NCBI RefSeq assembly: GCF_003600355.1
Contig: NZ_CP032416.1
Location: forward strand, 1,384,183 to 1,448,182
Length of the DNA: 64,000 nt
Reading direction: 5' to 3'
Origin: Clostridium fermenticellae
GTDB lineage: Bacteria; Bacillota; Clostridia; Clostridiales; Clostridiaceae
In this document: positions 1-64,000 of the stretch, piece by piece
Layout: each line of letters starts with the position of its first letter
Numbering within the stretch: the stretch's first letter is position 1
Made by a program: the position numbers and the translations under genes
Notes under the pieces: model-generated
The model's input: only the letters and a program-made list of their open reading frames with translations
Database searches by the model: none
What the model was told of the DNA's origin: nothing

Positions 1-979
1 TGAGGGATATTCTAATGATATATGTGCTTACGCAAGAATAAGTTTGGCATATATGAAATTAAAGGATGCACCAGAACAGAATATGCCACAGCCAGATTTT
101 TTATTATGCTGTAATAATATCTGCAATTGTATGATTAAATGGTATGAAAATATTTCCAGGGAATTAAATATACCTTTAATTTTAATAGATATTCCATTTA
201 ACCCGGATTATAAGGTATCAGATGCTCAAGTTGCTTATGTAAAAGGTCAATTTTTGGATGCTATTAAGCAGTTAGAAAAAATTACAGGTAAGAAATGGAA
301 CAATGAAAAATTCAAAGAAGTTATGAAAATTTCAAACCGTACCTCTAGAGCATGGCTTGAAGCTACTAGCTATACAAAATATAAACCTTCACCATTAAAT
401 GGATTTGACTTACTAAATCATATGGCAGTAGCTGTATGTGCCAGAGGAACTATAGAGGCAGCAGAGGCATTTGAAACTTTATTAGAAGAATACAAAAAGG
501 CAGTAAAAGACGGTACCAGTACATTCCGCGCAGAGGAAAAACACAGAATTATGTTTGAGGGAATTGCTTGTTGGCCTCACCTGCGTGTTACATCTAAGGG
601 ATTAAAGTCAAGAGGAATGAACATGGTAGCAACAATATATGCCGATGCATTTGGACTTATATATGATGATCTAGATGGTCTTGTAAGAGCATATTGTGGA
701 GTTCCTAATGCTATGTGCCTTGAACTTGCTCGTGATAAAAGAATTGCTATAGCTAAAAAAACTGATGCTAAAGGATTATTAGTTCATACTAATAGATCTT
801 GTAAGCTTTGGAGTGGATTTATGTATGAAATGAGCCGTCAAATAGGAGAGGAATGTGATATTCCTGTTACAACTTTTGATGGAGATCAAGCAGATCCTCG
901 TAATTTTTCAGAAGCTCAGTACGAAACACGTGTACAAGGACTAGCTGAAATTATGGAAGCAAATAAGGGAGGTAAATAA
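1..979 (+). CDS. hadB: 2-hydroxyacyl-CoA dehydratase, first subunit (5' end outside window)
   Basis: This is one subunit of a [4Fe-4S] 2-hydroxyacyl-CoA dehydratase, which removes water from (R)-2-hydroxyacyl-CoA to give the enoyl-CoA by a ketyl-radical route. The frame is open from base 2, upstream of any possible start, so the gene is cut by the window edge; about 325 residues are visible against roughly 400 usual for the family. The stretch CCNNICNCMIKWYE carries cysteines of the kind that hold the cluster. Only one base separates its stop from the next gene, so the two subunits are co-translated. The ATP-dependent activator expected for this family (HadI/FldI type) is not in the window and may lie upstream. 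The substrate (lactoyl-, 2-hydroxyisocaproyl- or aryllactyl-CoA) cannot be told, so the symbol denotes the family. Confidence 0.85.
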   Translation, partial: EGYSNDICAYARISLAYMKLKDAPEQNMPQPDFLLCCNNICNCMIKWYENISRELNIPLILIDIPFNPDYKVSDAQVAYVKGQFLDAIKQLEKITGKKWNNEKFKEVMKISNRTSRAWLEATSYTKYKPSPLNGFDLLNHMAVAVCARGTIEAAEAFETLLEEYKKAVKDGTSTFRAEEKHRIMFEGIACWPHLRVTSKGLKSRGMNMVATIYADAFGLIYDDLDGLVRAYCGVPNAMCLELARDKRIAIAKKTDAKGLLVHTNRSCKLWSGFMYEMSRQIGEECDIPVTTFDGDQADPRNFSEAQYETRVQGLAEIMEANKGGK

Positions 980-980
980 A

Positions 981-2105
981 ATGGCTGCATTAGATGAATT
1001 ATTAAAAAAATTTCACGAGATTGCTTCAAATCCAAAGAAGCAGTTTAAATCATATCTTAAAGATGGTAAAAAGGTAGTTATTTGTGCTCCTGTTTATACA
1101 CCTGAGGAAATTGTTCATTCTATGGGATTTGTACCTATGGGGGCATGGGGAGCAGATATTGAAATTAAAGAAGCAAAAAAATATTTTCCGGCATTTATAT
1201 GCAGTATATTGCAATCTGTTCTAGAGCTCGGAATTAAAGGTGAGTATGATGGAGTGTCTGCTATTATAGTTCCTTCACTTTGTGACTCACTAAAATGCCT
1301 TGGGCAAAATTGGAAATATGCTGTAAAGGATATTCCATTTATACCTATGACATATCCACAAAATAGAGCAAATGAAGTTGGCAAACAATTTACGAAAGCT
1401 GGTTATGAGAGAGTTGTTAAGGATCTGGAAGCGGCAACTGGAGAGACTTTTTCCGAGGAAAAGCTTAAAAAATCAATTGAAATATACAATGCGCATAATG
1501 CCGCAATGAGGTGCATAAGTGATCTGCTAATAGATTACCCACAAATAACAGCTTCTGTGAGAAGTGACATATTTAAAAGTTCATATTTTATGACAAAAGA
1601 AGAACATACTGAATTGTTAAATGAATTAATAGAAGTGTTAAAGAAAAGTGATAATGTGGAAAACAAAAAGATAAAGATTGTTACTTCAGGAATACTCGCT
1701 GATAGTAAAAATTTATTAAAGATTTTGGATGATAATAATATGCAAATAGTTGCAGATGATGTAGCAGCAGAATCACGTCAGTATAGAGTTGATACTAAAT
1801 CAATGCCGTCATCACTGGATGCATTAAGTGAAAAATTTTCTGAAATGGGCAACTGTTCTGTATTATACGATGTAGATAAAAAACGTGCTGATTACATTGT
1901 GCAACTAGTGAAACGTACAGGAGCTAAAGGGGTTCTCATATTTATGACTAAATTCTGTGATCCAGAAGAATTTGATTATGTGTTTGTAAAGAGGGCACTT
2001 GATGCAGCAGAAATTCCAAGTGCTTTGATAGAAGTTGATAGGCAGATGGTTAACTATGAACAAGCTAAGACAATAATTGAAACTTTTAAAGATATGCTTT
2101 CTTAA
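981..2105 (+). CDS. hadC: 2-hydroxyacyl-CoA dehydratase, second subunit
   Basis: This is the partner subunit of the preceding dehydratase; at 374 residues it has the normal length for the HadC/FldC/LcdB group. It starts at an ATG two bases after the upstream stop, with the ribosome binding site GGGAGG inside the end of the first subunit gene. The text VPSLCDSLKCLGQNW and a C-terminal MTKFCDPEEFDY supply cysteines in the positions typical of cluster ligation. In the family the two subunits form a heterodimer with one or two [4Fe-4S] clusters and are activated by one-electron transfer from a separate activator. Adjacency to acyl-CoA ligase, CoA-transferase and enoyl-CoA reductase genes supports a complete 2-hydroxyacid reduction route. 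Substrate is not determined. Confidence 0.87.
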   Translation: MAALDELLKKFHEIASNPKKQFKSYLKDGKKVVICAPVYTPEEIVHSMGFVPMGAWGADIEIKEAKKYFPAFICSILQSVLELGIKGEYDGVSAIIVPSLCDSLKCLGQNWKYAVKDIPFIPMTYPQNRANEVGKQFTKAGYERVVKDLEAATGETFSEEKLKKSIEIYNAHNAAMRCISDLLIDYPQITASVRSDIFKSSYFMTKEEHTELLNELIEVLKKSDNVENKKIKIVTSGILADSKNLLKILDDNNMQIVADDVAAESRQYRVDTKSMPSSLDALSEKFSEMGNCSVLYDVDKKRADYIVQLVKRTGAKGVLIFMTKFCDPEEFDYVFVKRALDAAEIPSALIEVDRQMVNYEQAKTIIETFKDMLS

Positions 2106-2177
2106 TATTTAGATTATGATTAAAGCCATAGATAGATATTATGTATCTGTCCAAATTAGAGAAGGAAGAGTTGATGT

Positions 2178-3746
2178 ATGGAATTAAAAAATGTGACAAT
2201 AGGAAAAATTTTATCGGATAAAATTGAGAAAATGCCTGATAAGAATGCAATCGAATATGAAAATGTATTTTATACATGGAGGGAACTTTATGATATTTCT
2301 GATAGACTTGCAATTGAGTTCCTAAAATATGGAATTGGATATAAGAGTCATGTTGCTATATGGAGCACTAATTCTCCTGATTGGATAGTTACTTATCTAT
2401 CATTGGCAAGGATAGGAGCTATTTCTGTATTAATTAATCCGAATTATAAGGAAAATGAGTTAATTCAAATTTTGGAATATTCAGATGTAGAATATGTATG
2501 TTATGGCAAACTTGCAGTTTGTAACGATATTGTCAGCTGCCTTAAAAATAAAAAGATAGGAAAGATAAAAAGGTACATACCTATAAATATGGCAACTGAT
2601 TTAAAAGATGATGGCACATTTTCTATATCTCTAGAAGATATGGAAAAACTAAAAAAGGCTGAATTGAAAGTTACACCTCAAAGTATAGCAAGTATGATAT
2701 TTACATCAGGAACAACATCTTTGCCAAAGGGAGTAATGCTCACCCACTATCAGCTTGTAAATATATCTATTGAAGCAACTGAAGAGATGAGGTGGACAGA
2801 GGAAGACAGAATGTGCATAGCACTTCCATTGTTCCATTGTTTTGGATTGAGTGTTGGCCTTCTTGCAAGTCTTTATAAGGGTTTTTGCATCTATTTATTA
2901 TCTAAATTTAGAACTACATGTGTTTTGAAATGTATAGATGAATATAAAATAACTTTACTAAATGGTGTACCCACGATGTTTTTAGCTCTACTAAATAATT
3001 CCGGGAGAAAAAATTATGACTTGATTTCTTTGAAGTCAGGTATAATTGCTGGCTGTACAGTTTTTAAAGAAGATTACTTAAAAATACAGAAAGAATTAAA
3101 ACTTGAAAAACTTCAGCAATCTTACGGTCAGACCGAGGCGTCTCCAAGTATAACTTTTAACAATTATGATGATCCAATTGCTATAAAGTCTGTTTCAGTT
3201 GGAAAAGTAATTTCTAATGTAGATCTCAAAATTGTAAGCACAGAGGATGGGCATGAGTTGAAAGCCTATGAAGATGGAGAAATTATTGTAAAGGGATTTA
3301 ATGTTATGAAAGGCTATTATAGGCTTCCAGAGCAAAATAGCAAAAAGATTACTAAGGATGGCTGGCTTTATACAGATGATATTGGACATGTTGATGATGA
3401 TGGAAATCTGTATATAACTGGCAGAAAACAGGAGATTATAATCCGCTCTGGTGAAAATATATCACCAAAGGAAATTGAAGATGTTATTATCAGATATTTT
3501 GACGTTGACCAGGTAAAAGTGTTTGGAATACAGGCACCTTTTGTGCAGGAAGAAATAGTTGCGTGCATTATTGCTAACTGTGGTAAGACAATACATATTG
3601 ATAATTTGAAGGAATACTTAAAAAAATATTTGGCTGATTATAAGGTCCCAAAGTATATTTATATCTTCAATAAGTTTCCACTAAATGCTAATGGAAAAAT
3701 AGATGTGAAAAAGCTAAAAAAAGAAGTTCAATTAAGAATAGGTTAG
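2178..3746 (+). CDS. AMP-forming acyl-CoA synthetase / ligase
   Basis: The 522-residue protein belongs to the ANL superfamily of adenylate-forming enzymes, which activate a carboxylic acid with ATP and CoA. The P-loop-like motif TSGTTSLPKGVMLTH (around residue 175), the GRKQEIIIRSGENISPKEIE hinge and lid region, and the C-terminal catalytic-lysine context NANGKIDVKK are all present. It lies 72 bases after the dehydratase and 11 bases before the acyl-CoA dehydrogenase, in the same operon. In the caffeate-reducing operon of Acetobacterium an analogous ligase primes the first CoA ester, and the CoA-transferase then takes over by CoA recycling; a similar priming role is inferred here. The acid activated is unknown. 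Confidence 0.85.
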   Translation: MELKNVTIGKILSDKIEKMPDKNAIEYENVFYTWRELYDISDRLAIEFLKYGIGYKSHVAIWSTNSPDWIVTYLSLARIGAISVLINPNYKENELIQILEYSDVEYVCYGKLAVCNDIVSCLKNKKIGKIKRYIPINMATDLKDDGTFSISLEDMEKLKKAELKVTPQSIASMIFTSGTTSLPKGVMLTHYQLVNISIEATEEMRWTEEDRMCIALPLFHCFGLSVGLLASLYKGFCIYLLSKFRTTCVLKCIDEYKITLLNGVPTMFLALLNNSGRKNYDLISLKSGIIAGCTVFKEDYLKIQKELKLEKLQQSYGQTEASPSITFNNYDDPIAIKSVSVGKVISNVDLKIVSTEDGHELKAYEDGEIIVKGFNVMKGYYRLPEQNSKKITKDGWLYTDDIGHVDDDGNLYITGRKQEIIIRSGENISPKEIEDVIIRYFDVDQVKVFGIQAPFVQEEIVACIIANCGKTIHIDNLKEYLKKYLADYKVPKYIYIFNKFPLNANGKIDVKKLKKEVQLRIG

Positions 3747-3757
3747 GAGGAAGATTT

Positions 3758-4897
3758 ATGATTTTAACAGAACAACATGAGTTAATTAGAAAATTGGCTA
3801 GAGATTTTGCAGAAAAAGAATTAACGTCAGAAATTTTGGATGAAGTTGAAGCAACGGGAGAATTTCCAGAAGAAATACTGCAAAAAATGGCAAAAGCTGG
3901 TTTCTTCGGAATTAAGGTCCCAAAGGAATTAGGAGGTGCAGGAGCAGATACCCGTGCATATGTAGTTGTTATGGAAGAGATAGCAAGAGTTAGTGGAGTT
4001 GCCAGTATATATGTTTCTACTCCGAATTCACTTTCGGGGGGACCGCTCTTGTTATCCGGGAATGACGAGCAAAAAGAAAAGTATTTAAGACCAGTTGTGA
4101 CAGGAAAAAAGAAACTTTCATTTGCACTTACAGAACCAGGAGCAGGTTCTGATGCAGGTGGACTTACTACAACCGCAGTAAAAGATGGTGATTACTATAT
4201 ATTAAATGGACGTAAGACATTTATTACAATGGCACCGCTTGCGGATTATGCAGTAATCTATGCAAAGACAGATATGGCGAAGGGAACAAGAGGAATATCT
4301 GCATTTATAGTTGATATGAAACAGAAAGGTGTATCTTGTGGTAAATCAGAGGCAAAGATGGGCATTATAGGATGCGCTACAAGTGATATCATTTTGGAAA
4401 ATGTTAGGATACACAAGGGCAACCTTTTAGGAGAAGAAAATGAAGGCTTTATAAATGCTATGAAGACTCTTGATGTAGGACGTATCGGTGTAGCATCACA
4501 GGCTATAGGAATAGCTCAGGCAGCTCTGGATGAATCAATAAAATATGCTAAGGAAAGAAAACAGTTTGGAAGAAGAATAGGGGATTTTCAGGCAATAGGT
4601 TTTATGATTGCTGATATGGCAACAAAGTTAAAAGCTGCTAAAGAATTGGTTTATGATGCTGCTTATTTAAAAGATACAAGAAAGGATGCATCAATGGCAG
4701 CATCGATGGCAAAATATTATGCAGCAGAGGTCTGTAATGAGATTTGTGCAAAAGCTGTTCAAATTCATGGAGGATATGGATTTATAAAAGATTACAAAGT
4801 AGAACGTTTATATAGAGATTGCAGAGTATTCACTATTTATGAGGGAACTTCACAGGTACAACAGCTTGTAATTGCTAGAAAGTTGTTAAAAAAATAG
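3758..4897 (+). CDS. Acyl-CoA dehydrogenase / enoyl-CoA reductase
   Basis: This is a 379-residue flavoprotein of the short-chain acyl-CoA dehydrogenase family. It has the FAD and substrate signature TEPGAGSDAGG, the RKQFGRRIGDFQAIGFMIADM block and the C-terminal IYEGTSQVQQLVIARKLL, with the expected catalytic base Glu362. A good AGGAGG site precedes the ATG. It is followed 18 bases later by etfB and etfA, so it should work with this Etf as an enoyl-CoA reductase (acryloyl-CoA-, caffeoyl-CoA- or isocaprenoyl-CoA-type) rather than in fatty acid oxidation. Whether the complex bifurcates electrons, reducing ferredoxin at the same time, is an inference from the Etf type. Confidence 0.88.
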   Translation: MILTEQHELIRKLARDFAEKELTSEILDEVEATGEFPEEILQKMAKAGFFGIKVPKELGGAGADTRAYVVVMEEIARVSGVASIYVSTPNSLSGGPLLLSGNDEQKEKYLRPVVTGKKKLSFALTEPGAGSDAGGLTTTAVKDGDYYILNGRKTFITMAPLADYAVIYAKTDMAKGTRGISAFIVDMKQKGVSCGKSEAKMGIIGCATSDIILENVRIHKGNLLGEENEGFINAMKTLDVGRIGVASQAIGIAQAALDESIKYAKERKQFGRRIGDFQAIGFMIADMATKLKAAKELVYDAAYLKDTRKDASMAASMAKYYAAEVCNEICAKAVQIHGGYGFIKDYKVERLYRDCRVFTIYEGTSQVQQLVIARKLLKK

Positions 4898-4915
4898 GAA
4901 GGAGAGTTTCAAGTT

Positions 4916-5701
4916 ATGAAAATTTTAGTATGTGTAAAACAAGTACCAGATACAAATGAAGTAAAAATCGATCCAGTAAAAGGTACATTAATAAGGGACG
5001 GAGTTCCTAGTATTTTAAATCCCGATGATGCAAATGCATTAGAAGCTGCACTTGCTATAAAGGATGAAAACCCTGGCACAACAGTGGCTGTTTTAACTAT
5101 GGGGCCACCACAGGCAACAGTTGTTTTGCGTGAATGCATGGCTATGGGGGCTGATGAAGGTTATCTTTTAAGTGACCGTGCATTTGGTGGAGCTGATACT
5201 TGTGCAACATCTACAACTATAGCAGCCGGTATAAAGAAAGTTGGAAAAGTCGATATTATATTTGCTGGAAGACAGGCTATTGATGGAGATACTGCCCAAG
5301 TTGGACCTCAGGTAGCACAGAGACTTGGACTTCCGGTAGTTACTTATGTACAGGATGTAAAATTTGATAAAGACAAAATAGTAGTTCAAAGGCAGATGGA
5401 AGATGGATATGAAGTTATAGAAGTTGAAACTCCTTGTCTTTTAACTGCTGTAAAAGAATTAAATGAACCAAGGTATATGAGTATTTATGGCATAGTTGAT
5501 GCCTATAAAAAAGATATAACTGTATGGAATCATGAAGATGTAGATTTAGATCCTAAAGATTGTGGATTAAATGCATCACCAACACAGGTATTCCGTTCAT
5601 TTACACCACCACCAAAAGGAAAAGGTGAAATACTTAAAGGATCTGTTAATGAAATGGCAGCTACTCTTATTTCTAGATTTGAAGAGAAACATTTATTATA
5701 G
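4916..5701 (+). CDS. etfB: Electron transfer flavoprotein beta subunit
   Basis: This 261-residue EtfB opens with the classic KILVCVKQVPDTNEVKIDP sequence and contains the nucleotide-binding stretch AGRQAIDGDTAQVGPQ, typical of the family. It starts at an ATG after GGAAGGAGAG and ends 15 bases before etfA. With EtfA and the upstream acyl-CoA dehydrogenase it forms the electron-carrying part of an enoyl-CoA reductase complex. EtfB proteins of bifurcating Etfs bind a second FAD in the place of AMP; this protein sits in the same gene order as such systems (dehydrogenase-etfB-etfA), which makes bifurcation plausible but not proven by sequence reading. Confidence 0.92.
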   Translation: MKILVCVKQVPDTNEVKIDPVKGTLIRDGVPSILNPDDANALEAALAIKDENPGTTVAVLTMGPPQATVVLRECMAMGADEGYLLSDRAFGGADTCATSTTIAAGIKKVGKVDIIFAGRQAIDGDTAQVGPQVAQRLGLPVVTYVQDVKFDKDKIVVQRQMEDGYEVIEVETPCLLTAVKELNEPRYMSIYGIVDAYKKDITVWNHEDVDLDPKDCGLNASPTQVFRSFTPPPKGKGEILKGSVNEMAATLISRFEEKHLL

Positions 5702-5716
5702 AAAGGGCGGGTTAAA

Positions 5717-6898
5717 ATGGCTGTAAGAGTTATAAAGGAAAAATGCAAAGGTTGTACTAAATGTGTGAAGAACTGTCCTTTTAGTGCAATTACTATTGAA
5801 AATAAAATTGCTGAAATTGGCAGTTCATGTACCGGATGTGGAGTTTGTGTAAAGAATTGTCCATTTGGAGCAATTGAAAAAGTAGAAGAAAAGAAGGCAG
5901 CAGTTGATTTAAGTTCATATAAAGGTGTATGGGTATTTGCTGAGCAGAGAGGCGGGAAAATAATGCCCGTAGTAATTGAATTGCTTGGAGAAGGTAAAAA
6001 GTTGGCAAAGGAAGTTGGAAGCGAGCTTTGTGCAGTTCTATGCGGAAAAAATGTAAGTGGACTAGCTGATGAGTTATTTGCATATGGTGCAGATAAAGTT
6101 TACATAGCAGATAATGAGGAGCTAGAAAACTATCGTACAGATGCATATTCAAAAGTAATATTTGAAGCAATTACAAAATATAGACCTGAAATTGTATTAT
6201 TAGGAGCAACCCACATAGGGCGTGATTTAGGCCCGTGTCTGGCTGTAAAATGCAGTACTGGACTAACAGCTGACTGCACAAAACTTGAGATAGATCCAGA
6301 TGACAAAAAGATAAAACAGACAAGACCGGCGTTTGGCGGAAATCTCATGGCTACCATAGTTTGTCCAAATAATCGTCCTCAAATGTCAACAGTAAGGCCT
6401 GGTGTTATGGATAAAGCAAGCTATGAAAAAGGACGCAGAGGCAAACTTGTAAAATTAGATGTAGAGTTCAGGAAAGGTGATATTAGAACAAAAGTTATTG
6501 ATATAGTAAAAAAATCAGGAGATATAGTCTCACTTACGGATGCAGATATAATAGTTGCAGGAGGTATGGGACTAGGAAACCAGGAAGGATTTAAACTTCT
6601 AAATAGACTTGCAGATAAATTAGGAGGAACAATAGCAGCATCAAGGGCATGTGTGGATGCAGGCTGGATAGATCACTCATATCAGGTAGGACAGACAGGA
6701 ACAACGGTAAAACCTAAAATATATTTTGCATGTGGTATTTCTGGGGCAATACAGCATTTAGCAGGAATGCAGAATTCAGATTATATAGTTGCAATAAATA
6801 AAAATGAAAATGCTCCTATTTTTGAAGTAGCTGATTATGGTATTGTGGGAGATTTGTATCAGGTAATTCCTGCAATATTAGAAGAGTTAGAGGTGTAA
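5717..6898 (+). CDS. etfA: Electron transfer flavoprotein alpha subunit with N-terminal 2[4Fe-4S] ferredoxin domain
   Basis: The protein is 393 residues long, about 60 more than an ordinary EtfA. The extra N-terminus is a bacterial ferredoxin domain with two cluster motifs, Cys10/13/16/20 and Cys38/41/44/48, each ending in the usual CP. The rest is a standard EtfA ending in the FAD-binding domain ([22 protein letters not shown], then the [17 protein letters not shown] block). This architecture is known from the caffeyl-CoA reductase-Etf complex of Acetobacterium (CarE) and related bifurcating complexes, where the clusters exchange electrons with ferredoxin. It is the last Etf gene of the operon and precedes the CoA-transferase. 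The fused domain links this pathway to the ferredoxin pool and therefore to energy conservation. Confidence 0.92.
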
Positions 6899-6934
6899 TC
6901 TTTAAATTTTAGTAAAATCGAGGAGGAATAAGTT

Positions 6935-8167
6935 ATGAGTAATAAACCATTAGAAGGTATAAAGGTTATTGAATTAGCAAACTTTATAGCTGCTGCAACT
7001 GCGGGACGTTTTCTTGCAGATTTGGGTGCAGATGTTATAAAGATAGAAAGTCCAAAAGGAGATCCACTTCGTTATACAGCACCAAGTGAAGGAAGACCTC
7101 TAGATATGCATGAAAATACTACATGGGATCTTGAGAATGCCAATAAGCGTTGTATTTCTTTAAATATGAAGACTCCAGAAGGGAAGAAAGCTTTCTTTAA
7201 GCTTTTGGATACTGCAGATATACTCATTACAAACTGGAGAGTTCAAGCTTTAGAGCGTGCTGGTTTAACTTATGAATGTTTAAAAGAAAAATATCCAAAG
7301 TTAGTTTATGCAATGTGTACAGGTTATGGAGAATATGGTCCTGACAAAGATTTACCAGGATTTGATTTTACCGCATTCTTTGCAAGAGGAGGTTACCTTG
7401 AGACATTGCGTCAAAAAGGTTCTGTCCCTATGAATGTTGTACCTGGACTAGGAGATCATAATGTAGGTATGAATCTTGTGGCTGGTATATTGGCAGCATT
7501 GTATCAGGCAAAGACAAAGGGAATTGGAGAAAAAGTTACTACAAGTTTATTCCAGACAGCTGTTTTTAATATGGGAATGATGGTTCAAGCTGCACAATAC
7601 AAAGACATAGGTACACCATACCCAATAAATGTTCGCAATGGTAATAATCCACTTTTAGCTGCATGGGAAACAAGGGACGGAAGATTTATACAGACATGTA
7701 CACCTGATTATAACACTTATTATAAGAAACTCATGTCTGCAATTGGAAGAGAAGATTTGGTTGATTCTGATAAATATTTTCCAATTCAGAACGTACAGAA
7801 AACTGGTGTAGGGTATGAGGTATATGACATAGTAATGTCAGCTATAAAGACTATGACTGTTGATGAATGTAGTGAAAGATTGACAAAGGCAGATATTCCT
7901 TTTGCTCTTGCACAATCTTTAGAAGAAATGTTAGTGGATAAACAAGCATGGGCTAATGAATGTTTCTATAGTATGAAATATGACAATGGAAATACAAGGA
8001 CACTTGTTAGACCACCTGTAAATTTTGCTGAAATGGGAGAACCAGAGTATGTACGTGGACCGATGATAGGTGAACAAGGCAGAGAGGTTTTAAAAGAAAT
8101 TGGCTACACAGATGAACAAATAGAGAAATTAATTACAGAAAAAGGGCTTTATATAGAAGAAGACTAG
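6935..8167 (+). CDS. Class III CoA-transferase (CaiB/BaiF family)
   Basis: This 410-residue CoA-transferase family III enzyme would swap CoA between the enoyl/acyl-CoA product and the incoming 2-hydroxyacid, as HadA and FldA do in amino-acid-fermenting clostridia. It begins PLEGIKVIELANFIAAATAGRFLADLGADVIKIE in pieces typical of the family, and the expected catalytic aspartate is Asp174 in VPGLGDHNVG. An AGGAGG site lies just before the ATG. It is the last gene before a strong inverted repeat at 8191-8242, which separates it from the racemase gene. Family III enzymes act without a covalent ping-pong enzyme-CoA release step and fit the CoA-recycling role. Exact acids are unknown. Confidence 0.87.
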   Translation: MSNKPLEGIKVIELANFIAAATAGRFLADLGADVIKIESPKGDPLRYTAPSEGRPLDMHENTTWDLENANKRCISLNMKTPEGKKAFFKLLDTADILITNWRVQALERAGLTYECLKEKYPKLVYAMCTGYGEYGPDKDLPGFDFTAFFARGGYLETLRQKGSVPMNVVPGLGDHNVGMNLVAGILAALYQAKTKGIGEKVTTSLFQTAVFNMGMMVQAAQYKDIGTPYPINVRNGNNPLLAAWETRDGRFIQTCTPDYNTYYKKLMSAIGREDLVDSDKYFPIQNVQKTGVGYEVYDIVMSAIKTMTVDECSERLTKADIPFALAQSLEEMLVDKQAWANECFYSMKYDNGNTRTLVRPPVNFAEMGEPEYVRGPMIGEQGREVLKEIGYTDEQIEKLITEKGLYIEED

Positions 8168-8190
8168 ATTCTGATTCTTAAATATTGAAA

Positions 8191-8242
8191 TTCATGTCGG
8201 TATGTATTAGTAGATCTTTTTCAAGGTGTGTACCGGCATGAA
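8191..8242. other. Long inverted repeat between CoA-transferase and racemase genes
   Basis: The arms TTCATGTCGGTATG and GTGTACCGGCATGAA pair over about 14 positions with a 20-base loop. No T-tract follows, so it is not a classic Rho-independent terminator. It sits 36 bases upstream of the next start and could be an mRNA processing or stabilising hairpin that sets different levels for the two halves of the operon, or an operator. Its role is unknown. Confidence 0.55.
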
Positions 8243-8277
8243 ATATATTATTGTGGGATTGTCGGAGGTGAACATTT

Positions 8278-9570
8278 ATGAAATTTATTGATTTCCCGGA
8301 AATGAGTGTCAAAGTAGAAGGAATGGATAATATAAAAATACCTAAGATGATAAAAATAAGACAGATTTATGATCCATTCAAGATTAAAGACTTAAAATCA
8401 TGGATAGAAAGAGAAATGGAAACTAATCTTTCAGATAAAGACAGCTTTAAGGGAAAAAGAATTTGTATTACAGCTGGAAGTAGAGGCATACCTGACTTAG
8501 ATATAATTATAGGGACTATAATAAGTAAATTAAAAGAATGGGGTTCAAAACCATTTATAATTCCTGCAATGGGAAGCCATGCTGGTGGAACTGCAGAAGG
8601 TCAAAAAGATTTCATAGCATCTTACAATATTACAGAAGAGTCAATGGGCGTTCCTATATTATCCTCAATGGAGGTTGTAAAAATTGGCGAATTAGAAGAT
8701 AAAACTCCTGTATATTGTGATAAGAATGCATATGAGTCAGATGGAATCGTTGTTTTAAATAAAGTGAAACCACACACTGATTTTAGAGGTAAGCATGAGA
8801 GCGGAATGGCAAAAATGATGGCTATTGGTCTAGCAAAACATAAAGGGGCATCAATGTTTCATATGAAGGGATTTTCATCTTTCCCAGAAAGGATTCCTCA
8901 GGTATGTGATGTATTTTTAAAAAATGCACCTGTTGCATTTGGAGTAGGAATTGTTCAGAATGCTTATGATGAAATAAGTAACCTAGAAGTTATGGAAAAG
9001 GAAAAAATTCTTGAAAGAGATGCCGCTTTACTTGAAATAGCAAAGGAAAAAATTGCAAAATTTAAAATACCATCTATTGACGTTCTTATTATAGATGAAA
9101 TTGGTAAAAATATTAGTGGCAATGGATTTGATCCAAATGTCGTAGGAAGAAGTAATTCTCCTGGATTTGAAGATGTCTTAGATTTAAAGAAACTCTTTAT
9201 AAGAGGACTTACAGATGCAACTCATCATAACGCATGTGGATTGAATCATGCAGATGTTACAACAAGAAGATGTGTTTGTGATGTGGATTATGAATCAACC
9301 TGGGTCAACGTGTCAACTGCGACGATGTTAAATGGTGGCCGTATTCCAGTGTATACAAATAATGATAGAGATGCTCTATTACTAGCAATTAGAACTTGTA
9401 CTGGCATAGATTTTGATAAAGTTAAAGTAGTGCGCATTAAAAACTCATCAACAATGGATATAATAGAAGTTTCTGAAAGTTATTATGATGAACTAAAAAA
9501 TAGGGATGATGTTGAAATTTTAAGTGAAGCAAAGGATATAGAATTCGATAAAGAAGGTTTTATTATTTAA
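8278..9570 (+). CDS. larA: Nickel-pincer 2-hydroxyacid racemase, LarA family
   Basis: This 430-residue protein belongs to the LarA / DUF2088 family, which racemises or epimerises 2-hydroxyacids with the nickel-pincer nucleotide cofactor. Residues that match the family active site are visible: GSRG (Arg69), GSHAGG (His101), KVKPHTDF (Lys164, His166) and the following AKHKGA (His188), corresponding to the nickel- and substrate-handling histidines and lysine of lactate racemase. The cofactor genes larC, larE and larB follow 1.2 kb downstream, which strongly supports a pincer enzyme. Many LarA homologues act on malate, phenyllactate or other 2-hydroxyacids, so lactate is only the default guess. 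It would supply the (R)-isomer needed by the dehydratase. Confidence 0.82.
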   Translation: MKFIDFPEMSVKVEGMDNIKIPKMIKIRQIYDPFKIKDLKSWIEREMETNLSDKDSFKGKRICITAGSRGIPDLDIIIGTIISKLKEWGSKPFIIPAMGSHAGGTAEGQKDFIASYNITEESMGVPILSSMEVVKIGELEDKTPVYCDKNAYESDGIVVLNKVKPHTDFRGKHESGMAKMMAIGLAKHKGASMFHMKGFSSFPERIPQVCDVFLKNAPVAFGVGIVQNAYDEISNLEVMEKEKILERDAALLEIAKEKIAKFKIPSIDVLIIDEIGKNISGNGFDPNVVGRSNSPGFEDVLDLKKLFIRGLTDATHHNACGLNHADVTTRRCVCDVDYESTWVNVSTATMLNGGRIPVYTNNDRDALLLAIRTCTGIDFDKVKVVRIKNSSTMDIIEVSESYYDELKNRDDVEILSEAKDIEFDKEGFII

Positions 9571-9589
9571 AATATAAGGGGGAATAGAG

Positions 9590-10564
9590 ATGAAAATTTT
9601 AAAAACTGTTCAAAAGGTTCCAGGCGGATTGATGATTGTTCCACTCTTTCTTGCAGCAATAATAAATACATGTTTTCCTCAAGCATTAAAAATTGGTGGA
9701 ATAGCTACAGCAACATTTAATACAGGAGCTTTGGCATTTATAGGTTGTAACTTATTATGTGTAGGTGCCCAGATCAATCCTAAAGGTGTTGCGGAATCAT
9801 TAAAGCGTGGGGCAGCGCTCACAATTGCAAAATTCCTTGCAGGTTTCATTCCTGCTATAATTGTAGCAAAAATATTTGGAAACGCTGGTATATTAGGAAT
9901 TACACCCCTTTTACTTTTGGCAGCTGTTACAAGTGATAACTGTGGTATATATCTTGGACTTATGCCTGAAATAGGAGATGAATATGACTTAGGAGCTCAA
10001 TCATTGTTGGGTCTTACAGCTGGTCCTCTTTTTACACTTCTTGGGCTAGGAGCCGCAGGAGGTGGATTTAATCCAATTGCTATAATTGCATCAGTAGCAA
10101 CAATGGTTGTAGGTTTTATACTTGGAAATCTTGATGAAGAAATAAGAGACTTTTTAAAACCAGGAATCACGTTTACACTTCCATTCATTGGTTTTGCTGT
10201 TGGAAGTGCATTAAATATTGTAAATATAATTAAAGGTGGTCCTACAGGTCTTTTATTAGGAGTATTAGTTCTTGTATTGTCATTTATATTCTTGGTACCT
10301 GTTGACAAATTTATACTTCATCGTCCAGGGTATGCAGCCGTTGCAAACTGCTCATCAGCTAGTAGTTCTGTAGCAGTTCCCGCGATTGTAGCTCAGGCAA
10401 TACCGAGTTTATCAAGTCAAGTTGGTGCTGCAACTACAGCCTTAGCAGCTTCAGCAGTAATAACTGCAATTGTGTGTCCTATAATGACATCTATGGCAGT
10501 TAAGAAGTGGGGAACTGGAAAAGTGACCGGTGCAGATGATTCCAGCAAAGCACAGAATGCATAG
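9590..10564 (+). CDS. KdgT-family permease, probable 2-hydroxyacid transporter
   Basis: This 324-residue integral membrane protein has the KdgT (2-keto-3-deoxygluconate permease) family pattern: about ten hydrophobic segments, the N-terminal VQKVPGGLMIVPLFLAAIIN and a small-residue-rich C-terminal domain with SSASSSVAVPAIVAQA. It starts after AAGGGGGAATAG, 20 bases past larA, so the two are co-transcribed. KdgT proteins carry acidic sugar derivatives by proton symport. Since the cluster holds no gene for ketodeoxygluconate breakdown, the sensible inference is uptake of the 2-hydroxyacid fed to LarA. A strong terminator closes this unit. The C-terminal tail ends in a polar segment with no known function. 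Confidence 0.75.
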   Translation: MKILKTVQKVPGGLMIVPLFLAAIINTCFPQALKIGGIATATFNTGALAFIGCNLLCVGAQINPKGVAESLKRGAALTIAKFLAGFIPAIIVAKIFGNAGILGITPLLLLAAVTSDNCGIYLGLMPEIGDEYDLGAQSLLGLTAGPLFTLLGLGAAGGGFNPIAIIASVATMVVGFILGNLDEEIRDFLKPGITFTLPFIGFAVGSALNIVNIIKGGPTGLLLGVLVLVLSFIFLVPVDKFILHRPGYAAVANCSSASSSVAVPAIVAQAIPSLSSQVGAATTALAASAVITAIVCPIMTSMAVKKWGTGKVTGADDSSKAQNA

Positions 10565-10644
10565 CCTATAACTTAACTGTGTTAAGATCCTTTGTGATAT
10601 ACAAATTTTTAAATTGAATTTACTTAAATACAGATAATATAATG

Positions 10645-10698
10645 AGGAAATTGCGTAATACTAATTTGTTTTTACGCAATTTCCACATTTTATTTTAG
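10645..10698 (+). terminator. Rho-independent terminator after the permease gene
   Basis: The arms GAGGAAATTGCGTAA and TTTACGCAATTTCC form a stem of about 13 pairs with a 12-base loop, followed by a T-rich run (ACATTTTATTTT). It separates the larA-permease unit from the larC-larE-larB unit. Confidence 0.85.
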
Positions 10699-10807
10699 GG
10701 CATTTTACTTCATTGTAAATGATATGTTTTGTGGTAATATTATAATATATTAGTACTTTTTTAATTGTTTACAATGTTTGGTTATATAAATATGGAGGTG
10801 TAAAATA

Positions 10808-11557
10808 GTGAGGATATTATATTATGATTGTTTTTGTGGAATAAGTGGAGATATGAATTTGGCGGCACTTGTAGATTTAGGTGTTCCAAAGGAATATTTG
10901 ATTAAGGAGCTTTCAAAGTTAAATTTAAATTCTGAGTATGATATATCAATTACTTCCTCTTCTAAACTCGGAATAACAGGTACACGGGTTGATGTCGTAT
11001 TAAAAAATAATGATGACAGCAATGCACATACACATGAGCATAGCCATCACCACAGAAATTTAGAGGACATAGAAAATATTATAAATTCGAGTGATTTAGA
11101 TGATGATATAAAGCAAAATAGTGTTAAAATCTTTAAAAAGGTGGCAGAGGCAGAAGCTAAGGTTCACGGAAAAGGTTTAAATGAAGTTCATTTTCATGAA
11201 GTTGGAGCAATCGATTCAATTATAGATATCGTTGGAGCAGCAATATGCTTAAATTATCTAGATGCTGATAAAATAATGGCATCTAAAGTGCAGGTCGGTG
11301 GAGGATTTGTAGAATGTGCTCATGGAGTAATGCCAGTACCAGCACCTGCTACAGCAGAGATATTAAAAGATATTCCTATAAAAACGGGTATAGTTCAATT
11401 TGAAACAACAACTCCTACTGGAGCAGCAATACTTTCGGCAAATGTCGATAACTTTGGAAGCAATATTGATTTTACAATTAAAAATACGGGATATGGTATA
11501 GGACATAGGAATTTAGAAATTCCTAATGTATTAAGGGTGTACATTGGTGAAGATTAA
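10808..11557 (+). CDS. larC: Nickel-pincer cofactor protein LarC, N-terminal (LarC1) part only
   Basis: The 249-residue product matches the first half of LarC, which inserts nickel into the pincer cofactor. It begins MRILYYDCFCGISGDMNL, carries a histidine-rich segment at residues 74-82 (HTHEHSHHH) and ends in GIGHRNLEIPNVLRVYIGED. Start is a GTG after GGAGGTG. Full LarC proteins are about 400 residues and have a second, CTP-binding LarC2 domain; in Lactobacillus plantarum LarC2 is reached by ribosomal frameshift near this point. Here a TAA follows and larE begins about 45 bases later, so no LarC2 coding sequence is present in any frame. Either LarC1 works alone, or LarC2 is encoded elsewhere, or the gene is truncated. 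Confidence 0.85.
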   Translation: MRILYYDCFCGISGDMNLAALVDLGVPKEYLIKELSKLNLNSEYDISITSSSKLGITGTRVDVVLKNNDDSNAHTHEHSHHHRNLEDIENIINSSDLDDDIKQNSVKIFKKVAEAEAKVHGKGLNEVHFHEVGAIDSIIDIVGAAICLNYLDADKIMASKVQVGGGFVECAHGVMPVPAPATAEILKDIPIKTGIVQFETTTPTGAAILSANVDNFGSNIDFTIKNTGYGIGHRNLEIPNVLRVYIGED

Positions 11558-11601
11558 AATGTTGTAATATTATTAAATTATATTTAAGGATGGTTTATAA
11601 A

Positions 11602-12405
11602 ATGGTAAATGATGAAAAATATAATGAACTTATAAAATATCTTAAAAGTTTAGGAAGAGTTGTATTAGCCTTTTCGGGTGGAGTTGATAGTACATTTTTA
11701 CTTAAGGCATCAAAAGAAGCACTTGGAAATAACATAAAAGCAGTTACAATACTATCACCTTATATCCCAAAATGGGAGATAAAAGAGGCGCAGGAATTAG
11801 TTAAGAAACTTGAGGTTGAACATCAAATAATAGAAGCACCGATTATTGATTCTATTAGATTTAATCCTGAAAATAGGTGCTATCTCTGTAAAAATGCTGT
11901 ATTTAATATGATATTATCTGCAGCTAAAAAGCAGGGGTATGATTATGTAATTGATGGGACCAATTATGATGATATAAAAGATTATAGGCCCGGACTTAAA
12001 GCTCTAAAAGAACTTGATATAAAGAGTCCCCTTCTTAAGTGTAAATTGACCAAAGAGGAGATAAGAAGTTATTCTAAAGAATTAGGATTGAGTACATGGA
12101 ACAAGCCTCCATATGCATGCCTTTTGACTAGAATACCATATGGAAGTGAATTAAAAGAAGAGTACTTTGAAAAAATTGAAAATGCAGAAAAATATATGAT
12201 GAGTATAGGATTTAGAGCAATCAGAGTCAGATGTCATGGAGATTTGGCTCGAATTGAAGTAAATAAAAGTGACAGGAATAAGTTATTTGATGAAGAACTT
12301 TTAGATATAATATCACAAAAAATAAAAGGTTTTGGCTTTAAATATGTTACATTGGATTTAGAAGGATATCGAATGGGGAGTTTTAATGAGGCTATTGGGA
12401 GGTAG
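11602..12405 (+). CDS. larE: LarE, ATP-dependent sulfur transferase for the nickel-pincer cofactor
   Basis: LarE turns the two pyridinium carboxylates of the cofactor precursor into thioacids. The PP-loop SGGVDS lies at residues 25-30 of this 267-residue reading, and the C-terminal half has the family block DLARIEVNKSDRNKL. Cysteines are seen in NRCYLCKN and in PPYACLLTRIPYG; the latter aligns with the region that holds the sacrificial cysteine of Lactobacillus LarE, so the one-cysteine mechanism is inferred, weakly. The ATG at 11602 is preferred over 11590 because AAGGATGG lies at the right distance from it. It follows larC closely and is six bases from larB. Confidence 0.87.
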   Translation: MVNDEKYNELIKYLKSLGRVVLAFSGGVDSTFLLKASKEALGNNIKAVTILSPYIPKWEIKEAQELVKKLEVEHQIIEAPIIDSIRFNPENRCYLCKNAVFNMILSAAKKQGYDYVIDGTNYDDIKDYRPGLKALKELDIKSPLLKCKLTKEEIRSYSKELGLSTWNKPPYACLLTRIPYGSELKEEYFEKIENAEKYMMSIGFRAIRVRCHGDLARIEVNKSDRNKLFDEELLDIISQKIKGFGFKYVTLDLEGYRMGSFNEAIGR

Positions 12406-12411
12406 ATTCTT

Positions 12412-13158
12412 ATGAATAAGAGTGATATCAAAACTTTATTAGAAGGAGTTAAAGATAATAAGATTGATATAGAAGAAGCGGTTAAAAAATTAGAGGACTT
12501 GCCTTTCAAAGATTTAGGTTTTGCACTCATAGATAATCATAGGGAAATTAGAGTAGGATACCCGGAAGTTATATACTGTGCAGGAAAAACTGTGGAGCAG
12601 GTTAGAGATATTGTCAAATTTATGCTTACAAAGGATAATAATATATTAGGAACTAGGGCCGATAATGAAATGTATAATGCAGTAAAGGAAATTTGTCCTT
12701 ATGCAGAATATAATAAGCTTGGAAAGACTATAACAATTAGAAAGAACAGTCAAATTACTACTAAAAGTTATATAGCCATAGTTTCAGCGGGCACTTCAGA
12801 TTTACCTGTTGTAGAAGAAGCTTATGAAACTGCAAAAATACTAGGGAATAGAGTTGAAAAAGTAATTGATGTCGGGGTTGCTGGAATACATAGATTATTT
12901 GCAAAACTTGATATTATTAGGGGAGCAAAAGTTGTTATTGTTATTGCCGGAATGGAAGGTGCTCTGGCAAGTGTTATAGGAGGTCTCGTTGATAAACCGG
13001 TTATAGCAGTTCCGACAAGTATTGGCTATGGAGCAAGTTTTGGAGGACTCTCAGCTTTGTTATCTATGCTAAATAGTTGTGCCAGTGGTGTTAGCATCGT
13101 AAATATAGATAATGGTTTTGGTGCAGCATACAGTGCTAGCATGATAAATAAATTATAG
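12412..13158 (+). CDS. larB: LarB, nicotinate adenine dinucleotide carboxylase/hydrolase
   Basis: LarB carboxylates and hydrolyses NaAD to make pyridinium-3,5-biscarboxylic acid mononucleotide, the first step of nickel-pincer cofactor synthesis. The 248-residue protein has a helical N-terminus and a PurE-like (AIR carboxylase) C-terminal domain with AIVSAGTSDLPVVEEAYETA in shortened form, DVGVAGIHRL and VPTSIGYGASFGGL, as expected for the family. It starts six bases after larE on an ATG with GGGAGG in front. In this cluster the order is C-E-B rather than B-C-E. The gene closes the cofactor unit; the regulator gene comes next with its own promoter. Confidence 0.88.
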   Translation: MNKSDIKTLLEGVKDNKIDIEEAVKKLEDLPFKDLGFALIDNHREIRVGYPEVIYCAGKTVEQVRDIVKFMLTKDNNILGTRADNEMYNAVKEICPYAEYNKLGKTITIRKNSQITTKSYIAIVSAGTSDLPVVEEAYETAKILGNRVEKVIDVGVAGIHRLFAKLDIIRGAKVVIVIAGMEGALASVIGGLVDKPVIAVPTSIGYGASFGGLSALLSMLNSCASGVSIVNIDNGFGAAYSASMINKL

Positions 13159-13207
13159 TGGTAATCTTTAAATTTAAGAGGCAAAAAGAATTTAATAAAT
13201 TATTTTT

Positions 13208-13235
13208 TTGAATTTTGTATAAATTATGGTATACT
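13208..13235 (+). promoter_or_regulatory. Likely promoter of the GntR-family regulator gene
   Basis: A -35 TTGAAT and a -10 TATACT are separated by 16 bases, about 105 bases upstream of the regulator's ATG. The spacing and sequence fit a housekeeping sigma factor. The call is by eye. Confidence 0.5.
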
Positions 13236-13342
13236 CTAATATATAATTGGTATCTGATTGTAGAAATAATGGACTGTTTTAAAGAGTATTATTTTTACAG
13301 TGAATTATAAAATTATATATTGTAATAAGTAAGGTGAGCTAT

Positions 13343-14059
13343 ATGGATTATATATCAAATAATTCTCAGCCGGCTACTGTGGAGCAAGTATACCATGATA
13401 TACGACATAGAATATTAAAATTGGAACTGGAGCCAGGACAAAAGATTAGTGAAAACCAGATGTGTAAGGAATATAATACTTCACGTTTTGTTATTAGAAA
13501 TGTGTATAATCGCCTGAGCCAATTGGGATTAATTACTATATATCCACAGAGAGGGACTTATGTTAGTTTAATTGATATAAATTATATCGATGATCTTATG
13601 TTTTTAAGGTCGGCTGTTGAAAAAGAAGTATTAAATGAAATATTTACGAATATAAAGGAAAGTAATCGTCTGGCATTAGTTGAAAAATTAGAAAAGAATC
13701 TTGAGTTGCAAGAGTACTGGAAGGGTCAGAAATCATACAATAAGGATTTTATGAGATTGGATTCTGAATTTCATAAACTTATAATTGATAGTGTAAATCG
13801 TTATAGATTGGTAAGAATTTTATCAGATCCAATGCTTCACATTGCCAGATGGCGTAATTTTGATGTTTCTATTATAACTCATAGGTTGCCTGAGTTAATA
13901 GAAGAACATAGAGAAATTGTAAATGCTATTAAAGATAGTGATTTAGACAGAGCCAAGCAGGGCATATCAAATCATTTAAGTAGTATATCTACCCTTGCAG
14001 ATTTAGCAAAGGAAGAATATCCTCAATATTTTACTGATAATGAGCCTGGATTTATTTAA
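13343..14059 (+). CDS. GntR-family transcriptional regulator, FCD subfamily
   Basis: The protein (about 238 residues) has a winged helix at residues 15-75 (QVYHDIRHRILKLELEPGQ, then SRFVIRNVYNRLSQLGLI and the wing PQRGTY) and an all-helical FCD ligand-binding domain after it, with the metal-type DSEFHKLI and HREIVNAI histidine motifs. The ATG at 13343 is chosen over GTG 13334 because AAGGTGAG sits just before it. FCD regulators respond to small organic acids such as lactate or gluconate. Standing directly after the racemase cofactor genes, it is the natural candidate to control the whole 2-hydroxyacid cluster. A 26-bp perfect palindrome downstream may be one of its sites, but that is a guess. 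Confidence 0.83.
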   Translation: MDYISNNSQPATVEQVYHDIRHRILKLELEPGQKISENQMCKEYNTSRFVIRNVYNRLSQLGLITIYPQRGTYVSLIDINYIDDLMFLRSAVEKEVLNEIFTNIKESNRLALVEKLEKNLELQEYWKGQKSYNKDFMRLDSEFHKLIIDSVNRYRLVRILSDPMLHIARWRNFDVSIITHRLPELIEEHREIVNAIKDSDLDRAKQGISNHLSSISTLADLAKEEYPQYFTDNEPGFI

Positions 14060-14111
14060 AATGGATCTAGGTGCTTTTGCTTTTTATAGGGTTTATAACT
14101 TAAGCTTGGAA

Positions 14112-14137
14112 TTACAAACCATATATATGGTTTGTAA
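14112..14137. promoter_or_regulatory. 26-bp perfect palindrome downstream of the regulator gene
   Basis: Half-site TTACAAACCATAT is followed by its exact reverse complement. It could be an operator for the adjacent GntR/FCD protein or for the following gene, or a hairpin in the transcript. No T-tract follows. I did not find a second copy in the window. Confidence 0.4.
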
Positions 14138-14364
14138 ATGAGAAGTTAATCCATCCCCCAGGAGATGTTACCAAAATCCGGTACAATAAAAGCATTTAAT
14201 GTACCTATATTTTTTCAGTATATCCCAAAGGTTAAATTAACTTTAAAATTATAAATCATATATAAATATGTTGTAGGAATCAGATAAATGGTGTGGTATA
14301 TTATAGGATTAATATGGGAAATTTTTTTAAAGCAGATATTTCAAAGATGTGGAGGAATGTTAAA

Positions 14365-14853
14365 ATGAAGAAAATAATATTTGCAGGCGGATGTTTTTGG
14401 GGAGTTGAAGCATATTTTAGTGAGATGGATGGAGTTGTAAAGACAAAGGTTGGATATGCAAATGGAAATACAGATAACCCTACGTATGAAGAGGTATGTA
14501 AGAATACAACAGGGTATGCCGAGTCTTGTTATATTGAATACAATGAAGATATAATTAAACTTGAGGGACTTTTAAAAGCATATTGGAGGGTAGTGGATCC
14601 AACGATAAAGAATAGACAGGGGCATGATATAGGAACTCAGTATCGCACTGGAGTGTACTATATAGATAAATGTGATTTGGATATTATATTGAAATCTAAG
14701 GAAGAGGAACAAAAGAAATATAAAGAAACTATTGTTACAGAGATTTTGCCATTAAAAAATTTCTATAGTGCAGAACAGTATCATCAAAAGTATTTAGAGA
14801 AAAATCCCAATGGATATTGTCATATCCCAAAGGAACTGTTAAAGAAACGTTAG
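14365..14853 (+). CDS. msrA: Peptide-methionine (S)-S-oxide reductase
   Basis: MsrA repairs oxidised methionine (S-sulfoxide form) in proteins in the cytosol. The nucleophile motif [11 protein letters not shown] starts at residue 7, and the [20 protein letters not shown] and [20 protein letters not shown] blocks are all family hallmarks. The true start is the ATG at 14365, with GGAGGAATG eight bases before; the longer open frame from 14293 is extension only. At 162 residues it is the normal size for a single-domain MsrA with no fused MsrB. It stands alone, between the regulator and a convergent gene, and shares a two-way terminator with the latter. Confidence 0.93.
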
Positions 14854-14865
14854 TGTAATTAGATA

Positions 14866-14904
14866 AAAATTGCCGTAAGGTAGTACATTCCATACGGCAA
14901 TTTC
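14866..14904. terminator. Bidirectional terminator between msrA and the convergent gene
   Basis: The arms AAAATTGCCGTA and TACGGCAATTT pair over about eleven positions, with A-rich sequence on the left and T-rich on the right, so the hairpin can stop transcripts from both sides. Confidence 0.75.
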
Positions 14905-14924
14905 AGTTAATAATAAGCAAATAT

Positions 14925-16532
14925 TTACCAGGCATATATAGTGCCGTCAGTTCTCCAGTCGGTACCACCCGATAAGACTCCGTTTTCATCTTTCCAAATT
15001 ATCTGTCCTCTTCCAAAATCGCCTTCGTCGATGGAGTAATTTAAATTATGTCCTTTATAATGTAAACATTCTGCTATATGCTTTGGAAATGCATGTTCTA
15101 TATTAACACTTTTTCCTTTGGTCCACATCCATCTTGGAGCATCCAATGCTGCTTGTGGATTTAAATTGAAATCCAAGCAGTTCATTAATACCTGCACGTG
15201 TGCTTGAGGCTGCATAAATGCCCCCATTATTCCAAAAGGACCTATTGCTTTTTTATTTTTCATTAAAAATCCTGGAATTATTGTATGATATGGTTTTTTT
15301 TCAGGTTCAAGTGCATTTATATGCTCTGGATCAAAAGAAAAATTTTTTCCCCTATTATGCAGAGCTATACCTGTACCTGGAACAACTAGTCCAGAACCAA
15401 ATCCCTGATAAAGACTCTGAATGTATGATACCATATTGCCATAATTGTCAGCTGTTGCCAGGTAAACAGTTCCTCCCTTTTGAGTTTCATTTATTTTTGG
15501 CATAAAGGCAGTCCTATCTATTCTTTTTCTTTTTTCCTCTGCGTATGCATCAGATAGGAGATCTTCTATTTTAACCGTCATTTTATTTATATCGGTTACA
15601 TATCTTAAAGTGTCTTCAAAGGCAAGTTTTACGGCTTCTATTTGTTTGTGGTAAGTATCTGCGGAATCCCTTTCATTAAAGTTAAAACCCTTTAATATGT
15701 TTAAAGCTATAAGTGCTGTGATTCCCTGTCCGTTGGGTGGAATTTCAAATACATCGTAACCTCTATAATTAATACTTATAGGTTCTACCCATTCGGCATG
15801 GTATTTTTCCATATCTTCTTTTCTTATATAACCACCAGTTTTTCTTGAAAAATAATCTATTTTTTCTGCAAGTATTCCTCTATAGAATGCTTCGCTTTTT
15901 GTTTCAGCTATAATTTTTAAGGTCTTTGCATGATCTTTTAGATAAAACATCTCTCCTGCATGTGGAGATCTGCCATTGGGGGAGAATGTTTCAAACCAAT
16001 ATTTAAATTTATCATCTTTAAAATTTTTCTTATATAGATCAAATGATATTTTCCAAAACTTTGCTACGGTTGGTGTTATAGGGAAACCTTCTTCTGCATA
16101 TTTTATTGCTGGTTCTAATAATGTCTCAAACGGGAGTGTGCCAAATTTTTTTGAAAGTTCGGCCCAGGCTGCAGGTATACCGGGGATGTTTACTGGCTCC
16201 CATCCAAAACCTGGGATTTCACTATATCCTAAATTTCTTAAAATGGGTATTGATATTCCCTTAGGAGATTGTCCACTTGCATTTAATCCATGTAATTTGT
16301 TATTAAACCATACTATTGCAAAAGCATCTCCACCAATTCCATTTGATGTCGGTTCACATACGGTTAGACAAGCAGCAGTAGCTATGGCTGCATCCACTGC
16401 ATTACCTCCTTTTTTTAGAATTTCAAAGCCAGCTTCAGCTGCAAATGGCTGTGATGTGGCCACCATTCCTCTTTTTCCATAGGAAGGAGTTCTAATAGAC
16501 TTAAAAGGGTTGTATAATGCATTAAATTTCAT
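14925..16532 (-). CDS. Gamma-glutamyltransferase-family Ntn-hydrolase
   Basis: This 535-residue protein belongs to the gamma-glutamyltransferase family, made as a proenzyme that cuts itself to expose a catalytic threonine. The best candidate nucleophile is Thr355 in QKGGTVYLATADNYGNMVS, at the usual place; the N-terminal half has GMVATSQP and the KKGGNAVDAAIATA block. No signal peptide is visible, so it is probably cytoplasmic, which is unlike periplasmic or secreted glutathione-degrading enzymes. Family members include oxamate amidohydrolases and other gamma-glutamyl or amide hydrolases, so the substrate is open. The ATG has GAGGAGG upstream. It is monocistronic and reads towards msrA. Confidence 0.83.
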   Translation of the reverse strand: MKFNALYNPFKSIRTPSYGKRGMVATSQPFAAEAGFEILKKGGNAVDAAIATAACLTVCEPTSNGIGGDAFAIVWFNNKLHGLNASGQSPKGISIPILRNLGYSEIPGFGWEPVNIPGIPAAWAELSKKFGTLPFETLLEPAIKYAEEGFPITPTVAKFWKISFDLYKKNFKDDKFKYWFETFSPNGRSPHAGEMFYLKDHAKTLKIIAETKSEAFYRGILAEKIDYFSRKTGGYIRKEDMEKYHAEWVEPISINYRGYDVFEIPPNGQGITALIALNILKGFNFNERDSADTYHKQIEAVKLAFEDTLRYVTDINKMTVKIEDLLSDAYAEEKRKRIDRTAFMPKINETQKGGTVYLATADNYGNMVSYIQSLYQGFGSGLVVPGTGIALHNRGKNFSFDPEHINALEPEKKPYHTIIPGFLMKNKKAIGPFGIMGAFMQPQAHVQVLMNCLDFNLNPQAALDAPRWMWTKGKSVNIEHAFPKHIAECLHYKGHNLNYSIDEGDFGRGQIIWKDENGVLSGGTDWRTDGTIYAW

Positions 16533-16661
16533 AATATACCTCCTCTAATCGAGATAAATATTTGGAATGAGTTAAGATTTAATTACTATTTTTAATTAGT
16601 ATAACATAATATATTATAATTAGTTAACTATATACATATTTGGGTATTCCTTAACATTTAA

Positions 16662-16839
16662 TTTTCCAACCGACTTTAAATGTTAAGGGATCATAAGCTG
16701 TTTGAATTCAATGTCTAACGTCACTTTTCTTATCATGGCAGTCTAAAATAAAAAATGGTTGGAAAAGTTTCAGATAAAGTCTTTATTATCAATACCTTTA
16801 GAGTTATAATAAAAATAATGAATGGCTATTTTGCACAGG
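16662..16839 (+). promoter_or_regulatory. CRISPR array 1 leader
   Basis: The leader ends at the first repeat with GAATGGCTATTTTGCACAG. It contains a TATAAT box at 16806-16811, about 30 bases before the first repeat, and the conserved block TTTCAGATAAAGTCTTTATT. Its distal part is framed by TTTTCCAACC (16662-16671) and GGTTGGAAAA (16757-16766). The same layout appears in front of arrays 2 and 3. Leader on the left means transcription and spacer addition run left to right. Confidence 0.85.
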
Positions 16840-19800
16840 TTGAACCTTAACATAAGATGTATTTAAATTTATACAACTAATTACATCTGAAATCCTTATT
16901 CCTCGTTGAACCTTAACATAAGATGTATTTAAATAAACAATTTGCATATTCTGGTATTATATCATCAAGTGTTGAACCTTAACATAAGATGTATTTAAAT
17001 GGAACATGTCTATCTCTTAATTGGTTCTGTTGTAGGTTGAACCTTAACATAAGATGTATTTAAATCATATATAAATATGACAAACCAAATATCCTTCAGG
17101 TTGAACCTTAACATAAGATGTATTTAAATGTAACTTTATTCATTTTTAATTCTAATCCATTGTAGTTGAACCTTAACATAAGATGTATTTAAATTAGGTT
17201 GTTACCCTTGCATTAAATTGAACAATATCAGTTGAACCTTAACATAAGATGTATTTAAATTATATAAAGTTCTGTCCATATGTATTTCAAAAAGGTTGAA
17301 CCTTAACATAAGATGTATTTAAATTTATCCAACTCTTGTAATTCTAAATCTATATTCTTGTTGAACCTTAACATAAGATGTATTTAAATTTATTTTGATA
17401 TAATATAATTTCATAATTATTACTTGTTGAACCTTAACATAAGATGTATTTAAATATATCTATATTTATCATCTCATTTATTTATTTTTATGTTGAACCT
17501 TAACATAAGATGTATTTAAATGAATATTTCCCATCTATTCTGAAGGTTGTGATTTGTTGAACCTTAACATAAGATGTATTTAAATATATACTTGAATTAG
17601 ATTTACGTAATGAAAATAAGTAGTTGAACCTTAACATAAGATGTATTTAAATTTCTAAACGTGATATAGATAAATTTTGGGAGTTATTGTTGAACCTTAA
17701 CATAAGATGTATTTAAATAAATATGCGAATCCACCTTTATCAACTATTTTTTTAGTTGAACCTTAACATAAGATGTATTTAAATTTTATACTTCCACATT
17801 CAGGACATATCCATTCCCTAGTTGAACCTTAACATAAGATGTATTTAAATCGAGATTAAACTAAATACTTACTGGCTCTCAGAGAAGTTGAACCTTAACA
17901 TAAGATGTATTTAAATGAAACAGGACAGGTACCGGGGGTATCAACAAATTGGTTGAACCTTAACATAAGATGTATTTAAATAGCTAGAGAAGGGCAAAAG
18001 GAAGTTATTCAGACAGCGTTGAACCTTAACATAAGATGTATTTAAATCATGATTTATATTCATATTCCTTGGCATATTTATCAGTTGAACCTTAACATAA
18101 GATGTATTTAAATCTAAATGTACAATTATTATTATTCTATAAAAAAATAAGTTGAACCTTAACATAAGATGTATTTAAATTGGTAATTATAAAGGTGGAT
18201 TAGCAGAGCATAGCTGTTGAACCTTAACATAAGATGTATTTAAATGTATTTTAACCACACTTATTTTAAAATAGAAATTAGTTGAACCTTAACATAAGAT
18301 GTATTTAAATTCATATAAATAAATGTTGTCTTTATCCTTTATGCATGTTGAACCTTAACATAAGATGTATTTAAATTGGAAGAGCAATTGGAACTGCTAA
18401 AAGAAATTTTTCGTTGAACCTTAACATAAGATGTATTTAAATTAAATTCATTTTTCGTAACTTATTTTCTCGTTTTATGTTGAACCTTAACATAAGATGT
18501 ATTTAAATATAGATTGCTTAATATTATAACTACTAGTGATAAACGTTGAACCTTAACATAAGATGTATTTAAATACCATAGGAAAGGAAATGTTCATAAA
18601 ATTAAAATTTAGTTGAACCTTAACATAAGATGTATTTAAATGTAGACAGTAAGGAATTTAAGACAGGTCTAAAGGAAGTTGAACCTTAACATAAGATGTA
18701 TTTAAATATTCCGCAACATATGTTAATTGCAGTGTTTAAAGGTGTTGAACCTTAACATAAGATGTATTTAAATATAATTTTTATTTCTCCATTATATCCA
18801 CACTTTTGAGTTGAACCTTAACATAAGATGTATTTAAATTATTAGCACCTTTTAAAATTAATAGTATAAAACTTGGGTTGAACCTTAACATAAGATGTAT
18901 TTAAATTAAATATACTTAATCGTTTCCTGCTAACTTCATTCGTTGAACCTTAACATAAGATGTATTTAAATTGTATCTCTCTCTTTTTTTATTAAATATA
19001 AATACATGTTGAACCTTAACATAAGATGTATTTAAATGAAGTCTCCGATTCAAAAGTCGGAGAGGGTACGACGTTGAACCTTAACATAAGATGTATTTAA
19101 ATGTAACATATCTCTTAGTTCCGTCTTTGGCATCATAAGTTGAACCTTAACATAAGATGTATTTAAATACATTACTTATAATTAAACTAATAATTCCTAA
19201 AGCGTTGAACCTTAACATAAGATGTATTTAAATGCAATAAAATTAATTATATATGTAATCACTTATTTGTTGAACCTTAACATAAGATGTATTTAAATCA
19301 TTGTTTAACGTCGCCCCAACATACATTAGTTAAAGTTGAACCTTAACATAAGATGTATTTAAATAATTATTACAGCAGTTGCAAGTTCGCAATATGGAGG
19401 TTGAACCTTAACATAAGATGTATTTAAATTCATTAATTATTTTCTTTCTGACTAATTCTCGTTTCGTTGAACCTTAACATAAGATGTATTTAAATTTGTT
19501 ATCTATTAAAGCATATCCCTTAATTTTTCCTGTTGAACCTTAACATAAGATGTATTTAAATGGAACAAATCTTTTAGCTGTACATTTAGCTGCTAAGTTG
19601 AACCTTAACATAAGATGTATTTAAATTCATTAATGTTATATGTAATGTGTACAAGATTTTTTCGTTGAACCTTAACATAAGATGTATTTAAATATCATAA
19701 CACCATTTATAACTGTTCCATTCTGTAGCGTTGAACCTTAACATAAGATGTATTTAAATTCTTTATGATTTATTTGATAATTATTTTTAATTTTAGTTGA

Positions 19801-22800
19801 ACCTTAACATAAGATGTATTTAAATGTTTTTTGACAATCTGAATAACTAGAAGTGTAATAAGTTGAACCTTAACATAAGATGTATTTAAATATGTCTATA
19901 TCTACCCATGTATTAGTATTTGGTAAGTTGAACCTTAACATAAGATGTATTTAAATGGAGCAAATTGTTTATGTTTATTTTGTTTAGGGGTTGTTGAACC
20001 TTAACATAAGATGTATTTAAATGACTTTCCTTACTATGGTGATGATAACTTAGATAAAGTTGAACCTTAACATAAGATGTATTTAAATCATTTCATTTTA
20101 GATCTCTTATATAGTGCATCTGGTTGAACCTTAACATAAGATGTATTTAAATAGGTAGTAGAAGCAATATTTAAAGGAATTTTAGCGGGTTGAACCTTAA
20201 CATAAGATGTATTTAAATAATAATTTGCATAAAACAAAAGGTACTCCGGCAGGTTGAACCTTAACATAAGATGTATTTAAATTGCAAGGTTTTAACAGAT
20301 ATGCCGCTTAATTGGGCGTTGAACCTTAACATAAGATGTATTTAAATATACATAAGTAAAGATAAAATGAACTTTGGAGTACAGTTGAACCTTAACATAA
20401 GATGTATTTAAATGAAATAATACACAAAAGATTACAAATAAGTCCAATAACGTTGAACCTTAACATAAGATGTATTTAAATCTAAAAAAGATTCAAAAAC
20501 ATTAACAGAAAGAATTTGTTGAACCTTAACATAAGATGTATTTAAATTTAAAGGCTTTAACCTTGTTTGTTAAATTCTTTATCGTTGAACCTTAACATAA
20601 GATGTATTTAAATAGATGCAAAAGCTGATAATATTGAAGATATAATAGCGTTGAACCTTAACATAAGATGTATTTAAATTAATGGAGCAGCTATGGTAAT
20701 TGCAAGAAGAAGTTGTTGAACCTTAACATAAGATGTATTTAAATCCTGTCAAGCCTACTGTTACTTTGTCTGTCCTATACGTTGAACCTTAACATAAGAT
20801 GTATTTAAATATCGTTAGTCCTAAATACTCCCGGGCTTGGTTATATGTTGAACCTTAACATAAGATGTATTTAAATCATACTTAGAAACGCCATCATCTT
20901 TGTAATTGAAGTGTTGAACCTTAACATAAGATGTATTTAAATAACTCTTTATCTGTTAAGTTAATGTTTGCATTTTTGTTGAACCTTAACATAAGATGTA
21001 TTTAAATTCCTTAATACTATTATCTAAAATACTTTCTTCATATGTTGAACCTTAACATAAGATGTATTTAAATGATGTGGATGAATTTGAACCAAATACA
21101 ATATATAGGTTGAACCTTAACATAAGATGTATTTAAATGGAATGAAGAAGTGCTTAAGAACAACTTAAGCACGTTGAACCTTAACATAAGATGTATTTAA
21201 ATGGTTCTTTAGCCCTATATTCAGCCTCCCTTTTAGCGTTGAACCTTAACATAAGATGTATTTAAATGTAGTATACATAGAAAGTGAGCGATACCAATGG
21301 ATGTTGAACCTTAACATAAGATGTATTTAAATAAGTGTAGAGATAGAATTAAGATTGGATATTCTGCGTTGAACCTTAACATAAGATGTATTTAAATAGC
21401 GAAAATAATATTTATCGATTATGAGGCAGAACGTTGAACCTTAACATAAGATGTATTTAAATGGATTTGAATCATTGTACTTTTCTTTTAAATATCTTGT
21501 TGAACCTTAACATAAGATGTATTTAAATGTAATCCACAATACAAAATTATCTTTATTACTATTTTGTTGAACCTTAACATAAGATGTATTTAAATCTCCT
21601 TAATTACATGTCTGGATACTACAAGTATAAGTTGAACCTTAACATAAGATGTATTTAAATTGAATAGACCATTTGAAGAATATGAAAAGAAAGATAGTTG
21701 AACCTTAACATAAGATGTATTTAAATGTTGTTGTTGAATTTGTACTTTCTGACATTCTATCTGTTGAACCTTAACATAAGATGTATTTAAATAATTTGCC
21801 ACAAGAACTCCTACAGCCTGCAGACCAGTTGAACCTTAACATAAGATGTATTTAAATTGCATGTATTGCAACTGTCTGTATTTTTGATATGTAGTTGAAC
21901 CTTAACATAAGATGTATTTAAATTCCTCTTATTTATTTTATATTTCTTTTTATAACTTCGGTTGAACCTTAACATAAGATGTATTTAAATTAAAAAGAGT
22001 AATTAATTTCGTTAAATTTTAGCGAAGTTGAACCTTAACATAAGATGTATTTAAATCCGTCTTGGATCTGGCTGGTTATTTTCAGTATGTTGTTGAACCT
22101 TAACATAAGATGTATTTAAATAATTTGAGGATGGTAAGTTTTATGTACCTGAGTTTGTTGAACCTTAACATAAGATGTATTTAAATTCGGATACCTCTGT
22201 GACACTCTCTAAATTGTCCATTGTTGAACCTTAACATAAGATGTATTTAAATCTAACAAGAATACTAATATATCCATTAACGTTAGTTGTTGAACCTTAA
22301 CATAAGATGTATTTAAATATATATTTACTAAGTCCAACATTATTTCTATACTTAGTTGAACCTTAACATAAGATGTATTTAAATGCATTGTTATATAGAA
22401 AAGTTTTAGATACACCACTTAGTTGAACCTTAACATAAGATGTATTTAAATGAAAATTCCATAAAACATTATGGAAGATATGAAGAGTTGAACCTTAACA
22501 TAAGATGTATTTAAATACATATCAAAATTGTAAGTAAACTTTTGCCTTTGAAGTTGAACCTTAACATAAGATGTATTTAAATGTATTTGCTTGTTGATTC
22601 TGTTCAGTTTCTTCAACGTTGAACCTTAACATAAGATGTATTTAAATTGAAAGAATGACTAATTATTATATTCTAAGTTTAAAAGTTGAACCTTAACATA
22701 AGATGTATTTAAATAGTCGACTTGATGGGAGATTTGGTTAAATCTTTAAGTTGAACCTTAACATAAGATGTATTTAAATCAAATATATGACTATATGTAC

Positions 22801-23057
22801 AAGAAAGGCATGGGAGTTGAACCTTAACATAAGATGTATTTAAATCCGTTTATACCCTTTATAACATAATCTCCAATACGTTGAACCTTAACATAAGATG
22901 TATTTAAATTATGAATTTTCCTTGATGTTTGGATAGTCATTTATGTTGAACCTTAACATAAGATGTATTTAAATTATTGACACATTAATATTTTCTTACC
23001 ATGTATATTTGTTGAACTGGATCTAAGTCAATAAAGTAGACACAAAATATCGAATAT

Positions 23058-23876
23058 TTAAGCAGATTTTTTGCAATTATCCTCACATTGTTGAGGGGTA
23101 ATATATCCTATAGAGCCATGGATTCTAATCCTGTTATACCATGATTCTATGTATTGAAATACAGCTAATTTTGCAGAATTATAATCGCAGTATTTAACAA
23201 GATTTACCTCTTCTTTCTTTAATGAAGCATGGAATGACTCAATGCAGGCATTGTCATAAGGGCAACCCTTGGCACTGAAAGAGTGAGTTATTAAATGAGT
23301 ATCTAGAAGATAATTTTCAAATTCACAGCTTGTATATTGAGTTCCAAGATCACTGTGGAGAACCAGTGGTTCAACCGGTTTCTGTAGATTAAGAGCATTG
23401 TCAACTGCATTTACAGCAAGTTTAGAATCCATAGATTTTGAGAAACTATAACCGATTATTTTTCTGCTGTAGAGATCCATGACGGATGCAAGATAACACC
23501 AGCCGTCTTTTATAGTGTGTATATATGTTATATCGGTACACCATTTTTGATTTATTCTACTGGTATTAAAATCTCTTTTAAGGATATTTTCCTTTTCTTC
23601 AACCTTATATTTTGAAGGAAAAGGTCTAAATCTTTTACAGACAATAGACTTTATACCTAACTTTTTCATAAGCCTCTGGGTTCTTTTAAGACTTATATTT
23701 ATATTGATCCGTTTTAATTTATAGTTTATTTTTATTGCCCCATAGCGTTTTTTACTATCGTTATAAATCTTCATAATACAAGCTTGAATCTGTTTATTCT
23801 CAATGCTTCGCATACTCTGCTTTCTTATTAAACTTTTATAGAAAGAACTTCTTGGAATATTGAAGATATTGCACAT
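23058..23876 (-). CDS. IS3-family transposase OrfB (DDE integrase core)
   Basis: The frame carries the rve integrase core. The catalytic triad is readable as the Asp in WCTDITYI, the Asp in VLHSDLGTQY and the Glu in NACIESFHASLKKEE, with the HTH_21 segment KRYGAIKINYKLKR before it. The listed start, ATG for MCNIFN, is only the first in-frame ATG; the reading frame is open up to the A7G slippery site in orfA near 23957, so the active product should be the frameshifted OrfAB fusion. No lesion was seen. It reads opposite to the CRISPR array it interrupts. Confidence 0.93.
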   Translation of the reverse strand: MCNIFNIPRSSFYKSLIRKQSMRSIENKQIQACIMKIYNDSKKRYGAIKINYKLKRININISLKRTQRLMKKLGIKSIVCKRFRPFPSKYKVEEKENILKRDFNTSRINQKWCTDITYIHTIKDGWCYLASVMDLYSRKIIGYSFSKSMDSKLAVNAVDNALNLQKPVEPLVLHSDLGTQYTSCEFENYLLDTHLITHSFSAKGCPYDNACIESFHASLKKEEVNLVKYCDYNSAKLAVFQYIESWYNRIRIHGSIGYITPQQCEDNCKKSA

Positions 23877-23929
23877 TAATTTAATACTATAGTTATCTTT
23901 ATTGTATTTAATAAAATTGTATACTGTAT

Positions 23930-24205
23930 CTAATTTTTCTTTGCAAATATGGCCATAGCTTTTTTTAATATCTCATTCTCCTCTTCTAACTTTGCCATTT
24001 TCTTGATTAAGTTTTGATACTCAGCTGTTGTAATAGTTTTATTTTTATCTATCTGTATTGGTGCTGCCTTTTTAATCCATAATTTTATTGTTGATTTAGA
24101 TGCGCCATATTCGCTGTTTAATTCACTCAGGGTTTTACCCGAATTATAAAGTTCAACTATTGTATTTTTGAAATCCTCTGTATATCTCTTAGATCTATTT
24201 GACAC
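23930..24205 (-). CDS. IS3-family transposase OrfA (helix-turn-helix)
   Basis: OrfA is 91 residues: an N-terminal helix-turn-helix (RYTEDFKNTIVELYNSGKT, SELNSEYGASKSTIKLW) that binds the IS ends, then a leucine-zipper-like tail (LEEENEILKKAMAIF). Near its 3' end the sequence TTAAAAAAAGCT provides a run of seven A and a G. This is a standard -1 slippery site: slipping back one base after the two AAA codons continues as SYGHICKEKLDTVYNF into the OrfB frame, giving the OrfAB fusion transposase. On its own OrfA normally acts as a regulator of transposition. Confidence 0.92.
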   Translation of the reverse strand: MSNRSKRYTEDFKNTIVELYNSGKTLSELNSEYGASKSTIKLWIKKAAPIQIDKNKTITTAEYQNLIKKMAKLEEENEILKKAMAIFAKKN

Positions 24206-24426
24206 TGTGTAGACACTCCTTTTCTTTTATTTTATATTGTTCGAATTTTTGTGTCTACATTTTTATACTAGCACCAAACCTTAACATAAGATGTATTTAA
24301 ATATATTTGGGCTTTCTAAGTTAATGGATAGAAATCACTTAAGAAACATGAGATAATCTTCTAAACTAAGTTTATTTTCAAATTTTTCAAATTAAGTTGA
24401 AAAACTTTAATAATAGGAGATTTCAA

Positions 24427-24790
24427 ATGAATATACAAAAAATAACTCAAGATTACAGAATGAATAAATGGATTAAAATTATACGTGAATGCAAAAGCAG
24501 TGGAGAAACAGTATCCTCATGGTGCAGAAATAATGAAATTAATATAAACACTTATTATTGGTCAAGAAAAATCCGAGCTGCTGCATGTTAGGCCATTCTT
24601 ATGGAAAATTCAAATGGATAAATTGTACCTTTAGATTTGACAGTTATATCATCTACAGCTTCTTCAAATACAGCTTATGTTTCTTTAGAAACATCTCAAG
24701 CTGATATTAGGATCTACAGTATTAGAGATTCATAATGGTGCTTTGGAAAGCTTAATTGAAAATGAAAGGTACTTAAAAAATGATAGGTGA
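24427..24790 (+). pseudogene. IS66-family TnpA remnant
   Basis: The first part (MNIQKITQDYRMNKWIKI, SGETVSSWCRNNEININTYYWSRKI) matches the small IS66 accessory protein TnpA and is stopped by a TAG after RAAAC. Further on, in another frame, STVLEIHNGALESLIENERY is the normal C-terminal end of the same protein. The gene is therefore broken by at least one frameshift and a stop. It lies 125 bases beyond the end of CRISPR array 1. Confidence 0.8.
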
Positions 24791-25027
24791 TATTTCTAAA
24801 GCAGAAAAAATTGGCTATTTAACGGAAGCCCAAGAGGAGCAGAAGTTAGCACAGTAGTTTATAGTATAATTGAAACTGCCAGAGCTAATAATCTTGAACC
24901 ATATACTTACCCTGAGTTTTTATTTAAAAACCTTCTAAGAGTTCAATTTGAAGCACATCCTGAATTTTTGGAAGAATATCTGCCATGGGATTCATGGGTT
25001 CAAACTTCGTATAAAAATAACAGATAA
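24791..25027 (+). pseudogene. IS66-family transposase (TnpC) C-terminal remnant
   Basis: From about 24815 the frame reads LFNGSPRGAEVSTVVYSIIE and continues through PYTYPEFLFKNLLRVQF to EEYLPWDSWVQ and a stop. This is the C-terminus of the large IS66 transposase. The TnpB gene and most of TnpC are gone, and the join with the TnpA remnant shows a deletion. A hairpin terminator follows directly. Confidence 0.8.
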
Positions 25028-25032
25028 GAAAT

Positions 25033-25066
25033 ACGGTCATTTTCATAAATGACCGTTTATTTTTGT
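25033..25066 (+). terminator. Terminator of the IS66 remnant
   Basis: ACGGTCATTTT and AATGACCGT form a GC-containing stem with a short loop, followed by TTATTTTTG. Confidence 0.75.
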
Positions 25067-25270
25067 TTATATACACCAGTTGATTTATCGCTTACGTTGT
25101 AAATTACAAAGTTTGCTTTTCAATTTACAAAATGGCGTCTTATATTACTATTGAGTAAGAAATCAGAATACTTGTATAAAGTTTGTAATTATATATTGCT
25201 AAATGTAATATATAATTGACATTAAGAAATATATAACATACAATAGTGGTGTTAAGGAAGGAGAATTTTT

Positions 25271-25471
25271 GTGAAAAATAAGAAACTAAAAATTGCTAGG
25301 ATTGAGTGTGACATGAACCAAGAGGATTTGGCTAATATTGTTGGTGTTACACGGCAAACAATAGGCTTGATAGAATCAGGCAACTATAATCCGACATTGA
25401 AACTTTGCATTGCAATATGCAAAGCTTTAAACAAAAATCTAAATGATTTATTTTGGGAGGAAACAGAATGA
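25271..25471 (+). CDS. Small XRE-family transcriptional regulator
   Basis: This 66-residue protein is a single Cro/C1-type helix-turn-helix: NQEDLANIVGVTRQTIGLIESGNYNPTLKLC covers the recognition region in two pieces. It matches the YozG-like group of short clostridial regulators. The start is a GTG with AAGGAAGGAG ahead. Its stop codon overlaps the ATG of the next gene (ATGA), so the two are translationally coupled. The pair looks like a regulator with a membrane partner, seen widely in Firmicutes; a toxin-antitoxin role is not supported by anything visible. Confidence 0.85.
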   Translation: MKNKKLKIARIECDMNQEDLANIVGVTRQTIGLIESGNYNPTLKLCIAICKALNKNLNDLFWEETE

Positions 25472-25953
25472 AAAGCAAAAAAATCAAAGATGAACGTGTC
25501 TTACAATTAAACAACAAAATTCAAAGTGAAGCATACTCTATAGTGATATTCATTGCATTTGTTTCTATGTTTACTAAATCGTTTGTATTGGATATGTCTT
25601 TTGCAAAGTATGCAATTGAATTTAGTATTGTAGTTATATCTCTAGCCTATGTTGTAATTAGAAGTATGTTTCTAGGACATAACTTAGTGAACACGTCAAA
25701 AGTTAGTAAAAGATTAACGATATTTACTATTTTTATTTCAAGCCTTATCATAACCACAATTAATGGAATTAGAAACTATGTACTATATGGAAATAAGTAT
25801 ATAGGAATATTTGACAGGTATTTTATTGCAGTAATAGTTATTACCTTTATTTCAGCTTTCATCTTTAGCTTCATATTATTTTCACTTCTATACTGGTTTA
25901 ATGAGAGAGGTCAGCGAATAATTGAAAAGAAACTTAAAGAAGATGATGATTGA
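25468..25953 (+). CDS. Four-helix membrane protein of unknown function (DUF6773-like)
   Basis: About 161 residues with four hydrophobic segments near residues 22-40, 47-65, 82-100 and 123-145, and charged ends, including the tail IEKKLKEDDD. The ATG at 25468 is preferred over the longer open frame because GGGAGGAAAC precedes it and it overlaps the regulator's stop. Small membrane proteins encoded directly after a short XRE regulator are common in clostridia, and their function is not established. I recognise the family resemblance only, so the family name is tentative. Confidence 0.7.
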   Translation: MKSKKIKDERVLQLNNKIQSEAYSIVIFIAFVSMFTKSFVLDMSFAKYAIEFSIVVISLAYVVIRSMFLGHNLVNTSKVSKRLTIFTIFISSLIITTINGIRNYVLYGNKYIGIFDRYFIAVIVITFISAFIFSFILFSLLYWFNERGQRIIEKKLKEDDD

Positions 25954-26055
25954 TTTATTAATTAATCATATTTTTGTATTATAGAATGTGCTGGAGGAAC
26001 TATGCAAAAAATGACAAATAAATATTTCTATTATCAAAGATCCAGATGCTAAAGA

Positions 26056-26109
26056 TATAGAACCGATAGCACATAGGCAATAAATGTAATTATCGGCTCT
26101 ATTTTTATA
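26056..26109. terminator. Hairpin with T-tract between membrane-protein gene and dapB
   Basis: AGAACCGATA pairs with TATCGGCTCT across a 25-base loop and is followed by ATTTTTATAT. It would end transcripts coming from the left. The 100 bases on either side hold no further gene that I can support. Confidence 0.55.
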
Positions 26110-26177
26110 TAAGCCTTATTGCTTGGATAAAAATAACATGCAAGGAGTTCAATAAATTAAAGATAGGCAAAAAATCA

Positions 26178-26975
26178 CTATAAACCTAGTACCTCTTTAA
26201 TTGTATAAAGCCCTGGTGCTTTCCCTTCCAAAAACAATGCAGCTTTACACGCTCCATTTGCAAAGCACTCCCAGTTATGTGCATGATGAGTAATCTCAAG
26301 TCTTTCTCCCATGAGACCAAACATAACTGTATGGCTGCTAGATATGTCTCCGGCCCTTAAAGAATGATAGCCTATAGTTCCTTCTTTTCTCGCACCTTCT
26401 CCATTTCTTCCAAATACGGCTATATCATCTAGATTTTTTCCTAAGGATTTTGCTATAATTTCTCCCATTTCTTTAGAAGTTCCACTAGGTGCATCTTTTT
26501 TATATCTATCGTGCATTTCTATTATCTCTATATCAGACATATTTCCTATAGTCTCTGCTGAAATTTTTAAAAGTTTATATATAAGATTTACTACCATAGA
26601 TGTATTGGCCGCACAAATCACAGGAATATTTTTTGAAATTTCTATAATTCTATTATGCTGTTTTTCAGAAAATCCAGTAGTACCACAAACCACTGCTTTT
26701 TTGTACTTCAATGCTTTTTCCATTATATCCATAGAAGATTCTGGTGTAGTATAATCGATAATTACATCAGTTTTATTTATAATACTTTGTAAATCGTCCA
26801 CTACAATTGCTCCTGTCTCAACTCCTATGCCTGAAGCCAATCCTACATCTTTTCCTATATAATCTCTTCCATTTGGTGCCAAAGCTCCCACGATATTTAA
26901 TTCATTCATTTCATTTGCTATTTTTACAATAAGCTTACCCATCTTACCTTTTGGCCCTGATATGATTACATTCAT
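26178..26975 (-). CDS. dapB: 4-hydroxy-tetrahydrodipicolinate reductase
   Basis: DapB performs the NAD(P)H reduction step of lysine and diaminopimelate synthesis. The 265-residue protein has the N-terminal nucleotide-binding start MNVIISGPKGKMGKLI and the catalytic and substrate block EMHDRYKKDAPSGTS, in which His and Lys of the family motif are present. VVCGTTGFSE and the C-terminal HHAHNWECFANGA also match. It stands alone, away from dapA or lysC, with accessory genes on both sides, so it may be an extra copy or a displaced one. A TATAAT box on the minus strand lies about 45 bases upstream. Confidence 0.92.
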   Translation of the reverse strand: MNVIISGPKGKMGKLIVKIANEMNELNIVGALAPNGRDYIGKDVGLASGIGVETGAIVVDDLQSIINKTDVIIDYTTPESSMDIMEKALKYKKAVVCGTTGFSEKQHNRIIEISKNIPVICAANTSMVVNLIYKLLKISAETIGNMSDIEIIEMHDRYKKDAPSGTSKEMGEIIAKSLGKNLDDIAVFGRNGEGARKEGTIGYHSLRAGDISSSHTVMFGLMGERLEITHHAHNWECFANGACKAALFLEGKAPGLYTIKEVLGL

Positions 26976-26989
26976 AAACTTACCTGATT

Positions 26990-27043
26990 AAGACATATAA
27001 AAACAATTCATTAGTGTATTATAACTGTTTTTATCATATGTCT
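26990..27043 (-). promoter_or_regulatory. dapB upstream region with TATAAT box inside an imperfect inverted repeat
   Basis: On the minus strand a TATAAT (27018-27023) lies between arms AGACATATAAAAACA and its near complement TGTTTTTATCATATGTCT. The arrangement suggests a promoter overlapped by an operator or a 5'-UTR hairpin. The rest of 27044-27377 is AT-rich and I see nothing in it. Confidence 0.4.
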
Positions 27044-27377
27044 AAAATCAGTTTTCACCCACCTTTCCCTAAATAATTAATAATTTTTCAAAAAGTCTAG
27101 TTATATTTTAAAATTGCATACCTATAGAATTAAGTCTTTATTCAATTAAATCTGATTTTGTAAATAAGATTATACAATTTTATAGAGTAATTAGCATTGT
27201 AAAACTAATTTAACATATAATTTAATATAATTCTACATCATATTTTACTAGGGCTATAAATAATCAAATTCCATTTTCCATATCTAAAAAATTGAAAGTT
27301 CAGATATGTCAATAAGAGATACTATTCGTTTACTATGAAGTGAAAAATTATTCATGAGTACAGGATATTGTGTAAAA

Positions 27378-27515
27378 TGATATAATTTATTTATTAGTAA
27401 TTTTTATAGAAGGTGAAGTCATGAAGATATTTTTACGTATGCATTCAAGAAATCGCTTATCCTCTGTGCAACTATAAACTATAAAATTATTACCGTACAG
27501 AGGAGTGTATATTAA
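27378..27515 (+). promoter_or_regulatory. Extended -10 promoter and attenuator-like leader of the metallo-hydrolase gene
   Basis: TGATATAAT at 27378-27386 is an extended -10 element. After it come a ribosome binding site (AAGGTG), an 18-codon reading frame, and a 9-bp stem formed by CCTCTGTGC (27461-27469) and GTACAGAGG (27495-27503, one G-U pair). The right arm contains part of the AGGAG Shine-Dalgarno of the following gene, so folding should hide its start. The left arm lies within the last codons of the short frame. Confidence 0.5.
27421..27477 (+). CDS. Putative 18-residue leader peptide
   Basis: The frame encodes MKIFLRMHSRNRLSSVQL and stops 38 bases before the metallo-hydrolase ATG. 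It has its own AAGGTG site five bases ahead of the ATG. A ribosome paused on its last codons would cover the left arm of the downstream hairpin and free the Shine-Dalgarno of the main gene, the way erm and cat leader peptides work. Whether it is translated is not known. Confidence 0.45.
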   Translation: MKIFLRMHSRNRLSSVQL

Positions 27516-28331
27516 ATGAATAGATTAAATAGACCGGTTATTACAAAAGGAACAATCAGAGAAATGGAGGATATGTCATTTTTCATACATGCTAAGATTT
27601 TTGACGATTTACTAATTATTGCACAAAAACAGACAAACTGTTTTGTATTAAAAACAAGTTATGGGTTGATAGTAATAGATGCTATTTGGCCGGCAAAAGA
27701 AGCTTTTGAAGCAATAATAGATTCTATTAAAGATGTTGGTTGGAATCCTGATACAATAAAGAAACTAGTTTTGACACATGGACATGTTGATCATACTGGA
27801 TGTGGAAAATGGTTTGTTGAAAGATATCATGTTGATACATATCTTTCTAAGGTGGATGACATTTTTTGGAGAGAACATCCAACAAAACCCGATAGACCGG
27901 AAACATGGAAGGATTATGAAATTAATGTTTATATTCAGGATGGCGATACAATAAAATTAGGTGATAAAACAATATATGTTTATGGTACTCCTGGTCATAC
28001 TCCAGGAGGGTTAAGTTACATGTTTCCTGTAAAAGAAAAGGGGAAAATGCATATGGCAGCATTATGGGGAGGAACGACACCACCATGGACAAAGAACGAA
28101 GTTAAACAATATCTCAATTCGCTGGATTATTTTATAAGTGAAGCAATATCTAAAAAAGTAGATGTCGCTTTAAGCAATCATACAGCTATAGATAATGGTA
28201 TAGAACGTATTATGTATTCAAAAAAAAGATTAGATTATTTGCCGAATATTTATATTATAGGACAGGATGGATTTCAAAATTATTGTCAGGTATTTCGTAC
28301 ATTGAGTTACGAGATGCTGGAAAAATTATAA
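27516..28331 (+). CDS. Metallo-beta-lactamase-fold hydrolase, distant B3-like pattern
   Basis: The 271-residue protein has the zinc-binding motif THGHVDHTG (HxHxDH), a second histidine in YGTPGHTPGG and a third in ALSNHTAIDNG. The last two resemble the spacing in subclass B3 enzymes, but the fold also covers glyoxalases, lactonases and many others. There is no signal peptide, so it would act in the cytosol, which argues against a classical secreted beta-lactamase. The AGGAG site upstream is partly inside a hairpin preceded by a short reading frame, suggesting translational control. No partner gene is evident; the following gene is a lipoprotein after a 170-base gap. Confidence 0.75.
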   Translation: MNRLNRPVITKGTIREMEDMSFFIHAKIFDDLLIIAQKQTNCFVLKTSYGLIVIDAIWPAKEAFEAIIDSIKDVGWNPDTIKKLVLTHGHVDHTGCGKWFVERYHVDTYLSKVDDIFWREHPTKPDRPETWKDYEINVYIQDGDTIKLGDKTIYVYGTPGHTPGGLSYMFPVKEKGKMHMAALWGGTTPPWTKNEVKQYLNSLDYFISEAISKKVDVALSNHTAIDNGIERIMYSKKRLDYLPNIYIIGQDGFQNYCQVFRTLSYEMLEKL

Positions 28332-28500
28332 ACATAATATGAAGTCGGCTTTGAATATCTGATTTCGGTTGATTTAAATATGCAGCAGAATAATAAAATT
28401 AATTTTCTCTAAAAATTAATATTATTTTTAAAAATGTAGAGACTAAGAATACAGAAGATAAAAATATATTTAAATTTATTTAGAGGAGATGTATATTATT

Positions 28501-28995
28501 ATGAAGAAGATGTCAGCAATCATACTAACTATGTTTATGATGTTGAGTTTGAGCGCCTGCGGTGGCCAAAAACAGGCAAATGATGTGAAAAATAAAGTAG
28601 AAAATGCTCCAAATCAAACTAAGAATGATGTAATCAAACTCCCGAAAGATCTTAAAGAAGCAGATATGGGAACAGGTACTTTTTATATAAAAACTTCTTC
28701 CGGGACATCTGAAAAAGGAGAAGTTCCAGAAATATATACTAAAAAAGATACGCAAGTTATGCATATCAATGTAAATACTAAAAATTTTAATGGAGAACAT
28801 ATGAGTTATATATTTGTAGATGGAATTTTTAATACGAAGAAACAGCTTTCAGATAGTAGTTTGACTATTGATTTAAAGGGCAATAATATTAAGGCCGGAA
28901 AACATAGAGTGGATATTGTGCAGTTTAATAACAATAAAACAAGTGATAAGGTAATTACGCATAAATTAGCATATTATCAGGTTAAATCTGAATAA
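28501..28995 (+). CDS. Predicted lipoprotein of unknown function
   Basis: The 164-residue product starts with a lipoprotein signal, MKKMSAIILTMFMMLSLSAC, with the lipobox LSAC followed by GG, so Cys20 should be lipidated and the protein anchored outside the membrane. The mature part is polar and charged, with a lysine- and asparagine-rich linker to about residue 50 and then a probable beta-rich domain. The ATG at 28501 is chosen because GAGGAG lies twelve bases ahead, while ATG 28489 is directly against it. I do not recognise the family. A strong terminator follows. Confidence 0.75.
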   Translation: MKKMSAIILTMFMMLSLSACGGQKQANDVKNKVENAPNQTKNDVIKLPKDLKEADMGTGTFYIKTSSGTSEKGEVPEIYTKKDTQVMHINVNTKNFNGEHMSYIFVDGIFNTKKQLSDSSLTIDLKGNNIKAGKHRVDIVQFNNNKTSDKVITHKLAYYQVKSE

Positions 28996-29013
28996 TTTTA
29001 GATGAAAAAGCTA

Positions 29014-29041
29014 TTGCCCCAGAAATGGGGCTTTCTTTATT
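29014..29041 (+). terminator. Terminator of the lipoprotein gene
   Basis: GCCCC and GGGGC form a compact stem around AGAAAT, followed by TTTCTTTA. The next 300 bases, up to the array 2 leader, are AT-rich and I see no gene in them. Confidence 0.8.
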
Positions 29042-29343
29042 TACAAAATTGTAATTTGTGAATAAAGAATAGAATTATATAAATTTGAGTAATTTTACCT
29101 AAGAAATCTATAACATTATAAATTAAAAATAAATATCTAAAAAGATTAATAATATAGGAGTATTGTATGCTAGGCTAGTAAAAACATGTTTAAATAATAT
29201 ACTTAGAATTTTTAGAGCAGGATAAGATTTAAATAGTATAGGTTAGATACTATATTGACGGATCAGGATTGTGTTTTTGCTGAGATATAGATTTTATTAT
29301 TTTATTAAGATATTTTAAATTATATGAATTAAAGAGTTTAAAA

Positions 29344-29520
29344 TTTTCCAACCATTATTGTGATCAAAAACGCCTTGATCTATGTAGATTCAGTGATTTA
29401 AATCACTTTTATTATGAATAAGTTTGAAAATCAAAATTGGTTGGAAAAATTTCAGATAAAGTCTTTATTATCAATAGATTTAGAGATATAATAAAAATAA
29501 AGAACGGCTATTTTACTCAG
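29344..29520 (+). promoter_or_regulatory. CRISPR array 2 leader
   Basis: It repeats the layout of the array 1 leader: inverted arms TTTTCCAACCA (29344-29354) and TGGTTGGAAAA (29438-29448), then TTTCAGATAAAGTCTTTATT, a TATAAT box at 29487-29492 and the end CGGCTATTTTACTCAG. A weak -35 TTTATT lies 17 bases before the TATAAT. The stretch between the arms is not conserved in sequence relative to leader 1. Confidence 0.85.
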
Positions 29521-32246
29521 GTTGAACCATAACATGAGATGTATTTAAAATTTTATACCTCCTAAAGTACTCTCATTGCAGCATTGGTTGAACCATAACA
29601 TGAGATGTATTTAAAATTTTTTAAATTTTCTATGTCAATTTCAATGTTTTTTGTTGAACCATAACATGAGATGTATTTAAAATGGAATCGTATTTTAGGT
29701 AGCTTTTTTTCTTTTATGTTGAACCATAACATGAGATGTATTTAAAATCTAGAACCTCATCTATCATATCCCTTAATTTTAGTGTTGAACCATAACATGA
29801 GATGTATTTAAAATCTAATTTATATTTGTTTTGTTCTTCTAATTGTAGAGTTGAACCATAACATGAGATGTATTTAAAAGATACAAAAAAATGTTTTGCT
29901 ATTGCAGGACTAGCAGTTGAACCATAACATGAGATGTATTTAAAAGCTTTAATCTGTTAAGGAGTTTCGTTGCGTCTGAGGTTGAACCATAACATGAGAT
30001 GTATTTAAAATTAATAAATTGTCCATCTACTAATACATCTATATAAGTTGAACCATAACATGAGATGTATTTAAAACACCCTGTGTATAAATTAACCGCA
30101 AGAGGAGAATATGTTGAACCATAACATGAGATGTATTTAAAATTCATAAATTTTTAATTGATTCCAGGTATTCGCTTTGTTGAACCATAACATGAGATGT
30201 ATTTAAAATTCCTAAGTTACTAAAAGTTTTAAGCGCAAGCTTGTTGAACCATAACATGAGATGTATTTAAAAGTTTAAAAATTCTTCTGCTGTAGGATTG
30301 TCTGGGGGGTTGAACCATAACATGAGATGTATTTAAAATGAGTGGATAAATTTTTATGAGGATGACAACGGGCGGTTGAACCATAACATGAGATGTATTT
30401 AAAATTTAGTGTTTGGAGTAAGATGATAGAAATGTGTGTAGTTGAACCATAACATGAGATGTATTTAAAAAATTATACATCATCTTTTTATAATGATGAA
30501 GATACGTTGAACCATAACATGAGATGTATTTAAAAGAATTAAGAAATACTTCTATATGTATATGTGGACCTAAGTTGAACCATAACATGAGATGTATTTA
30601 AAAGAAGACGTTGACCAATATTATACCCTAGCCAATGAAGTTGAACCATAACATGAGATGTATTTAAAAACATAAAGATAATTTTGGAGGTGAAGTTGTT
30701 GGATTGTTGAACCATAACATGAGATGTATTTAAAAGATGGTGAATATGTCGACTGTACTGAAGGTGTTGTACGTTGAACCATAACATGAGATGTATTTAA
30801 AAGGACTGATACGCTACTTGCAATTAAAGAAATCTGTTGAACCATAACATGAGATGTATTTAAATATATAAGCTTTTATTCTGGTAAACAACGGATTACC
30901 AGTTGAACCATAACATGAGATGTATTTAAATTGGCGTCCCAAACTGTCTTAAGTGTATCCTTCAATAGTTGAACCATAACATGAGATGTATTTAAATCCA
31001 ATCCATTTTTTTAATTGAGTTGGGCTATTAGGAGTTGAACCATAACATGAGATGTATTTAAATATAATAGCAATGGCGAAGACGTACAAAATAAGACCAG
31101 TTGAACCATAACATGAGATGTATTTAAATGAAGTACATAAGGCTGAACTTGATAATTTAACACATGTTGAACCATAACATGAGATGTATTTAAATCAAGA
31201 ATGTTGTTTAGACAGGGAGAGCAAGGAAGGTTGAACCATAACATGAGATGTATTTAAATATGATTACTAAATCTGCATTGTCTAGGCAGTTGAGTGTTGA
31301 ACCATAACATGAGATGTATTTAAATCTATTTTTTTAATGGCTCATTTATATGTGTTAATTTGTTGAACCATAACATGAGATGTATTTAAATAGTATTTCC
31401 GTGATAGAAAATAGATTAGATACAGACGTTGAACCATAACATGAGATGTATTTAAATAATGCCTTTTTAGTACGATTACTTATTGCCTGCCCGGGTTGAA
31501 CCATAACATGAGATGTATTTAAATTTATTAATACAACCTTCTATTTCTGAACCACTTCCAGGTTGAACCATAACATGAGATGTATTTAAATTTGCATTTC
31601 TTAAGCGTTTAGGTTGCTTTGTCTGTTGTTGAACCATAACATGAGATGTATTTAAATAATTCAATACCAACGGCTGTTAAGTCTGTAGTTACGTTGAACC
31701 ATAACATGAGATGTATTTAAATAATAATAGGAGACTTATTATTAATTGTATTTTTAAGTTGAACCATAACATGAGATGTATTTAAATCCTTCATTTTGTG
31801 AAGAAAGAGACTTAACAGAAATGTTGAACCATAACATGAGATGTATTTAAATAATATAAGGGGAGGAATTATTTATGACTAAAAATTGTTGAACCATAAC
31901 ATGAGATGTATTTAAATACTATTTTGCCAGTATCAAAAGCCTGTAAAAAACCGTTGAACCATAACATGAGATGTATTTAAATCATGAATAATGGTAAGAT
32001 AAATATATAAATAAGTAAGGTTGAACCATAACATGAGATGTATTTAAATAAATGTACTGATGAATAAAGTCCGCACAGAAATAAGGTTGAACCATAACAT
32101 GAGATGTATTTAAATCCGCAACAACTCTATAAAAGAGTTCTTACATTGTCGTTGAACTATAACATGAGATGTATTTAAATGGAATTGGTTTATGAGTTAT
32201 TGGCATAACTGCAGCTGTTGAACCATAACAAGTGTTGTATAAAATA
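29521..32246 (+). CRISPR. CRISPR array 2, 41 repeats plus a decayed terminal repeat
   Basis: Repeats of 30 nt begin GTTGAACCATAACATGAG. By hand count, copies 1-20 (29521 to 30802) end in TTTAAAA and copies 21-41 (from 30836) end in TTTAAAT. Copy 41 (32151) has one more change, GTTGAACTAT. The last unit (32217-32246) keeps GTTGAACCATAACA and then decays, as expected at the leader-distal end. Spacers are about 35-37 nt. One spacer (near 31854) contains a ribosome binding site and start codon, GGGGAGGAATTATTTATG, so it targets the beginning of a gene. The array runs on the same strand as the type I-B operon that starts 270 bases later. Confidence 0.98.
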
Positions 32247-32410
32247 AATGTATTTTTACATTATGATTATTATCAACATAATTTGTATTAAGTTTAATTT
32301 AGTATTTTTAAGTCACATTTTTATACAGGTTTAAATTATAAATATTAAAATAACAATGGATAATTTTATATAATAATTTTATTTACACACAAATTTAAAT
32401 TTTTAGTTAT

Positions 32411-32444
32411 AAAAAACTTCTGTTATTATGCAGGAGTTTTTTTA
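32411..32444 (+). terminator. Terminator between array 2 and the cas operon
   Basis: AAAAAACTTCTG pairs with CAGGAGTTTTTTT around an eight-base loop, followed by T residues. It should separate the pre-crRNA transcript from the cas mRNA. The rest of 32247-32516 is very AT-rich and must hold the cas promoter, which I could not place with confidence. Confidence 0.75.
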
Positions 32445-32519
32445 AATAGGCAGAATAATAATATATATGGAAAATCATTTCTTTATATATATAATAATAC
32501 AAATGAATGGAGAATATTG

Positions 32520-33230
32520 ATGGATATTGTTGAAATAAATGTAAAAGTATTTACACTTCAAAATATTACTACTAGAGAAGCACTTGAAGACTTAAGCAGG
32601 CTTATAGATAAGTCTTTTTACAAGAATGAAGCTCTGGAGAATTTTCATGAAAAAAATACTATGAAAAATTATTGCTTTAATAGTTTATACCCTTTGGATG
32701 TAAAAACTAAGATATATAAAAAAGGTGAAATTTATAATTTTCAACTAAGGTGCATAGGGGATGAATTAAGGGAACATTTTTTAAAGTTTTTGTGTAATGA
32801 ATATACTTTAAAGCTCAAGGTACTTGTCTGCAAGAGTAAAATTGTGCCTAAAAGACCAATAGAGAGGGTATACAGTATAACACCTGTAATAGTAAAAATG
32901 CCGGGAAGTGACAAAATTGTATATTGGAGAAATGGATATACCGAAGAACAATTCTTTGAGTATATAAGAACAACCAGCATAAAAAAATATGAAGTTCTTA
33001 CAGGAAAAATTGTAGATAAGAATTTAAAACTATTTAACTACTCTAAAATAGACAACAAAAAGCCAATAGCTGCTGATTTCAAAGACAAGAAACTCCTTGG
33101 TGACAAAGTGACATTAACTATAGAAACAAATGATGATGCTCAAAATATTGCATATATGCTGCTTGGAACAGGTACGGCTGATATGTGTCCAAGGGGTTAT
33201 GGTTTCATGAATTATCAGTATATAAAATAA
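32520..33230 (+). CDS. cas6: CRISPR endoribonuclease Cas6 (type I-B)
   Basis: Cas6 cuts the repeat RNA to release mature crRNAs. The 236-residue protein has the double ferredoxin-like pattern of the family and the C-terminal glycine-rich loop GTGTADMCPRGYGFMNY. A histidine suitable for catalysis lies in ENFHEKNTMKNYCF. The ATG at 32520 is chosen over the TTG three bases earlier because of its distance from GGAGA. It is first in the operon and is the only cas6 in the window, so it probably serves all three arrays and also supplies the type III-B complex. Confidence 0.9.
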   Translation: MDIVEINVKVFTLQNITTREALEDLSRLIDKSFYKNEALENFHEKNTMKNYCFNSLYPLDVKTKIYKKGEIYNFQLRCIGDELREHFLKFLCNEYTLKLKVLVCKSKIVPKRPIERVYSITPVIVKMPGSDKIVYWRNGYTEEQFFEYIRTTSIKKYEVLTGKIVDKNLKLFNYSKIDNKKPIAADFKDKKLLGDKVTLTIETNDDAQNIAYMLLGTGTADMCPRGYGFMNYQYIK

Positions 33231-33248
33231 GAGTGGAGGTGAATATGT

Positions 33249-34979
33249 TTGATAAATGAAATTTGCATGGCATTTAATAATGAATATGAAGAAAAGGGTG
33301 ATGCTTTAATTATAGATAACTATACTCTGTCACCTGGAAGTTATGTAGAGTTTACCCTAGATGATAATGGCGAAGTTATTGATATATTTGATGTAGATAA
33401 AAATTCTGACAAGTCACAGGATACTTATAAAAAATTTGCAGAAAAAGACTGCTTGAGTGGACTTATTTCCATGAATAAACCAATAGATCCAGCTAAAGTA
33501 ATACATAGTAATAATATGTTTTCTTTTTATGTTAAAAAAGAAAACTTGGATTTATTAAGTGGAAAATTGAATGAAAAAATAATAGAAGGATATTATGATG
33601 TTTTAAAAAATCCTGAAAAAAAGTATAAAGGCAAAAAAAATTTAAAGTTGTACACTAAATTTGTAGAAGAAAGCAGCGAGCCAGATGGAGAATTTATAGA
33701 TAAAGTACAAAGTTGGATAAAGGAAAATATATGGAAAATAGCAGGACGTTTAAAGAAATTAGACAAAACATATCTTAAATTATTTTACCAAACAAATATT
33801 CACAATTATGAAACAGAGAGTCAAAGATATATGATCCCTAATATATACAATAGCCCGGATTATAATGTTAAAATTGGGAAGAATGTATTTGGACTCTCGG
33901 ACTTTAATATGGGACTCAATTCAAAAAAGCCATATCTTGAAAACAAGACTAGAAAGAGTAAACTGCCACTACTTGTGGATTCTAAAACTATTTCAAATGA
34001 AAAAAGGGTATTTGACTATCTTATGAACTGTTCAGCAGAAACTAAAAATTGTATATATGTAGATAAAAATATGTATCCTTTAAAAGCGAAAGAGAGTATG
34101 GAGGCCGATTTTAGTGGACATATTTTAAGAGTAAAAAAGGGAAAAGAAGTTGAAATTTTAGATTATGACTCTGTGAATATATATAAATACAAGCTGAAAA
34201 AAAATATAGAGATAAAACCAATACTAAATGAGGGTATAGGTGAAAAATTTGAATTACTTGTAGGAAATATGCTTTACCTTAAAGAAGTAAAAAGGAATGT
34301 AAATGAGGTGTTTTTTAATAAATTTCTTGAAACTAATTTTTTTACAGAACCTGGAGATATAAGCTTGAATGATTCTAAAGTGAAAGAATGTCTTTTGAAA
34401 TACAGACATGGCTTTTATACTTGGTTTTTTAAGGGAGAGGATTCTCTTGTGAAAACCTTTTGGGATAGTATGACGCTGTATCTTTTGCGTAATTCTATAG
34501 CTCAGGGAAATGTGAATAAAGCAGTGAATCAGTTTAATTTAAGGTACGCACTTATTGGTTATTTTAATGAAGGAGGAAAAAAGAATATGAATTCGATTGT
34601 TCACGATGCCAGAAGAAATGTAGACGAAAAGATAAATATAAAAGAAGATAATGGGGATAAGGTCAAAATAGGAAATGATGCAGAATACTATTTTTGTATA
34701 GGACAGCTTCTTAAATATTTTTATAGCCTGAATAAATCAGCAAATAAAAGCTGTTCTTTCATAAATGCTTTTCTAAATTCAGAAAATGATAGATTTATTA
34801 AAGAAAGACTCAGAAGATTATTTGTAAAATACAACTACACGATAAAGCCGCATCTTAAATTTAACAATTTATATTGTATGATTTTAGCTTATGTGCCAGA
34901 AAATGAAGTAGATCAAGACAGTATAATTGCGGGATTTTTAAGTCCCAGTCTAATATATAAAAAAGGAGAGGAAAACTAA
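33249..34979 (+). CDS. cas8b: Cas8b, large subunit of type I-B Cascade
   Basis: This 576-residue protein fills the large-subunit position between cas6 and cas7, where Cas8b recognises the PAM and recruits Cas3. Large subunits diverge fast and I see no catalytic motif; the call rests on position, size and general resemblance to clostridial Cas8b (N-terminal beta-rich half, C-terminal helical part that may replace a separate small subunit). The start is a TTG after GGAGGTG; the nearby ATG is in another frame and stops at once. Its TAA is immediately followed by the cas7 ATG. Confidence 0.85.
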   Translation: MINEICMAFNNEYEEKGDALIIDNYTLSPGSYVEFTLDDNGEVIDIFDVDKNSDKSQDTYKKFAEKDCLSGLISMNKPIDPAKVIHSNNMFSFYVKKENLDLLSGKLNEKIIEGYYDVLKNPEKKYKGKKNLKLYTKFVEESSEPDGEFIDKVQSWIKENIWKIAGRLKKLDKTYLKLFYQTNIHNYETESQRYMIPNIYNSPDYNVKIGKNVFGLSDFNMGLNSKKPYLENKTRKSKLPLLVDSKTISNEKRVFDYLMNCSAETKNCIYVDKNMYPLKAKESMEADFSGHILRVKKGKEVEILDYDSVNIYKYKLKKNIEIKPILNEGIGEKFELLVGNMLYLKEVKRNVNEVFFNKFLETNFFTEPGDISLNDSKVKECLLKYRHGFYTWFFKGEDSLVKTFWDSMTLYLLRNSIAQGNVNKAVNQFNLRYALIGYFNEGGKKNMNSIVHDARRNVDEKINIKEDNGDKVKIGNDAEYYFCIGQLLKYFYSLNKSANKSCSFINAFLNSENDRFIKERLRRLFVKYNYTIKPHLKFNNLYCMILAYVPENEVDQDSIIAGFLSPSLIYKKGEEN

Positions 34980-35909
34980 ATGAATAGAGTATATGGTGTT
35001 ATCGGAATAAAATCAATTATGGCAAATTGGAATGCTGATTTTGGAGGATATCCAAAGACAATAAGTAATGGAAATATATTCGGTAGTGATAAGGCACTTA
35101 AATACAGTATAAAAAAATATTGGGATGATAATGGGGAAAAAATACTTTATATAAAGTCTTTTAAAACTGAAAAAGGAAAAATAAGACCAAGATCTCTTGA
35201 GGAAAGATACAATCAAGTTTTTGATACCACACTTACTAAGAAAGATGAAAGTACAGCTGTCCTTAAAAATTTATTTTCTGCAATTGACGTAAAGTCATTT
35301 GGAGCTACCTTTGCAGAAGAGGGAAATAATATATCAATTACAGGAGCAGTACAGATAGGTCAGGGATTCAATGTTTATGAAAAGTCAAGTATAGAGGAAC
35401 AGCAAATCCTTTCACCATTTAGAAGCGATAAGAAAGCTAAAGAGGGAAAGGAAGCAGAGGAGGCAAATCAGAGCACACTTGGAACAAAAATCGTAAGCGA
35501 TGAAGCACATTATCTCTATCCTTTTTATGTAAATCCAACCTCTTATAGAGATTACGTGGATATGCAAGTTACAGAAGGTTATACAGATGAAGATTTTAAT
35601 AGATTTAAAGATGGAGCACTTATAGGTGCAACAGCATTAAATACAAATGCAAAGTCAGGGTGTGAAAATGAATTTGCACTTTTTATAGAGACAGATGAAA
35701 ATACTTATTTTCCAAATTTAACTCAGTTCATGGAATTTGAAAAAGGCAAAAACAAGGATATTTTGAAATTGAATTTAAATAAAATACTGGAGCAAATAAA
35801 GGATGATGTTAAAAGCATAGAAATTTATTATAATGACTATAAATTGGAATTGCAAAATAAACCTGAAGGAGCTAAGTTTTTCGATATATTCACAAGAAAA
35901 GAGGTTTAG
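34980..35909 (+). CDS. cas7: Cas7 (Csh2-like), backbone subunit of type I-B Cascade
   Basis: Cas7 proteins polymerise along the crRNA. The 309-residue product has the Csh2/Cas7b pattern: N-terminal RVYGVIGIKSIMANWNADF, the GSDKALKYSIKKYW segment and a central AVQIGQGFNVYEKS loop. It starts directly at the base after the cas8b stop and ends three bases before cas5, so expression is tightly coupled; Cas7 needs higher stoichiometry than its neighbours, and the good AAAAGGAGAGG upstream fits that. Nothing looks broken. Confidence 0.9.
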   Translation: MNRVYGVIGIKSIMANWNADFGGYPKTISNGNIFGSDKALKYSIKKYWDDNGEKILYIKSFKTEKGKIRPRSLEERYNQVFDTTLTKKDESTAVLKNLFSAIDVKSFGATFAEEGNNISITGAVQIGQGFNVYEKSSIEEQQILSPFRSDKKAKEGKEAEEANQSTLGTKIVSDEAHYLYPFYVNPTSYRDYVDMQVTEGYTDEDFNRFKDGALIGATALNTNAKSGCENEFALFIETDENTYFPNLTQFMEFEKGKNKDILKLNLNKILEQIKDDVKSIEIYYNDYKLELQNKPEGAKFFDIFTRKEV

Positions 35910-35912
35910 AGG

Positions 35913-36656
35913 ATGGAAGTTTTAAGGTTTAAGCTTTCTGGCAGAACTGCGTTTTTTAAAAAGCCTGATGTAAATACGTATTATTACTTTACATATGGGA
36001 ATATACACAAGATTGCCATACTTGGGATAATGGGAAGTGTTCTTGGACTCAAAGGGTATAATTTTCAGAGTAGTGACTTTGAAAAAAATATATATCCAGA
36101 ATTTTATGACAGACTGAAATCTTCTAAGGTTTCGGTAATAACTCTTAACAAGCATGGATATATAACAAAGAAAATTCAAGCCTTTAATAATTCTGTAGGA
36201 TATGCAAGCAGAGAGACTGGAGGAAATCTTATAGTAAAACAACAGTGGCTTGAGGAACCGGAATGGATTGTCTATGTAAAAATAGACAGTGGTACAGCTG
36301 AGTTTTCAGATATGCTTATGAAAAATAAAGCTAAGTTTATACCATACCTTGGTACAAATGATCATTTTGCAGATATAGCAGATGTATGCAAGCTTGAGGT
36401 ATCAAAAATAGATGATTTTGAGAAAATCGACAGTATGTTTAAAACTCAATATTTTAAGGTAGATAAATATTTAGATGAAAATGCAGAAGATACTGCATGG
36501 AAATATACAGAATACCTTCCAGTAGAACTGGATGAAAAACTTAATCAATACAAATTTGCTGATTTTACGGAGACAAATATGTATGTGGATCCTTTAGATG
36601 AAGATGAATTTATATATAGAGATGAGAAACTTGGAAAGAATATCTACTTTTTTTAG
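35913..36656 (+). CDS. cas5: Cas5 (type I-B), crRNA 5'-handle-binding subunit
   Basis: Cas5 caps the 5' handle of the crRNA. This 247-residue protein has the N-terminal RAMP strand VLRFKLSGRTAFFKKPDVN and the YYYFTYGNIHKIAILGIMGSVLGLKGY region (given here in its features, not in full), characteristic of Cas5h/Cas5b. It begins three bases after cas7 with AGAGGTTTAGAGG ahead of the ATG and ends nine bases before cas3. In array 2 two versions of the 8-nt handle exist (ATTTAAAA and ATTTAAAT), both of which this subunit would have to accept. Confidence 0.88.
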   Translation: MEVLRFKLSGRTAFFKKPDVNTYYYFTYGNIHKIAILGIMGSVLGLKGYNFQSSDFEKNIYPEFYDRLKSSKVSVITLNKHGYITKKIQAFNNSVGYASRETGGNLIVKQQWLEEPEWIVYVKIDSGTAEFSDMLMKNKAKFIPYLGTNDHFADIADVCKLEVSKIDDFEKIDSMFKTQYFKVDKYLDENAEDTAWKYTEYLPVELDEKLNQYKFADFTETNMYVDPLDEDEFIYRDEKLGKNIYFF

Positions 36657-36665
36657 GAGGCTGCC

Positions 36666-39194
36666 ATGTATTTTGATAGTGTTAACTTGTTTAAAACAGA
36701 AGATTTCATAAATAATCTTAATAATATGTATGCCCACAGAGACAGAAATGATGAAAGCAGAAGAGAAAAGCTTAACTGTCATATAGAGTTGACATATAGG
36801 TATTTTGAATTCATATGCAGACAAAAAAACCTAAGTGATGTGTTTTTTAGGCTTGAAAAAAATATATTGAAACATAAAAGTGAAGAAGTCATAAATCTAT
36901 GGAAAGAAATGCTTGCCAATACTGTGTATATGCATGATATGGGAAAAATTAATCCTGGTTTTCAATGGATTAATATGCTAAATGAATTGTATAAAGATAC
37001 AGAGGCAGAGAAAGAACATTCACTTCTCGGGGCATATATATATGTAAGTTATTTTTCAAAAAAGATAGATAAGATTCATAAAAGACATGACAGGTTTTAT
37101 CTGAAATATTTTATGTATTTAAACTCCTATATAATATCAAGACACCATGGAATTCTTATTGATATTAAAAATTACGAAGAATTGTTAAGCGATTTTCCTG
37201 AGAAGTACAGCAAAGAAAAGTATTATCCTGATCTCAATATGGATACTTCGGGAAAGGTATATATTTTTAATTCATTTAGCAATTCCCGTAAAAATGTAAA
37301 AGACTGTTTGAATGAAGATGATAGATTAGGTTTTTACATATATATTTACAGTAAACTTATATTTTCAATTTTAACAGCATCAGATTATTATGCCACATCA
37401 GAGTTTATGAATGGCGAAAAAGTAGATGATTTAGGACTTGTAAACGAGAATTTAAAGAGGAAGTTCAGTGAAGATATAGATAAATATTCTATTATGCAAA
37501 GTGTACGGGAATATGAAAAAAATCCTGTACACGATGAGATGTATACAAATATAAATCAATTGAGATCTGAAATAACACTTGAGGCTGAAAAAAATTATCT
37601 AAAAGATAAAAGCAAGAATATATATTATCTTGAAGCACCGACTGGAGCAGGAAAAACTGTAACTTCAATTAATCTTGCAAGGCTTATGCTTAATTCAGAT
37701 GAGAAAATAAATAAGCTATTTTACGTATTCCCTTTTAACACCTTAGTTGAACAGACAGAAGCTGAATTTATGAAGATATTTAAAGATGACGAGAATATAA
37801 TTAAAAATATATCTGTTATAAATTCATTAACGCCTATAAAGACTATTGACGAAGAAGATTATGAAAAGTCTCTTTTAAACAGAATATTTGTAAACTATCC
37901 TTTTGTTATAACTACACATGTTGGCTTATTTAACTTTTTATTTGGAACCAGCAGGGAAGAATGTTTTCCTCTTGTAAATATGTGTAATTCAGTAATAATA
38001 CTTGATGAAATACAAAGCTATAAAAATGATATATGGAAAGAGATAATAAATTTTTTAGATGTATATTCTGAAATTTTGAATATAAGGGTTATAATAATGT
38101 CAGCTACACTTCCAAGGTTCAACAAACTGATAGATTATGAAAGTGAAAATTTTGCCTATCTTATACAGAATAGAAAACATTATTTTGAGAATCCTTACTT
38201 TATGAATAGAGTAAAATTTGAAATGCTTAATTTGAAGGGCGAAATTAAAGAGCAATTTAAAAGTTTGATGGAGGATATTGAGCTGGAAGGTAAAGACAAT
38301 AACAAAATACTTATTGAGTTCATATTTAGAAAGAGAGCGGATGAATTTTATGATTATATGAATGAGAATTTTCACAATGAATATGGACATAAAATTGTCA
38401 TTATGACCTCTGATGATAACAAAGTTGACAGAAAGAAAATTGTGGGTATGGCAAAGGATGAGAATACAAAACTTATACTTATAGCGACTCAAATAATAGA
38501 GGCCGGAATTGACATTGATATGGATATTGGCTATAAAAATATATCCATAATGGATGCAGAAGAACAGTTTATGGGCAGGATAAACAGGTCATACTTAAGA
38601 AATGGAAAGGTGAAATTTTTCAAGATTGATGACTGCGCCGATATATACAAAGGTGATGTAAGAAAAGAAAAGGAATTTACGCTTCTTGAGGATGATATTA
38701 AAGATATTCTTATGAGAAAAGATTTTGAGGAATACTATAAAAGAGTGATAGATAAAATAAATGTAAAGAAAAGGGAGTTTAATGATAGAGGATATGCTCA
38801 TTTTATTTCACAATTAAATTCTTTGGATTTTAAGGAACTGGAAAAACGTATGAAACTTATAGATGACGATCAAAAAGAATATACGGTTTTTATTTCTCGG
38901 GACATAGAAATTAGAAAAGATGAATTTATATCTGGATGTGATGTATGGACAAGTTATAAAAAGGTTTTAATGGACAATTCTATTGGCTATGCTGAGAAGA
39001 GGGTGAAATTGTCTGAAATTAATCTTCTCTTAAATTATTTTATATACAGGGTAAAGAAGATACCGGATCAGTACAATGAACTGCTTGGAGATATATATTA
39101 TATTTCAGACGGAGAAAAGTATATAAAAAATGGCAGGTTTAATCAGGACATATTTACGGGAAAAAAGGTTGATGCGGCAAATATAATTTTGTAA
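36666..39194 (+). CDS. cas3: Cas3 helicase-nuclease (HD plus SF2)
   Basis: Cas3 degrades the target DNA after Cascade binding. The 842-residue protein joins an N-terminal HD nuclease (His39, His90-Asp91 in YMHDMGKINPGFQW, His118, His160/161 in SRHHG, and the Asp in TASDYYAT) to an SF2 helicase with EAPTGAGKT (Walker A), ILDEIQSYK (DExx box), the SAT motif MSATLPRF, QIIEAGIDIDMD and FMGRINRS. All key residues are present, so it should be active. It follows cas5 by nine bases after a GGAGG site and ends two bases before the open frame of cas4. Confidence 0.95.
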   Translation: MYFDSVNLFKTEDFINNLNNMYAHRDRNDESRREKLNCHIELTYRYFEFICRQKNLSDVFFRLEKNILKHKSEEVINLWKEMLANTVYMHDMGKINPGFQWINMLNELYKDTEAEKEHSLLGAYIYVSYFSKKIDKIHKRHDRFYLKYFMYLNSYIISRHHGILIDIKNYEELLSDFPEKYSKEKYYPDLNMDTSGKVYIFNSFSNSRKNVKDCLNEDDRLGFYIYIYSKLIFSILTASDYYATSEFMNGEKVDDLGLVNENLKRKFSEDIDKYSIMQSVREYEKNPVHDEMYTNINQLRSEITLEAEKNYLKDKSKNIYYLEAPTGAGKTVTSINLARLMLNSDEKINKLFYVFPFNTLVEQTEAEFMKIFKDDENIIKNISVINSLTPIKTIDEEDYEKSLLNRIFVNYPFVITTHVGLFNFLFGTSREECFPLVNMCNSVIILDEIQSYKNDIWKEIINFLDVYSEILNIRVIIMSATLPRFNKLIDYESENFAYLIQNRKHYFENPYFMNRVKFEMLNLKGEIKEQFKSLMEDIELEGKDNNKILIEFIFRKRADEFYDYMNENFHNEYGHKIVIMTSDDNKVDRKKIVGMAKDENTKLILIATQIIEAGIDIDMDIGYKNISIMDAEEQFMGRINRSYLRNGKVKFFKIDDCADIYKGDVRKEKEFTLLEDDIKDILMRKDFEEYYKRVIDKINVKKREFNDRGYAHFISQLNSLDFKELEKRMKLIDDDQKEYTVFISRDIEIRKDEFISGCDVWTSYKKVLMDNSIGYAEKRVKLSEINLLLNYFIYRVKKIPDQYNELLGDIYYISDGEKYIKNGRFNQDIFTGKKVDAANIIL

Positions 39195-39208
39195 TTATGG
39201 AGGAAAGT

Positions 39209-39703
39209 ATGAAAATAAATGGTACACTTATAAATTACTATTTTCACTGCAAAAGACAGTTTTGGCTGCATGGCAATAGAATTAATATGGAGTATACAAA
39301 TGAAGATGTAAAAATAGGAAAGGCAATCCATGAATTAAAGGCAGAAGGCAAGGATAATGCAGAAATAGCTATAGATAATGTGAAGATAGACAAGCTTACT
39401 AAGGATTATTTAGTTGAGATAAAAAAGTCAGATGCAGATGTGGAGGCTTCAAAGTGGCAGGTTTTATTTTATTTAAGTGTATTAAAAAGTAAAGGCATAA
39501 TTAGAGAAGGCAAGCTTGAATTTCAGGAAAAAAATAAACAGGATAAAAAGATAATATATGTAAGTCTCACAGAAGAAAGTGAAAATAGATTAAAAGATTT
39601 AGAAGTTGAAATGGAAAAGCTGCTTGAAGAGGAGATACCTCCTAAAATCGGAAAAGTCAAGGGCTGCAGGAAATGTGCTTATTATGAGTATTGTTATATA
39701 TAA
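39209..39703 (+). CDS. cas4: Cas4 exonuclease (adaptation)
   Basis: Cas4 trims prespacers and helps choose those with a correct PAM. This 164-residue protein has the RecB-like start INGTLINYYFHCKRQFWLH, the LVEIKKSDADVEASKWQVLFYL catalytic core and the C-terminal iron-sulfur cysteines GCRKCAYYEYC. The ATG at 39209 is used because GGAGGA lies just before it and family proteins start at this point; the ATG at 39197 overlaps that site. Its end overlaps an upstream extension of cas1's frame but not the cas1 coding sequence. Confidence 0.92.
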   Translation: MKINGTLINYYFHCKRQFWLHGNRINMEYTNEDVKIGKAIHELKAEGKDNAEIAIDNVKIDKLTKDYLVEIKKSDADVEASKWQVLFYLSVLKSKGIIREGKLEFQEKNKQDKKIIYVSLTEESENRLKDLEVEMEKLLEEEIPPKIGKVKGCRKCAYYEYCYI

Positions 39704-39726
39704 AATATATTTTAGGTGGTGAAAAA

Positions 39727-40731
39727 ATGGCAGGCGGTACTAAGTATCTTATGAGTATGGGAGAACTTAAGAGAAAAGATAATTCAATAGTGTTTAAGAA
39801 TGATAAGGGGAATTCCTATTTACCTGTAGAGTCGATACAGGAACTGTACTGTATGAATGAAATCTCTATAAATACAAAATTTCTTGATTTTGCAGCTAAA
39901 GCAGGCATAGTTATCCACTTTTTTAATTACTATGGATATTACAGCGGAACTTTTTATCCCAAAGAGAATCTTGTAAGCGGCAGGGTAACTATAAAGCAGG
40001 TTGGGGCTTTTTTAAATAATAGAAATTATATAGCAAAGGCATTTGTAAGCGGAATAGGAGAAAATATATATCAGCTTTTATATCATTATTACAGACATGA
40101 TAAAAAAGAAGTAGAACCTGCTCTTGAGTGGATAAGAGAAAAGCTACCTGAATATATGGAAGACGGCAATATGGAAATAAAGCAGATACTCAGAGTAGAA
40201 GGCGAAATATGGCAGAGATTTTATGAGTGTTTCAAGTACATATTGCCAGAAGATTTTGTACTCAACAAAAGAGTTAAAAGGCCTCCAGATAATCCAATAA
40301 ATGCTCTTATATCCTTTGGAAATTCAATACTATATTCGAAGACGGTAGCACAAATTTACAATACCCATTTAAATCAAACTATAAGTTATCTCCACGAACC
40401 GTCTGAGGGTAGGTTTTCTTTAAGTCTTGATCTGTCTGAGGTATTTAAACCAGCAATAGTTTATAGGACGATATTTGATCTGGTCAATACAAAGCAGATT
40501 CAAGTAAGCAAGCATTTTGATAAGAAATATAATTATTGTCTTTTAAATGATGAAGGCAGGAAAATATTTGTACAGGCAATTGAGCAGAGATTTGAAAGTG
40601 TTTTCGACCATAAAAAGCTTAAGAGGAAGGTGAGTTATAAGACAGCAATAAGACTTGACGGATACAAACTTATAAAATATTTAGTAGAAGGAGAAGAATT
40701 TAAACCTTTTAGTTTAAAGGATATGATGTAA
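39727..40731 (+). CDS. cas1: Cas1 integrase (type I-B)
   Basis: Cas1 with Cas2 inserts new spacers at the leader end. The 334-residue protein starts at ATG 39727 (MAGGTKYLMSMGELKRKD) after TTAGGTGGTG; the open frame extends further upstream but into cas4. The metal-binding residues are the Glu in RVEGEIWQRFY, the His in YLHEPSEGRFS and the Asp in LSLDLSEVFKP, all in place. It is the only cas1 in the window and so should be responsible for growth of all three arrays, including the odd repeat units of array 3. Confidence 0.95.
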   Translation: MAGGTKYLMSMGELKRKDNSIVFKNDKGNSYLPVESIQELYCMNEISINTKFLDFAAKAGIVIHFFNYYGYYSGTFYPKENLVSGRVTIKQVGAFLNNRNYIAKAFVSGIGENIYQLLYHYYRHDKKEVEPALEWIREKLPEYMEDGNMEIKQILRVEGEIWQRFYECFKYILPEDFVLNKRVKRPPDNPINALISFGNSILYSKTVAQIYNTHLNQTISYLHEPSEGRFSLSLDLSEVFKPAIVYRTIFDLVNTKQIQVSKHFDKKYNYCLLNDEGRKIFVQAIEQRFESVFDHKKLKRKVSYKTAIRLDGYKLIKYLVEGEEFKPFSLKDMM

Positions 40732-40746
40732 GGTGGGATCATTTCT

Positions 40747-41031
40747 ATGAAGAGAAACTTTAATTTCAATTACGCATTTTTATTTTATGATGTAAATGAA
40801 AAAAGGGTGAATAAAGTATTTAAAGTTTGCAAAAAGTATTTTCATCATCACCAAAATTCTGTTTTTAGAGGATCAATAACTCCTTCAAAGATGATAAAAT
40901 TGAAAAGCGAACTGAATAAGATTGTAGAGAGTGGTGATTTTGTAACAATAATAAAACTTATGAATGATAGCTGTTTTGAAGAAGAAACGCTTGGAACAAA
41001 TGATAAAAATACTGAGAATTTGATACTTTGA
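40747..41031 (+). CDS. cas2: Cas2 (type I-B)
   Basis: Cas2 is the dimeric bridge of the Cas1-Cas2 integrase. The 94-residue product has the ferredoxin-like fold start YAFLFYDVNEKRVNKVFKVC and the HHQNSVFRGSITPSKM segment normal for I-B Cas2. It follows cas1 by 15 bases, with AAGGTGGG upstream, and closes the operon; a hairpin follows the stop. The C-terminus has an acidic, polar tail with no obvious domain. Confidence 0.93.
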   Translation: MKRNFNFNYAFLFYDVNEKRVNKVFKVCKKYFHHHQNSVFRGSITPSKMIKLKSELNKIVESGDFVTIIKLMNDSCFEEETLGTNDKNTENLIL

Positions 41032-41034
41032 TTT

Positions 41035-41066
41035 TTTAATTTTGCGTGGTAAATGCAAAAATTTAA
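41035..41066 (+). terminator. Possible terminator after cas2
   Basis: TTAATTTTGC and GCAAAAATTTAA pair around GTGGTAAAT just after the cas2 stop. A 15-bp palindrome, ATTACGCAGCGTAAT, lies a few bases further (41074-41088), between cas2 and the acetyltransferase gene. Confidence 0.5.
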
Positions 41067-41138
41067 CTTGCACATTACGCAGCGTAATCATTTATATTTA
41101 TAATTGAAATTATTATTGTTTCAAGGAGGAGAGAAAAC

Positions 41139-41561
41139 ATGAACCTTAACATTCAATATAATTGTTTAAATGTAGATTGGAATGATGTCTCTGAAATATT
41201 AAAAAAGGTTGGAATGGCATATTTTGAGGCGAAAATGCATGAAAAAGCTTTTAAAAATAGTCATACTGTCATATTTGTCTTTGATGATAACAAATTAATT
41301 GGATTCGGACGTGCAATTTCAGATGGAAGCTATCAGGCTGCAATTTATGATGTTGCAGTATTACCTGAATATCAGGGAAAGGGTGTTGGCAGAACAATTG
41401 TTGATGCCATTTTAAAGTGTATTCCTCAGTGCAGTTTTATATTGTATGCTTCACCTGGTAAGGAAGCTTTTTATGAAAAACGTGGGTTTAGTAAAATGAA
41501 AACTGGAATGGCATGTTTTCATAATTCAGAGGCAATGCGAACGAAAGGGTTTATTAAATAA
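41139..41561 (+). CDS. GNAT-family N-acetyltransferase
   Basis: The 140-residue protein has the acetyl-CoA-binding core of GNAT enzymes: IYDVAVLPEYQGKGVGRTIV holds the Q/RxxGxG/A motif, and ASPGKEAFYEKRGFSKMKTGM is the usual end of the fold. The substrate cannot be inferred. A near-perfect CAAGGAGGAG precedes the ATG. It is placed between the cas operon and array 3, and there is no sign that it works with CRISPR; its promoter region holds a 15-bp palindrome that could bind a regulator. Confidence 0.87.
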   Translation: MNLNIQYNCLNVDWNDVSEILKKVGMAYFEAKMHEKAFKNSHTVIFVFDDNKLIGFGRAISDGSYQAAIYDVAVLPEYQGKGVGRTIVDAILKCIPQCSFILYASPGKEAFYEKRGFSKMKTGMACFHNSEAMRTKGFIK

Positions 41562-41584
41562 ATTGTGCATGAAGTCAAAGTTGA

Positions 41585-41759
41585 TTTTCCAATCACCGTT
41601 AAAAGTTAAAGTGCCTAAGCTGTTTAAATTCAATAGCTTATAGCACCTTTTTACTGTGATTGTCTAAAATAAAAAATGGTTGGAAAAATTTCAGATAAAG
41701 CCTTTATTATCAATAGGGTTAGAGATATAATGGAAATAAAGAATGGCTATTTTACTCTG
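41585..41759 (+). promoter_or_regulatory. CRISPR array 3 leader
   Basis: This has the same organisation as leaders 1 and 2: arms TTTTCCAATCA (41585-41595, one mismatch) and TGGTTGGAAAA (41677-41687), then TTTCAGATAAAGCCTTTATT, a TATAAT at 41726-41731 and the end GAATGGCTATTTTACTCTG. It is well conserved although the array is short. Part of the intervening sequence can fold (AAGTGCCTAAGCT with AGCTTATAGCAC). Confidence 0.8.
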
Positions 41760-42037
41760 GTTGAAGTTGAACCTTAACATGAGATGTACAAATTATTTAA
41801 TTTCGTTGAAGGACATGAAAATGCGTTGAAGTTGAACCTTAACATGAGATGTACTACTGGATAACCGCCAACCATATTTTTATTTATTTTGTTGAAGTTG
41901 AACCTTAACATGAGATGTATTTAAATCAAAAATGATGAAAATAAAAGATACTTTTTTAATTGGTTGAACCTTAACATGAGATGTATTTAATGTGGACAGA
42001 TGCTTTTAACAGATGGTTTGCTACCGGTTGAACTTTA
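41760..42037 (+). CRISPR. CRISPR array 3, five irregular repeats and four spacers
   Basis: Units start at 41760, 41825, 41891, 41963 and 42027. Unit 3 is 36 nt: GTTGAA followed by a complete 30-nt repeat (GTTGAACCTTAACATGAG to ATGTATTTAAAT). Units 1 and 2 begin with the same doubled GTTGAAGTTGAACC but stop at GATGTA(C), so they are 29-30 nt and lack the TTTAAAT end. Unit 4 has no doubling and has lost one A; unit 5 is only GTTGAAC plus decay. Spacing is 65, 66, 72 and 64. The array lies downstream of cas2 on the same strand. Whether it is still used is unclear. Confidence 0.88.
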
Positions 42038-42039
42038 AA

Positions 42040-42067
42040 AACAGGCACTATTTATAATGCCTGTTAA
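42040..42067 (-). terminator. Terminator of the minus-strand barrel-protein gene
   Basis: AACAGGCA and TGCCTGTT pair around a short loop; on the minus strand the stem is followed by TTTTTAAAG. It also marks the end of array 3. Confidence 0.7.
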
Positions 42068-42110
42068 ATCGTACAACTGGTTAAGTTTATTTTTTTTGCA
42101 TAATTGAAGA

Positions 42111-42401
42111 TTACACTACACTGTATATTTTCACATCAGGAGCATCATCCCATAATGCTTTGAGTCCTACAAAAACATCATTTTTGAATAGTTCGCTATT
42201 TAGATATAATTTTGCGTGTTCTACACTATCGAAGCCATGGAGTACCTGAACATCTTCATCGCGGATTAAAAGGTTTTTAGTAAGTGCACCAGATATGCTA
42301 TTCAAAAATGGAGTGCGGTAATCTGAATAAACCTTTGCTGCAGAGGCTCTTTTTGTACTGCCGATTTTCATTGTGATTTCAAGATAAGCTTTTACTTTCA
42401 T
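42111..42401 (-). CDS. Small alpha/beta-barrel protein, antibiotic-monooxygenase-like
   Basis: This 96-residue protein looks like a dimeric ferredoxin-like barrel: a first strand MKVKAYLEITMKIG, a central helix with YSDYRTPFLNSI, an LHGFDSVEHAKLYLNSELF segment and a final strand KIYSVV. Proteins of this shape include ABM-type monooxygenases and stress-related small proteins; no catalytic residue is diagnostic, so the function is open. AAGGAGGA lies before the ATG. It is divergent from an HxlR regulator gene 180 bases away, which is the usual arrangement of such a regulator with its target. Confidence 0.6.
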   Translation of the reverse strand: MKVKAYLEITMKIGSTKRASAAKVYSDYRTPFLNSISGALTKNLLIRDEDVQVLHGFDSVEHAKLYLNSELFKNDVFVGLKALWDDAPDVKIYSVV

Positions 42402-42581
42402 ATTAAAGTTCCTCCTTAAATATTGTTATATTTGTTTATTACACAATTAAAGTATATTAAAAAAACTATGTGGGTGAAAGATATAAGCAAATTTATGAGT
42501 AACTAATAAATTTTATAGTAACTTGTAAATTTATATCAATAGATTATAATTTATGTATCAAAAATATTGGAGGAATGGCAA

Positions 42582-42962
42582 GTGTATAAACAAAAATTAG
42601 AAAGAGAAATCAGATGTCCTCTAGAGTATGGATTGGATATATTTGGACGCAAGTGGAATTCACGTATCATATGTGTACTAGCTGAAAAGCATATATTGCG
42701 GTATAGTGAAATTCGTAAGGAAATGATAAATATAACAGATGCAGTATTAGCAACAACTTTGAAAAACTTAATTTCAGATAACATAATAAAACGGGAGCAA
42801 TATAATGAAATTCCACCTAAAGTAGAGTATTCACTAACAGACAAAGGTAAATCTGTTGTACCTGTTTTGCAAAGTATTTGTAAGTGGTCTGGAGCTTATC
42901 ATAAAAATGAAAATGAACATACAATGGCTCAATGCCAGAAATGTGATTATAATAATGAATAA
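42582..42962 (+). CDS. HxlR-family transcriptional regulator
   Basis: The protein (126 residues from the GTG at 42582) has the HxlR winged helix: RCPLEYGLDIFGRKWNSRI, then LRYSEIRKEMINITDAVLATTLKNL and the wing PPKVEYSLTDKGKSVVPVL. The cysteine before PLEYGLDIFG is typical of HxlR members that sense thiol-reactive or oxidising compounds. The start is chosen by distance from GGAGGA; the upstream TTG overlaps that site. An unusual C-terminal CQKCDYNNE adds two cysteines. It probably regulates the divergent barrel-protein gene and perhaps the decayed flavodoxin-family gene downstream. Confidence 0.85.
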   Translation: MYKQKLEREIRCPLEYGLDIFGRKWNSRIICVLAEKHILRYSEIRKEMINITDAVLATTLKNLISDNIIKREQYNEIPPKVEYSLTDKGKSVVPVLQSICKWSGAYHKNENEHTMAQCQKCDYNNE

Positions 42963-43059
42963 GGCAAATTTCAAAGATAAATTAACAGGTATCTAAGCCA
43001 TCATTTTAAGCAGTGTGATTGTTATTAGCAAAAGTGTATAATTAGAAGAAAATGATATA

Positions 43060-43096
43060 AACTTGCCGATACATATTAACGGCAGGTTTGTGTTAG
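43060..43096 (+). terminator. Terminator after the HxlR gene
   Basis: AACTTGCCG and CGGCAGGTT form a nine-pair stem around ATACATATTAA, followed by TGTGTT. The T-tract is weak. Confidence 0.55.
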
Positions 43097-43097
43097 A

Positions 43098-43652
43098 TGG
43101 GTTCTTCTTTATATTTATGGACTTAATAACTCCATTCACCAAGGGAATGTAAAATTATTAGAAAAAGTAGCAAAAGGAGCTAAATCTAAAGGTGCTGAAG
43201 TTATTGAATTTAATTTAAATAATTCTGGAGTTCGTGGCTGCCAAGCTACTTCTATTGCCGTACCCATGACGGTTTGTACTATTAATGATTATCTTCAGCC
43301 AATGTATAAGGCTATTAATGAAGCCGATGCTATTGTATTTGGTTCTCCAATTTACTATTATCAAATTACAGGTAAAGCAAGAGTTTGGTTGGATCGTACA
43401 TTTTCAATGCTTGGAGATAACTTTACACCAAGACATCCAGGTAAAAAGTTAATAACCATATTTGTTCAAGGAAGCCCAGATCCTAAAATAGGTGCAGAGA
43501 GCGTTAAATTTGCTAATGATATTTTAGAATAATATGGTTGGAAGTTGGAGGATAGTATTCATTACTGCGGAACTAGTAATAATACTGATTTAGAAATGTT
43601 TGATGAGTTATCTTTAAGAGCATTTAAGGATGGGGAAAATTTAGCCAGATAA
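43098..43652 (+). pseudogene. Decayed flavodoxin-family NADPH-dependent FMN reductase
   Basis: Read across frames the region gives LYIYGLNNSIHQGNVKLLEK, then ADAIVFGSPIYYYQITGKAR, LDRTFSML and, after a stop, YGWKLEDSIHYCGTSNN to a final stop. The start codon (ATGG) is out of frame by one base. Near 43250-43275 two shifts of opposite sign replace the expected YCRTHDG segment, which carries a conserved cysteine, with TSIAVPMTV. An in-frame TAA at 43530-43532 cuts off the last 40 residues. With four lesions it is a dead gene. Homologues are iron-sulfur or azo/nitro reductases, often regulated by HxlR proteins. Confidence 0.8.
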
Positions 43653-43673
43653 ATTTCTAACATATATTTGAAC

Positions 43674-43712
43674 GCCGCATTTATTTAAATCTGAATAATG
43701 TGGCATTTTTGA
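43674..43712 (+). terminator. Terminator after the decayed reductase gene
   Basis: GCCGCATTTATT pairs with AATAATGTGGC and is followed by ATTTTTG. Up to 43850 the DNA is otherwise AT-rich without a visible gene. Confidence 0.6.
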
Positions 43713-43863
43713 AGTATATTTTCGGAGAAAGTCGAGCAATAATGTTATACATTTATTCTTTATATTTGTTCTTTTTTACTTGAATTATATATTTTAGTAA
43801 GATTATAATTATGATGACTAAAGAAATAAATTTGTAAAATTCTAAGCTTTTAAGGAGAGAAAT

Positions 43864-44097
43864 ATGAAGGTAATATTTGAATTTAAGAATATAAATGGTG
43901 AGTTAAATACAGAAAATAATATAGAAAAAGAGTTAACTTATGAGGAAATTGTTGTAATACTAAATTCAAAAGAAATAAACTATCCAGTAAATAACTCGTT
44001 TTTATTTACACCAAAACATTGTACTGTTGAAAATTCTACATATGATATGTTTACTGAGCCCTATAAATTAAAAATAACACTTAGGGAAAAGCTGTAG
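43864..44097 (+). CDS. Small protein of unknown function
   Basis: The 77-residue frame has a very good AAGGAGAG ahead of its ATG and a normal codon pattern, so it is probably translated. It begins MKVIFEFKNINGEL and contains TYEEIVVILNSKEINYPVNN, suggesting a small alpha/beta fold. There are no cysteines apart from one, no membrane segment and no known motif. It is monocistronic, between terminators, in a region of broken and accessory genes. I do not recognise the family. Confidence 0.5.
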   Translation: MKVIFEFKNINGELNTENNIEKELTYEEIVVILNSKEINYPVNNSFLFTPKHCTVENSTYDMFTEPYKLKITLREKL

Positions 44098-44112
44098 CGC
44101 CATCGAAAATAA

Positions 44113-44150
44113 TCCAAGGAAAGAACCTAAAAAGGTTCTACTTTGGTAAT
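44113..44150. terminator. Hairpin between convergent genes
   Basis: CCAAGGAAAGAACCT and AGGTTCTACTTTGG pair with two mismatches around AAAA. It can serve both the small-protein gene and the nitroreductase gene. Confidence 0.55.
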
Positions 44151-44161
44151 AATTTATATTG

Positions 44162-44695
44162 CTACTTTAAGTATTTATTTGAGTAACTGTTTAAATATAC
44201 TTTACTATAATTTAAGCTTTCTTCTGTTAAAGGATCTTTTTCTTCATCTGGGCAGCCTATAGAGATTACTGCCAGAATGTTTATGTTTTCAGGAACATTA
44301 AATATTTCTCTAATGTATTCTTCTGAGGATGTACTTTCATTATAATTTCTATTCCTTACTTGAAGCCAACAAGACCCTAGGCCTATTTCTTGAGATAACA
44401 GGTGGATATTACTTGCTGCAATTGAGGCATTTTCTATCCATACGTCGCTTAAAGAAGGATTACCCATAACGATAATTCCAAGATCAGCATTTTTTAAAAA
44501 TGAAGCACCTGGTTTGAAATTAGAAAGTTTACTTAATAAGTCTTTATCTTTAACGATAATAAACTCGCAGGATTTAGAGTTTTTTGATGTTGGTGAGAGC
44601 AATGCAGCTTGTATTAAGCTCAATATTTTTTCATCAGAAACTTTTTCATTTGTGTATTTTCTTATACTTCTTCTCTTTTTTAACAGTTCAAGCAT
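44162..44695 (-). CDS. Nitroreductase-family flavoprotein
   Basis: The 177-residue protein has the FMN-binding start LLKKRRSIRKYTNEKVSDEKI (first arginine pair binds the phosphate), AALLSPTSKNSKSCEFIIVKD and the late ISIGCPDEEK motif, all standard for the nitroreductase superfamily. It would reduce nitro, quinone or flavin substrates with NAD(P)H; the true substrate is not known. AAGGAGGATA precedes the ATG. The gene stands alone on the minus strand. It is shorter than classical NfsB proteins and fits the clostridial one-domain group. Confidence 0.87.
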   Translation of the reverse strand: MLELLKKRRSIRKYTNEKVSDEKILSLIQAALLSPTSKNSKSCEFIIVKDKDLLSKLSNFKPGASFLKNADLGIIVMGNPSLSDVWIENASIAASNIHLLSQEIGLGSCWLQVRNRNYNESTSSEEYIREIFNVPENINILAVISIGCPDEEKDPLTEESLNYSKVYLNSYSNKYLK

Positions 44696-44855
44696 CTTTA
44701 TATCCTCCTTTAATAAATCATTTCTTATTATAGTAACATAAAATCAATTGAAAAATGTATTTATTATAGAAATTTTTACATGGGAATAATTCACGAATAT
44801 TATATAACACTGTTACAAATAATATTGAAAAGAAAATATATGTGAGGTGTTAGTT

Positions 44856-45086
44856 ATGAGTGATAAATCAAAAGTTCTGAAAGTAAAGAAAAATTCTCAG
44901 GGTGATATAACTAATGTAATGCTTGAAAATGGTAATATATATTCAATGGATGAAGCAATAACGATGGCAAAAGACGGTTTAATAGAAGGTGTAAATGTCG
45001 AAAAAGCTAAAAGTGGCAGAGAGTATTTAAGAAGCAATCCTAATGGTAGTGAAGATGATAATTTAGATAATAAATCAGTTTTTTAA
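44856..45086 (+). CDS. DUF3892-like small protein
   Basis: The 76-residue product contains VLKVKKNSQGDITNVMLENG and the helix DEAITMAKDGLIEGVNV, then REYLRSNPNGSEDDNLDN. This is the pattern of the small DUF3892 family, whose role is unknown. The ATG at 44856 is preferred over the GTG at 44847 because GAGGTG lies six bases ahead of it. It is monocistronic and ends before a strong terminator. Confidence 0.65.
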   Translation: MSDKSKVLKVKKNSQGDITNVMLENGNIYSMDEAITMAKDGLIEGVNVEKAKSGREYLRSNPNGSEDDNLDNKSVF

Positions 45087-45137
45087 ATAATATTTGAGAA
45101 AGCATAATGAAATAAATTTAGGTAGACTAATGAAAAA

Positions 45138-45188
45138 ATAAAAATATCCTTAAGGTTATGAAATATAAACTTTAAGGGTATTTTTATT
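45138..45188 (+). terminator. Terminator upstream of the type III-B operon
   Basis: AAATATCCTTAAGG and CTTTAAGGGTATTTTT form a long stem with T residues after it. The 120 bases from here to the first cmr gene are AT-rich and must contain the operon promoter; I could not assign hexamers safely. Confidence 0.7.
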
Positions 45189-45314
45189 GAAATTTAAAAA
45201 TTAAAAAATTTAAAATAGAATTTTATAAAAATTTCGGAAGGAATTTGGATATATTTGTAGAATTATATATTTAATGTGAAATGGTAAAATATTTAGAAAT
45301 TAAGAGGTGACTTC

Positions 45315-46250
45315 ATGTGTCTTAATAGAAAGTGTCTTAATAGAAAGTATTTTCTAAAAAGTATTACTGATCTTTGTTCAAGTGGAAGCGATAAAAAAAA
45401 TATAGAATTTAGACTGACAGAAGTTAAAGCATCTATGAGATTTTGGTGGAGAGCACTTAATTATTATGATGATGCTCAAAAGTTATGGAAGGATGAAAGA
45501 AAAATTTTTGGTGATGGAGATAGTATTAAATCCCCAATTGTCTTTAGATTATTAAATGAAGATAAAGAATCTAATGGATGCTATGGTAAACATATTGTTG
45601 GATGGGATTATAAAAATAATATAGGTAGGTCGATTAAATGTATTTCACCAGGTAAAGAAATAAGTTTTGAAATGTCACTTTATAAACGCAAAATTCCAGA
45701 AAAAGATTTTACTGACAAAAGTATATCCTTCTATGATAGTCTTTTAAAACTGTCCTTTATACTCGGCGGAATTGGGAAAAGGAGTAGGAGAGGCTGTGGA
45801 GCTTTTTATATAAGCGATAAATATGATTGTGATCATAAGATAACATCAATAAATATTTATAATAATATAATAAGATTTATGAAAAATATAGGGATTGATA
45901 ATTATTACAATTTTTCAAATAATGGATCGTTAATTATTTCAAGAAAAAAAGTTGATTGTAATTTAGAATATCCTTATATAGAGCAAGTAATGATATCTAG
46001 TAGAGTTATATCAGAAAATGATTTTTATGTAAATAAAATAAAAAGGGCTATAGACGAATGTAAAAAAGATAAAATTAATTATAAAGTATCAGATGGTAGA
46101 CTTGCCTGCCCAGTTTATGTAACGTGTTACGGTGATGATAGAGATAGGATTATTCCTATAATTGTTAAGTTACATAATACCTCTAAAATATCAGGTCAAA
46201 ATTATGATGATAGTAAGTACTATAATAAGTTTAAGGAGATGATACTTTGA
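45315..46250 (+). CDS. cmr1: Cmr1 (type III-B, Cas7-like capping subunit)
   Basis: Cmr1 sits at the 3' end of the crRNA in the Cmr complex. The 311-residue protein has the family core RLTEVKASMRFWWRALN and the glycine-rich loop FILGGIGKRSRRGCGAFY. Right after the start codon a 15-bp unit is repeated exactly (45318-45332 and 45333-45347), so the protein starts MCLNRKCLNRKYF. AAGAGGTG precedes the ATG. Its stop overlaps the TTG start of cas10. The N-terminal segment SITDLCSSGSDKK stands where other Cmr1 proteins have the G-rich entry strand. Confidence 0.85.
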   Translation: MCLNRKCLNRKYFLKSITDLCSSGSDKKNIEFRLTEVKASMRFWWRALNYYDDAQKLWKDERKIFGDGDSIKSPIVFRLLNEDKESNGCYGKHIVGWDYKNNIGRSIKCISPGKEISFEMSLYKRKIPEKDFTDKSISFYDSLLKLSFILGGIGKRSRRGCGAFYISDKYDCDHKITSINIYNNIIRFMKNIGIDNYYNFSNNGSLIISRKKVDCNLEYPYIEQVMISSRVISENDFYVNKIKRAIDECKKDKINYKVSDGRLACPVYVTCYGDDRDRIIPIIVKLHNTSKISGQNYDDSKYYNKFKEMIL

Positions 46251-48187
46251 GCAAAAGAATAATATTGTTTTCTATTGGCTCAGTTCAAGATTTTATAATT
46301 AATTCAAAAAAATTAAAGGATTTATTTAATAGCAGTAAAATATTTTCAAGTTTAATAGAGGAAGGAATTGAGTTTTTGCTTGATAAAAAGGGAAAAATTT
46401 TATTGCCTAAAATAAAGGAATATGATAATAAAACCCAAGAATCAATAAATTCAAATAATTTACCAAATTATTTTATTGCAAAATATGAATCTGAAGGATC
46501 TTTAGCTAAAGATATTGAAAAGCATATAAGAGATTTTTATATAGACAAGCTTATGAGAGAGAAGAGTATAAGAGGAATTAATGAATTTAGAGAACAAATA
46601 TGTATTCAATTAAATTCTTCTCTTAATATATATTGGGTGGAGAAAGAATTAAATGAAGACTTTAGTTTGAATAACTCAAAACAATATAAAGCTGTATATG
46701 AGGGATTATATAAATATTTAGAAGCAGTAAAAAATGTAAGAAAATTTAATAATATATCTGAAGAAGGGATGAAGTGCTCTATTTGTGGTGTGAGGAATGC
46801 GATAGCAACAAATAAAGATGAGATAATCAAAAAACCTAATATACAGCGTATATATAGATATGAACTAAATGAAAAAAGTTTTAGTGAAAAAAGTCTATGC
46901 AAATTAGTAAATGAATTACGAAATAAAAGAATAAAAGTTTGCTGTGAAGATATTAGAAGAATAAAACAAAAGGTGGAATTGGATTGTTTAAACTATGAGG
47001 GATTAAAAGAAAATGAAATGTTGTGTGGAGTTTGTTTATTAAAGAGAGTAAGTAAATTTAGTGATAAAAAAGGTATTAAATCAATTGCATATATTTGTCT
47101 TAGCAGTTATATAAAAAAGAATTTAGAAAAGGATATAGGATATTATAATTATTATAATTTTATAGATAAAATAATCCAAGAGAATAAAAATCATTTTGAT
47201 ATTTATGAAAGTATGTATAAAGAAAATTGGGATGATCTTCTTAAAATTTTTGAAGAAGAAAAGAAAGAAAAATTAAAAATACAGCTTGAAGAAAAATTTA
47301 ATAATTTATATGATAAAAATCTACCTAAATATTATTGTTTATATAGAATGGATATTGATAATTTAGGTAAGTGGATGAGTGGTAAATATTATAAATTTGA
47401 AGAAGAATTATATGACTATCAAAAAAGCTTATCAGAAAAAATAGATAACTTTTTTAATAAAATCAGTGAATATTTCAATGAATATTCAAAAGGTAATTTG
47501 ATATACTCTGGAGGAGATGATCTTTTAGCATTAATACCGGTTGATACAATATATAACTTTCAGAATTATGTATATAAATGTTTTAAAGAAAAAATAAATG
47601 ATAAATATAAGGATATTACATATTCACAAGGAATATTCATAGTACATTACAAGGCTCCTCTGGGAGAAGTTATTAGAATTTCCAAAGAAGAAATAGAAAA
47701 TACTAAAAATAGATTTAAGGAAAAGATAAATGATCTTGATATAGAAAAAGCTAGTACTGTTATATCTATAATGACAGAGGGATATGATAATCAGAATGTA
47801 TATTTTAAAAATACTATTGGAAGAGAAAAAACTTTTGAAGTATTATACGTGGATTTGTTTAAATATTTTGACAAGGATAACTCTAGTTACTTTTATGAAG
47901 AGTTAGAAAAAGAATTTTTAAATCTTGATTATAACATTGATAAATCGTATAAGAGAGATTTACTTCTAAATATATTTGAGATAGAACAAAAAAGATTAAT
48001 GAAAAGAAGTATTATGGTTAAAAATTTTACTGATGATCAAAGCAAAGAGATAGATAAAAAGGTGGAAAGTATAAATAGTAAATTAATTAACTTTCTAAAA
48101 ATTAATGGAAGAAAGAAAAATGCTGTTGATCTTGAAAATTATTTTAATTTGTTTCATATAATTAGAAAATTAAAATTAGATATGTAG
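46247..48187 (+). CDS. cas10: Cas10 (Cmr2), palm polymerase/cyclase without HD domain
   Basis: Cas10 is the signal-producing subunit of type III complexes. This 646-residue form starts directly with the first palm domain (RIILFSIGSVQDFI) and has no N-terminal HD nuclease. Cys177/180 and Cys260/263 (CSIC, CGVC) form the zinc site. The second palm has DIDNLGKWMSG (368 on) and the intact cyclase motif SGGDD at 421-425, so cyclic oligoadenylate synthesis is expected. Start is a TTG with AAGGAGATG ahead, overlapping the cmr1 stop. With no HD domain, DNA cutting by Cas10 itself is unlikely. Confidence 0.92.
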   Translation: MSKRIILFSIGSVQDFIINSKKLKDLFNSSKIFSSLIEEGIEFLLDKKGKILLPKIKEYDNKTQESINSNNLPNYFIAKYESEGSLAKDIEKHIRDFYIDKLMREKSIRGINEFREQICIQLNSSLNIYWVEKELNEDFSLNNSKQYKAVYEGLYKYLEAVKNVRKFNNISEEGMKCSICGVRNAIATNKDEIIKKPNIQRIYRYELNEKSFSEKSLCKLVNELRNKRIKVCCEDIRRIKQKVELDCLNYEGLKENEMLCGVCLLKRVSKFSDKKGIKSIAYICLSSYIKKNLEKDIGYYNYYNFIDKIIQENKNHFDIYESMYKENWDDLLKIFEEEKKEKLKIQLEEKFNNLYDKNLPKYYCLYRMDIDNLGKWMSGKYYKFEEELYDYQKSLSEKIDNFFNKISEYFNEYSKGNLIYSGGDDLLALIPVDTIYNFQNYVYKCFKEKINDKYKDITYSQGIFIVHYKAPLGEVIRISKEEIENTKNRFKEKINDLDIEKASTVISIMTEGYDNQNVYFKNTIGREKTFEVLYVDLFKYFDKDNSSYFYEELEKEFLNLDYNIDKSYKRDLLLNIFEIEQKRLMKRSIMVKNFTDDQSKEIDKKVESINSKLINFLKINGRKKNAVDLENYFNLFHIIRKLKLDM

Positions 48188-48197
48188 GTGAATTAAT

Positions 48198-49343
48198 ATG
48201 AGCTCAAAGAAAATTATGAAAATAAAACCTTGTGATAATTTGTTTTTAGGAACTGGTAAGCAATTTATTAAAGAGGAAAGTACATGGTTAAGCACAAGAC
48301 TTATTCCATATCCCTCTGTTTTTCAAGGAGCAATTGCCTCACTTATGCTAGCAAAAAATCGAAATAAAAGGAAAAAGTATATTGATGAAGATGATTATTT
48401 ATCAGATCCACGAAATTATTTAAAAATAGGTAGAATATATTTATATAATGATAAGGATAGAGAAGTTTATATGTCAGCTCCACTAGATTTATTTTTAGAT
48501 GAATATGGGAAATGTCATTTTTTAAATATAAAAAGAATTGATACTAATATAATATGTTCGGTTGAAGGCGTATCACATTTATTTTTTAATGAAATAAGTG
48601 GGGATAGTGAAAGAGTAGATGGAATGTTTATAAAATATAGAAATTTTTATAATTCATATTGTTATACTCAAGAGAGCATAGTCGTTATTAAACCATCAGA
48701 TATTGTATCTGATTCTTATAAGGTTGGTATTCAACTGAATGAAAATCACACAACTAAGGAAGGTCATTTGTATAGAATTGATCTTACGGAATTTAAGGAA
48801 GATGATGAAGAAAGCTGGAGCTATTTAGTTGAATATGCTATGGATGATAGCTGGTGGGATGGAGAAACAAATCAACTTGAAAAGGGATATTTGAAATTAG
48901 GTGGAGAAAATAAAGCTTGTAAATTTTGGTGCTATGATATAGAAAAACTACTAAGAGATTATAGCAATATTTATAATAAAATTAATGAAAATGAATATGT
49001 GAAAATACTTCTTACAACTCCATGTGAATTTAAAAGTGGCAATTGGAAACCAGAATTTAAAAATATAGAAGTAGTAGCAGCAGCTATTGGGAAAGGTTAT
49101 GATATTGGTGGATTCGATATGAAGTTAAAAATCCCAAAACCAATGAATAAAGCTGTACCAGAAGGATCGATATATATATTAAGAGGATCAGATTTAAAAG
49201 GTAAGTGTTTAGGTGAAATAAGGAAAATTATTGAAGAGGAAAATATATTGAAAGAAGAAACAAAAATCAGGTTAAATGGATTTAGTTGGTTTGAAGTAAT
49301 TTCAATATCTGAATTACAGATGCAGGAGGTTGGTGAAGGTTAA
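48198..49343 (+). CDS. cmr3: Cmr3 (type III-B, Cas5-like)
   Basis: Cmr3 binds the 5' handle of the crRNA and Cas10. The 381-residue protein has the family signature STRLIPYPSVFQGAIASLML near residue 30 and the later AAAIGKGYDIGGFDMKLK, both usual for Cmr3. AGGTGAATTAAT stands before the ATG. It shares one base with the next gene (TAATG), a nested CARF nuclease, which shows that the latter is a true part of this operon. The handle it must recognise would come from the I-B repeats, ending ATTTAAAT or ATTTAAAA. Confidence 0.87.
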   Translation: MSSKKIMKIKPCDNLFLGTGKQFIKEESTWLSTRLIPYPSVFQGAIASLMLAKNRNKRKKYIDEDDYLSDPRNYLKIGRIYLYNDKDREVYMSAPLDLFLDEYGKCHFLNIKRIDTNIICSVEGVSHLFFNEISGDSERVDGMFIKYRNFYNSYCYTQESIVVIKPSDIVSDSYKVGIQLNENHTTKEGHLYRIDLTEFKEDDEESWSYLVEYAMDDSWWDGETNQLEKGYLKLGGENKACKFWCYDIEKLLRDYSNIYNKINENEYVKILLTTPCEFKSGNWKPEFKNIEVVAAAIGKGYDIGGFDMKLKIPKPMNKAVPEGSIYILRGSDLKGKCLGEIRKIIEEENILKEETKIRLNGFSWFEVISISELQMQEVGEG

Positions 49344-50725
49344 TGAAAAAAAAATTTGATTCAATAGTCATTTGCTCAACATTAAATCAGATGGTAAATT
49401 ATATTGTTATACAAGAACATGGAATTAAGAATATTTATAATATAACAATAAAAGAAGAAAATGACAAGTTTGATTATAAGAGATGGGATGAGAATTTAGA
49501 AAATATTTTAAAATTGTCAGGGGTTGGAAGTATTTTAGATAACTCTATTTCTTATGGAAGAAATGAAATATCCGATCATAAAAGCATTATACAAAAATTA
49601 GAAGAAAAATTTGATAGCATTGATGATAAATATTCTAAAGAGTCAATTTTATGGAACATAACAGGTGGACAAAGATATTTTGTAATGGCAATAACTGAAT
49701 ATGTGTACAATAATAGACCGCAAGATGTAATAGTATATTATGAAGGCGATTGTGAAAAAATGTACTATTATTCAAAAAAACAAAAATTTCAAGAGAAAAA
49801 CATATTTATAAATAACAGACCTTATCCTATGACAATTTCTATAGCTTTGAAAATTATGGGATTTGAAATTTCAGGAAGATCATTAATGGAACCTTCAAAG
49901 TATTATAAATTTTTGATAGAAGAAGATGTTGATAAAAATATAAATGGTGAATATAACTGGTATGCAAAATTTTACAAAGATTATATTGATAATAATAATG
50001 AAAAATTGAGACAGCTTCTTATAAATTCAAATAGATTTCAAAACGATGAAATTGATGTTCAAGTTAAAGATAATAAAAAAACTATTCAGACTAAGAAAAT
50101 TAATAGAACTGTTTTAGATAAAATTATAGAAGATATAGAGAAACATTTAAAATCAGATGAAATAATAGACAGTGAAGATTGTTTTAATGATTTTAATGTA
50201 TTGAAAAATAGCATAGAGAACCACGATAAAGGAAAAGTATTTGGATATATTCTTGAGAGAATGACTCTTTATAAAGTAATACAAATACTAAAAGAAGATA
50301 AAAACCTGATGTCTAAAATAGCTGATATTGACATAAGTGTGAAAATAAAAGGTGATAGAACAGACTTAGATAAAAAAATTATTGATGAATTTGATATATT
50401 GATTTTAACTAAAAAAGGGAAAATTATAATGATGGAATGTAAATCTGGAGGAATGACTGGAGATAATGCTAAGAGTCATAATTATTCTACTTATGCAGTA
50501 GCTGGAATTTATGGTACACCTATATTAATATGTCCTATAAATAATAGAGGAGACGTTAAAAAGTTCCAATCAGAAGTGGAACATTTATCTGATAAAGAGA
50601 AAAAAAATAACGAAGATGTGTATCAATATATAAGAAGTTCGGGATATGCAGCAGAGAAAGCAAATTTAGATATATGGACAGTATATGAAATTGAAGAAAA
50701 ACTAAAAAATTTACTTAATGGTTAA
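49343..50725 (+). CDS. CARF-domain nuclease, Card1/Can2-like (DUF1887 type), nested in the cmr operon
   Basis: The 460-residue protein starts with a Rossmann-like CARF domain (residues 1 to about 160): SIVICSTLNQMVNYIVIQ, then LWNITGGQRYFVMAITEY with NITGG at 105-109, the nucleotide-binding loop of this family. A long helical linker follows. The C-terminal part is a PD-(D/E)xK nuclease: GYILERM (Glu305), DEFDILIL (Asp351) and MMECKSGG (Glu365, Lys367). This layout matches Card1/Can2, which cut RNA and/or DNA when cyclic tetra-adenylate binds the CARF. Within this operon, with a cyclase-competent Cas10, it is the likely effector. The linker is longer than in Card1, so it may be a distinct subgroup. 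Confidence 0.8.
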   Translation: MKKKFDSIVICSTLNQMVNYIVIQEHGIKNIYNITIKEENDKFDYKRWDENLENILKLSGVGSILDNSISYGRNEISDHKSIIQKLEEKFDSIDDKYSKESILWNITGGQRYFVMAITEYVYNNRPQDVIVYYEGDCEKMYYYSKKQKFQEKNIFINNRPYPMTISIALKIMGFEISGRSLMEPSKYYKFLIEEDVDKNINGEYNWYAKFYKDYIDNNNEKLRQLLINSNRFQNDEIDVQVKDNKKTIQTKKINRTVLDKIIEDIEKHLKSDEIIDSEDCFNDFNVLKNSIENHDKGKVFGYILERMTLYKVIQILKEDKNLMSKIADIDISVKIKGDRTDLDKKIIDEFDILILTKKGKIIMMECKSGGMTGDNAKSHNYSTYAVAGIYGTPILICPINNRGDVKKFQSEVEHLSDKEKKNNEDVYQYIRSSGYAAEKANLDIWTVYEIEEKLKNLLNG

Positions 50726-50740
50726 GAAAGGATGAATAAA

Positions 50741-51595
50741 ATGTTTAATAATGTAACTCCAATAGCAATAAGAGCAATAACACCTATACATGCGGGAATA
50801 GGAAGAAATTTAGGGCTTATAGATATGCCTATTCAAAAGGAAAAGCATACAGGGATACCTAAAATAGAAGGCTCAACAATAAAAGGATGTATGAAGGAGC
50901 AGCACAGAATCAAGAATGGAAAAAATACGTACAAGCTTTTTGGTGGAGAAGATGATGATAAAAATGCTGGAATAATTGGTTTTACAGATGCTAGATTGTT
51001 GTTTTATCCAATACCAACTTTAAAGGGGATATTTGCCTATGTTACTTGCCCTTATTTATTAAATAGATATTTTGAAGATATAAGTTTAATTCCCGAAGAA
51101 TGTGATAAAAATGTCGAAGATGAAAATAGTAAATATGAAAAGATAACAGATGGTAAATGTGTGATACTAAAAGAAATAAACGATCAAGAAGACAAAAAAG
51201 AAAATAAGAAAATAATATTAGATGAATATTCTTTTGAAATTGAAAAAAATAAAGAAATTAGTAATAAATTTGATTTAAAAAAATTTGATTTAAAAAATGA
51301 CAAATATATAGTTGTCATATCAGATAATGATTTTGTTGAGATAATTACTTTGTGTAAGGAAATTATTACAAGAAATAGAATAGATGAAAGTACTGGAACA
51401 GTGACGGAGAGAGCTTTGTTTGTAGAAGAATATTTACCTTCAGAAGCAATTTTGTATACATTAATGTTACAAAATAGCATAGTAGATAAGGAAAATTTGT
51501 ATGATAATTATAAAAATAATCTACCCAAAATAACTCAGATAGGTGGAAATACTACGATAGGCAAAGGAATAGTAAAAATGAAAATTATAGAATAA
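50741..51595 (+). CDS. cmr4: Cmr4 (type III-B, Cas7-like target-RNA nuclease)
   Basis: Cmr4 forms the backbone and cuts target RNA at 6-nt steps. The start region IRAITPIHAGIGRNLGLIDM followed by PIQKEKHTGIPKIEGSTIKG is the family signature, and the Asp in GLIDMPI is the catalytic residue, so target cleavage should work. ATG 50741 is chosen over 50732 because the GAAAGGA site overlaps the earlier ATG. The end GGNTTIGKGIVKM is the normal glycine-rich loop. A lysine-rich insertion in the middle (EDKKENKKIIL) is longer than in many homologues. Confidence 0.9.
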   Translation: MFNNVTPIAIRAITPIHAGIGRNLGLIDMPIQKEKHTGIPKIEGSTIKGCMKEQHRIKNGKNTYKLFGGEDDDKNAGIIGFTDARLLFYPIPTLKGIFAYVTCPYLLNRYFEDISLIPEECDKNVEDENSKYEKITDGKCVILKEINDQEDKKENKKIILDEYSFEIEKNKEISNKFDLKKFDLKNDKYIVVISDNDFVEIITLCKEIITRNRIDESTGTVTERALFVEEYLPSEAILYTLMLQNSIVDKENLYDNYKNNLPKITQIGGNTTIGKGIVKMKIIE

Positions 51596-51597
51596 AG

Positions 51598-52023
51598 GTG
51601 GTGAAGGAATTGACTTGTGAATTTAAAGATTTAGGAAGGAAAAAAGCAGAATTTGCATTTATTAAAATAGAAGAAATTTATAAAGAAAATAATAAAAAAT
51701 TTAAAAGTTATATTAAGCAAATACCAATGTATATATATAATAATGGACTTATTGCTACATTATCTTTTATATTAAAAAAATCTAATAAAAATAAAGAAAG
51801 TGAAGAAGGAAAAAGTTATTGTAAAATATGTGAAATTTTGAATGGATATTTGAATGATGAGAAATTTAATGAATATTGTATAAAACCAAGATCAAATGAT
51901 TTAAAAGAAATAATTAAATATCTTGCTAGTAATGAATGTGGAAGTGGAGAATATAGAAGAATTACATTAAATGTATTATCAATTCTGGAATGGCTCATTA
52001 GATTTTCAGAAGGAATACTTTAA
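51598..52023 (+). CDS. cmr5: Cmr5 (type III-B small subunit)
   Basis: The small helical subunit lies along the Cmr4 filament. This 141-residue frame begins within three bases of the cmr4 stop; its start is uncertain (GTG 51598, GTG 51601 or TTG 51610; the AAGGTGG site suits the TTG). KIEEIYKENNKKFKSYIKQIPMYIYNNGL and the C-terminal NVLSILEWLIRFSEGIL are consistent with the Cmr5 family. Size is a little above the usual 110-130. The position between cmr4 and cmr6 is decisive for the call. Confidence 0.85.
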   Translation: MVKELTCEFKDLGRKKAEFAFIKIEEIYKENNKKFKSYIKQIPMYIYNNGLIATLSFILKKSNKNKESEEGKSYCKICEILNGYLNDEKFNEYCIKPRSNDLKEIIKYLASNECGSGEYRRITLNVLSILEWLIRFSEGIL

Positions 52024-52031
52024 GGATAAGG

Positions 52032-52949
52032 ATGAAAAGAATGAATAAAAAGTTTAAAAGAGATAATAAAAAAATAGACAAAAATAATAATAACAAATTA
52101 TTAAGCAAATTAAGTTTTGATGATTTTAAGAATTTAAATTTAGGGAAGGATAACTTAACATATTTTTTGAAAAAATTCGTTATAGAAGATGAAAAATCTA
52201 GAATATTTATAGGAAAATTAAAAAATGATACAAAAATAAGATCAAATAAAGTAGAAGAATTATTTATGATAAAACAAAAAACAGAATATATTGAGAATTA
52301 TAAAGAATCTATTAAAAATTATTGTGAAGAGTTAAGTTTAGAATTTTTTGATAAAATAGAGAAAAAAACTTCTTATAAACTTGTTGTTGGATTAGGTAAC
52401 CCAAGTGTAACAGAAACAGCAATTACTTTACATCATACATATGGAATACCATATATACCAGGGCAAGCTTTAAAAGGGTCAGCAAGAAGTTATTTTTTAG
52501 AATTATATTATAATATTAAAACAAAAAAATTTATTGATGAAGAAAATTATAATTTAGATAAATTAGAAATTACTTATAGAAATATGTATAAATACATATT
52601 TGGGGATGATATTCATGGAGAAGATAATGAAAAAGGATCAGTAATTTTTTTTGATGATTTTCCATTAAATGAAGTGATTATAGAGAAGGATGTTACGACA
52701 CCACATTATGGGAAATACTATAAGAATGTTGGAAGTCCTGTAGATGAGTTTTATCCTAATCCAATATCATTTTATACAATAAAAAATACCTATTTTAATT
52801 TTATGATTGCAATAAATAAAAATAAAATGAATTTAGATTATAATAAATATGATTATTTAAAAAACTTTGTTTTGAATTTGATTGAATCAATGCTTGAGGA
52901 ACATGGATTGGGATCAAAAACTTCAGTTGGATATGGAAGATTTGTTTAA
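52032..52949 (+). CDS. cmr6: Cmr6 (type III-B, Cas7-like)
   Basis: Cmr6 binds next to Cmr1 at the crRNA 3' side. The 305-residue protein has the defining block LHHTYGIPYIPGQALKGSAR at about residue 135, a central YIFGDDIHGEDNEKGSVIFFDDFP and the final glycine-rich EHGLGSKTSVGYGRF. The N-terminal 60 residues are lysine-rich and likely flexible. It closes the operon; the next gene is an unrelated DNA repair protein with its own ribosome binding site, and no CRISPR array follows. Confidence 0.9.
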   Translation: MKRMNKKFKRDNKKIDKNNNNKLLSKLSFDDFKNLNLGKDNLTYFLKKFVIEDEKSRIFIGKLKNDTKIRSNKVEELFMIKQKTEYIENYKESIKNYCEELSLEFFDKIEKKTSYKLVVGLGNPSVTETAITLHHTYGIPYIPGQALKGSARSYFLELYYNIKTKKFIDEENYNLDKLEITYRNMYKYIFGDDIHGEDNEKGSVIFFDDFPLNEVIIEKDVTTPHYGKYYKNVGSPVDEFYPNPISFYTIKNTYFNFMIAINKNKMNLDYNKYDYLKNFVLNLIESMLEEHGLGSKTSVGYGRFV

Positions 52950-53020
52950 TAATTATAAATAGATAGTATATTATTTAAGGCTCTAAAACATTCTAAAATC
53001 ACAAAACAAGGAGGATCAAA

Positions 53021-53728
53021 TTGAAAGATAACACAACAAACAAAGTAAAAAAAAGAATTTTTGAATTAGCGGATGAAAAATATAAAGAATTTCACACCAA
53101 ACTTTCGCCGACTAATTCTAGTATAATTGGAGTTAGGATTCCAGACTTAAGAAAGCTTGCAAAAGAAATAGCAAAGGGAAATTGGAAGGAATATTTAGAG
53201 GCGACAGGAGATGAATATTACGAAGAAGTAATGCTTCAGGGGATGGTTATAGGATATATAAAAATTGATGTTAAAGAGAGGCTTAAACTTATTGAAAAGT
53301 TCATTCCAAAGATTGATGGTTGGGGGATTTGTGACAGTTTCTGCACCGGACTCAAATTTATAAAGTCAAATAGAGAATTGGTATGGGATTTTGTGCAGCC
53401 ATATTTAAAATCAAGTCATGAATTCTATATTCGATTTGGTGTTGTGGTATTACTTGATTTTTATGTAGATGAAGATTATATAGATCGTGTACTTGAAGTA
53501 TTGGACAAAGTAAAGCATGACGGCTATTATGTAAAAATGGCAGTTGCTTGGGCAATTTCAATTTGTTATATAAGATTTCCAGACAAAACTATGGTGTATT
53601 TAAGAAATAACTCTTTAGATGATTTTACATATAACAAGTCACTGCAAAAAATAACAGAATCCTTTAGAGTTGACAAAAGTGCAAAATTGATTATTAGAAG
53701 TATGAAGCGAAAAAATCCAGTATCTTGA
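53021..53728 (+). CDS. AlkD-like DNA alkylation repair protein
   Basis: The 235-residue all-helical protein has the AlkD-type HEAT-repeat pattern: IIGVRIPDLRKLAKEIAKGNW, WGICDSFCTGLKFIKS, FYIRFGVVVLLDFYV and YVKMAVAWAISICYI. AlkD glycosylases remove bulky 3- and 7-alkylpurines without base flipping. Clostridial members of this family vary in the catalytic residues, so activity is inferred only. It starts with a TTG after CAAGGAGGAT. The gene follows cmr6 by 71 bases but is not linked to it functionally as far as can be seen. Confidence 0.87.
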   Translation: MKDNTTNKVKKRIFELADEKYKEFHTKLSPTNSSIIGVRIPDLRKLAKEIAKGNWKEYLEATGDEYYEEVMLQGMVIGYIKIDVKERLKLIEKFIPKIDGWGICDSFCTGLKFIKSNRELVWDFVQPYLKSSHEFYIRFGVVVLLDFYVDEDYIDRVLEVLDKVKHDGYYVKMAVAWAISICYIRFPDKTMVYLRNNSLDDFTYNKSLQKITESFRVDKSAKLIIRSMKRKNPVS

Positions 53729-53763
53729 TCAAAAATTATTGAAAAAGTGGGGCAACAGTAAAA

Positions 53764-54570
53764 ATGAAACTTAAGGTTTTGGTGGATAACAATACGTATA
53801 TAGATCAGTACTATTATGGAGAACCTGGTGTATCATATTATATTGAAGATGAAGGAACTAGAATTTTATTTGATGTGGGTTACTCTGATATTTTCTTGAA
53901 AAACTCATCTGCTTTGGGAGTAGATCTAAGTAACATAAATAAAATAATTATTTCACATGGACATAATGATCATACGGGAGGACTCAAATATTACTTTAGT
54001 CATGACTATAAAAATAATGTTTCTATAATTGCTCATTTAGATGCATTCAAAGAAAAAATAGAAGGAGATTTGAAGATTTCTTCTCCTATATTAGAACAGG
54101 AATTAAAGAAAAGATGCAATTTGATTCTTTCAAAAACTCCTAAAGAAGTGAGTGAAAATATAATATTCTTAGGAGAAATACCAAGGACAAATGATTTTGA
54201 AAATAAAATTCCTATTGGAAGGCATGCTGTCTGTGGAACTTTTGTTGATGACTATGTAATGGATGATACAGCTCTTGCATACAAAACCCAAAGAGGAATT
54301 TATATTATTACGGGATGTTCTCACAGCGGTATATGTAATATAGTTGAGTATGCAAAAAAAGTTTGTTCCGATAATAGAGTGCTTGGAATAATAGGAGGTT
54401 TTCATCTATTCGAAATAAATGAGAGCGTTAAAAGAACTATTGATTACTTGAGACAGAATAATATAAAGGAATTGTATCCATGTCACTGCACTTCATTTGA
54501 AGTTAAAGCCGAAATACATAAAGTTTTGCCAGTAAAGGAAGTTGGAGTTGGCTTGGAAATAAATTGGTAG
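53764..54570 (+). CDS. Metallo-beta-lactamase-fold metallohydrolase
   Basis: The 268-residue protein has the metal motif ISHGHNDHTGGLKYYF, a second histidine in TGCSHSGICNIVEYAK, GGFHLFE and the C-terminal PCHCTSFEVKAEIHK. This arrangement is typical of the archaeal and clostridial group related to RFA-P synthase (the 4-(beta-D-ribofuranosyl)aminobenzene 5'-phosphate enzyme), whose bacterial members have unknown substrates. It starts 35 bases after the AlkD-like gene. There is no signal peptide. It is unrelated in detail to the metallo-hydrolase at 27.5 kb. Confidence 0.83.
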   Translation: MKLKVLVDNNTYIDQYYYGEPGVSYYIEDEGTRILFDVGYSDIFLKNSSALGVDLSNINKIIISHGHNDHTGGLKYYFSHDYKNNVSIIAHLDAFKEKIEGDLKISSPILEQELKKRCNLILSKTPKEVSENIIFLGEIPRTNDFENKIPIGRHAVCGTFVDDYVMDDTALAYKTQRGIYIITGCSHSGICNIVEYAKKVCSDNRVLGIIGGFHLFEINESVKRTIDYLRQNNIKELYPCHCTSFEVKAEIHKVLPVKEVGVGLEINW

Positions 54571-54663
54571 TCCAAAAGTTATATATGTTTTTTATTTTTT
54601 ACAATTCTAGTACACTAATTAGAATAATATAAATAGTATAGTGAATATGAAGGTGAAAATATT

Positions 54664-55479
54664 ATGCGAAAGAATTCATTATACTATTTAAAATGTATAG
54701 TTATAAGATTTATAAAAGATGATGTACTCGCATTGTCCTCACAGCTTGCATTTAGTCTTGTTTTTGCATTTTTCCCATTTTTGATATTTATACTAGGGCT
54801 TATGGGATATATGCCAATTCAAAGTGATAGTATACTTAAGGCATTGAACTTTGTATTCCCTTCAGATATACTAAAACTTATAAATAATACAGTGATATAT
54901 ATAGTTGATAATAAAAATAGGAGAGTATTATTTCCAAGCCTGATATTTACAATATGGACTACTTGTAGTGGATTTCAAGCTGTTATAAGAGGACTGAATA
55001 TGGCATATGGACTTAGAGAAAAAAGAAGTAAATTTAAGCTTTATATTATATCAATTTTATGTACATTAGGATTTATAATGATTATACTCATAACCAGTAT
55101 GCTGCTTATCTGCGGGCAGATAATTGGCAGGTATTTAACGTATACATTTCAGCTTCCAGGTGAGTTTAATATAATATGGAATATAATAAGATATGTAGTT
55201 ATGATTATATCTATAAGTTTTATATTTGCAATATTATATAAATATATGCCCAGTATTAAACTTAATTGGAATGAGGTTATAGCTGGAGCTTTTACAGCAA
55301 CGGTTAGTCTCATAATTGTATCTATTTGTTTTGCATTTTATGTAAATAACTTTTCTAATTATTCATTTATATATGGAAGTATAGGTGCGGTTATAGCACT
55401 TCTTACCTGGCTATTTATTCTTTCAAATATTATAATAATAGGAGGAGAGGTAAATGCTATAGTATATAGGAAAAGATAA
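54664..55479 (+). CDS. YihY/BrkB-family inner membrane protein
   Basis: The 271-residue protein has about six membrane segments and the family features FIKDDVLALSSQLAFSLVFAFFPF near the start, IFTIWTTCSGFQAVIRGLNMAYG and YGSIGAVIALLTWLFILSNII near the end. The family was once called ribonuclease BN by mistake and its function is not settled. AAGGTGAAAA precedes the ATG. It is followed by surE 24 bases later and may be co-transcribed. Confidence 0.87.
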   Translation: MRKNSLYYLKCIVIRFIKDDVLALSSQLAFSLVFAFFPFLIFILGLMGYMPIQSDSILKALNFVFPSDILKLINNTVIYIVDNKNRRVLFPSLIFTIWTTCSGFQAVIRGLNMAYGLREKRSKFKLYIISILCTLGFIMIILITSMLLICGQIIGRYLTYTFQLPGEFNIIWNIIRYVVMIISISFIFAILYKYMPSIKLNWNEVIAGAFTATVSLIIVSICFAFYVNNFSNYSFIYGSIGAVIALLTWLFILSNIIIIGGEVNAIVYRKR

Positions 55480-55503
55480 ATTATTGCTGAAGGAGAATAA
55501 ATT

Positions 55504-56250
55504 ATGAAAATATTGTTGACCAATGACGATGGAATTAATGCTAGTGGTATATACGCTTTAGCTAAAGAACTTGAGAAAAGCTATGAATTAGTTATTGTTG
55601 CACCTGATAATGAGAAAAGTGCGAGCAGTCATTCTATAACTATAAAAAAAGCTTTATTTGTAAAAGAAGTACACCTTGATGGATTAAAATCTAAAGCGTA
55701 TAGTCTTAGTGGAACACCGGCGGATTGTGTTAAATTTGCAATAGATAGATTTTCGAATGAGAAAATAGATATTGTTTTATCTGGAATAAATAATGGAACT
55801 AATATTGGATCAGATATACTTTATTCAGGAACAGTTTCTGCTGCTATAGAAGCAGCTAGTAATAATGTGCCATCAATGGCAGTATCTTTGGAATTCAGGC
55901 ATGGTGTAGAAAGTGATTATGCTGCTGCAGCAAAATATGCTGTGAGTATTTTAGATAAAGTTAAAGACAAGTTTTTAAAAGGTAACATAGTATTAAATTT
56001 AAATATACCTATTAAAATAAATGGTCTAAAAGTGTGCAGAATTGGTGGCAGAAGCTTTTCAGGACATTTCATTGAGAAAAATTATAAGGATGGGGAAAAT
56101 GGATTTATATTAAAGGGAGAGGCTGTCGAACTTAATGATAATGATACAGATGTATATTTCATAAAAAATGGGTATGCTACATTAACTCCATTACACTATG
56201 ACTTCACAAATTTTAAATTATTTGAAAAACTTAATAATGTTATCTATTAA
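55504..56250 (+). CDS. surE: 5'/3'-nucleotidase SurE
   Basis: SurE removes phosphate from nucleoside monophosphates with a divalent metal and is linked to stationary-phase survival. The 248-residue protein has the metal-binding start MKILLTNDDGINASGI, APDNEKSASSHSIT, SGTPADCVKFA and LSGINNGTNIGSDILYSGTV, all at usual positions. AAGGAGAA lies ahead of the ATG. It follows the BrkB-type gene; the common clostridial surE-pcm arrangement is not present. Confidence 0.95.
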   Translation: MKILLTNDDGINASGIYALAKELEKSYELVIVAPDNEKSASSHSITIKKALFVKEVHLDGLKSKAYSLSGTPADCVKFAIDRFSNEKIDIVLSGINNGTNIGSDILYSGTVSAAIEAASNNVPSMAVSLEFRHGVESDYAAAAKYAVSILDKVKDKFLKGNIVLNLNIPIKINGLKVCRIGGRSFSGHFIEKNYKDGENGFILKGEAVELNDNDTDVYFIKNGYATLTPLHYDFTNFKLFEKLNNVIY

Positions 56251-56377
56251 TAATTAAATTATTGCCTTTCAAATCGTATTTCAGATTTATTGAACATCAT
56301 TTTGTTGTTATTATACGTAAATTAAGAGTATAATAAAATTTGTTGCTTAAAATATGAAAAATTTTGGAGGGGTTATT

Positions 56378-57208
56378 TTGAATTTGTATATTTCGGATCT
56401 GGATGGGACTTTATTAAATTCTGATCAGGTAATAAGTAAAAATTCAATAAATATAATAAATAGACTTATAAAGTTGGGGCTTAAATTTACTATTGCGACG
56501 GCTAGATCGTATGAAGCGTGTCAAAGCATACTTGAACCTTTAAATTTAAATATACCCATTATTTTAAATAATGGAGCCTTTATATATGATACTATTTATA
56601 ACAAAAACGTTGTTGAGAATTATATAGATGATAATATGGTTAAGTTTATTTTGAACTATTATAGTTCAAAAAATATTTTTCCTATAGTGTCTGCTGCAAA
56701 TTCTATTGGACAAAAAAAGGTATTTTATAGGGGAATATTTAATTATGGACAAAATGTATATATAAATTCGAGGAAAGAGCGTGGAGATAAAAGATTGGAA
56801 AAGATAGATGATTTCTCGATTTTAAAAGGATATAATATTATAAATATATTTGCTATAGAGGCAAAGGGAATTTTAGATGATACTTATAAACTATTTACAA
56901 AGAAGATAAGAGGTAGTTTTCACTATACCGAGGAGATATATGCGAGAGGCTTTTTTTGGTTGGAGTCTATGAACATTAATTCAAGCAAGAATTCTGCAGC
57001 TAAATTTTTGAAGGATAGTTTGAAAGCGGACAAACTTATTTGCTTTGGAGATAATCTAAATGACCTGCCACTTTTTAAATTGGCAGATGAAAAATATGCA
57101 GTAGAAAATGCATATCAGCCATTAAAAGATCTTTCAACTGGAGTAATAGAATCTAATAACAAAGATGGAGTTGCTAAATTTATTGAGAACAATTTTAAAT
57201 CTGCTTAA
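56378..57208 (+). CDS. Cof-type HAD-superfamily phosphatase
   Basis: HAD phosphatase of the Cof type (class IIB cap). The nucleophile motif is YISDLDGTLL (the first Asp is catalytic), the second motif is FTIATARSYE, and the late motif is CFGDNLNDLPLFKLA. The start is a TTG at 56378, five bases after GGAGGGG, giving 276 residues beginning MNLYISDLDG; the longer frame from 56354 would add eight residues that overlap the ribosome site. Substrate is likely a sugar or pyridoxal phosphate but is unknown. A hairpin without T-tract follows. Confidence 0.9.
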   Translation: MNLYISDLDGTLLNSDQVISKNSINIINRLIKLGLKFTIATARSYEACQSILEPLNLNIPIILNNGAFIYDTIYNKNVVENYIDDNMVKFILNYYSSKNIFPIVSAANSIGQKKVFYRGIFNYGQNVYINSRKERGDKRLEKIDDFSILKGYNIINIFAIEAKGILDDTYKLFTKKIRGSFHYTEEIYARGFFWLESMNINSSKNSAAKFLKDSLKADKLICFGDNLNDLPLFKLADEKYAVENAYQPLKDLSTGVIESNNKDGVAKFIENNFKSA

Positions 57209-57216
57209 TTTTAATA

Positions 57217-57244
57217 GGCAGCTGCCTAATTTTAGGTAGCTGCT
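57217..57244. other. Inverted repeat after the HAD gene
   Basis: GCAGCTGCCT and AGGTAGCTGC pair with one G-U position around AATTTT. No clear T-tract follows. It may still end transcription or mark the boundary to the convergent gene. Confidence 0.45.
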
Positions 57245-57289
57245 AATATATCTGTATAGTTAGTTTAGATGTTGCCTTATAGAGCTCTG

Positions 57290-57835
57290 TTAATCCAATT
57301 TGTTTACAAGGTAGGCCACATTTTCAGAAAATCTTTTTACTGTTCTCATTCCTTCTTCATCATTTAAAGCTTCACCAGGTTTCTCACCAAAGACTACATT
57401 CCAGTATGTAGAGCCCGGTATAATCATATCATTGTAAAGATAAAACATTAGCATTTCCTGTATTGATGATGTTTGACCGGCACGTCTTGCAACAGCAATT
57501 GGGCCTCCCACTTTTCTTGATAAGAAGTTTCCATCCTTCATAGCTGCCATTGCTATTCTTTGAAGTGCTGTCATAGTTTCAGCCCTTGCAGTACCCCAAT
57601 AAACAGGGGTTCCGACAATAAGACCTTTAGCATCTTTTATCTTATTAATTATTTTATCAAAATCATCGTTATATCCACCATTAACATTCATAGAATCTTT
57701 CAAATTCATTCCAGCCAGTGATATAGTTTCAGCTTCGACACCATTAGTTTCTATGACTTTTGCACATTCTTTCAGGACTTTAATTGTATTACCGTTTAAA
57801 TTTGGACTTCCGCTTAATAATATTACCTTTTTCAT
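57290..57835 (-). CDS. NADPH-dependent FMN reductase / flavodoxin-family protein
   Basis: The 181-residue protein has the flavodoxin-like start KVILLSGSPNLNGNTIKVLKE with the FMN phosphate loop GSPNxNGNT, and GLIVGTPVYWGTARAETMTALQR. It would carry out flavin-dependent reduction of small molecules or act as an iron-sulfur-containing flavoprotein relative, but it lacks the cysteine motif of the latter. AAGGAGATAT precedes the ATG on the minus strand. It stands alone and is an intact relative of the dead gene at 43.1 kb. Confidence 0.87.
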   Translation of the reverse strand: MKKVILLSGSPNLNGNTIKVLKECAKVIETNGVEAETISLAGMNLKDSMNVNGGYNDDFDKIINKIKDAKGLIVGTPVYWGTARAETMTALQRIAMAAMKDGNFLSRKVGGPIAVARRAGQTSSIQEMLMFYLYNDMIIPGSTYWNVVFGEKPGEALNDEEGMRTVKRFSENVAYLVNKLD

Positions 57836-57994
57836 ATAATATATCTCCTTTCAAAATTTAATATATCAGCATTATAATGATAATACTAAAAGCTGATAAT
57901 ATCAATATTTAATAAGGAATTATGTTGTTGAGTAATTTGTAGAATTATGGTATAATTATACAGATAATGATGTAATATTCAGGAGGAAATCTAA

Positions 57995-59488
57995 ATGGAT
58001 TTTGATGAATTAAATATTGAATATCAAAAACTTAAGGCTGGATTTAAGCTGTTTGAAAATATTATAGAATATGAAGATGATATAGATTTAAATGTAGATT
58101 TAATTAAAATTGAAAATATAATAAATGAAGTGCTGCCTGATATATTATTTGAAAATACACCTTCGAATTTTTATGATTCATATTTTGAATTTAAATATGA
58201 GTTTAACAAATTTAAGGATTTTATAATGTATAATAAAATTAGGGACAAAAAGGTTGTCGCAGTTGGAGGAAATCAGAGTAGTAAAAAATCAAGTTTTTTA
58301 AACCCTATTTTGGATAACCATAAATTTTTGTTAAAATCAAATCCTGAAAACTTAACATCTACATATATTATAAATGATGAAGATACTAAAATATGCGGAT
58401 TAAATGCACATCATTCCAGAATAAGTATAAACTTAGAAAATCTAAAAAATTTCAGCAAGTTATGTAAGGAAGATGAGCAAACTATATTAAATTATCTGGG
58501 ATCGCAATATATTTTTAGAAGTGTATTTTTTTCTACTCCAATGCAAATTTATAAAAATATAGCTTTTTTAGATGCACAATATAATAGTTCGGATTTTAAT
58601 GATAGTTGTAGTAAATTTGTAGTTGCCCAGTTAAATTCAAGTAATTATATAATATGGTTTATGCAATCGAGTTTAGTTGAAACTATGAACAAAGATATAA
58701 ATATAATTAAAAATCTCAGAAGGGAAATACCGAAGCTTATTATATTAAATAATGATGATAATTGTACAAGAGAAGAAATAGGCAAAGTCATAGATAAAAT
58801 TAAATATAAACTTAACGAGAGTTCAATTGAATATTTGAATGTCCTTTCTTATTCTAATAAAATGCCAGATGAATTTGATAATGTTAAAATAAGGGAATAT
58901 ATTCAAAAATGGAATGATGGATTATATAATTCTAAATTTAATTATAATTTTAAGTTTCTGTTTTCAAAATGTTTTAATTATTACAAGTCTTTAATTAAAA
59001 ATGAAAGTAGGAGACTCAGTGATTTAAATAAAATATTTAGCCTAGAAAAAAATACGAATTTAAAAGAGAGCATATTTTTATTGTCTAAAGAGGCTGAAAA
59101 TAATATAAATCATTTTAAAGAAATCGCTGGAGAATTAAAAAATATTGAAAATGAGTTTTTAAATAGAATAAAGAATGCAGCTGATAATTTTGATATAATC
59201 ATGCCTGATGTTAATGAAACTAAAGATGTTAATATAGATCCTTTGAGTATAGTAAAAGAGTATATGAAAAATCATATTCCTAAGAGTGATCCTAATATTA
59301 ATATTGCTATTTCAGATACTTTAAAAGGATTGAATCCTATTATGAATGAAGTACCCGGAGGATTTATGTATAAAACTTACATATCTAATATGATAAGGAA
59401 TATTTTAACGCTTAAAAAGGATGAAGTAAAATTTAATGAAACGAATAATAATATCACTAGTTTTGTTAAATACATAAATAAACTTTGA
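57995..59488 (+). CDS. Dynamin-like protein with altered P-loop
   Basis: The 497-residue protein looks like a bacterial dynamin-like protein. A helical N-terminus (1-85) is followed by VVAVGGNQSSKKSSFLN at residues 87-103. Dynamins have GxxSSGKSS here; the glycine before the lysine is replaced by lysine. The G3 region reads AFLDAQYNSSD instead of DTPG, and the G4 region LIILNNDDN is only a partial match. The C-terminal 200 residues are helical, as a stalk would be. GTP binding is therefore doubtful. AGGAGGAAAT precedes the ATG, and a beta-helix protein gene follows 17 bases later in the same operon. Function unknown. Confidence 0.65.
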   Translation: MDFDELNIEYQKLKAGFKLFENIIEYEDDIDLNVDLIKIENIINEVLPDILFENTPSNFYDSYFEFKYEFNKFKDFIMYNKIRDKKVVAVGGNQSSKKSSFLNPILDNHKFLLKSNPENLTSTYIINDEDTKICGLNAHHSRISINLENLKNFSKLCKEDEQTILNYLGSQYIFRSVFFSTPMQIYKNIAFLDAQYNSSDFNDSCSKFVVAQLNSSNYIIWFMQSSLVETMNKDINIIKNLRREIPKLIILNNDDNCTREEIGKVIDKIKYKLNESSIEYLNVLSYSNKMPDEFDNVKIREYIQKWNDGLYNSKFNYNFKFLFSKCFNYYKSLIKNESRRLSDLNKIFSLEKNTNLKESIFLLSKEAENNINHFKEIAGELKNIENEFLNRIKNAADNFDIIMPDVNETKDVNIDPLSIVKEYMKNHIPKSDPNINIAISDTLKGLNPIMNEVPGGFMYKTYISNMIRNILTLKKDEVKFNETNNNITSFVKYINKL

Positions 59489-59505
59489 TATGAGGAGAAA
59501 AAGTT

Positions 59506-60714
59506 ATGACTGGTATAGATAATAATTCATTTAATAAAATAAGACAATATTTTAAAAATCACAAAGCAGCTGCATATCCTATAAAAGGACATCCTCTTGA
59601 AGAAAGTGAAAACTATATAAAAAGTGTATATATGGAAATGTTGTGTGTGATTTTACAATATGGTGGATTACCTAAAGGAGAACAAATACTTTTTGTAAGA
59701 AGGCTTTTAGAAGGCATTGGTTTTGGGGATAGATTTGACGAATGTATGAGGAAAGCATTGTGTGCAGATGAAGCCTTTGCTTGTGAATTTGTAAAGCAAT
59801 TTAAGCATAATGATTTAAAGTATAATTTTATAGTTGATTCTTTAATTACAATTGCATCAGTAGGAACTCCTGAAAAATATTCAGTGGAATTTGTTTCAGA
59901 GATATGTGAAGCACTTTTACTTAATAAAAAAGAAGTACAATTTCTGGTTAATGTTGCACTTAGCATACTTGAACAAAATAGTGAAATATATAGCTGTATT
60001 TTAGATAAAAATCTTGCTCAGGATATGATTGGATATTTTATGTGTTATTTTAAGCAATTTTTTGTTGGAAAGCTTGTTGATACAAATGCAGAGTTGTATT
60101 ATTTTGCAAAAGAAATGGCTGAACTGAAACTTCCAGATGAAAATATTGAAAACTGTGCTGAATTTAAACAGGACAATATTGTTTTTGAAAACTATATAAT
60201 TGATTTAAGCAAAATAAGTTTCAAGTTTGTACGATGTGACTATGTTGAATTTATAAATTGTAGTTTTAGTGGAATTGGACCAATTGTATTTGAGAACTGT
60301 AAACATGTCAATATTATAAGATGCAGCTTTAATGATTTTACAAAAGGAGTATTTGATATCAAATCATGTTATAGTGTCAATATTTTAAAATCAAACTTCA
60401 AGAATTGCGGTAAGGTAGGTTCTTCTGATATATATGGTGGCATAATCTACTCTGACAATTTAAATGAAATTACTATAAAAATGTCTAAGTTTAATGGATG
60501 TTTTGTTAAATCAGGTAATGGATATGATAGAATATATGGAATAATATTTTGTGGATCGGATTCGACAAAACATATTGTAATAGAAAATAATGATTTTGGA
60601 TATTTTGATGTTAAAAATATTACAGATTCAGATAGGCTATTTTATGGAGTGAATAAAGAACATTTCGAAATTAAAGATAATACTATGTTTGATAATAATA
60701 TGAGGTTAGTGTAG
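59506..60714 (+). CDS. Helical plus right-handed beta-helix protein of unknown function
   Basis: The first 210 of 402 residues are predicted helical (FVRRLLEGIGFGDRF, CEALLLNKKEVQFLVNVALS). From about 220 to 390 short repeats such as YVEFINCSFSGIG, HVNIIRCSFNDFT, SVNILKSNFKNCG and HIVIENNDFGYFD follow each other about every 22-25 residues, the pattern of a parallel beta-helix. There is no signal peptide. It is co-transcribed with the dynamin-like gene. GAGGAGAAA lies before the ATG. I do not know the family, and a sugar-lyase activity should not be assumed from the fold. Confidence 0.6.
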   Translation: MTGIDNNSFNKIRQYFKNHKAAAYPIKGHPLEESENYIKSVYMEMLCVILQYGGLPKGEQILFVRRLLEGIGFGDRFDECMRKALCADEAFACEFVKQFKHNDLKYNFIVDSLITIASVGTPEKYSVEFVSEICEALLLNKKEVQFLVNVALSILEQNSEIYSCILDKNLAQDMIGYFMCYFKQFFVGKLVDTNAELYYFAKEMAELKLPDENIENCAEFKQDNIVFENYIIDLSKISFKFVRCDYVEFINCSFSGIGPIVFENCKHVNIIRCSFNDFTKGVFDIKSCYSVNILKSNFKNCGKVGSSDIYGGIIYSDNLNEITIKMSKFNGCFVKSGNGYDRIYGIIFCGSDSTKHIVIENNDFGYFDVKNITDSDRLFYGVNKEHFEIKDNTMFDNNMRLV

Positions 60715-60725
60715 ATTTTTATATA

Positions 60726-60766
60726 TTAAGACAGTGAGGATAAATTGCACTGTCTTAATGATTGTT
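60726..60766. terminator. Terminator between convergent genes
   Basis: ATTAAGACAGTG and CACTGTCTTAAT pair perfectly over twelve bases around an 11-base loop, with TTGTTTTATTTTT afterwards. Confidence 0.85.
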
Positions 60767-62212
60767 TTATTTTTGAGCTATTTCGGCTCTTATTTTTTTA
60801 CCTTTTATAGTCTTTAATTTGAGCTTTTCAATTACGAGATTTCCTTTATTAGAGAGTATATCAACATAAGAGAAATTATCCTTTATATCTATTATACCAA
60901 TATCATCTGGATCAACTCCGTCTATACTTGAAATAGTTCCTGCAATATCCCCAGGTCTAATTTTCTTCTTTTTACCAGCGCTTATGTATATTTTTGTGAT
61001 GTCTTTATCTACTTTTTTTGATTTACTTGTTTTAAGTTTTATAGGATTTTCAAGTTCATTATCAAATATTTGTTTCCCATTTTGTACTTCATCATTAGAT
61101 GGAATTTCTGATTTTTGTATATTTAAATTAAAGTTTTCTACTATTTCATCTAAAAATCTATACTGATTATGTGTTACAAAAGTTATGGCAATTCCACTTT
61201 TACCTATACGGGCAGTTCTGCCAATTCTGTGAATATAATTTTCCTTTTCCATTGGTATATCATAGTTTATTACATGTGTTATGTTTTCAATGTCAATTCC
61301 TCTTGCAGCTATATCAGTGCATATGAGGAAAGTAAATTCTCCTCTTTTAAATCTGTTTAAAATGTCAATTCTTTCAGGTTGGAGCATTCCGCCGTGAAAA
61401 GAAGCACATAAAAATCCTGAATCTTTCATTTTTAAAAGTAAATCATCTACATTTTTTTTAGTTGAACAAAATATCATTGAGCTTATTGGCCTTTGAGTAT
61501 ATATTAATTTTTTTAGTAAATTGAATTTCTTATCATTTTCTACTTCATAATAAATTTGTTTTATCCTTTCTAATGTGGGATTTTTAGATTCAATTTCTAT
61601 GTTTATTGGATTTAACATGTATTCATTACATAAACCAAGTATTTCATCCGGCATAGTTGCAGAAAAAAGAAGAGTTATTTTATTTTTAGGAAGTTTATTA
61701 AGTATAGATTTTACCTGGTCTATAAAGCCCATATTTAGCATTTCATCAGCTTCATCTATTATAAGGTACATAATATTATTTAGATTTAGAGTCCCTCTTT
61801 TTATATGGTCTAGGGTTCTGCCAGGTGTTCCAGCAACAATATGAACTCTTTGTTTAAGTTTGTTTTTCTGAATATTCACTGGCTCTTTTCCAAATATCGA
61901 TACACACCTTAGTCTTTTAAATCTTCCTATATTTGAAAAATCATCCTTTACTTGAATCGACAATTCTCTTGTTGGAACAAGTACAAGGACTTGAACACTG
62001 TTTTCTTCGAGTTCTATCTTTTCACAGATAGGAATTGCGTATGCTGCAGTTTTACCACTTCCCGTCTGTGATTTTACAATTATATCTTTATTTTTTAAAA
62101 TGAGTGGAATGACTTTTGATTGAACTTCAGATGGTGTTTTATAATTCAATCTTTTAATTGATTTTAATATATTATCGCCTAATCCAAAGTCTTTAAAATT
62201 TAACTTATCCAT
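60767..62212 (-). CDS. DEAD-box RNA helicase with DbpA-type RNA-binding domain
   Basis: The 481-residue protein has the Q motif DFGLGDNILKSIKRLNYKTPSEVQ, SQTGSGKTAAYAIP (motif I), PTRELSIQ, GTPGRTLDH, IDEADEML (DEAD), SATMP, and HRIGRTARIGKSG (motif VI). The C-terminal 70 residues (IYISAGKKKKIRPGDIAGTI and after) form a DbpA-type RNA-recognition fold, which in DbpA directs the helicase to 23S rRNA hairpin 92. A role in large-subunit assembly is inferred. It is monocistronic and convergent with the beta-helix gene. The ATG follows AGGTAATATT on the minus strand, a weak ribosome site. Confidence 0.92.
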   Translation of the reverse strand: MDKLNFKDFGLGDNILKSIKRLNYKTPSEVQSKVIPLILKNKDIIVKSQTGSGKTAAYAIPICEKIELEENSVQVLVLVPTRELSIQVKDDFSNIGRFKRLRCVSIFGKEPVNIQKNKLKQRVHIVAGTPGRTLDHIKRGTLNLNNIMYLIIDEADEMLNMGFIDQVKSILNKLPKNKITLLFSATMPDEILGLCNEYMLNPINIEIESKNPTLERIKQIYYEVENDKKFNLLKKLIYTQRPISSMIFCSTKKNVDDLLLKMKDSGFLCASFHGGMLQPERIDILNRFKRGEFTFLICTDIAARGIDIENITHVINYDIPMEKENYIHRIGRTARIGKSGIAITFVTHNQYRFLDEIVENFNLNIQKSEIPSNDEVQNGKQIFDNELENPIKLKTSKSKKVDKDITKIYISAGKKKKIRPGDIAGTISSIDGVDPDDIGIIDIKDNFSYVDILSNKGNLVIEKLKLKTIKGKKIRAEIAQK

Positions 62213-62362
62213 AATATTACCTCGATACTCTTTAGTTTAACAATATTTATCATACTATTATATTTTGATAAAGTACAGTAAACAATATTCAAATGTAATG
62301 CAGTATAGTTGACTAATCAACTATACTATGCTATTTTCTATTAGTGAAAGGATGGGAAAAGA

Positions 62363-63844
62363 TTGAATAAAACTGAAAGTAAGATTCAAATTGAAATATA
62401 CAAGAACAGATGGTTAATTTTATTTACGGTACTTTCTGCAACTTTTATGTCAACATTGGATAGCAGCATAGTAAATGTTGCATTACCTGATATGTCGGTT
62501 AAATTAAATGTAGATATGGCAGGTATAGAATGGGTTGTTACAAGTTTTTTAATAACTGTTGCGGCAAGTATTTTGATTTTTGGAAGACTAGGTGACATGA
62601 TAGGAAAGACAAGAGTATTCAAATATGGATTAGTAGTTTTTACAATGGGATCACTATTTTGTGGACTTACAAATTCATTACCCTTACTTATAACGGCAAG
62701 AATAATTCAAGCAATAGGTGCTTCAGCTACAATGGCCACTAATCAAGGTATAATAACTCAGGTTTTTCCTGTAAATGAAAGAGGAAGAGCTCTTGGAGTT
62801 TTAGGTACATTTGTTGCACTTGGATCAATGGCTGGTCCTCCAATCGGTGGAATTATAGTTTCTGCTGTAAGCTGGAGATATATTTTTTTAATAAATGTAC
62901 CTATAGGAATAATTGTATTTATACTAACAATAAAGATATTTCCAAAACCGCATATGGTTTATGGAGAAAAGCTTGATACAAAGGGAGCCTCACTATTTGT
63001 AATATCTACTGTACTTTTATTTGGAGCATTAGGGCAAGGTCAAACTATAGGATATAATAATCCTATAATACTTTCTGCTTTTGCTATTTCATTTGTAACT
63101 TTTGTATTATTTATTATGATCGAATACAAAATTGACATTCCACTGCTTCAATTAAGTATATTTAAAAATAGTTTATTTTCAGTTAGTATATTATGTGCGT
63201 TCATTTCATTCATTACAATTAGTGCATCTAATATAATACTTCCGTTTTATTTTCAAGATACTTTAAAATTTTCACCTGCAGCAACCGGTTTTTTCATGAT
63301 GGTATCTCCAATTGTTTTATCTGTTGTAGCACCTTTTAGCGGTTATATGTCGGATAAAATTGGTTCAGAAATACTTACACTTATTGGACTTACATTTACA
63401 AGTTTAGGGCTATTTTTAATATCCAGTTTGACAGAAAAATCCTCTGTAATAATGTTGATAATATATATAGTAATAATGACTTTGGGAAATGGAATGTTTC
63501 AGTCACCAAATAATTCACTGGTTATGTCTACTGTAGCAAAGGATAAGCTTGGTATAGCCGGGAGTGTAAATGCACTTATTAGAAATTTAGGATTTGTTTT
63601 AGGAACTTCACTTTCAACTGTATTATTGTATAACAGGATGAGTTATAAAATTGGGTATAGAGTAACTGATTATATAAAAGGTAATGATGCAATATTCATG
63701 TATGGTATGCGATGGGTATATATAAGTGCAGCAACTCTCTGCTTAATTGGGGTGGTAATAACAGCACTCAGATTTTACAATAGTAAAAAAAACAAAAAAT
63801 ATAATAAAGCTCAAGCAAATAATAAAAAGGATAATGTAATTTAA
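62363..63844 (+). CDS. MFS transporter, DHA2 drug:H+ antiporter family
   Basis: The 493-residue protein has about 14 membrane segments and the DHA2 signatures: TFMSTLDSSIVNVALPDM in segment 1, FGRLGDMIGKTRVFKYG in the first loop (motif A), GPPIGGIIVSAVSWRYIFLINVPIG (motif C region, shown here by its features) after segment 5. It probably exports drugs or similar compounds. The start is a TTG (62363) after GAAAGGATGGG. A short palindromic stretch TAGTTGACTAATCAACTA at 62305-62322 lies just upstream and may be an operator, perhaps for a MarR- or TetR-type protein not in this window. Confidence 0.9.
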   Translation: MNKTESKIQIEIYKNRWLILFTVLSATFMSTLDSSIVNVALPDMSVKLNVDMAGIEWVVTSFLITVAASILIFGRLGDMIGKTRVFKYGLVVFTMGSLFCGLTNSLPLLITARIIQAIGASATMATNQGIITQVFPVNERGRALGVLGTFVALGSMAGPPIGGIIVSAVSWRYIFLINVPIGIIVFILTIKIFPKPHMVYGEKLDTKGASLFVISTVLLFGALGQGQTIGYNNPIILSAFAISFVTFVLFIMIEYKIDIPLLQLSIFKNSLFSVSILCAFISFITISASNIILPFYFQDTLKFSPAATGFFMMVSPIVLSVVAPFSGYMSDKIGSEILTLIGLTFTSLGLFLISSLTEKSSVIMLIIYIVIMTLGNGMFQSPNNSLVMSTVAKDKLGIAGSVNALIRNLGFVLGTSLSTVLLYNRMSYKIGYRVTDYIKGNDAIFMYGMRWVYISAATLCLIGVVITALRFYNSKKNKKYNKAQANNKKDNVI

Positions 63845-63878
63845 ATATCAAATTTGTTTAAAGTATACAGTTATTATT

Positions 63879-63932
63879 AAAGTTAATTTATGATTGAAAT
63901 ATAATTTCAAAATGGAAACATAAATTAACTTT
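63879..63932. terminator. Long AT-rich inverted repeat after the transporter gene
   Basis: AAAGTTAATTTATG and CATAAATTAACTTT are exact complements over 14 bases, with an inner pair GAAAT/ATTTC in the loop. It probably ends the transporter transcript although the tail is A/T-mixed. The rest of the window to 64000 holds no visible gene. Confidence 0.5.
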
Positions 63933-64000
63933 AAAATAATAAATAAAATTGATATTAAAAATTTAAATACGGAATATTAAAGGTTGGATAAACAATATGA

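Follow-up and report, generated by a model that had tools for sequence, protein, structure and literature searches.

The leader-side end of a short type I-B CRISPR array in Clostridium fermenticellae very probably records a 6-bp duplication at the start of what was then its first repeat, followed by two spacer acquisitions that each copied about 30 nt of the lengthened repeat. The window (the whole stretch of DNA that was analysed, 64,000 nt) holds this array, termed array 3, at 41760-42038. The array would be a natural and unusually clean instance of ruler-based repeat sizing, built on two clipped units in one genome, and its newest immune memories have probably been left without a working RNA end.

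Structure of array 3

The leader, repeats and spacers of array 3 are listed below by window position.

41660-41759, + strand: leader of array 3, ending ...GGCTATTTTACTCTG, with 91% identity to the array 2 leader over 100 bp
41760-41789, + strand: unit 1 repeat (newest), GTTGAAGTTGAACCTTAACATGAGATGTAC, 30 nt, 3' end clipped
41790-41824, + strand: spacer 1, 35 nt
41825-41854, + strand: unit 2 repeat, 30 nt, identical to unit 1
41855-41890, + strand: spacer 2, 36 nt (37 if the C at 41854 is counted as its start)
41891-41926, + strand: unit 3 repeat, GTTGAAGTTGAACCTTAACATGAGATGTATTTAAAT, 36 nt, the full 30-nt repeat preceded by a second GTTGAA
41891-41896, + strand: extra GTTGAA of unit 3, its left edge being the putative leader-repeat junction of that time
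41927-41962, + strand: spacer 3, 36 nt
41963-41992, + strand: unit 4 repeat, GTTGAACCTTAACATGAGATGTATTTAATG, without the duplication and with a worn 3' end, ATTTAATG; 34 nt follow
42027-42038, + strand: unit 5, terminal repeat fragment, GTTGAACTTTAA

By direct reading, the start-to-start distances are 65, 66, 72 and 64 nt. Units 1 and 2 have exactly 30 nt in common counted from the leader junction, and each has 29 nt in common with unit 3; the ATTTAAAT end is missing from both, and spacer 3 is the sole spacer of array 3 with the canonical ATTTAAAT before it. The initial annotation had described unit 3 as a full repeat with an extra 5' GTTGAA, units 1 and 2 as carrying the doubled start and ending at GATGTA(C), and the leader-side spacing as 65 and 66 with 72 from unit 3 to unit 4, and all three descriptions were confirmed. 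Repeat-core matches in shuffled sequence numbered 0, a control that excludes a chance origin of the repeat matches in array 3.

Genomic setting

Array 3 is located just downstream of the cas operon, with one small acetyltransferase gene in between.

32517-39194, + strand: cas6, cas8b, cas7, cas5 and cas3 (type I-B), profile matches
39197-41031, + strand: cas4, cas1 and cas2 (adaptation genes), all open; NCBIfam Cas1b E=4e-125; PADLOC Cas4b and Cas2b

The operon, cas6-cas8b-cas7-cas5-cas3-cas4-cas1-cas2 (32517-41031), is intact and of type I-B, with PADLOC matches to Cas8b (E=9e-165), Cas3b (1e-279), Cas1b (9e-140), Cas4b (8e-58), Cas2b (4e-33), Cas6 (2e-98), Cas5b and Cas7b. The array form is also that of type I-B, with a 30-nt repeat, spacers of about 36 nt and a conserved leader. 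Besides array 3, the genome contains arrays of 94 and 42 units and a fourth with 74 units, and the units outside array 3 (206 units) are 63-68 nt long, equivalent to spacers of 33-38 nt. Array 1, with 94 units, is followed directly at its trailer end by an integrase-core (IS3-like) transposase gene (window 23058-23876).

The gene between cas2 and array 3 (window 41139-41561) encodes a GNAT acetyltransferase. tblastn searches showed that in the sister species (G001) cas1-cas2 adjoin one array and a piece of the GNAT gene adjoins the second. This piece, the C-terminal part (L011 1704-1826), is displaced to a different array away from cas1-cas2, and the locus has therefore been rearranged.

The leader-repeat junction

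The four leaders of the genome (window 16839, 29521 and 41760; genome position 950985) align without gaps up to the junction, where they follow the pattern ...GGCTATTTT[GA]C[AT]C[AT]G and then GTTGAA. In array 3 the junction reads ...TATTTTACTCTG and then GTTGAA. Because this leader aligns without gaps to the three others, the extra 6 nt are part of the repeat. An insertion of GTTGAA from the leader was rejected on the grounds that every leader is gap-free to the junction. Mis-integration at a point 6 bp inside the leader was likewise dismissed, since it would give repeats starting with ACTCTG. The GTTGAA duplication can be rotated in neither direction, and its left edge is exactly the junction. 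The leader-repeat junction is the integrase's first cut site; that the duplication has its edge there may be fortuitous, or may point to a failed integration as its source.

Comparison with related arrays

The genus contains one other species besides C. fermenticellae. Both arrays of the sister species were taken as counterparts of array 3, and in both the duplication is absent and the leader is joined to a normal repeat. C. tyrobutyricum and C. luticellarii likewise have arrays downstream of cas2 in which the leader meets a normal repeat directly, with no duplication. The Cas1 of C. tyrobutyricum has 83-84% identity along the matched segments. The initial annotation had proposed searching related strains for the pre-duplication state, which was recovered from another species and from paralogous arrays only and not from a sister strain.

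Across the same family, 81 arrays of at least 5 units were surveyed (1,896 units over all arrays, some of them overlapping between fetched stretches). The units measure 62 to 69 nt, most often 66, and the 81 arrays yielded no second case of a changed repeat length near the leader. None of 67 arrays beside related cas1 genes in bacteria and archaea has a clipped or extended leader-side repeat. Altered units in these 67 arrays are found at the trailer end, the exceptions being inserted elements in Clostridium acidisoli and one damaged edge unit in a second array (L118). In all, nothing like array 3 was seen in approximately 150 related I-B arrays, and a search of 84,980 species genomes for the exact doubled start gave no further case.

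The C. acidisoli array (L111 9334-9438 and 9700-9804) contains two copies of a short element inserted within repeats, giving units of 105 versus about 65; a duplicated repeat piece flanks the element, which resembles a MITE. Elsewhere, an array of otherwise 30-nt repeats contains one 32-nt repeat with an internal AT insertion near the trailer (L058, unit 39). This was considered as an informative parallel and dropped, as its leader-side neighbour is normal.

Proposed order of events

Since the duplication is found in three successive leader-side units and is absent from unit 4, it is older than both acquisitions and would have struck the repeat before spacer 3, which was then the first. This repeat, now unit 3, would have grown to 36 nt when its first 6 nt were exactly duplicated in tandem. 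In the next two acquisitions, the new spacer would have been joined to one strand at the leader-repeat junction and to the other roughly 30 nt inward, short of the true repeat end, each new repeat comprising the first 29-30 nt of a 36-nt template that was presumably unit 3. A 36-nt repeat cut at two points 30 nt apart would give the order leader-(30)-new spacer-(30+6)-old spacer, the arrangement of units 2 and 3; the following event would then have produced unit 1. From that point the clipped first repeat would be copied by every later acquisition, and the defect would be self-perpetuating.

It is the repeats that are clipped and not the spacers, because the unit lengths in array 3 stay normal (65 and 66). 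Had 36 nt been copied in units 1 and 2, their spacers would be 29-30 nt long, below the range seen in the rest of the genome. New repeats thus kept a constant length despite an indel in the first repeat (36 nt in unit 3, 29-30 nt in units 1 and 2, spacers normal). The initial annotation's reading of a duplication in the then-first repeat followed by two copies of about 30 nt is supported by the unit order and the normal unit lengths. From these features, together with the sequences, the spacer lengths and the absence of the pattern elsewhere, we infer in what order the events took place and that the integrase caused them.

Two other origins of the clipped units were weighed. Worn, old arrays do gather damaged repeats, as seen in unit 4 and the terminal fragment of array 3, and units 1 and 2 could have lost their 3' ends after acquisition by deletion or inter-repeat recombination. 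Such loss is very improbable: two independent deletions of 6-7 nt would both have to restore the lengths 65 and 66 and would have to stop at the same 30-nt boundary beside different spacers, and damage in other arrays is located at the trailer end. An assembly or sequencing artefact, which the restriction of the pattern to one genome might suggest, has a still slighter chance, as the identical duplication occurs in three units with different spacers and the genome is a single contig, 99.98% complete.

Base 30 of the repeat

Under duplication followed by clipped copying, one extra event is needed to account for the C that units 1 and 2 have at base 30, and array 2 (window 29521-32246) offers a parallel. 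The 20 newest repeats of that array end in TTTAAAA and the older ones in TTTAAAT.

30773-30835, + strand: array 2 switch unit, at which repeat base 30 changes from T to A; 63 nt, the sole unit of this length among 206 in the genome

The short unit suggests that one acquisition copied 29 nt before a 34-nt spacer starting with A, which then became repeat base 30; copying of 30 nt would have resumed afterwards. A step of this kind would also account for the C in array 3, through a 29-nt copy, a spacer 2 starting with C and then a 30-nt copy. A T to C mutation, or the copying of 29 nt twice, is also possible, as the initial annotation had suggested with its choice between a mutation and a 29-nt ruler; neither is necessary, given that a 29-nt copy followed by a 30-nt copy explains the base.

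No convincing protospacer that might show the PAM or an invader source of the base-30 C was obtained from phage records for arrays 1, 2 and 3, from plasmids for array 1, or from 2.9 million viral contigs searched with three exact seeds, and none was found for spacers 1 and 2 of array 3. In a Thermodesulfobacteriaceae I-B array (L142, 7447 onwards), base 30 is C, then T (6 units), then C again in the two newest units, a pattern that fits the adoption of a spacer base, with no short unit there.

Possible positions of a ruler for the second cut

That a ruler sets repeat length is known from work on engineered type I-B, I-E and II-A arrays; no report of a natural array recording it was found in the part of the literature that was covered. 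Adaptation in the I-B system of Haloarcula hispanica requires nt 1-3, 11-15 (AACCC) and 18-22 of the repeat, according to PMC9458426, and PMC6895254 gives the rule for I-B and I-E that an insertion upstream of a ruler element moves the second cut by the length of the insertion. This rule predicts a copy of 36 nt in array 3, so either an anchor was re-created in register or the distance from the junction is what counts.

The repeat has AAC at positions 5-7 and again at 11-13, six apart, and among junction duplications of 1-12 nt only one of 6 nt restores AAC at 11-13. Of 44 distinct 30-nt I-B repeats, all have C13 and 93% have A12; GTT at 1-3, G21, A23, T24, T25 and A27-A29 are also conserved. 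In the 36-nt repeat, positions 1-3 and 11-15 are in register and G21, T24, A27 and A28 are displaced. The 3' half would not place the cut, because these four conserved positions are out of register and the copy is still about 30 nt, and the case argues against a ruler there. What positions the second cut would instead lie in the first ~13 nt or at the leader junction, namely GTT at 1-3 and/or the re-created A12-C13.

Two versions of the account of a duplication followed by copies of about 30 nt can be distinguished here. An internal anchor, with the second cut about 17 nt beyond an A12-C13 that was re-created in register by chance, has close to an even chance of being correct. The conservation of A12 and C13 speaks for it, as does the description of nt 11-15, AACCC, as anchor 1 in H. 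hispanica (PMC9458426), where the mutant repeat of array 3 has AACCT; the original AAC, now at 17-19, has persisted yet remains unused, and the conservation of A12-C13 might instead reflect Cas6 binding. A pure leader-junction ruler, whose footprint would hold the two cuts about 30 nt apart irrespective of the intervening sequence, is a credible but more doubtful proposition. It agrees with the copying of 29-30 nt when most conserved middle and 3' positions are displaced, and with the apparent conversion of a spacer base into repeat base 30 in array 2; the restoration of AAC at 11-13 by this very duplication counts against it. The initial annotation had taken the copy to be measured from the leader junction, which is possible, but an anchor at AAC 11-13 predicts the same 30 nt.

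Comparison of repeat lengths between lineages bears on the same choice. Stable 29-nt repeats occur in several I-B arrays (L118, L120, L128, L135, L136, L138 and L161), with the missing base upstream of the conserved C in some (C12) and downstream of it in Sporomusa (C13). In L135, L136, L138 and L161, which have C12, the distance of 17 from the C to the repeat end is kept, in agreement with an internal anchor, and the Sporomusa repeats (C13, distance 16) do not fit such an anchor. As long-term comparisons, the 29-nt lineages lean slightly towards the anchor, whose spacing to the repeat end is preserved in three and not in Sporomusa.

Relation to known systems

Haloarcula hispanica, with its two-anchor sizing (Wang et al. 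2016, as described in PMC9458426), is of the same subtype as array 3. The counterparts of its nt 1-3 and 11-15 stay in register in the mutant repeat, and that of anchor 2 (18-22) is displaced, the copy nonetheless ending at about 30 nt. The two rulers of Escherichia coli I-E (Goren et al. 2016, as cited in PMC6895254) likewise set repeat length by distance despite indels, but in another subtype and in engineered arrays, whereas array 3 is natural. In the type II-A system of Streptococcus thermophilus, a molecular ruler for the second site (2019, PMC6895254) lies near nt 28-32 of a 36-nt repeat and was revealed with engineered insertions of 1-3 nt; array 3 is of type I-B and has a natural insertion of 6 nt at the 5' end.

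Predicted consequences for crRNAs

In H. hispanica, the last 8 nt of the repeat after Cas6 cleavage form the crRNA 5' handle, which is bound by Cas5 and is required for that binding (PMC9458426). The corresponding sequence is AUUUAAAU for unit 3 and AUUUAAUG for unit 4. Units 1 and 2 end at GATGTA(C), without TTTAAAT, and lack an 8-nt handle of this kind. At the level of sequence, this supports the initial annotation's expectation that spacers 1 and 2 would lose the ATTTAAAT handle; the crRNA defect itself is a prediction. Their crRNAs would be expected to open with A(C) and then spacer sequence, lacking AUUUAAAU, and so to be poor guides. The upstream part of the repeat that is thought to hold Cas6 is present in both units, and processing may still be possible. 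Guides 1 and 2, along with those of all later array 3 spacers, should be defective, and array 3 would offer a route to continued array growth while new spacers probably lose function.

A tentative extension, on balance doubtful, is that copying in clostridial I-B systems is set by the first ~13 nt alone (GTT and A12-C13), the 3' half serving crRNA production only. If this is true, a duplication of the right length could split the two functions and lock the array into endless copying of repeats that make handle-less, blank memories. The genome's three other arrays are unaffected.
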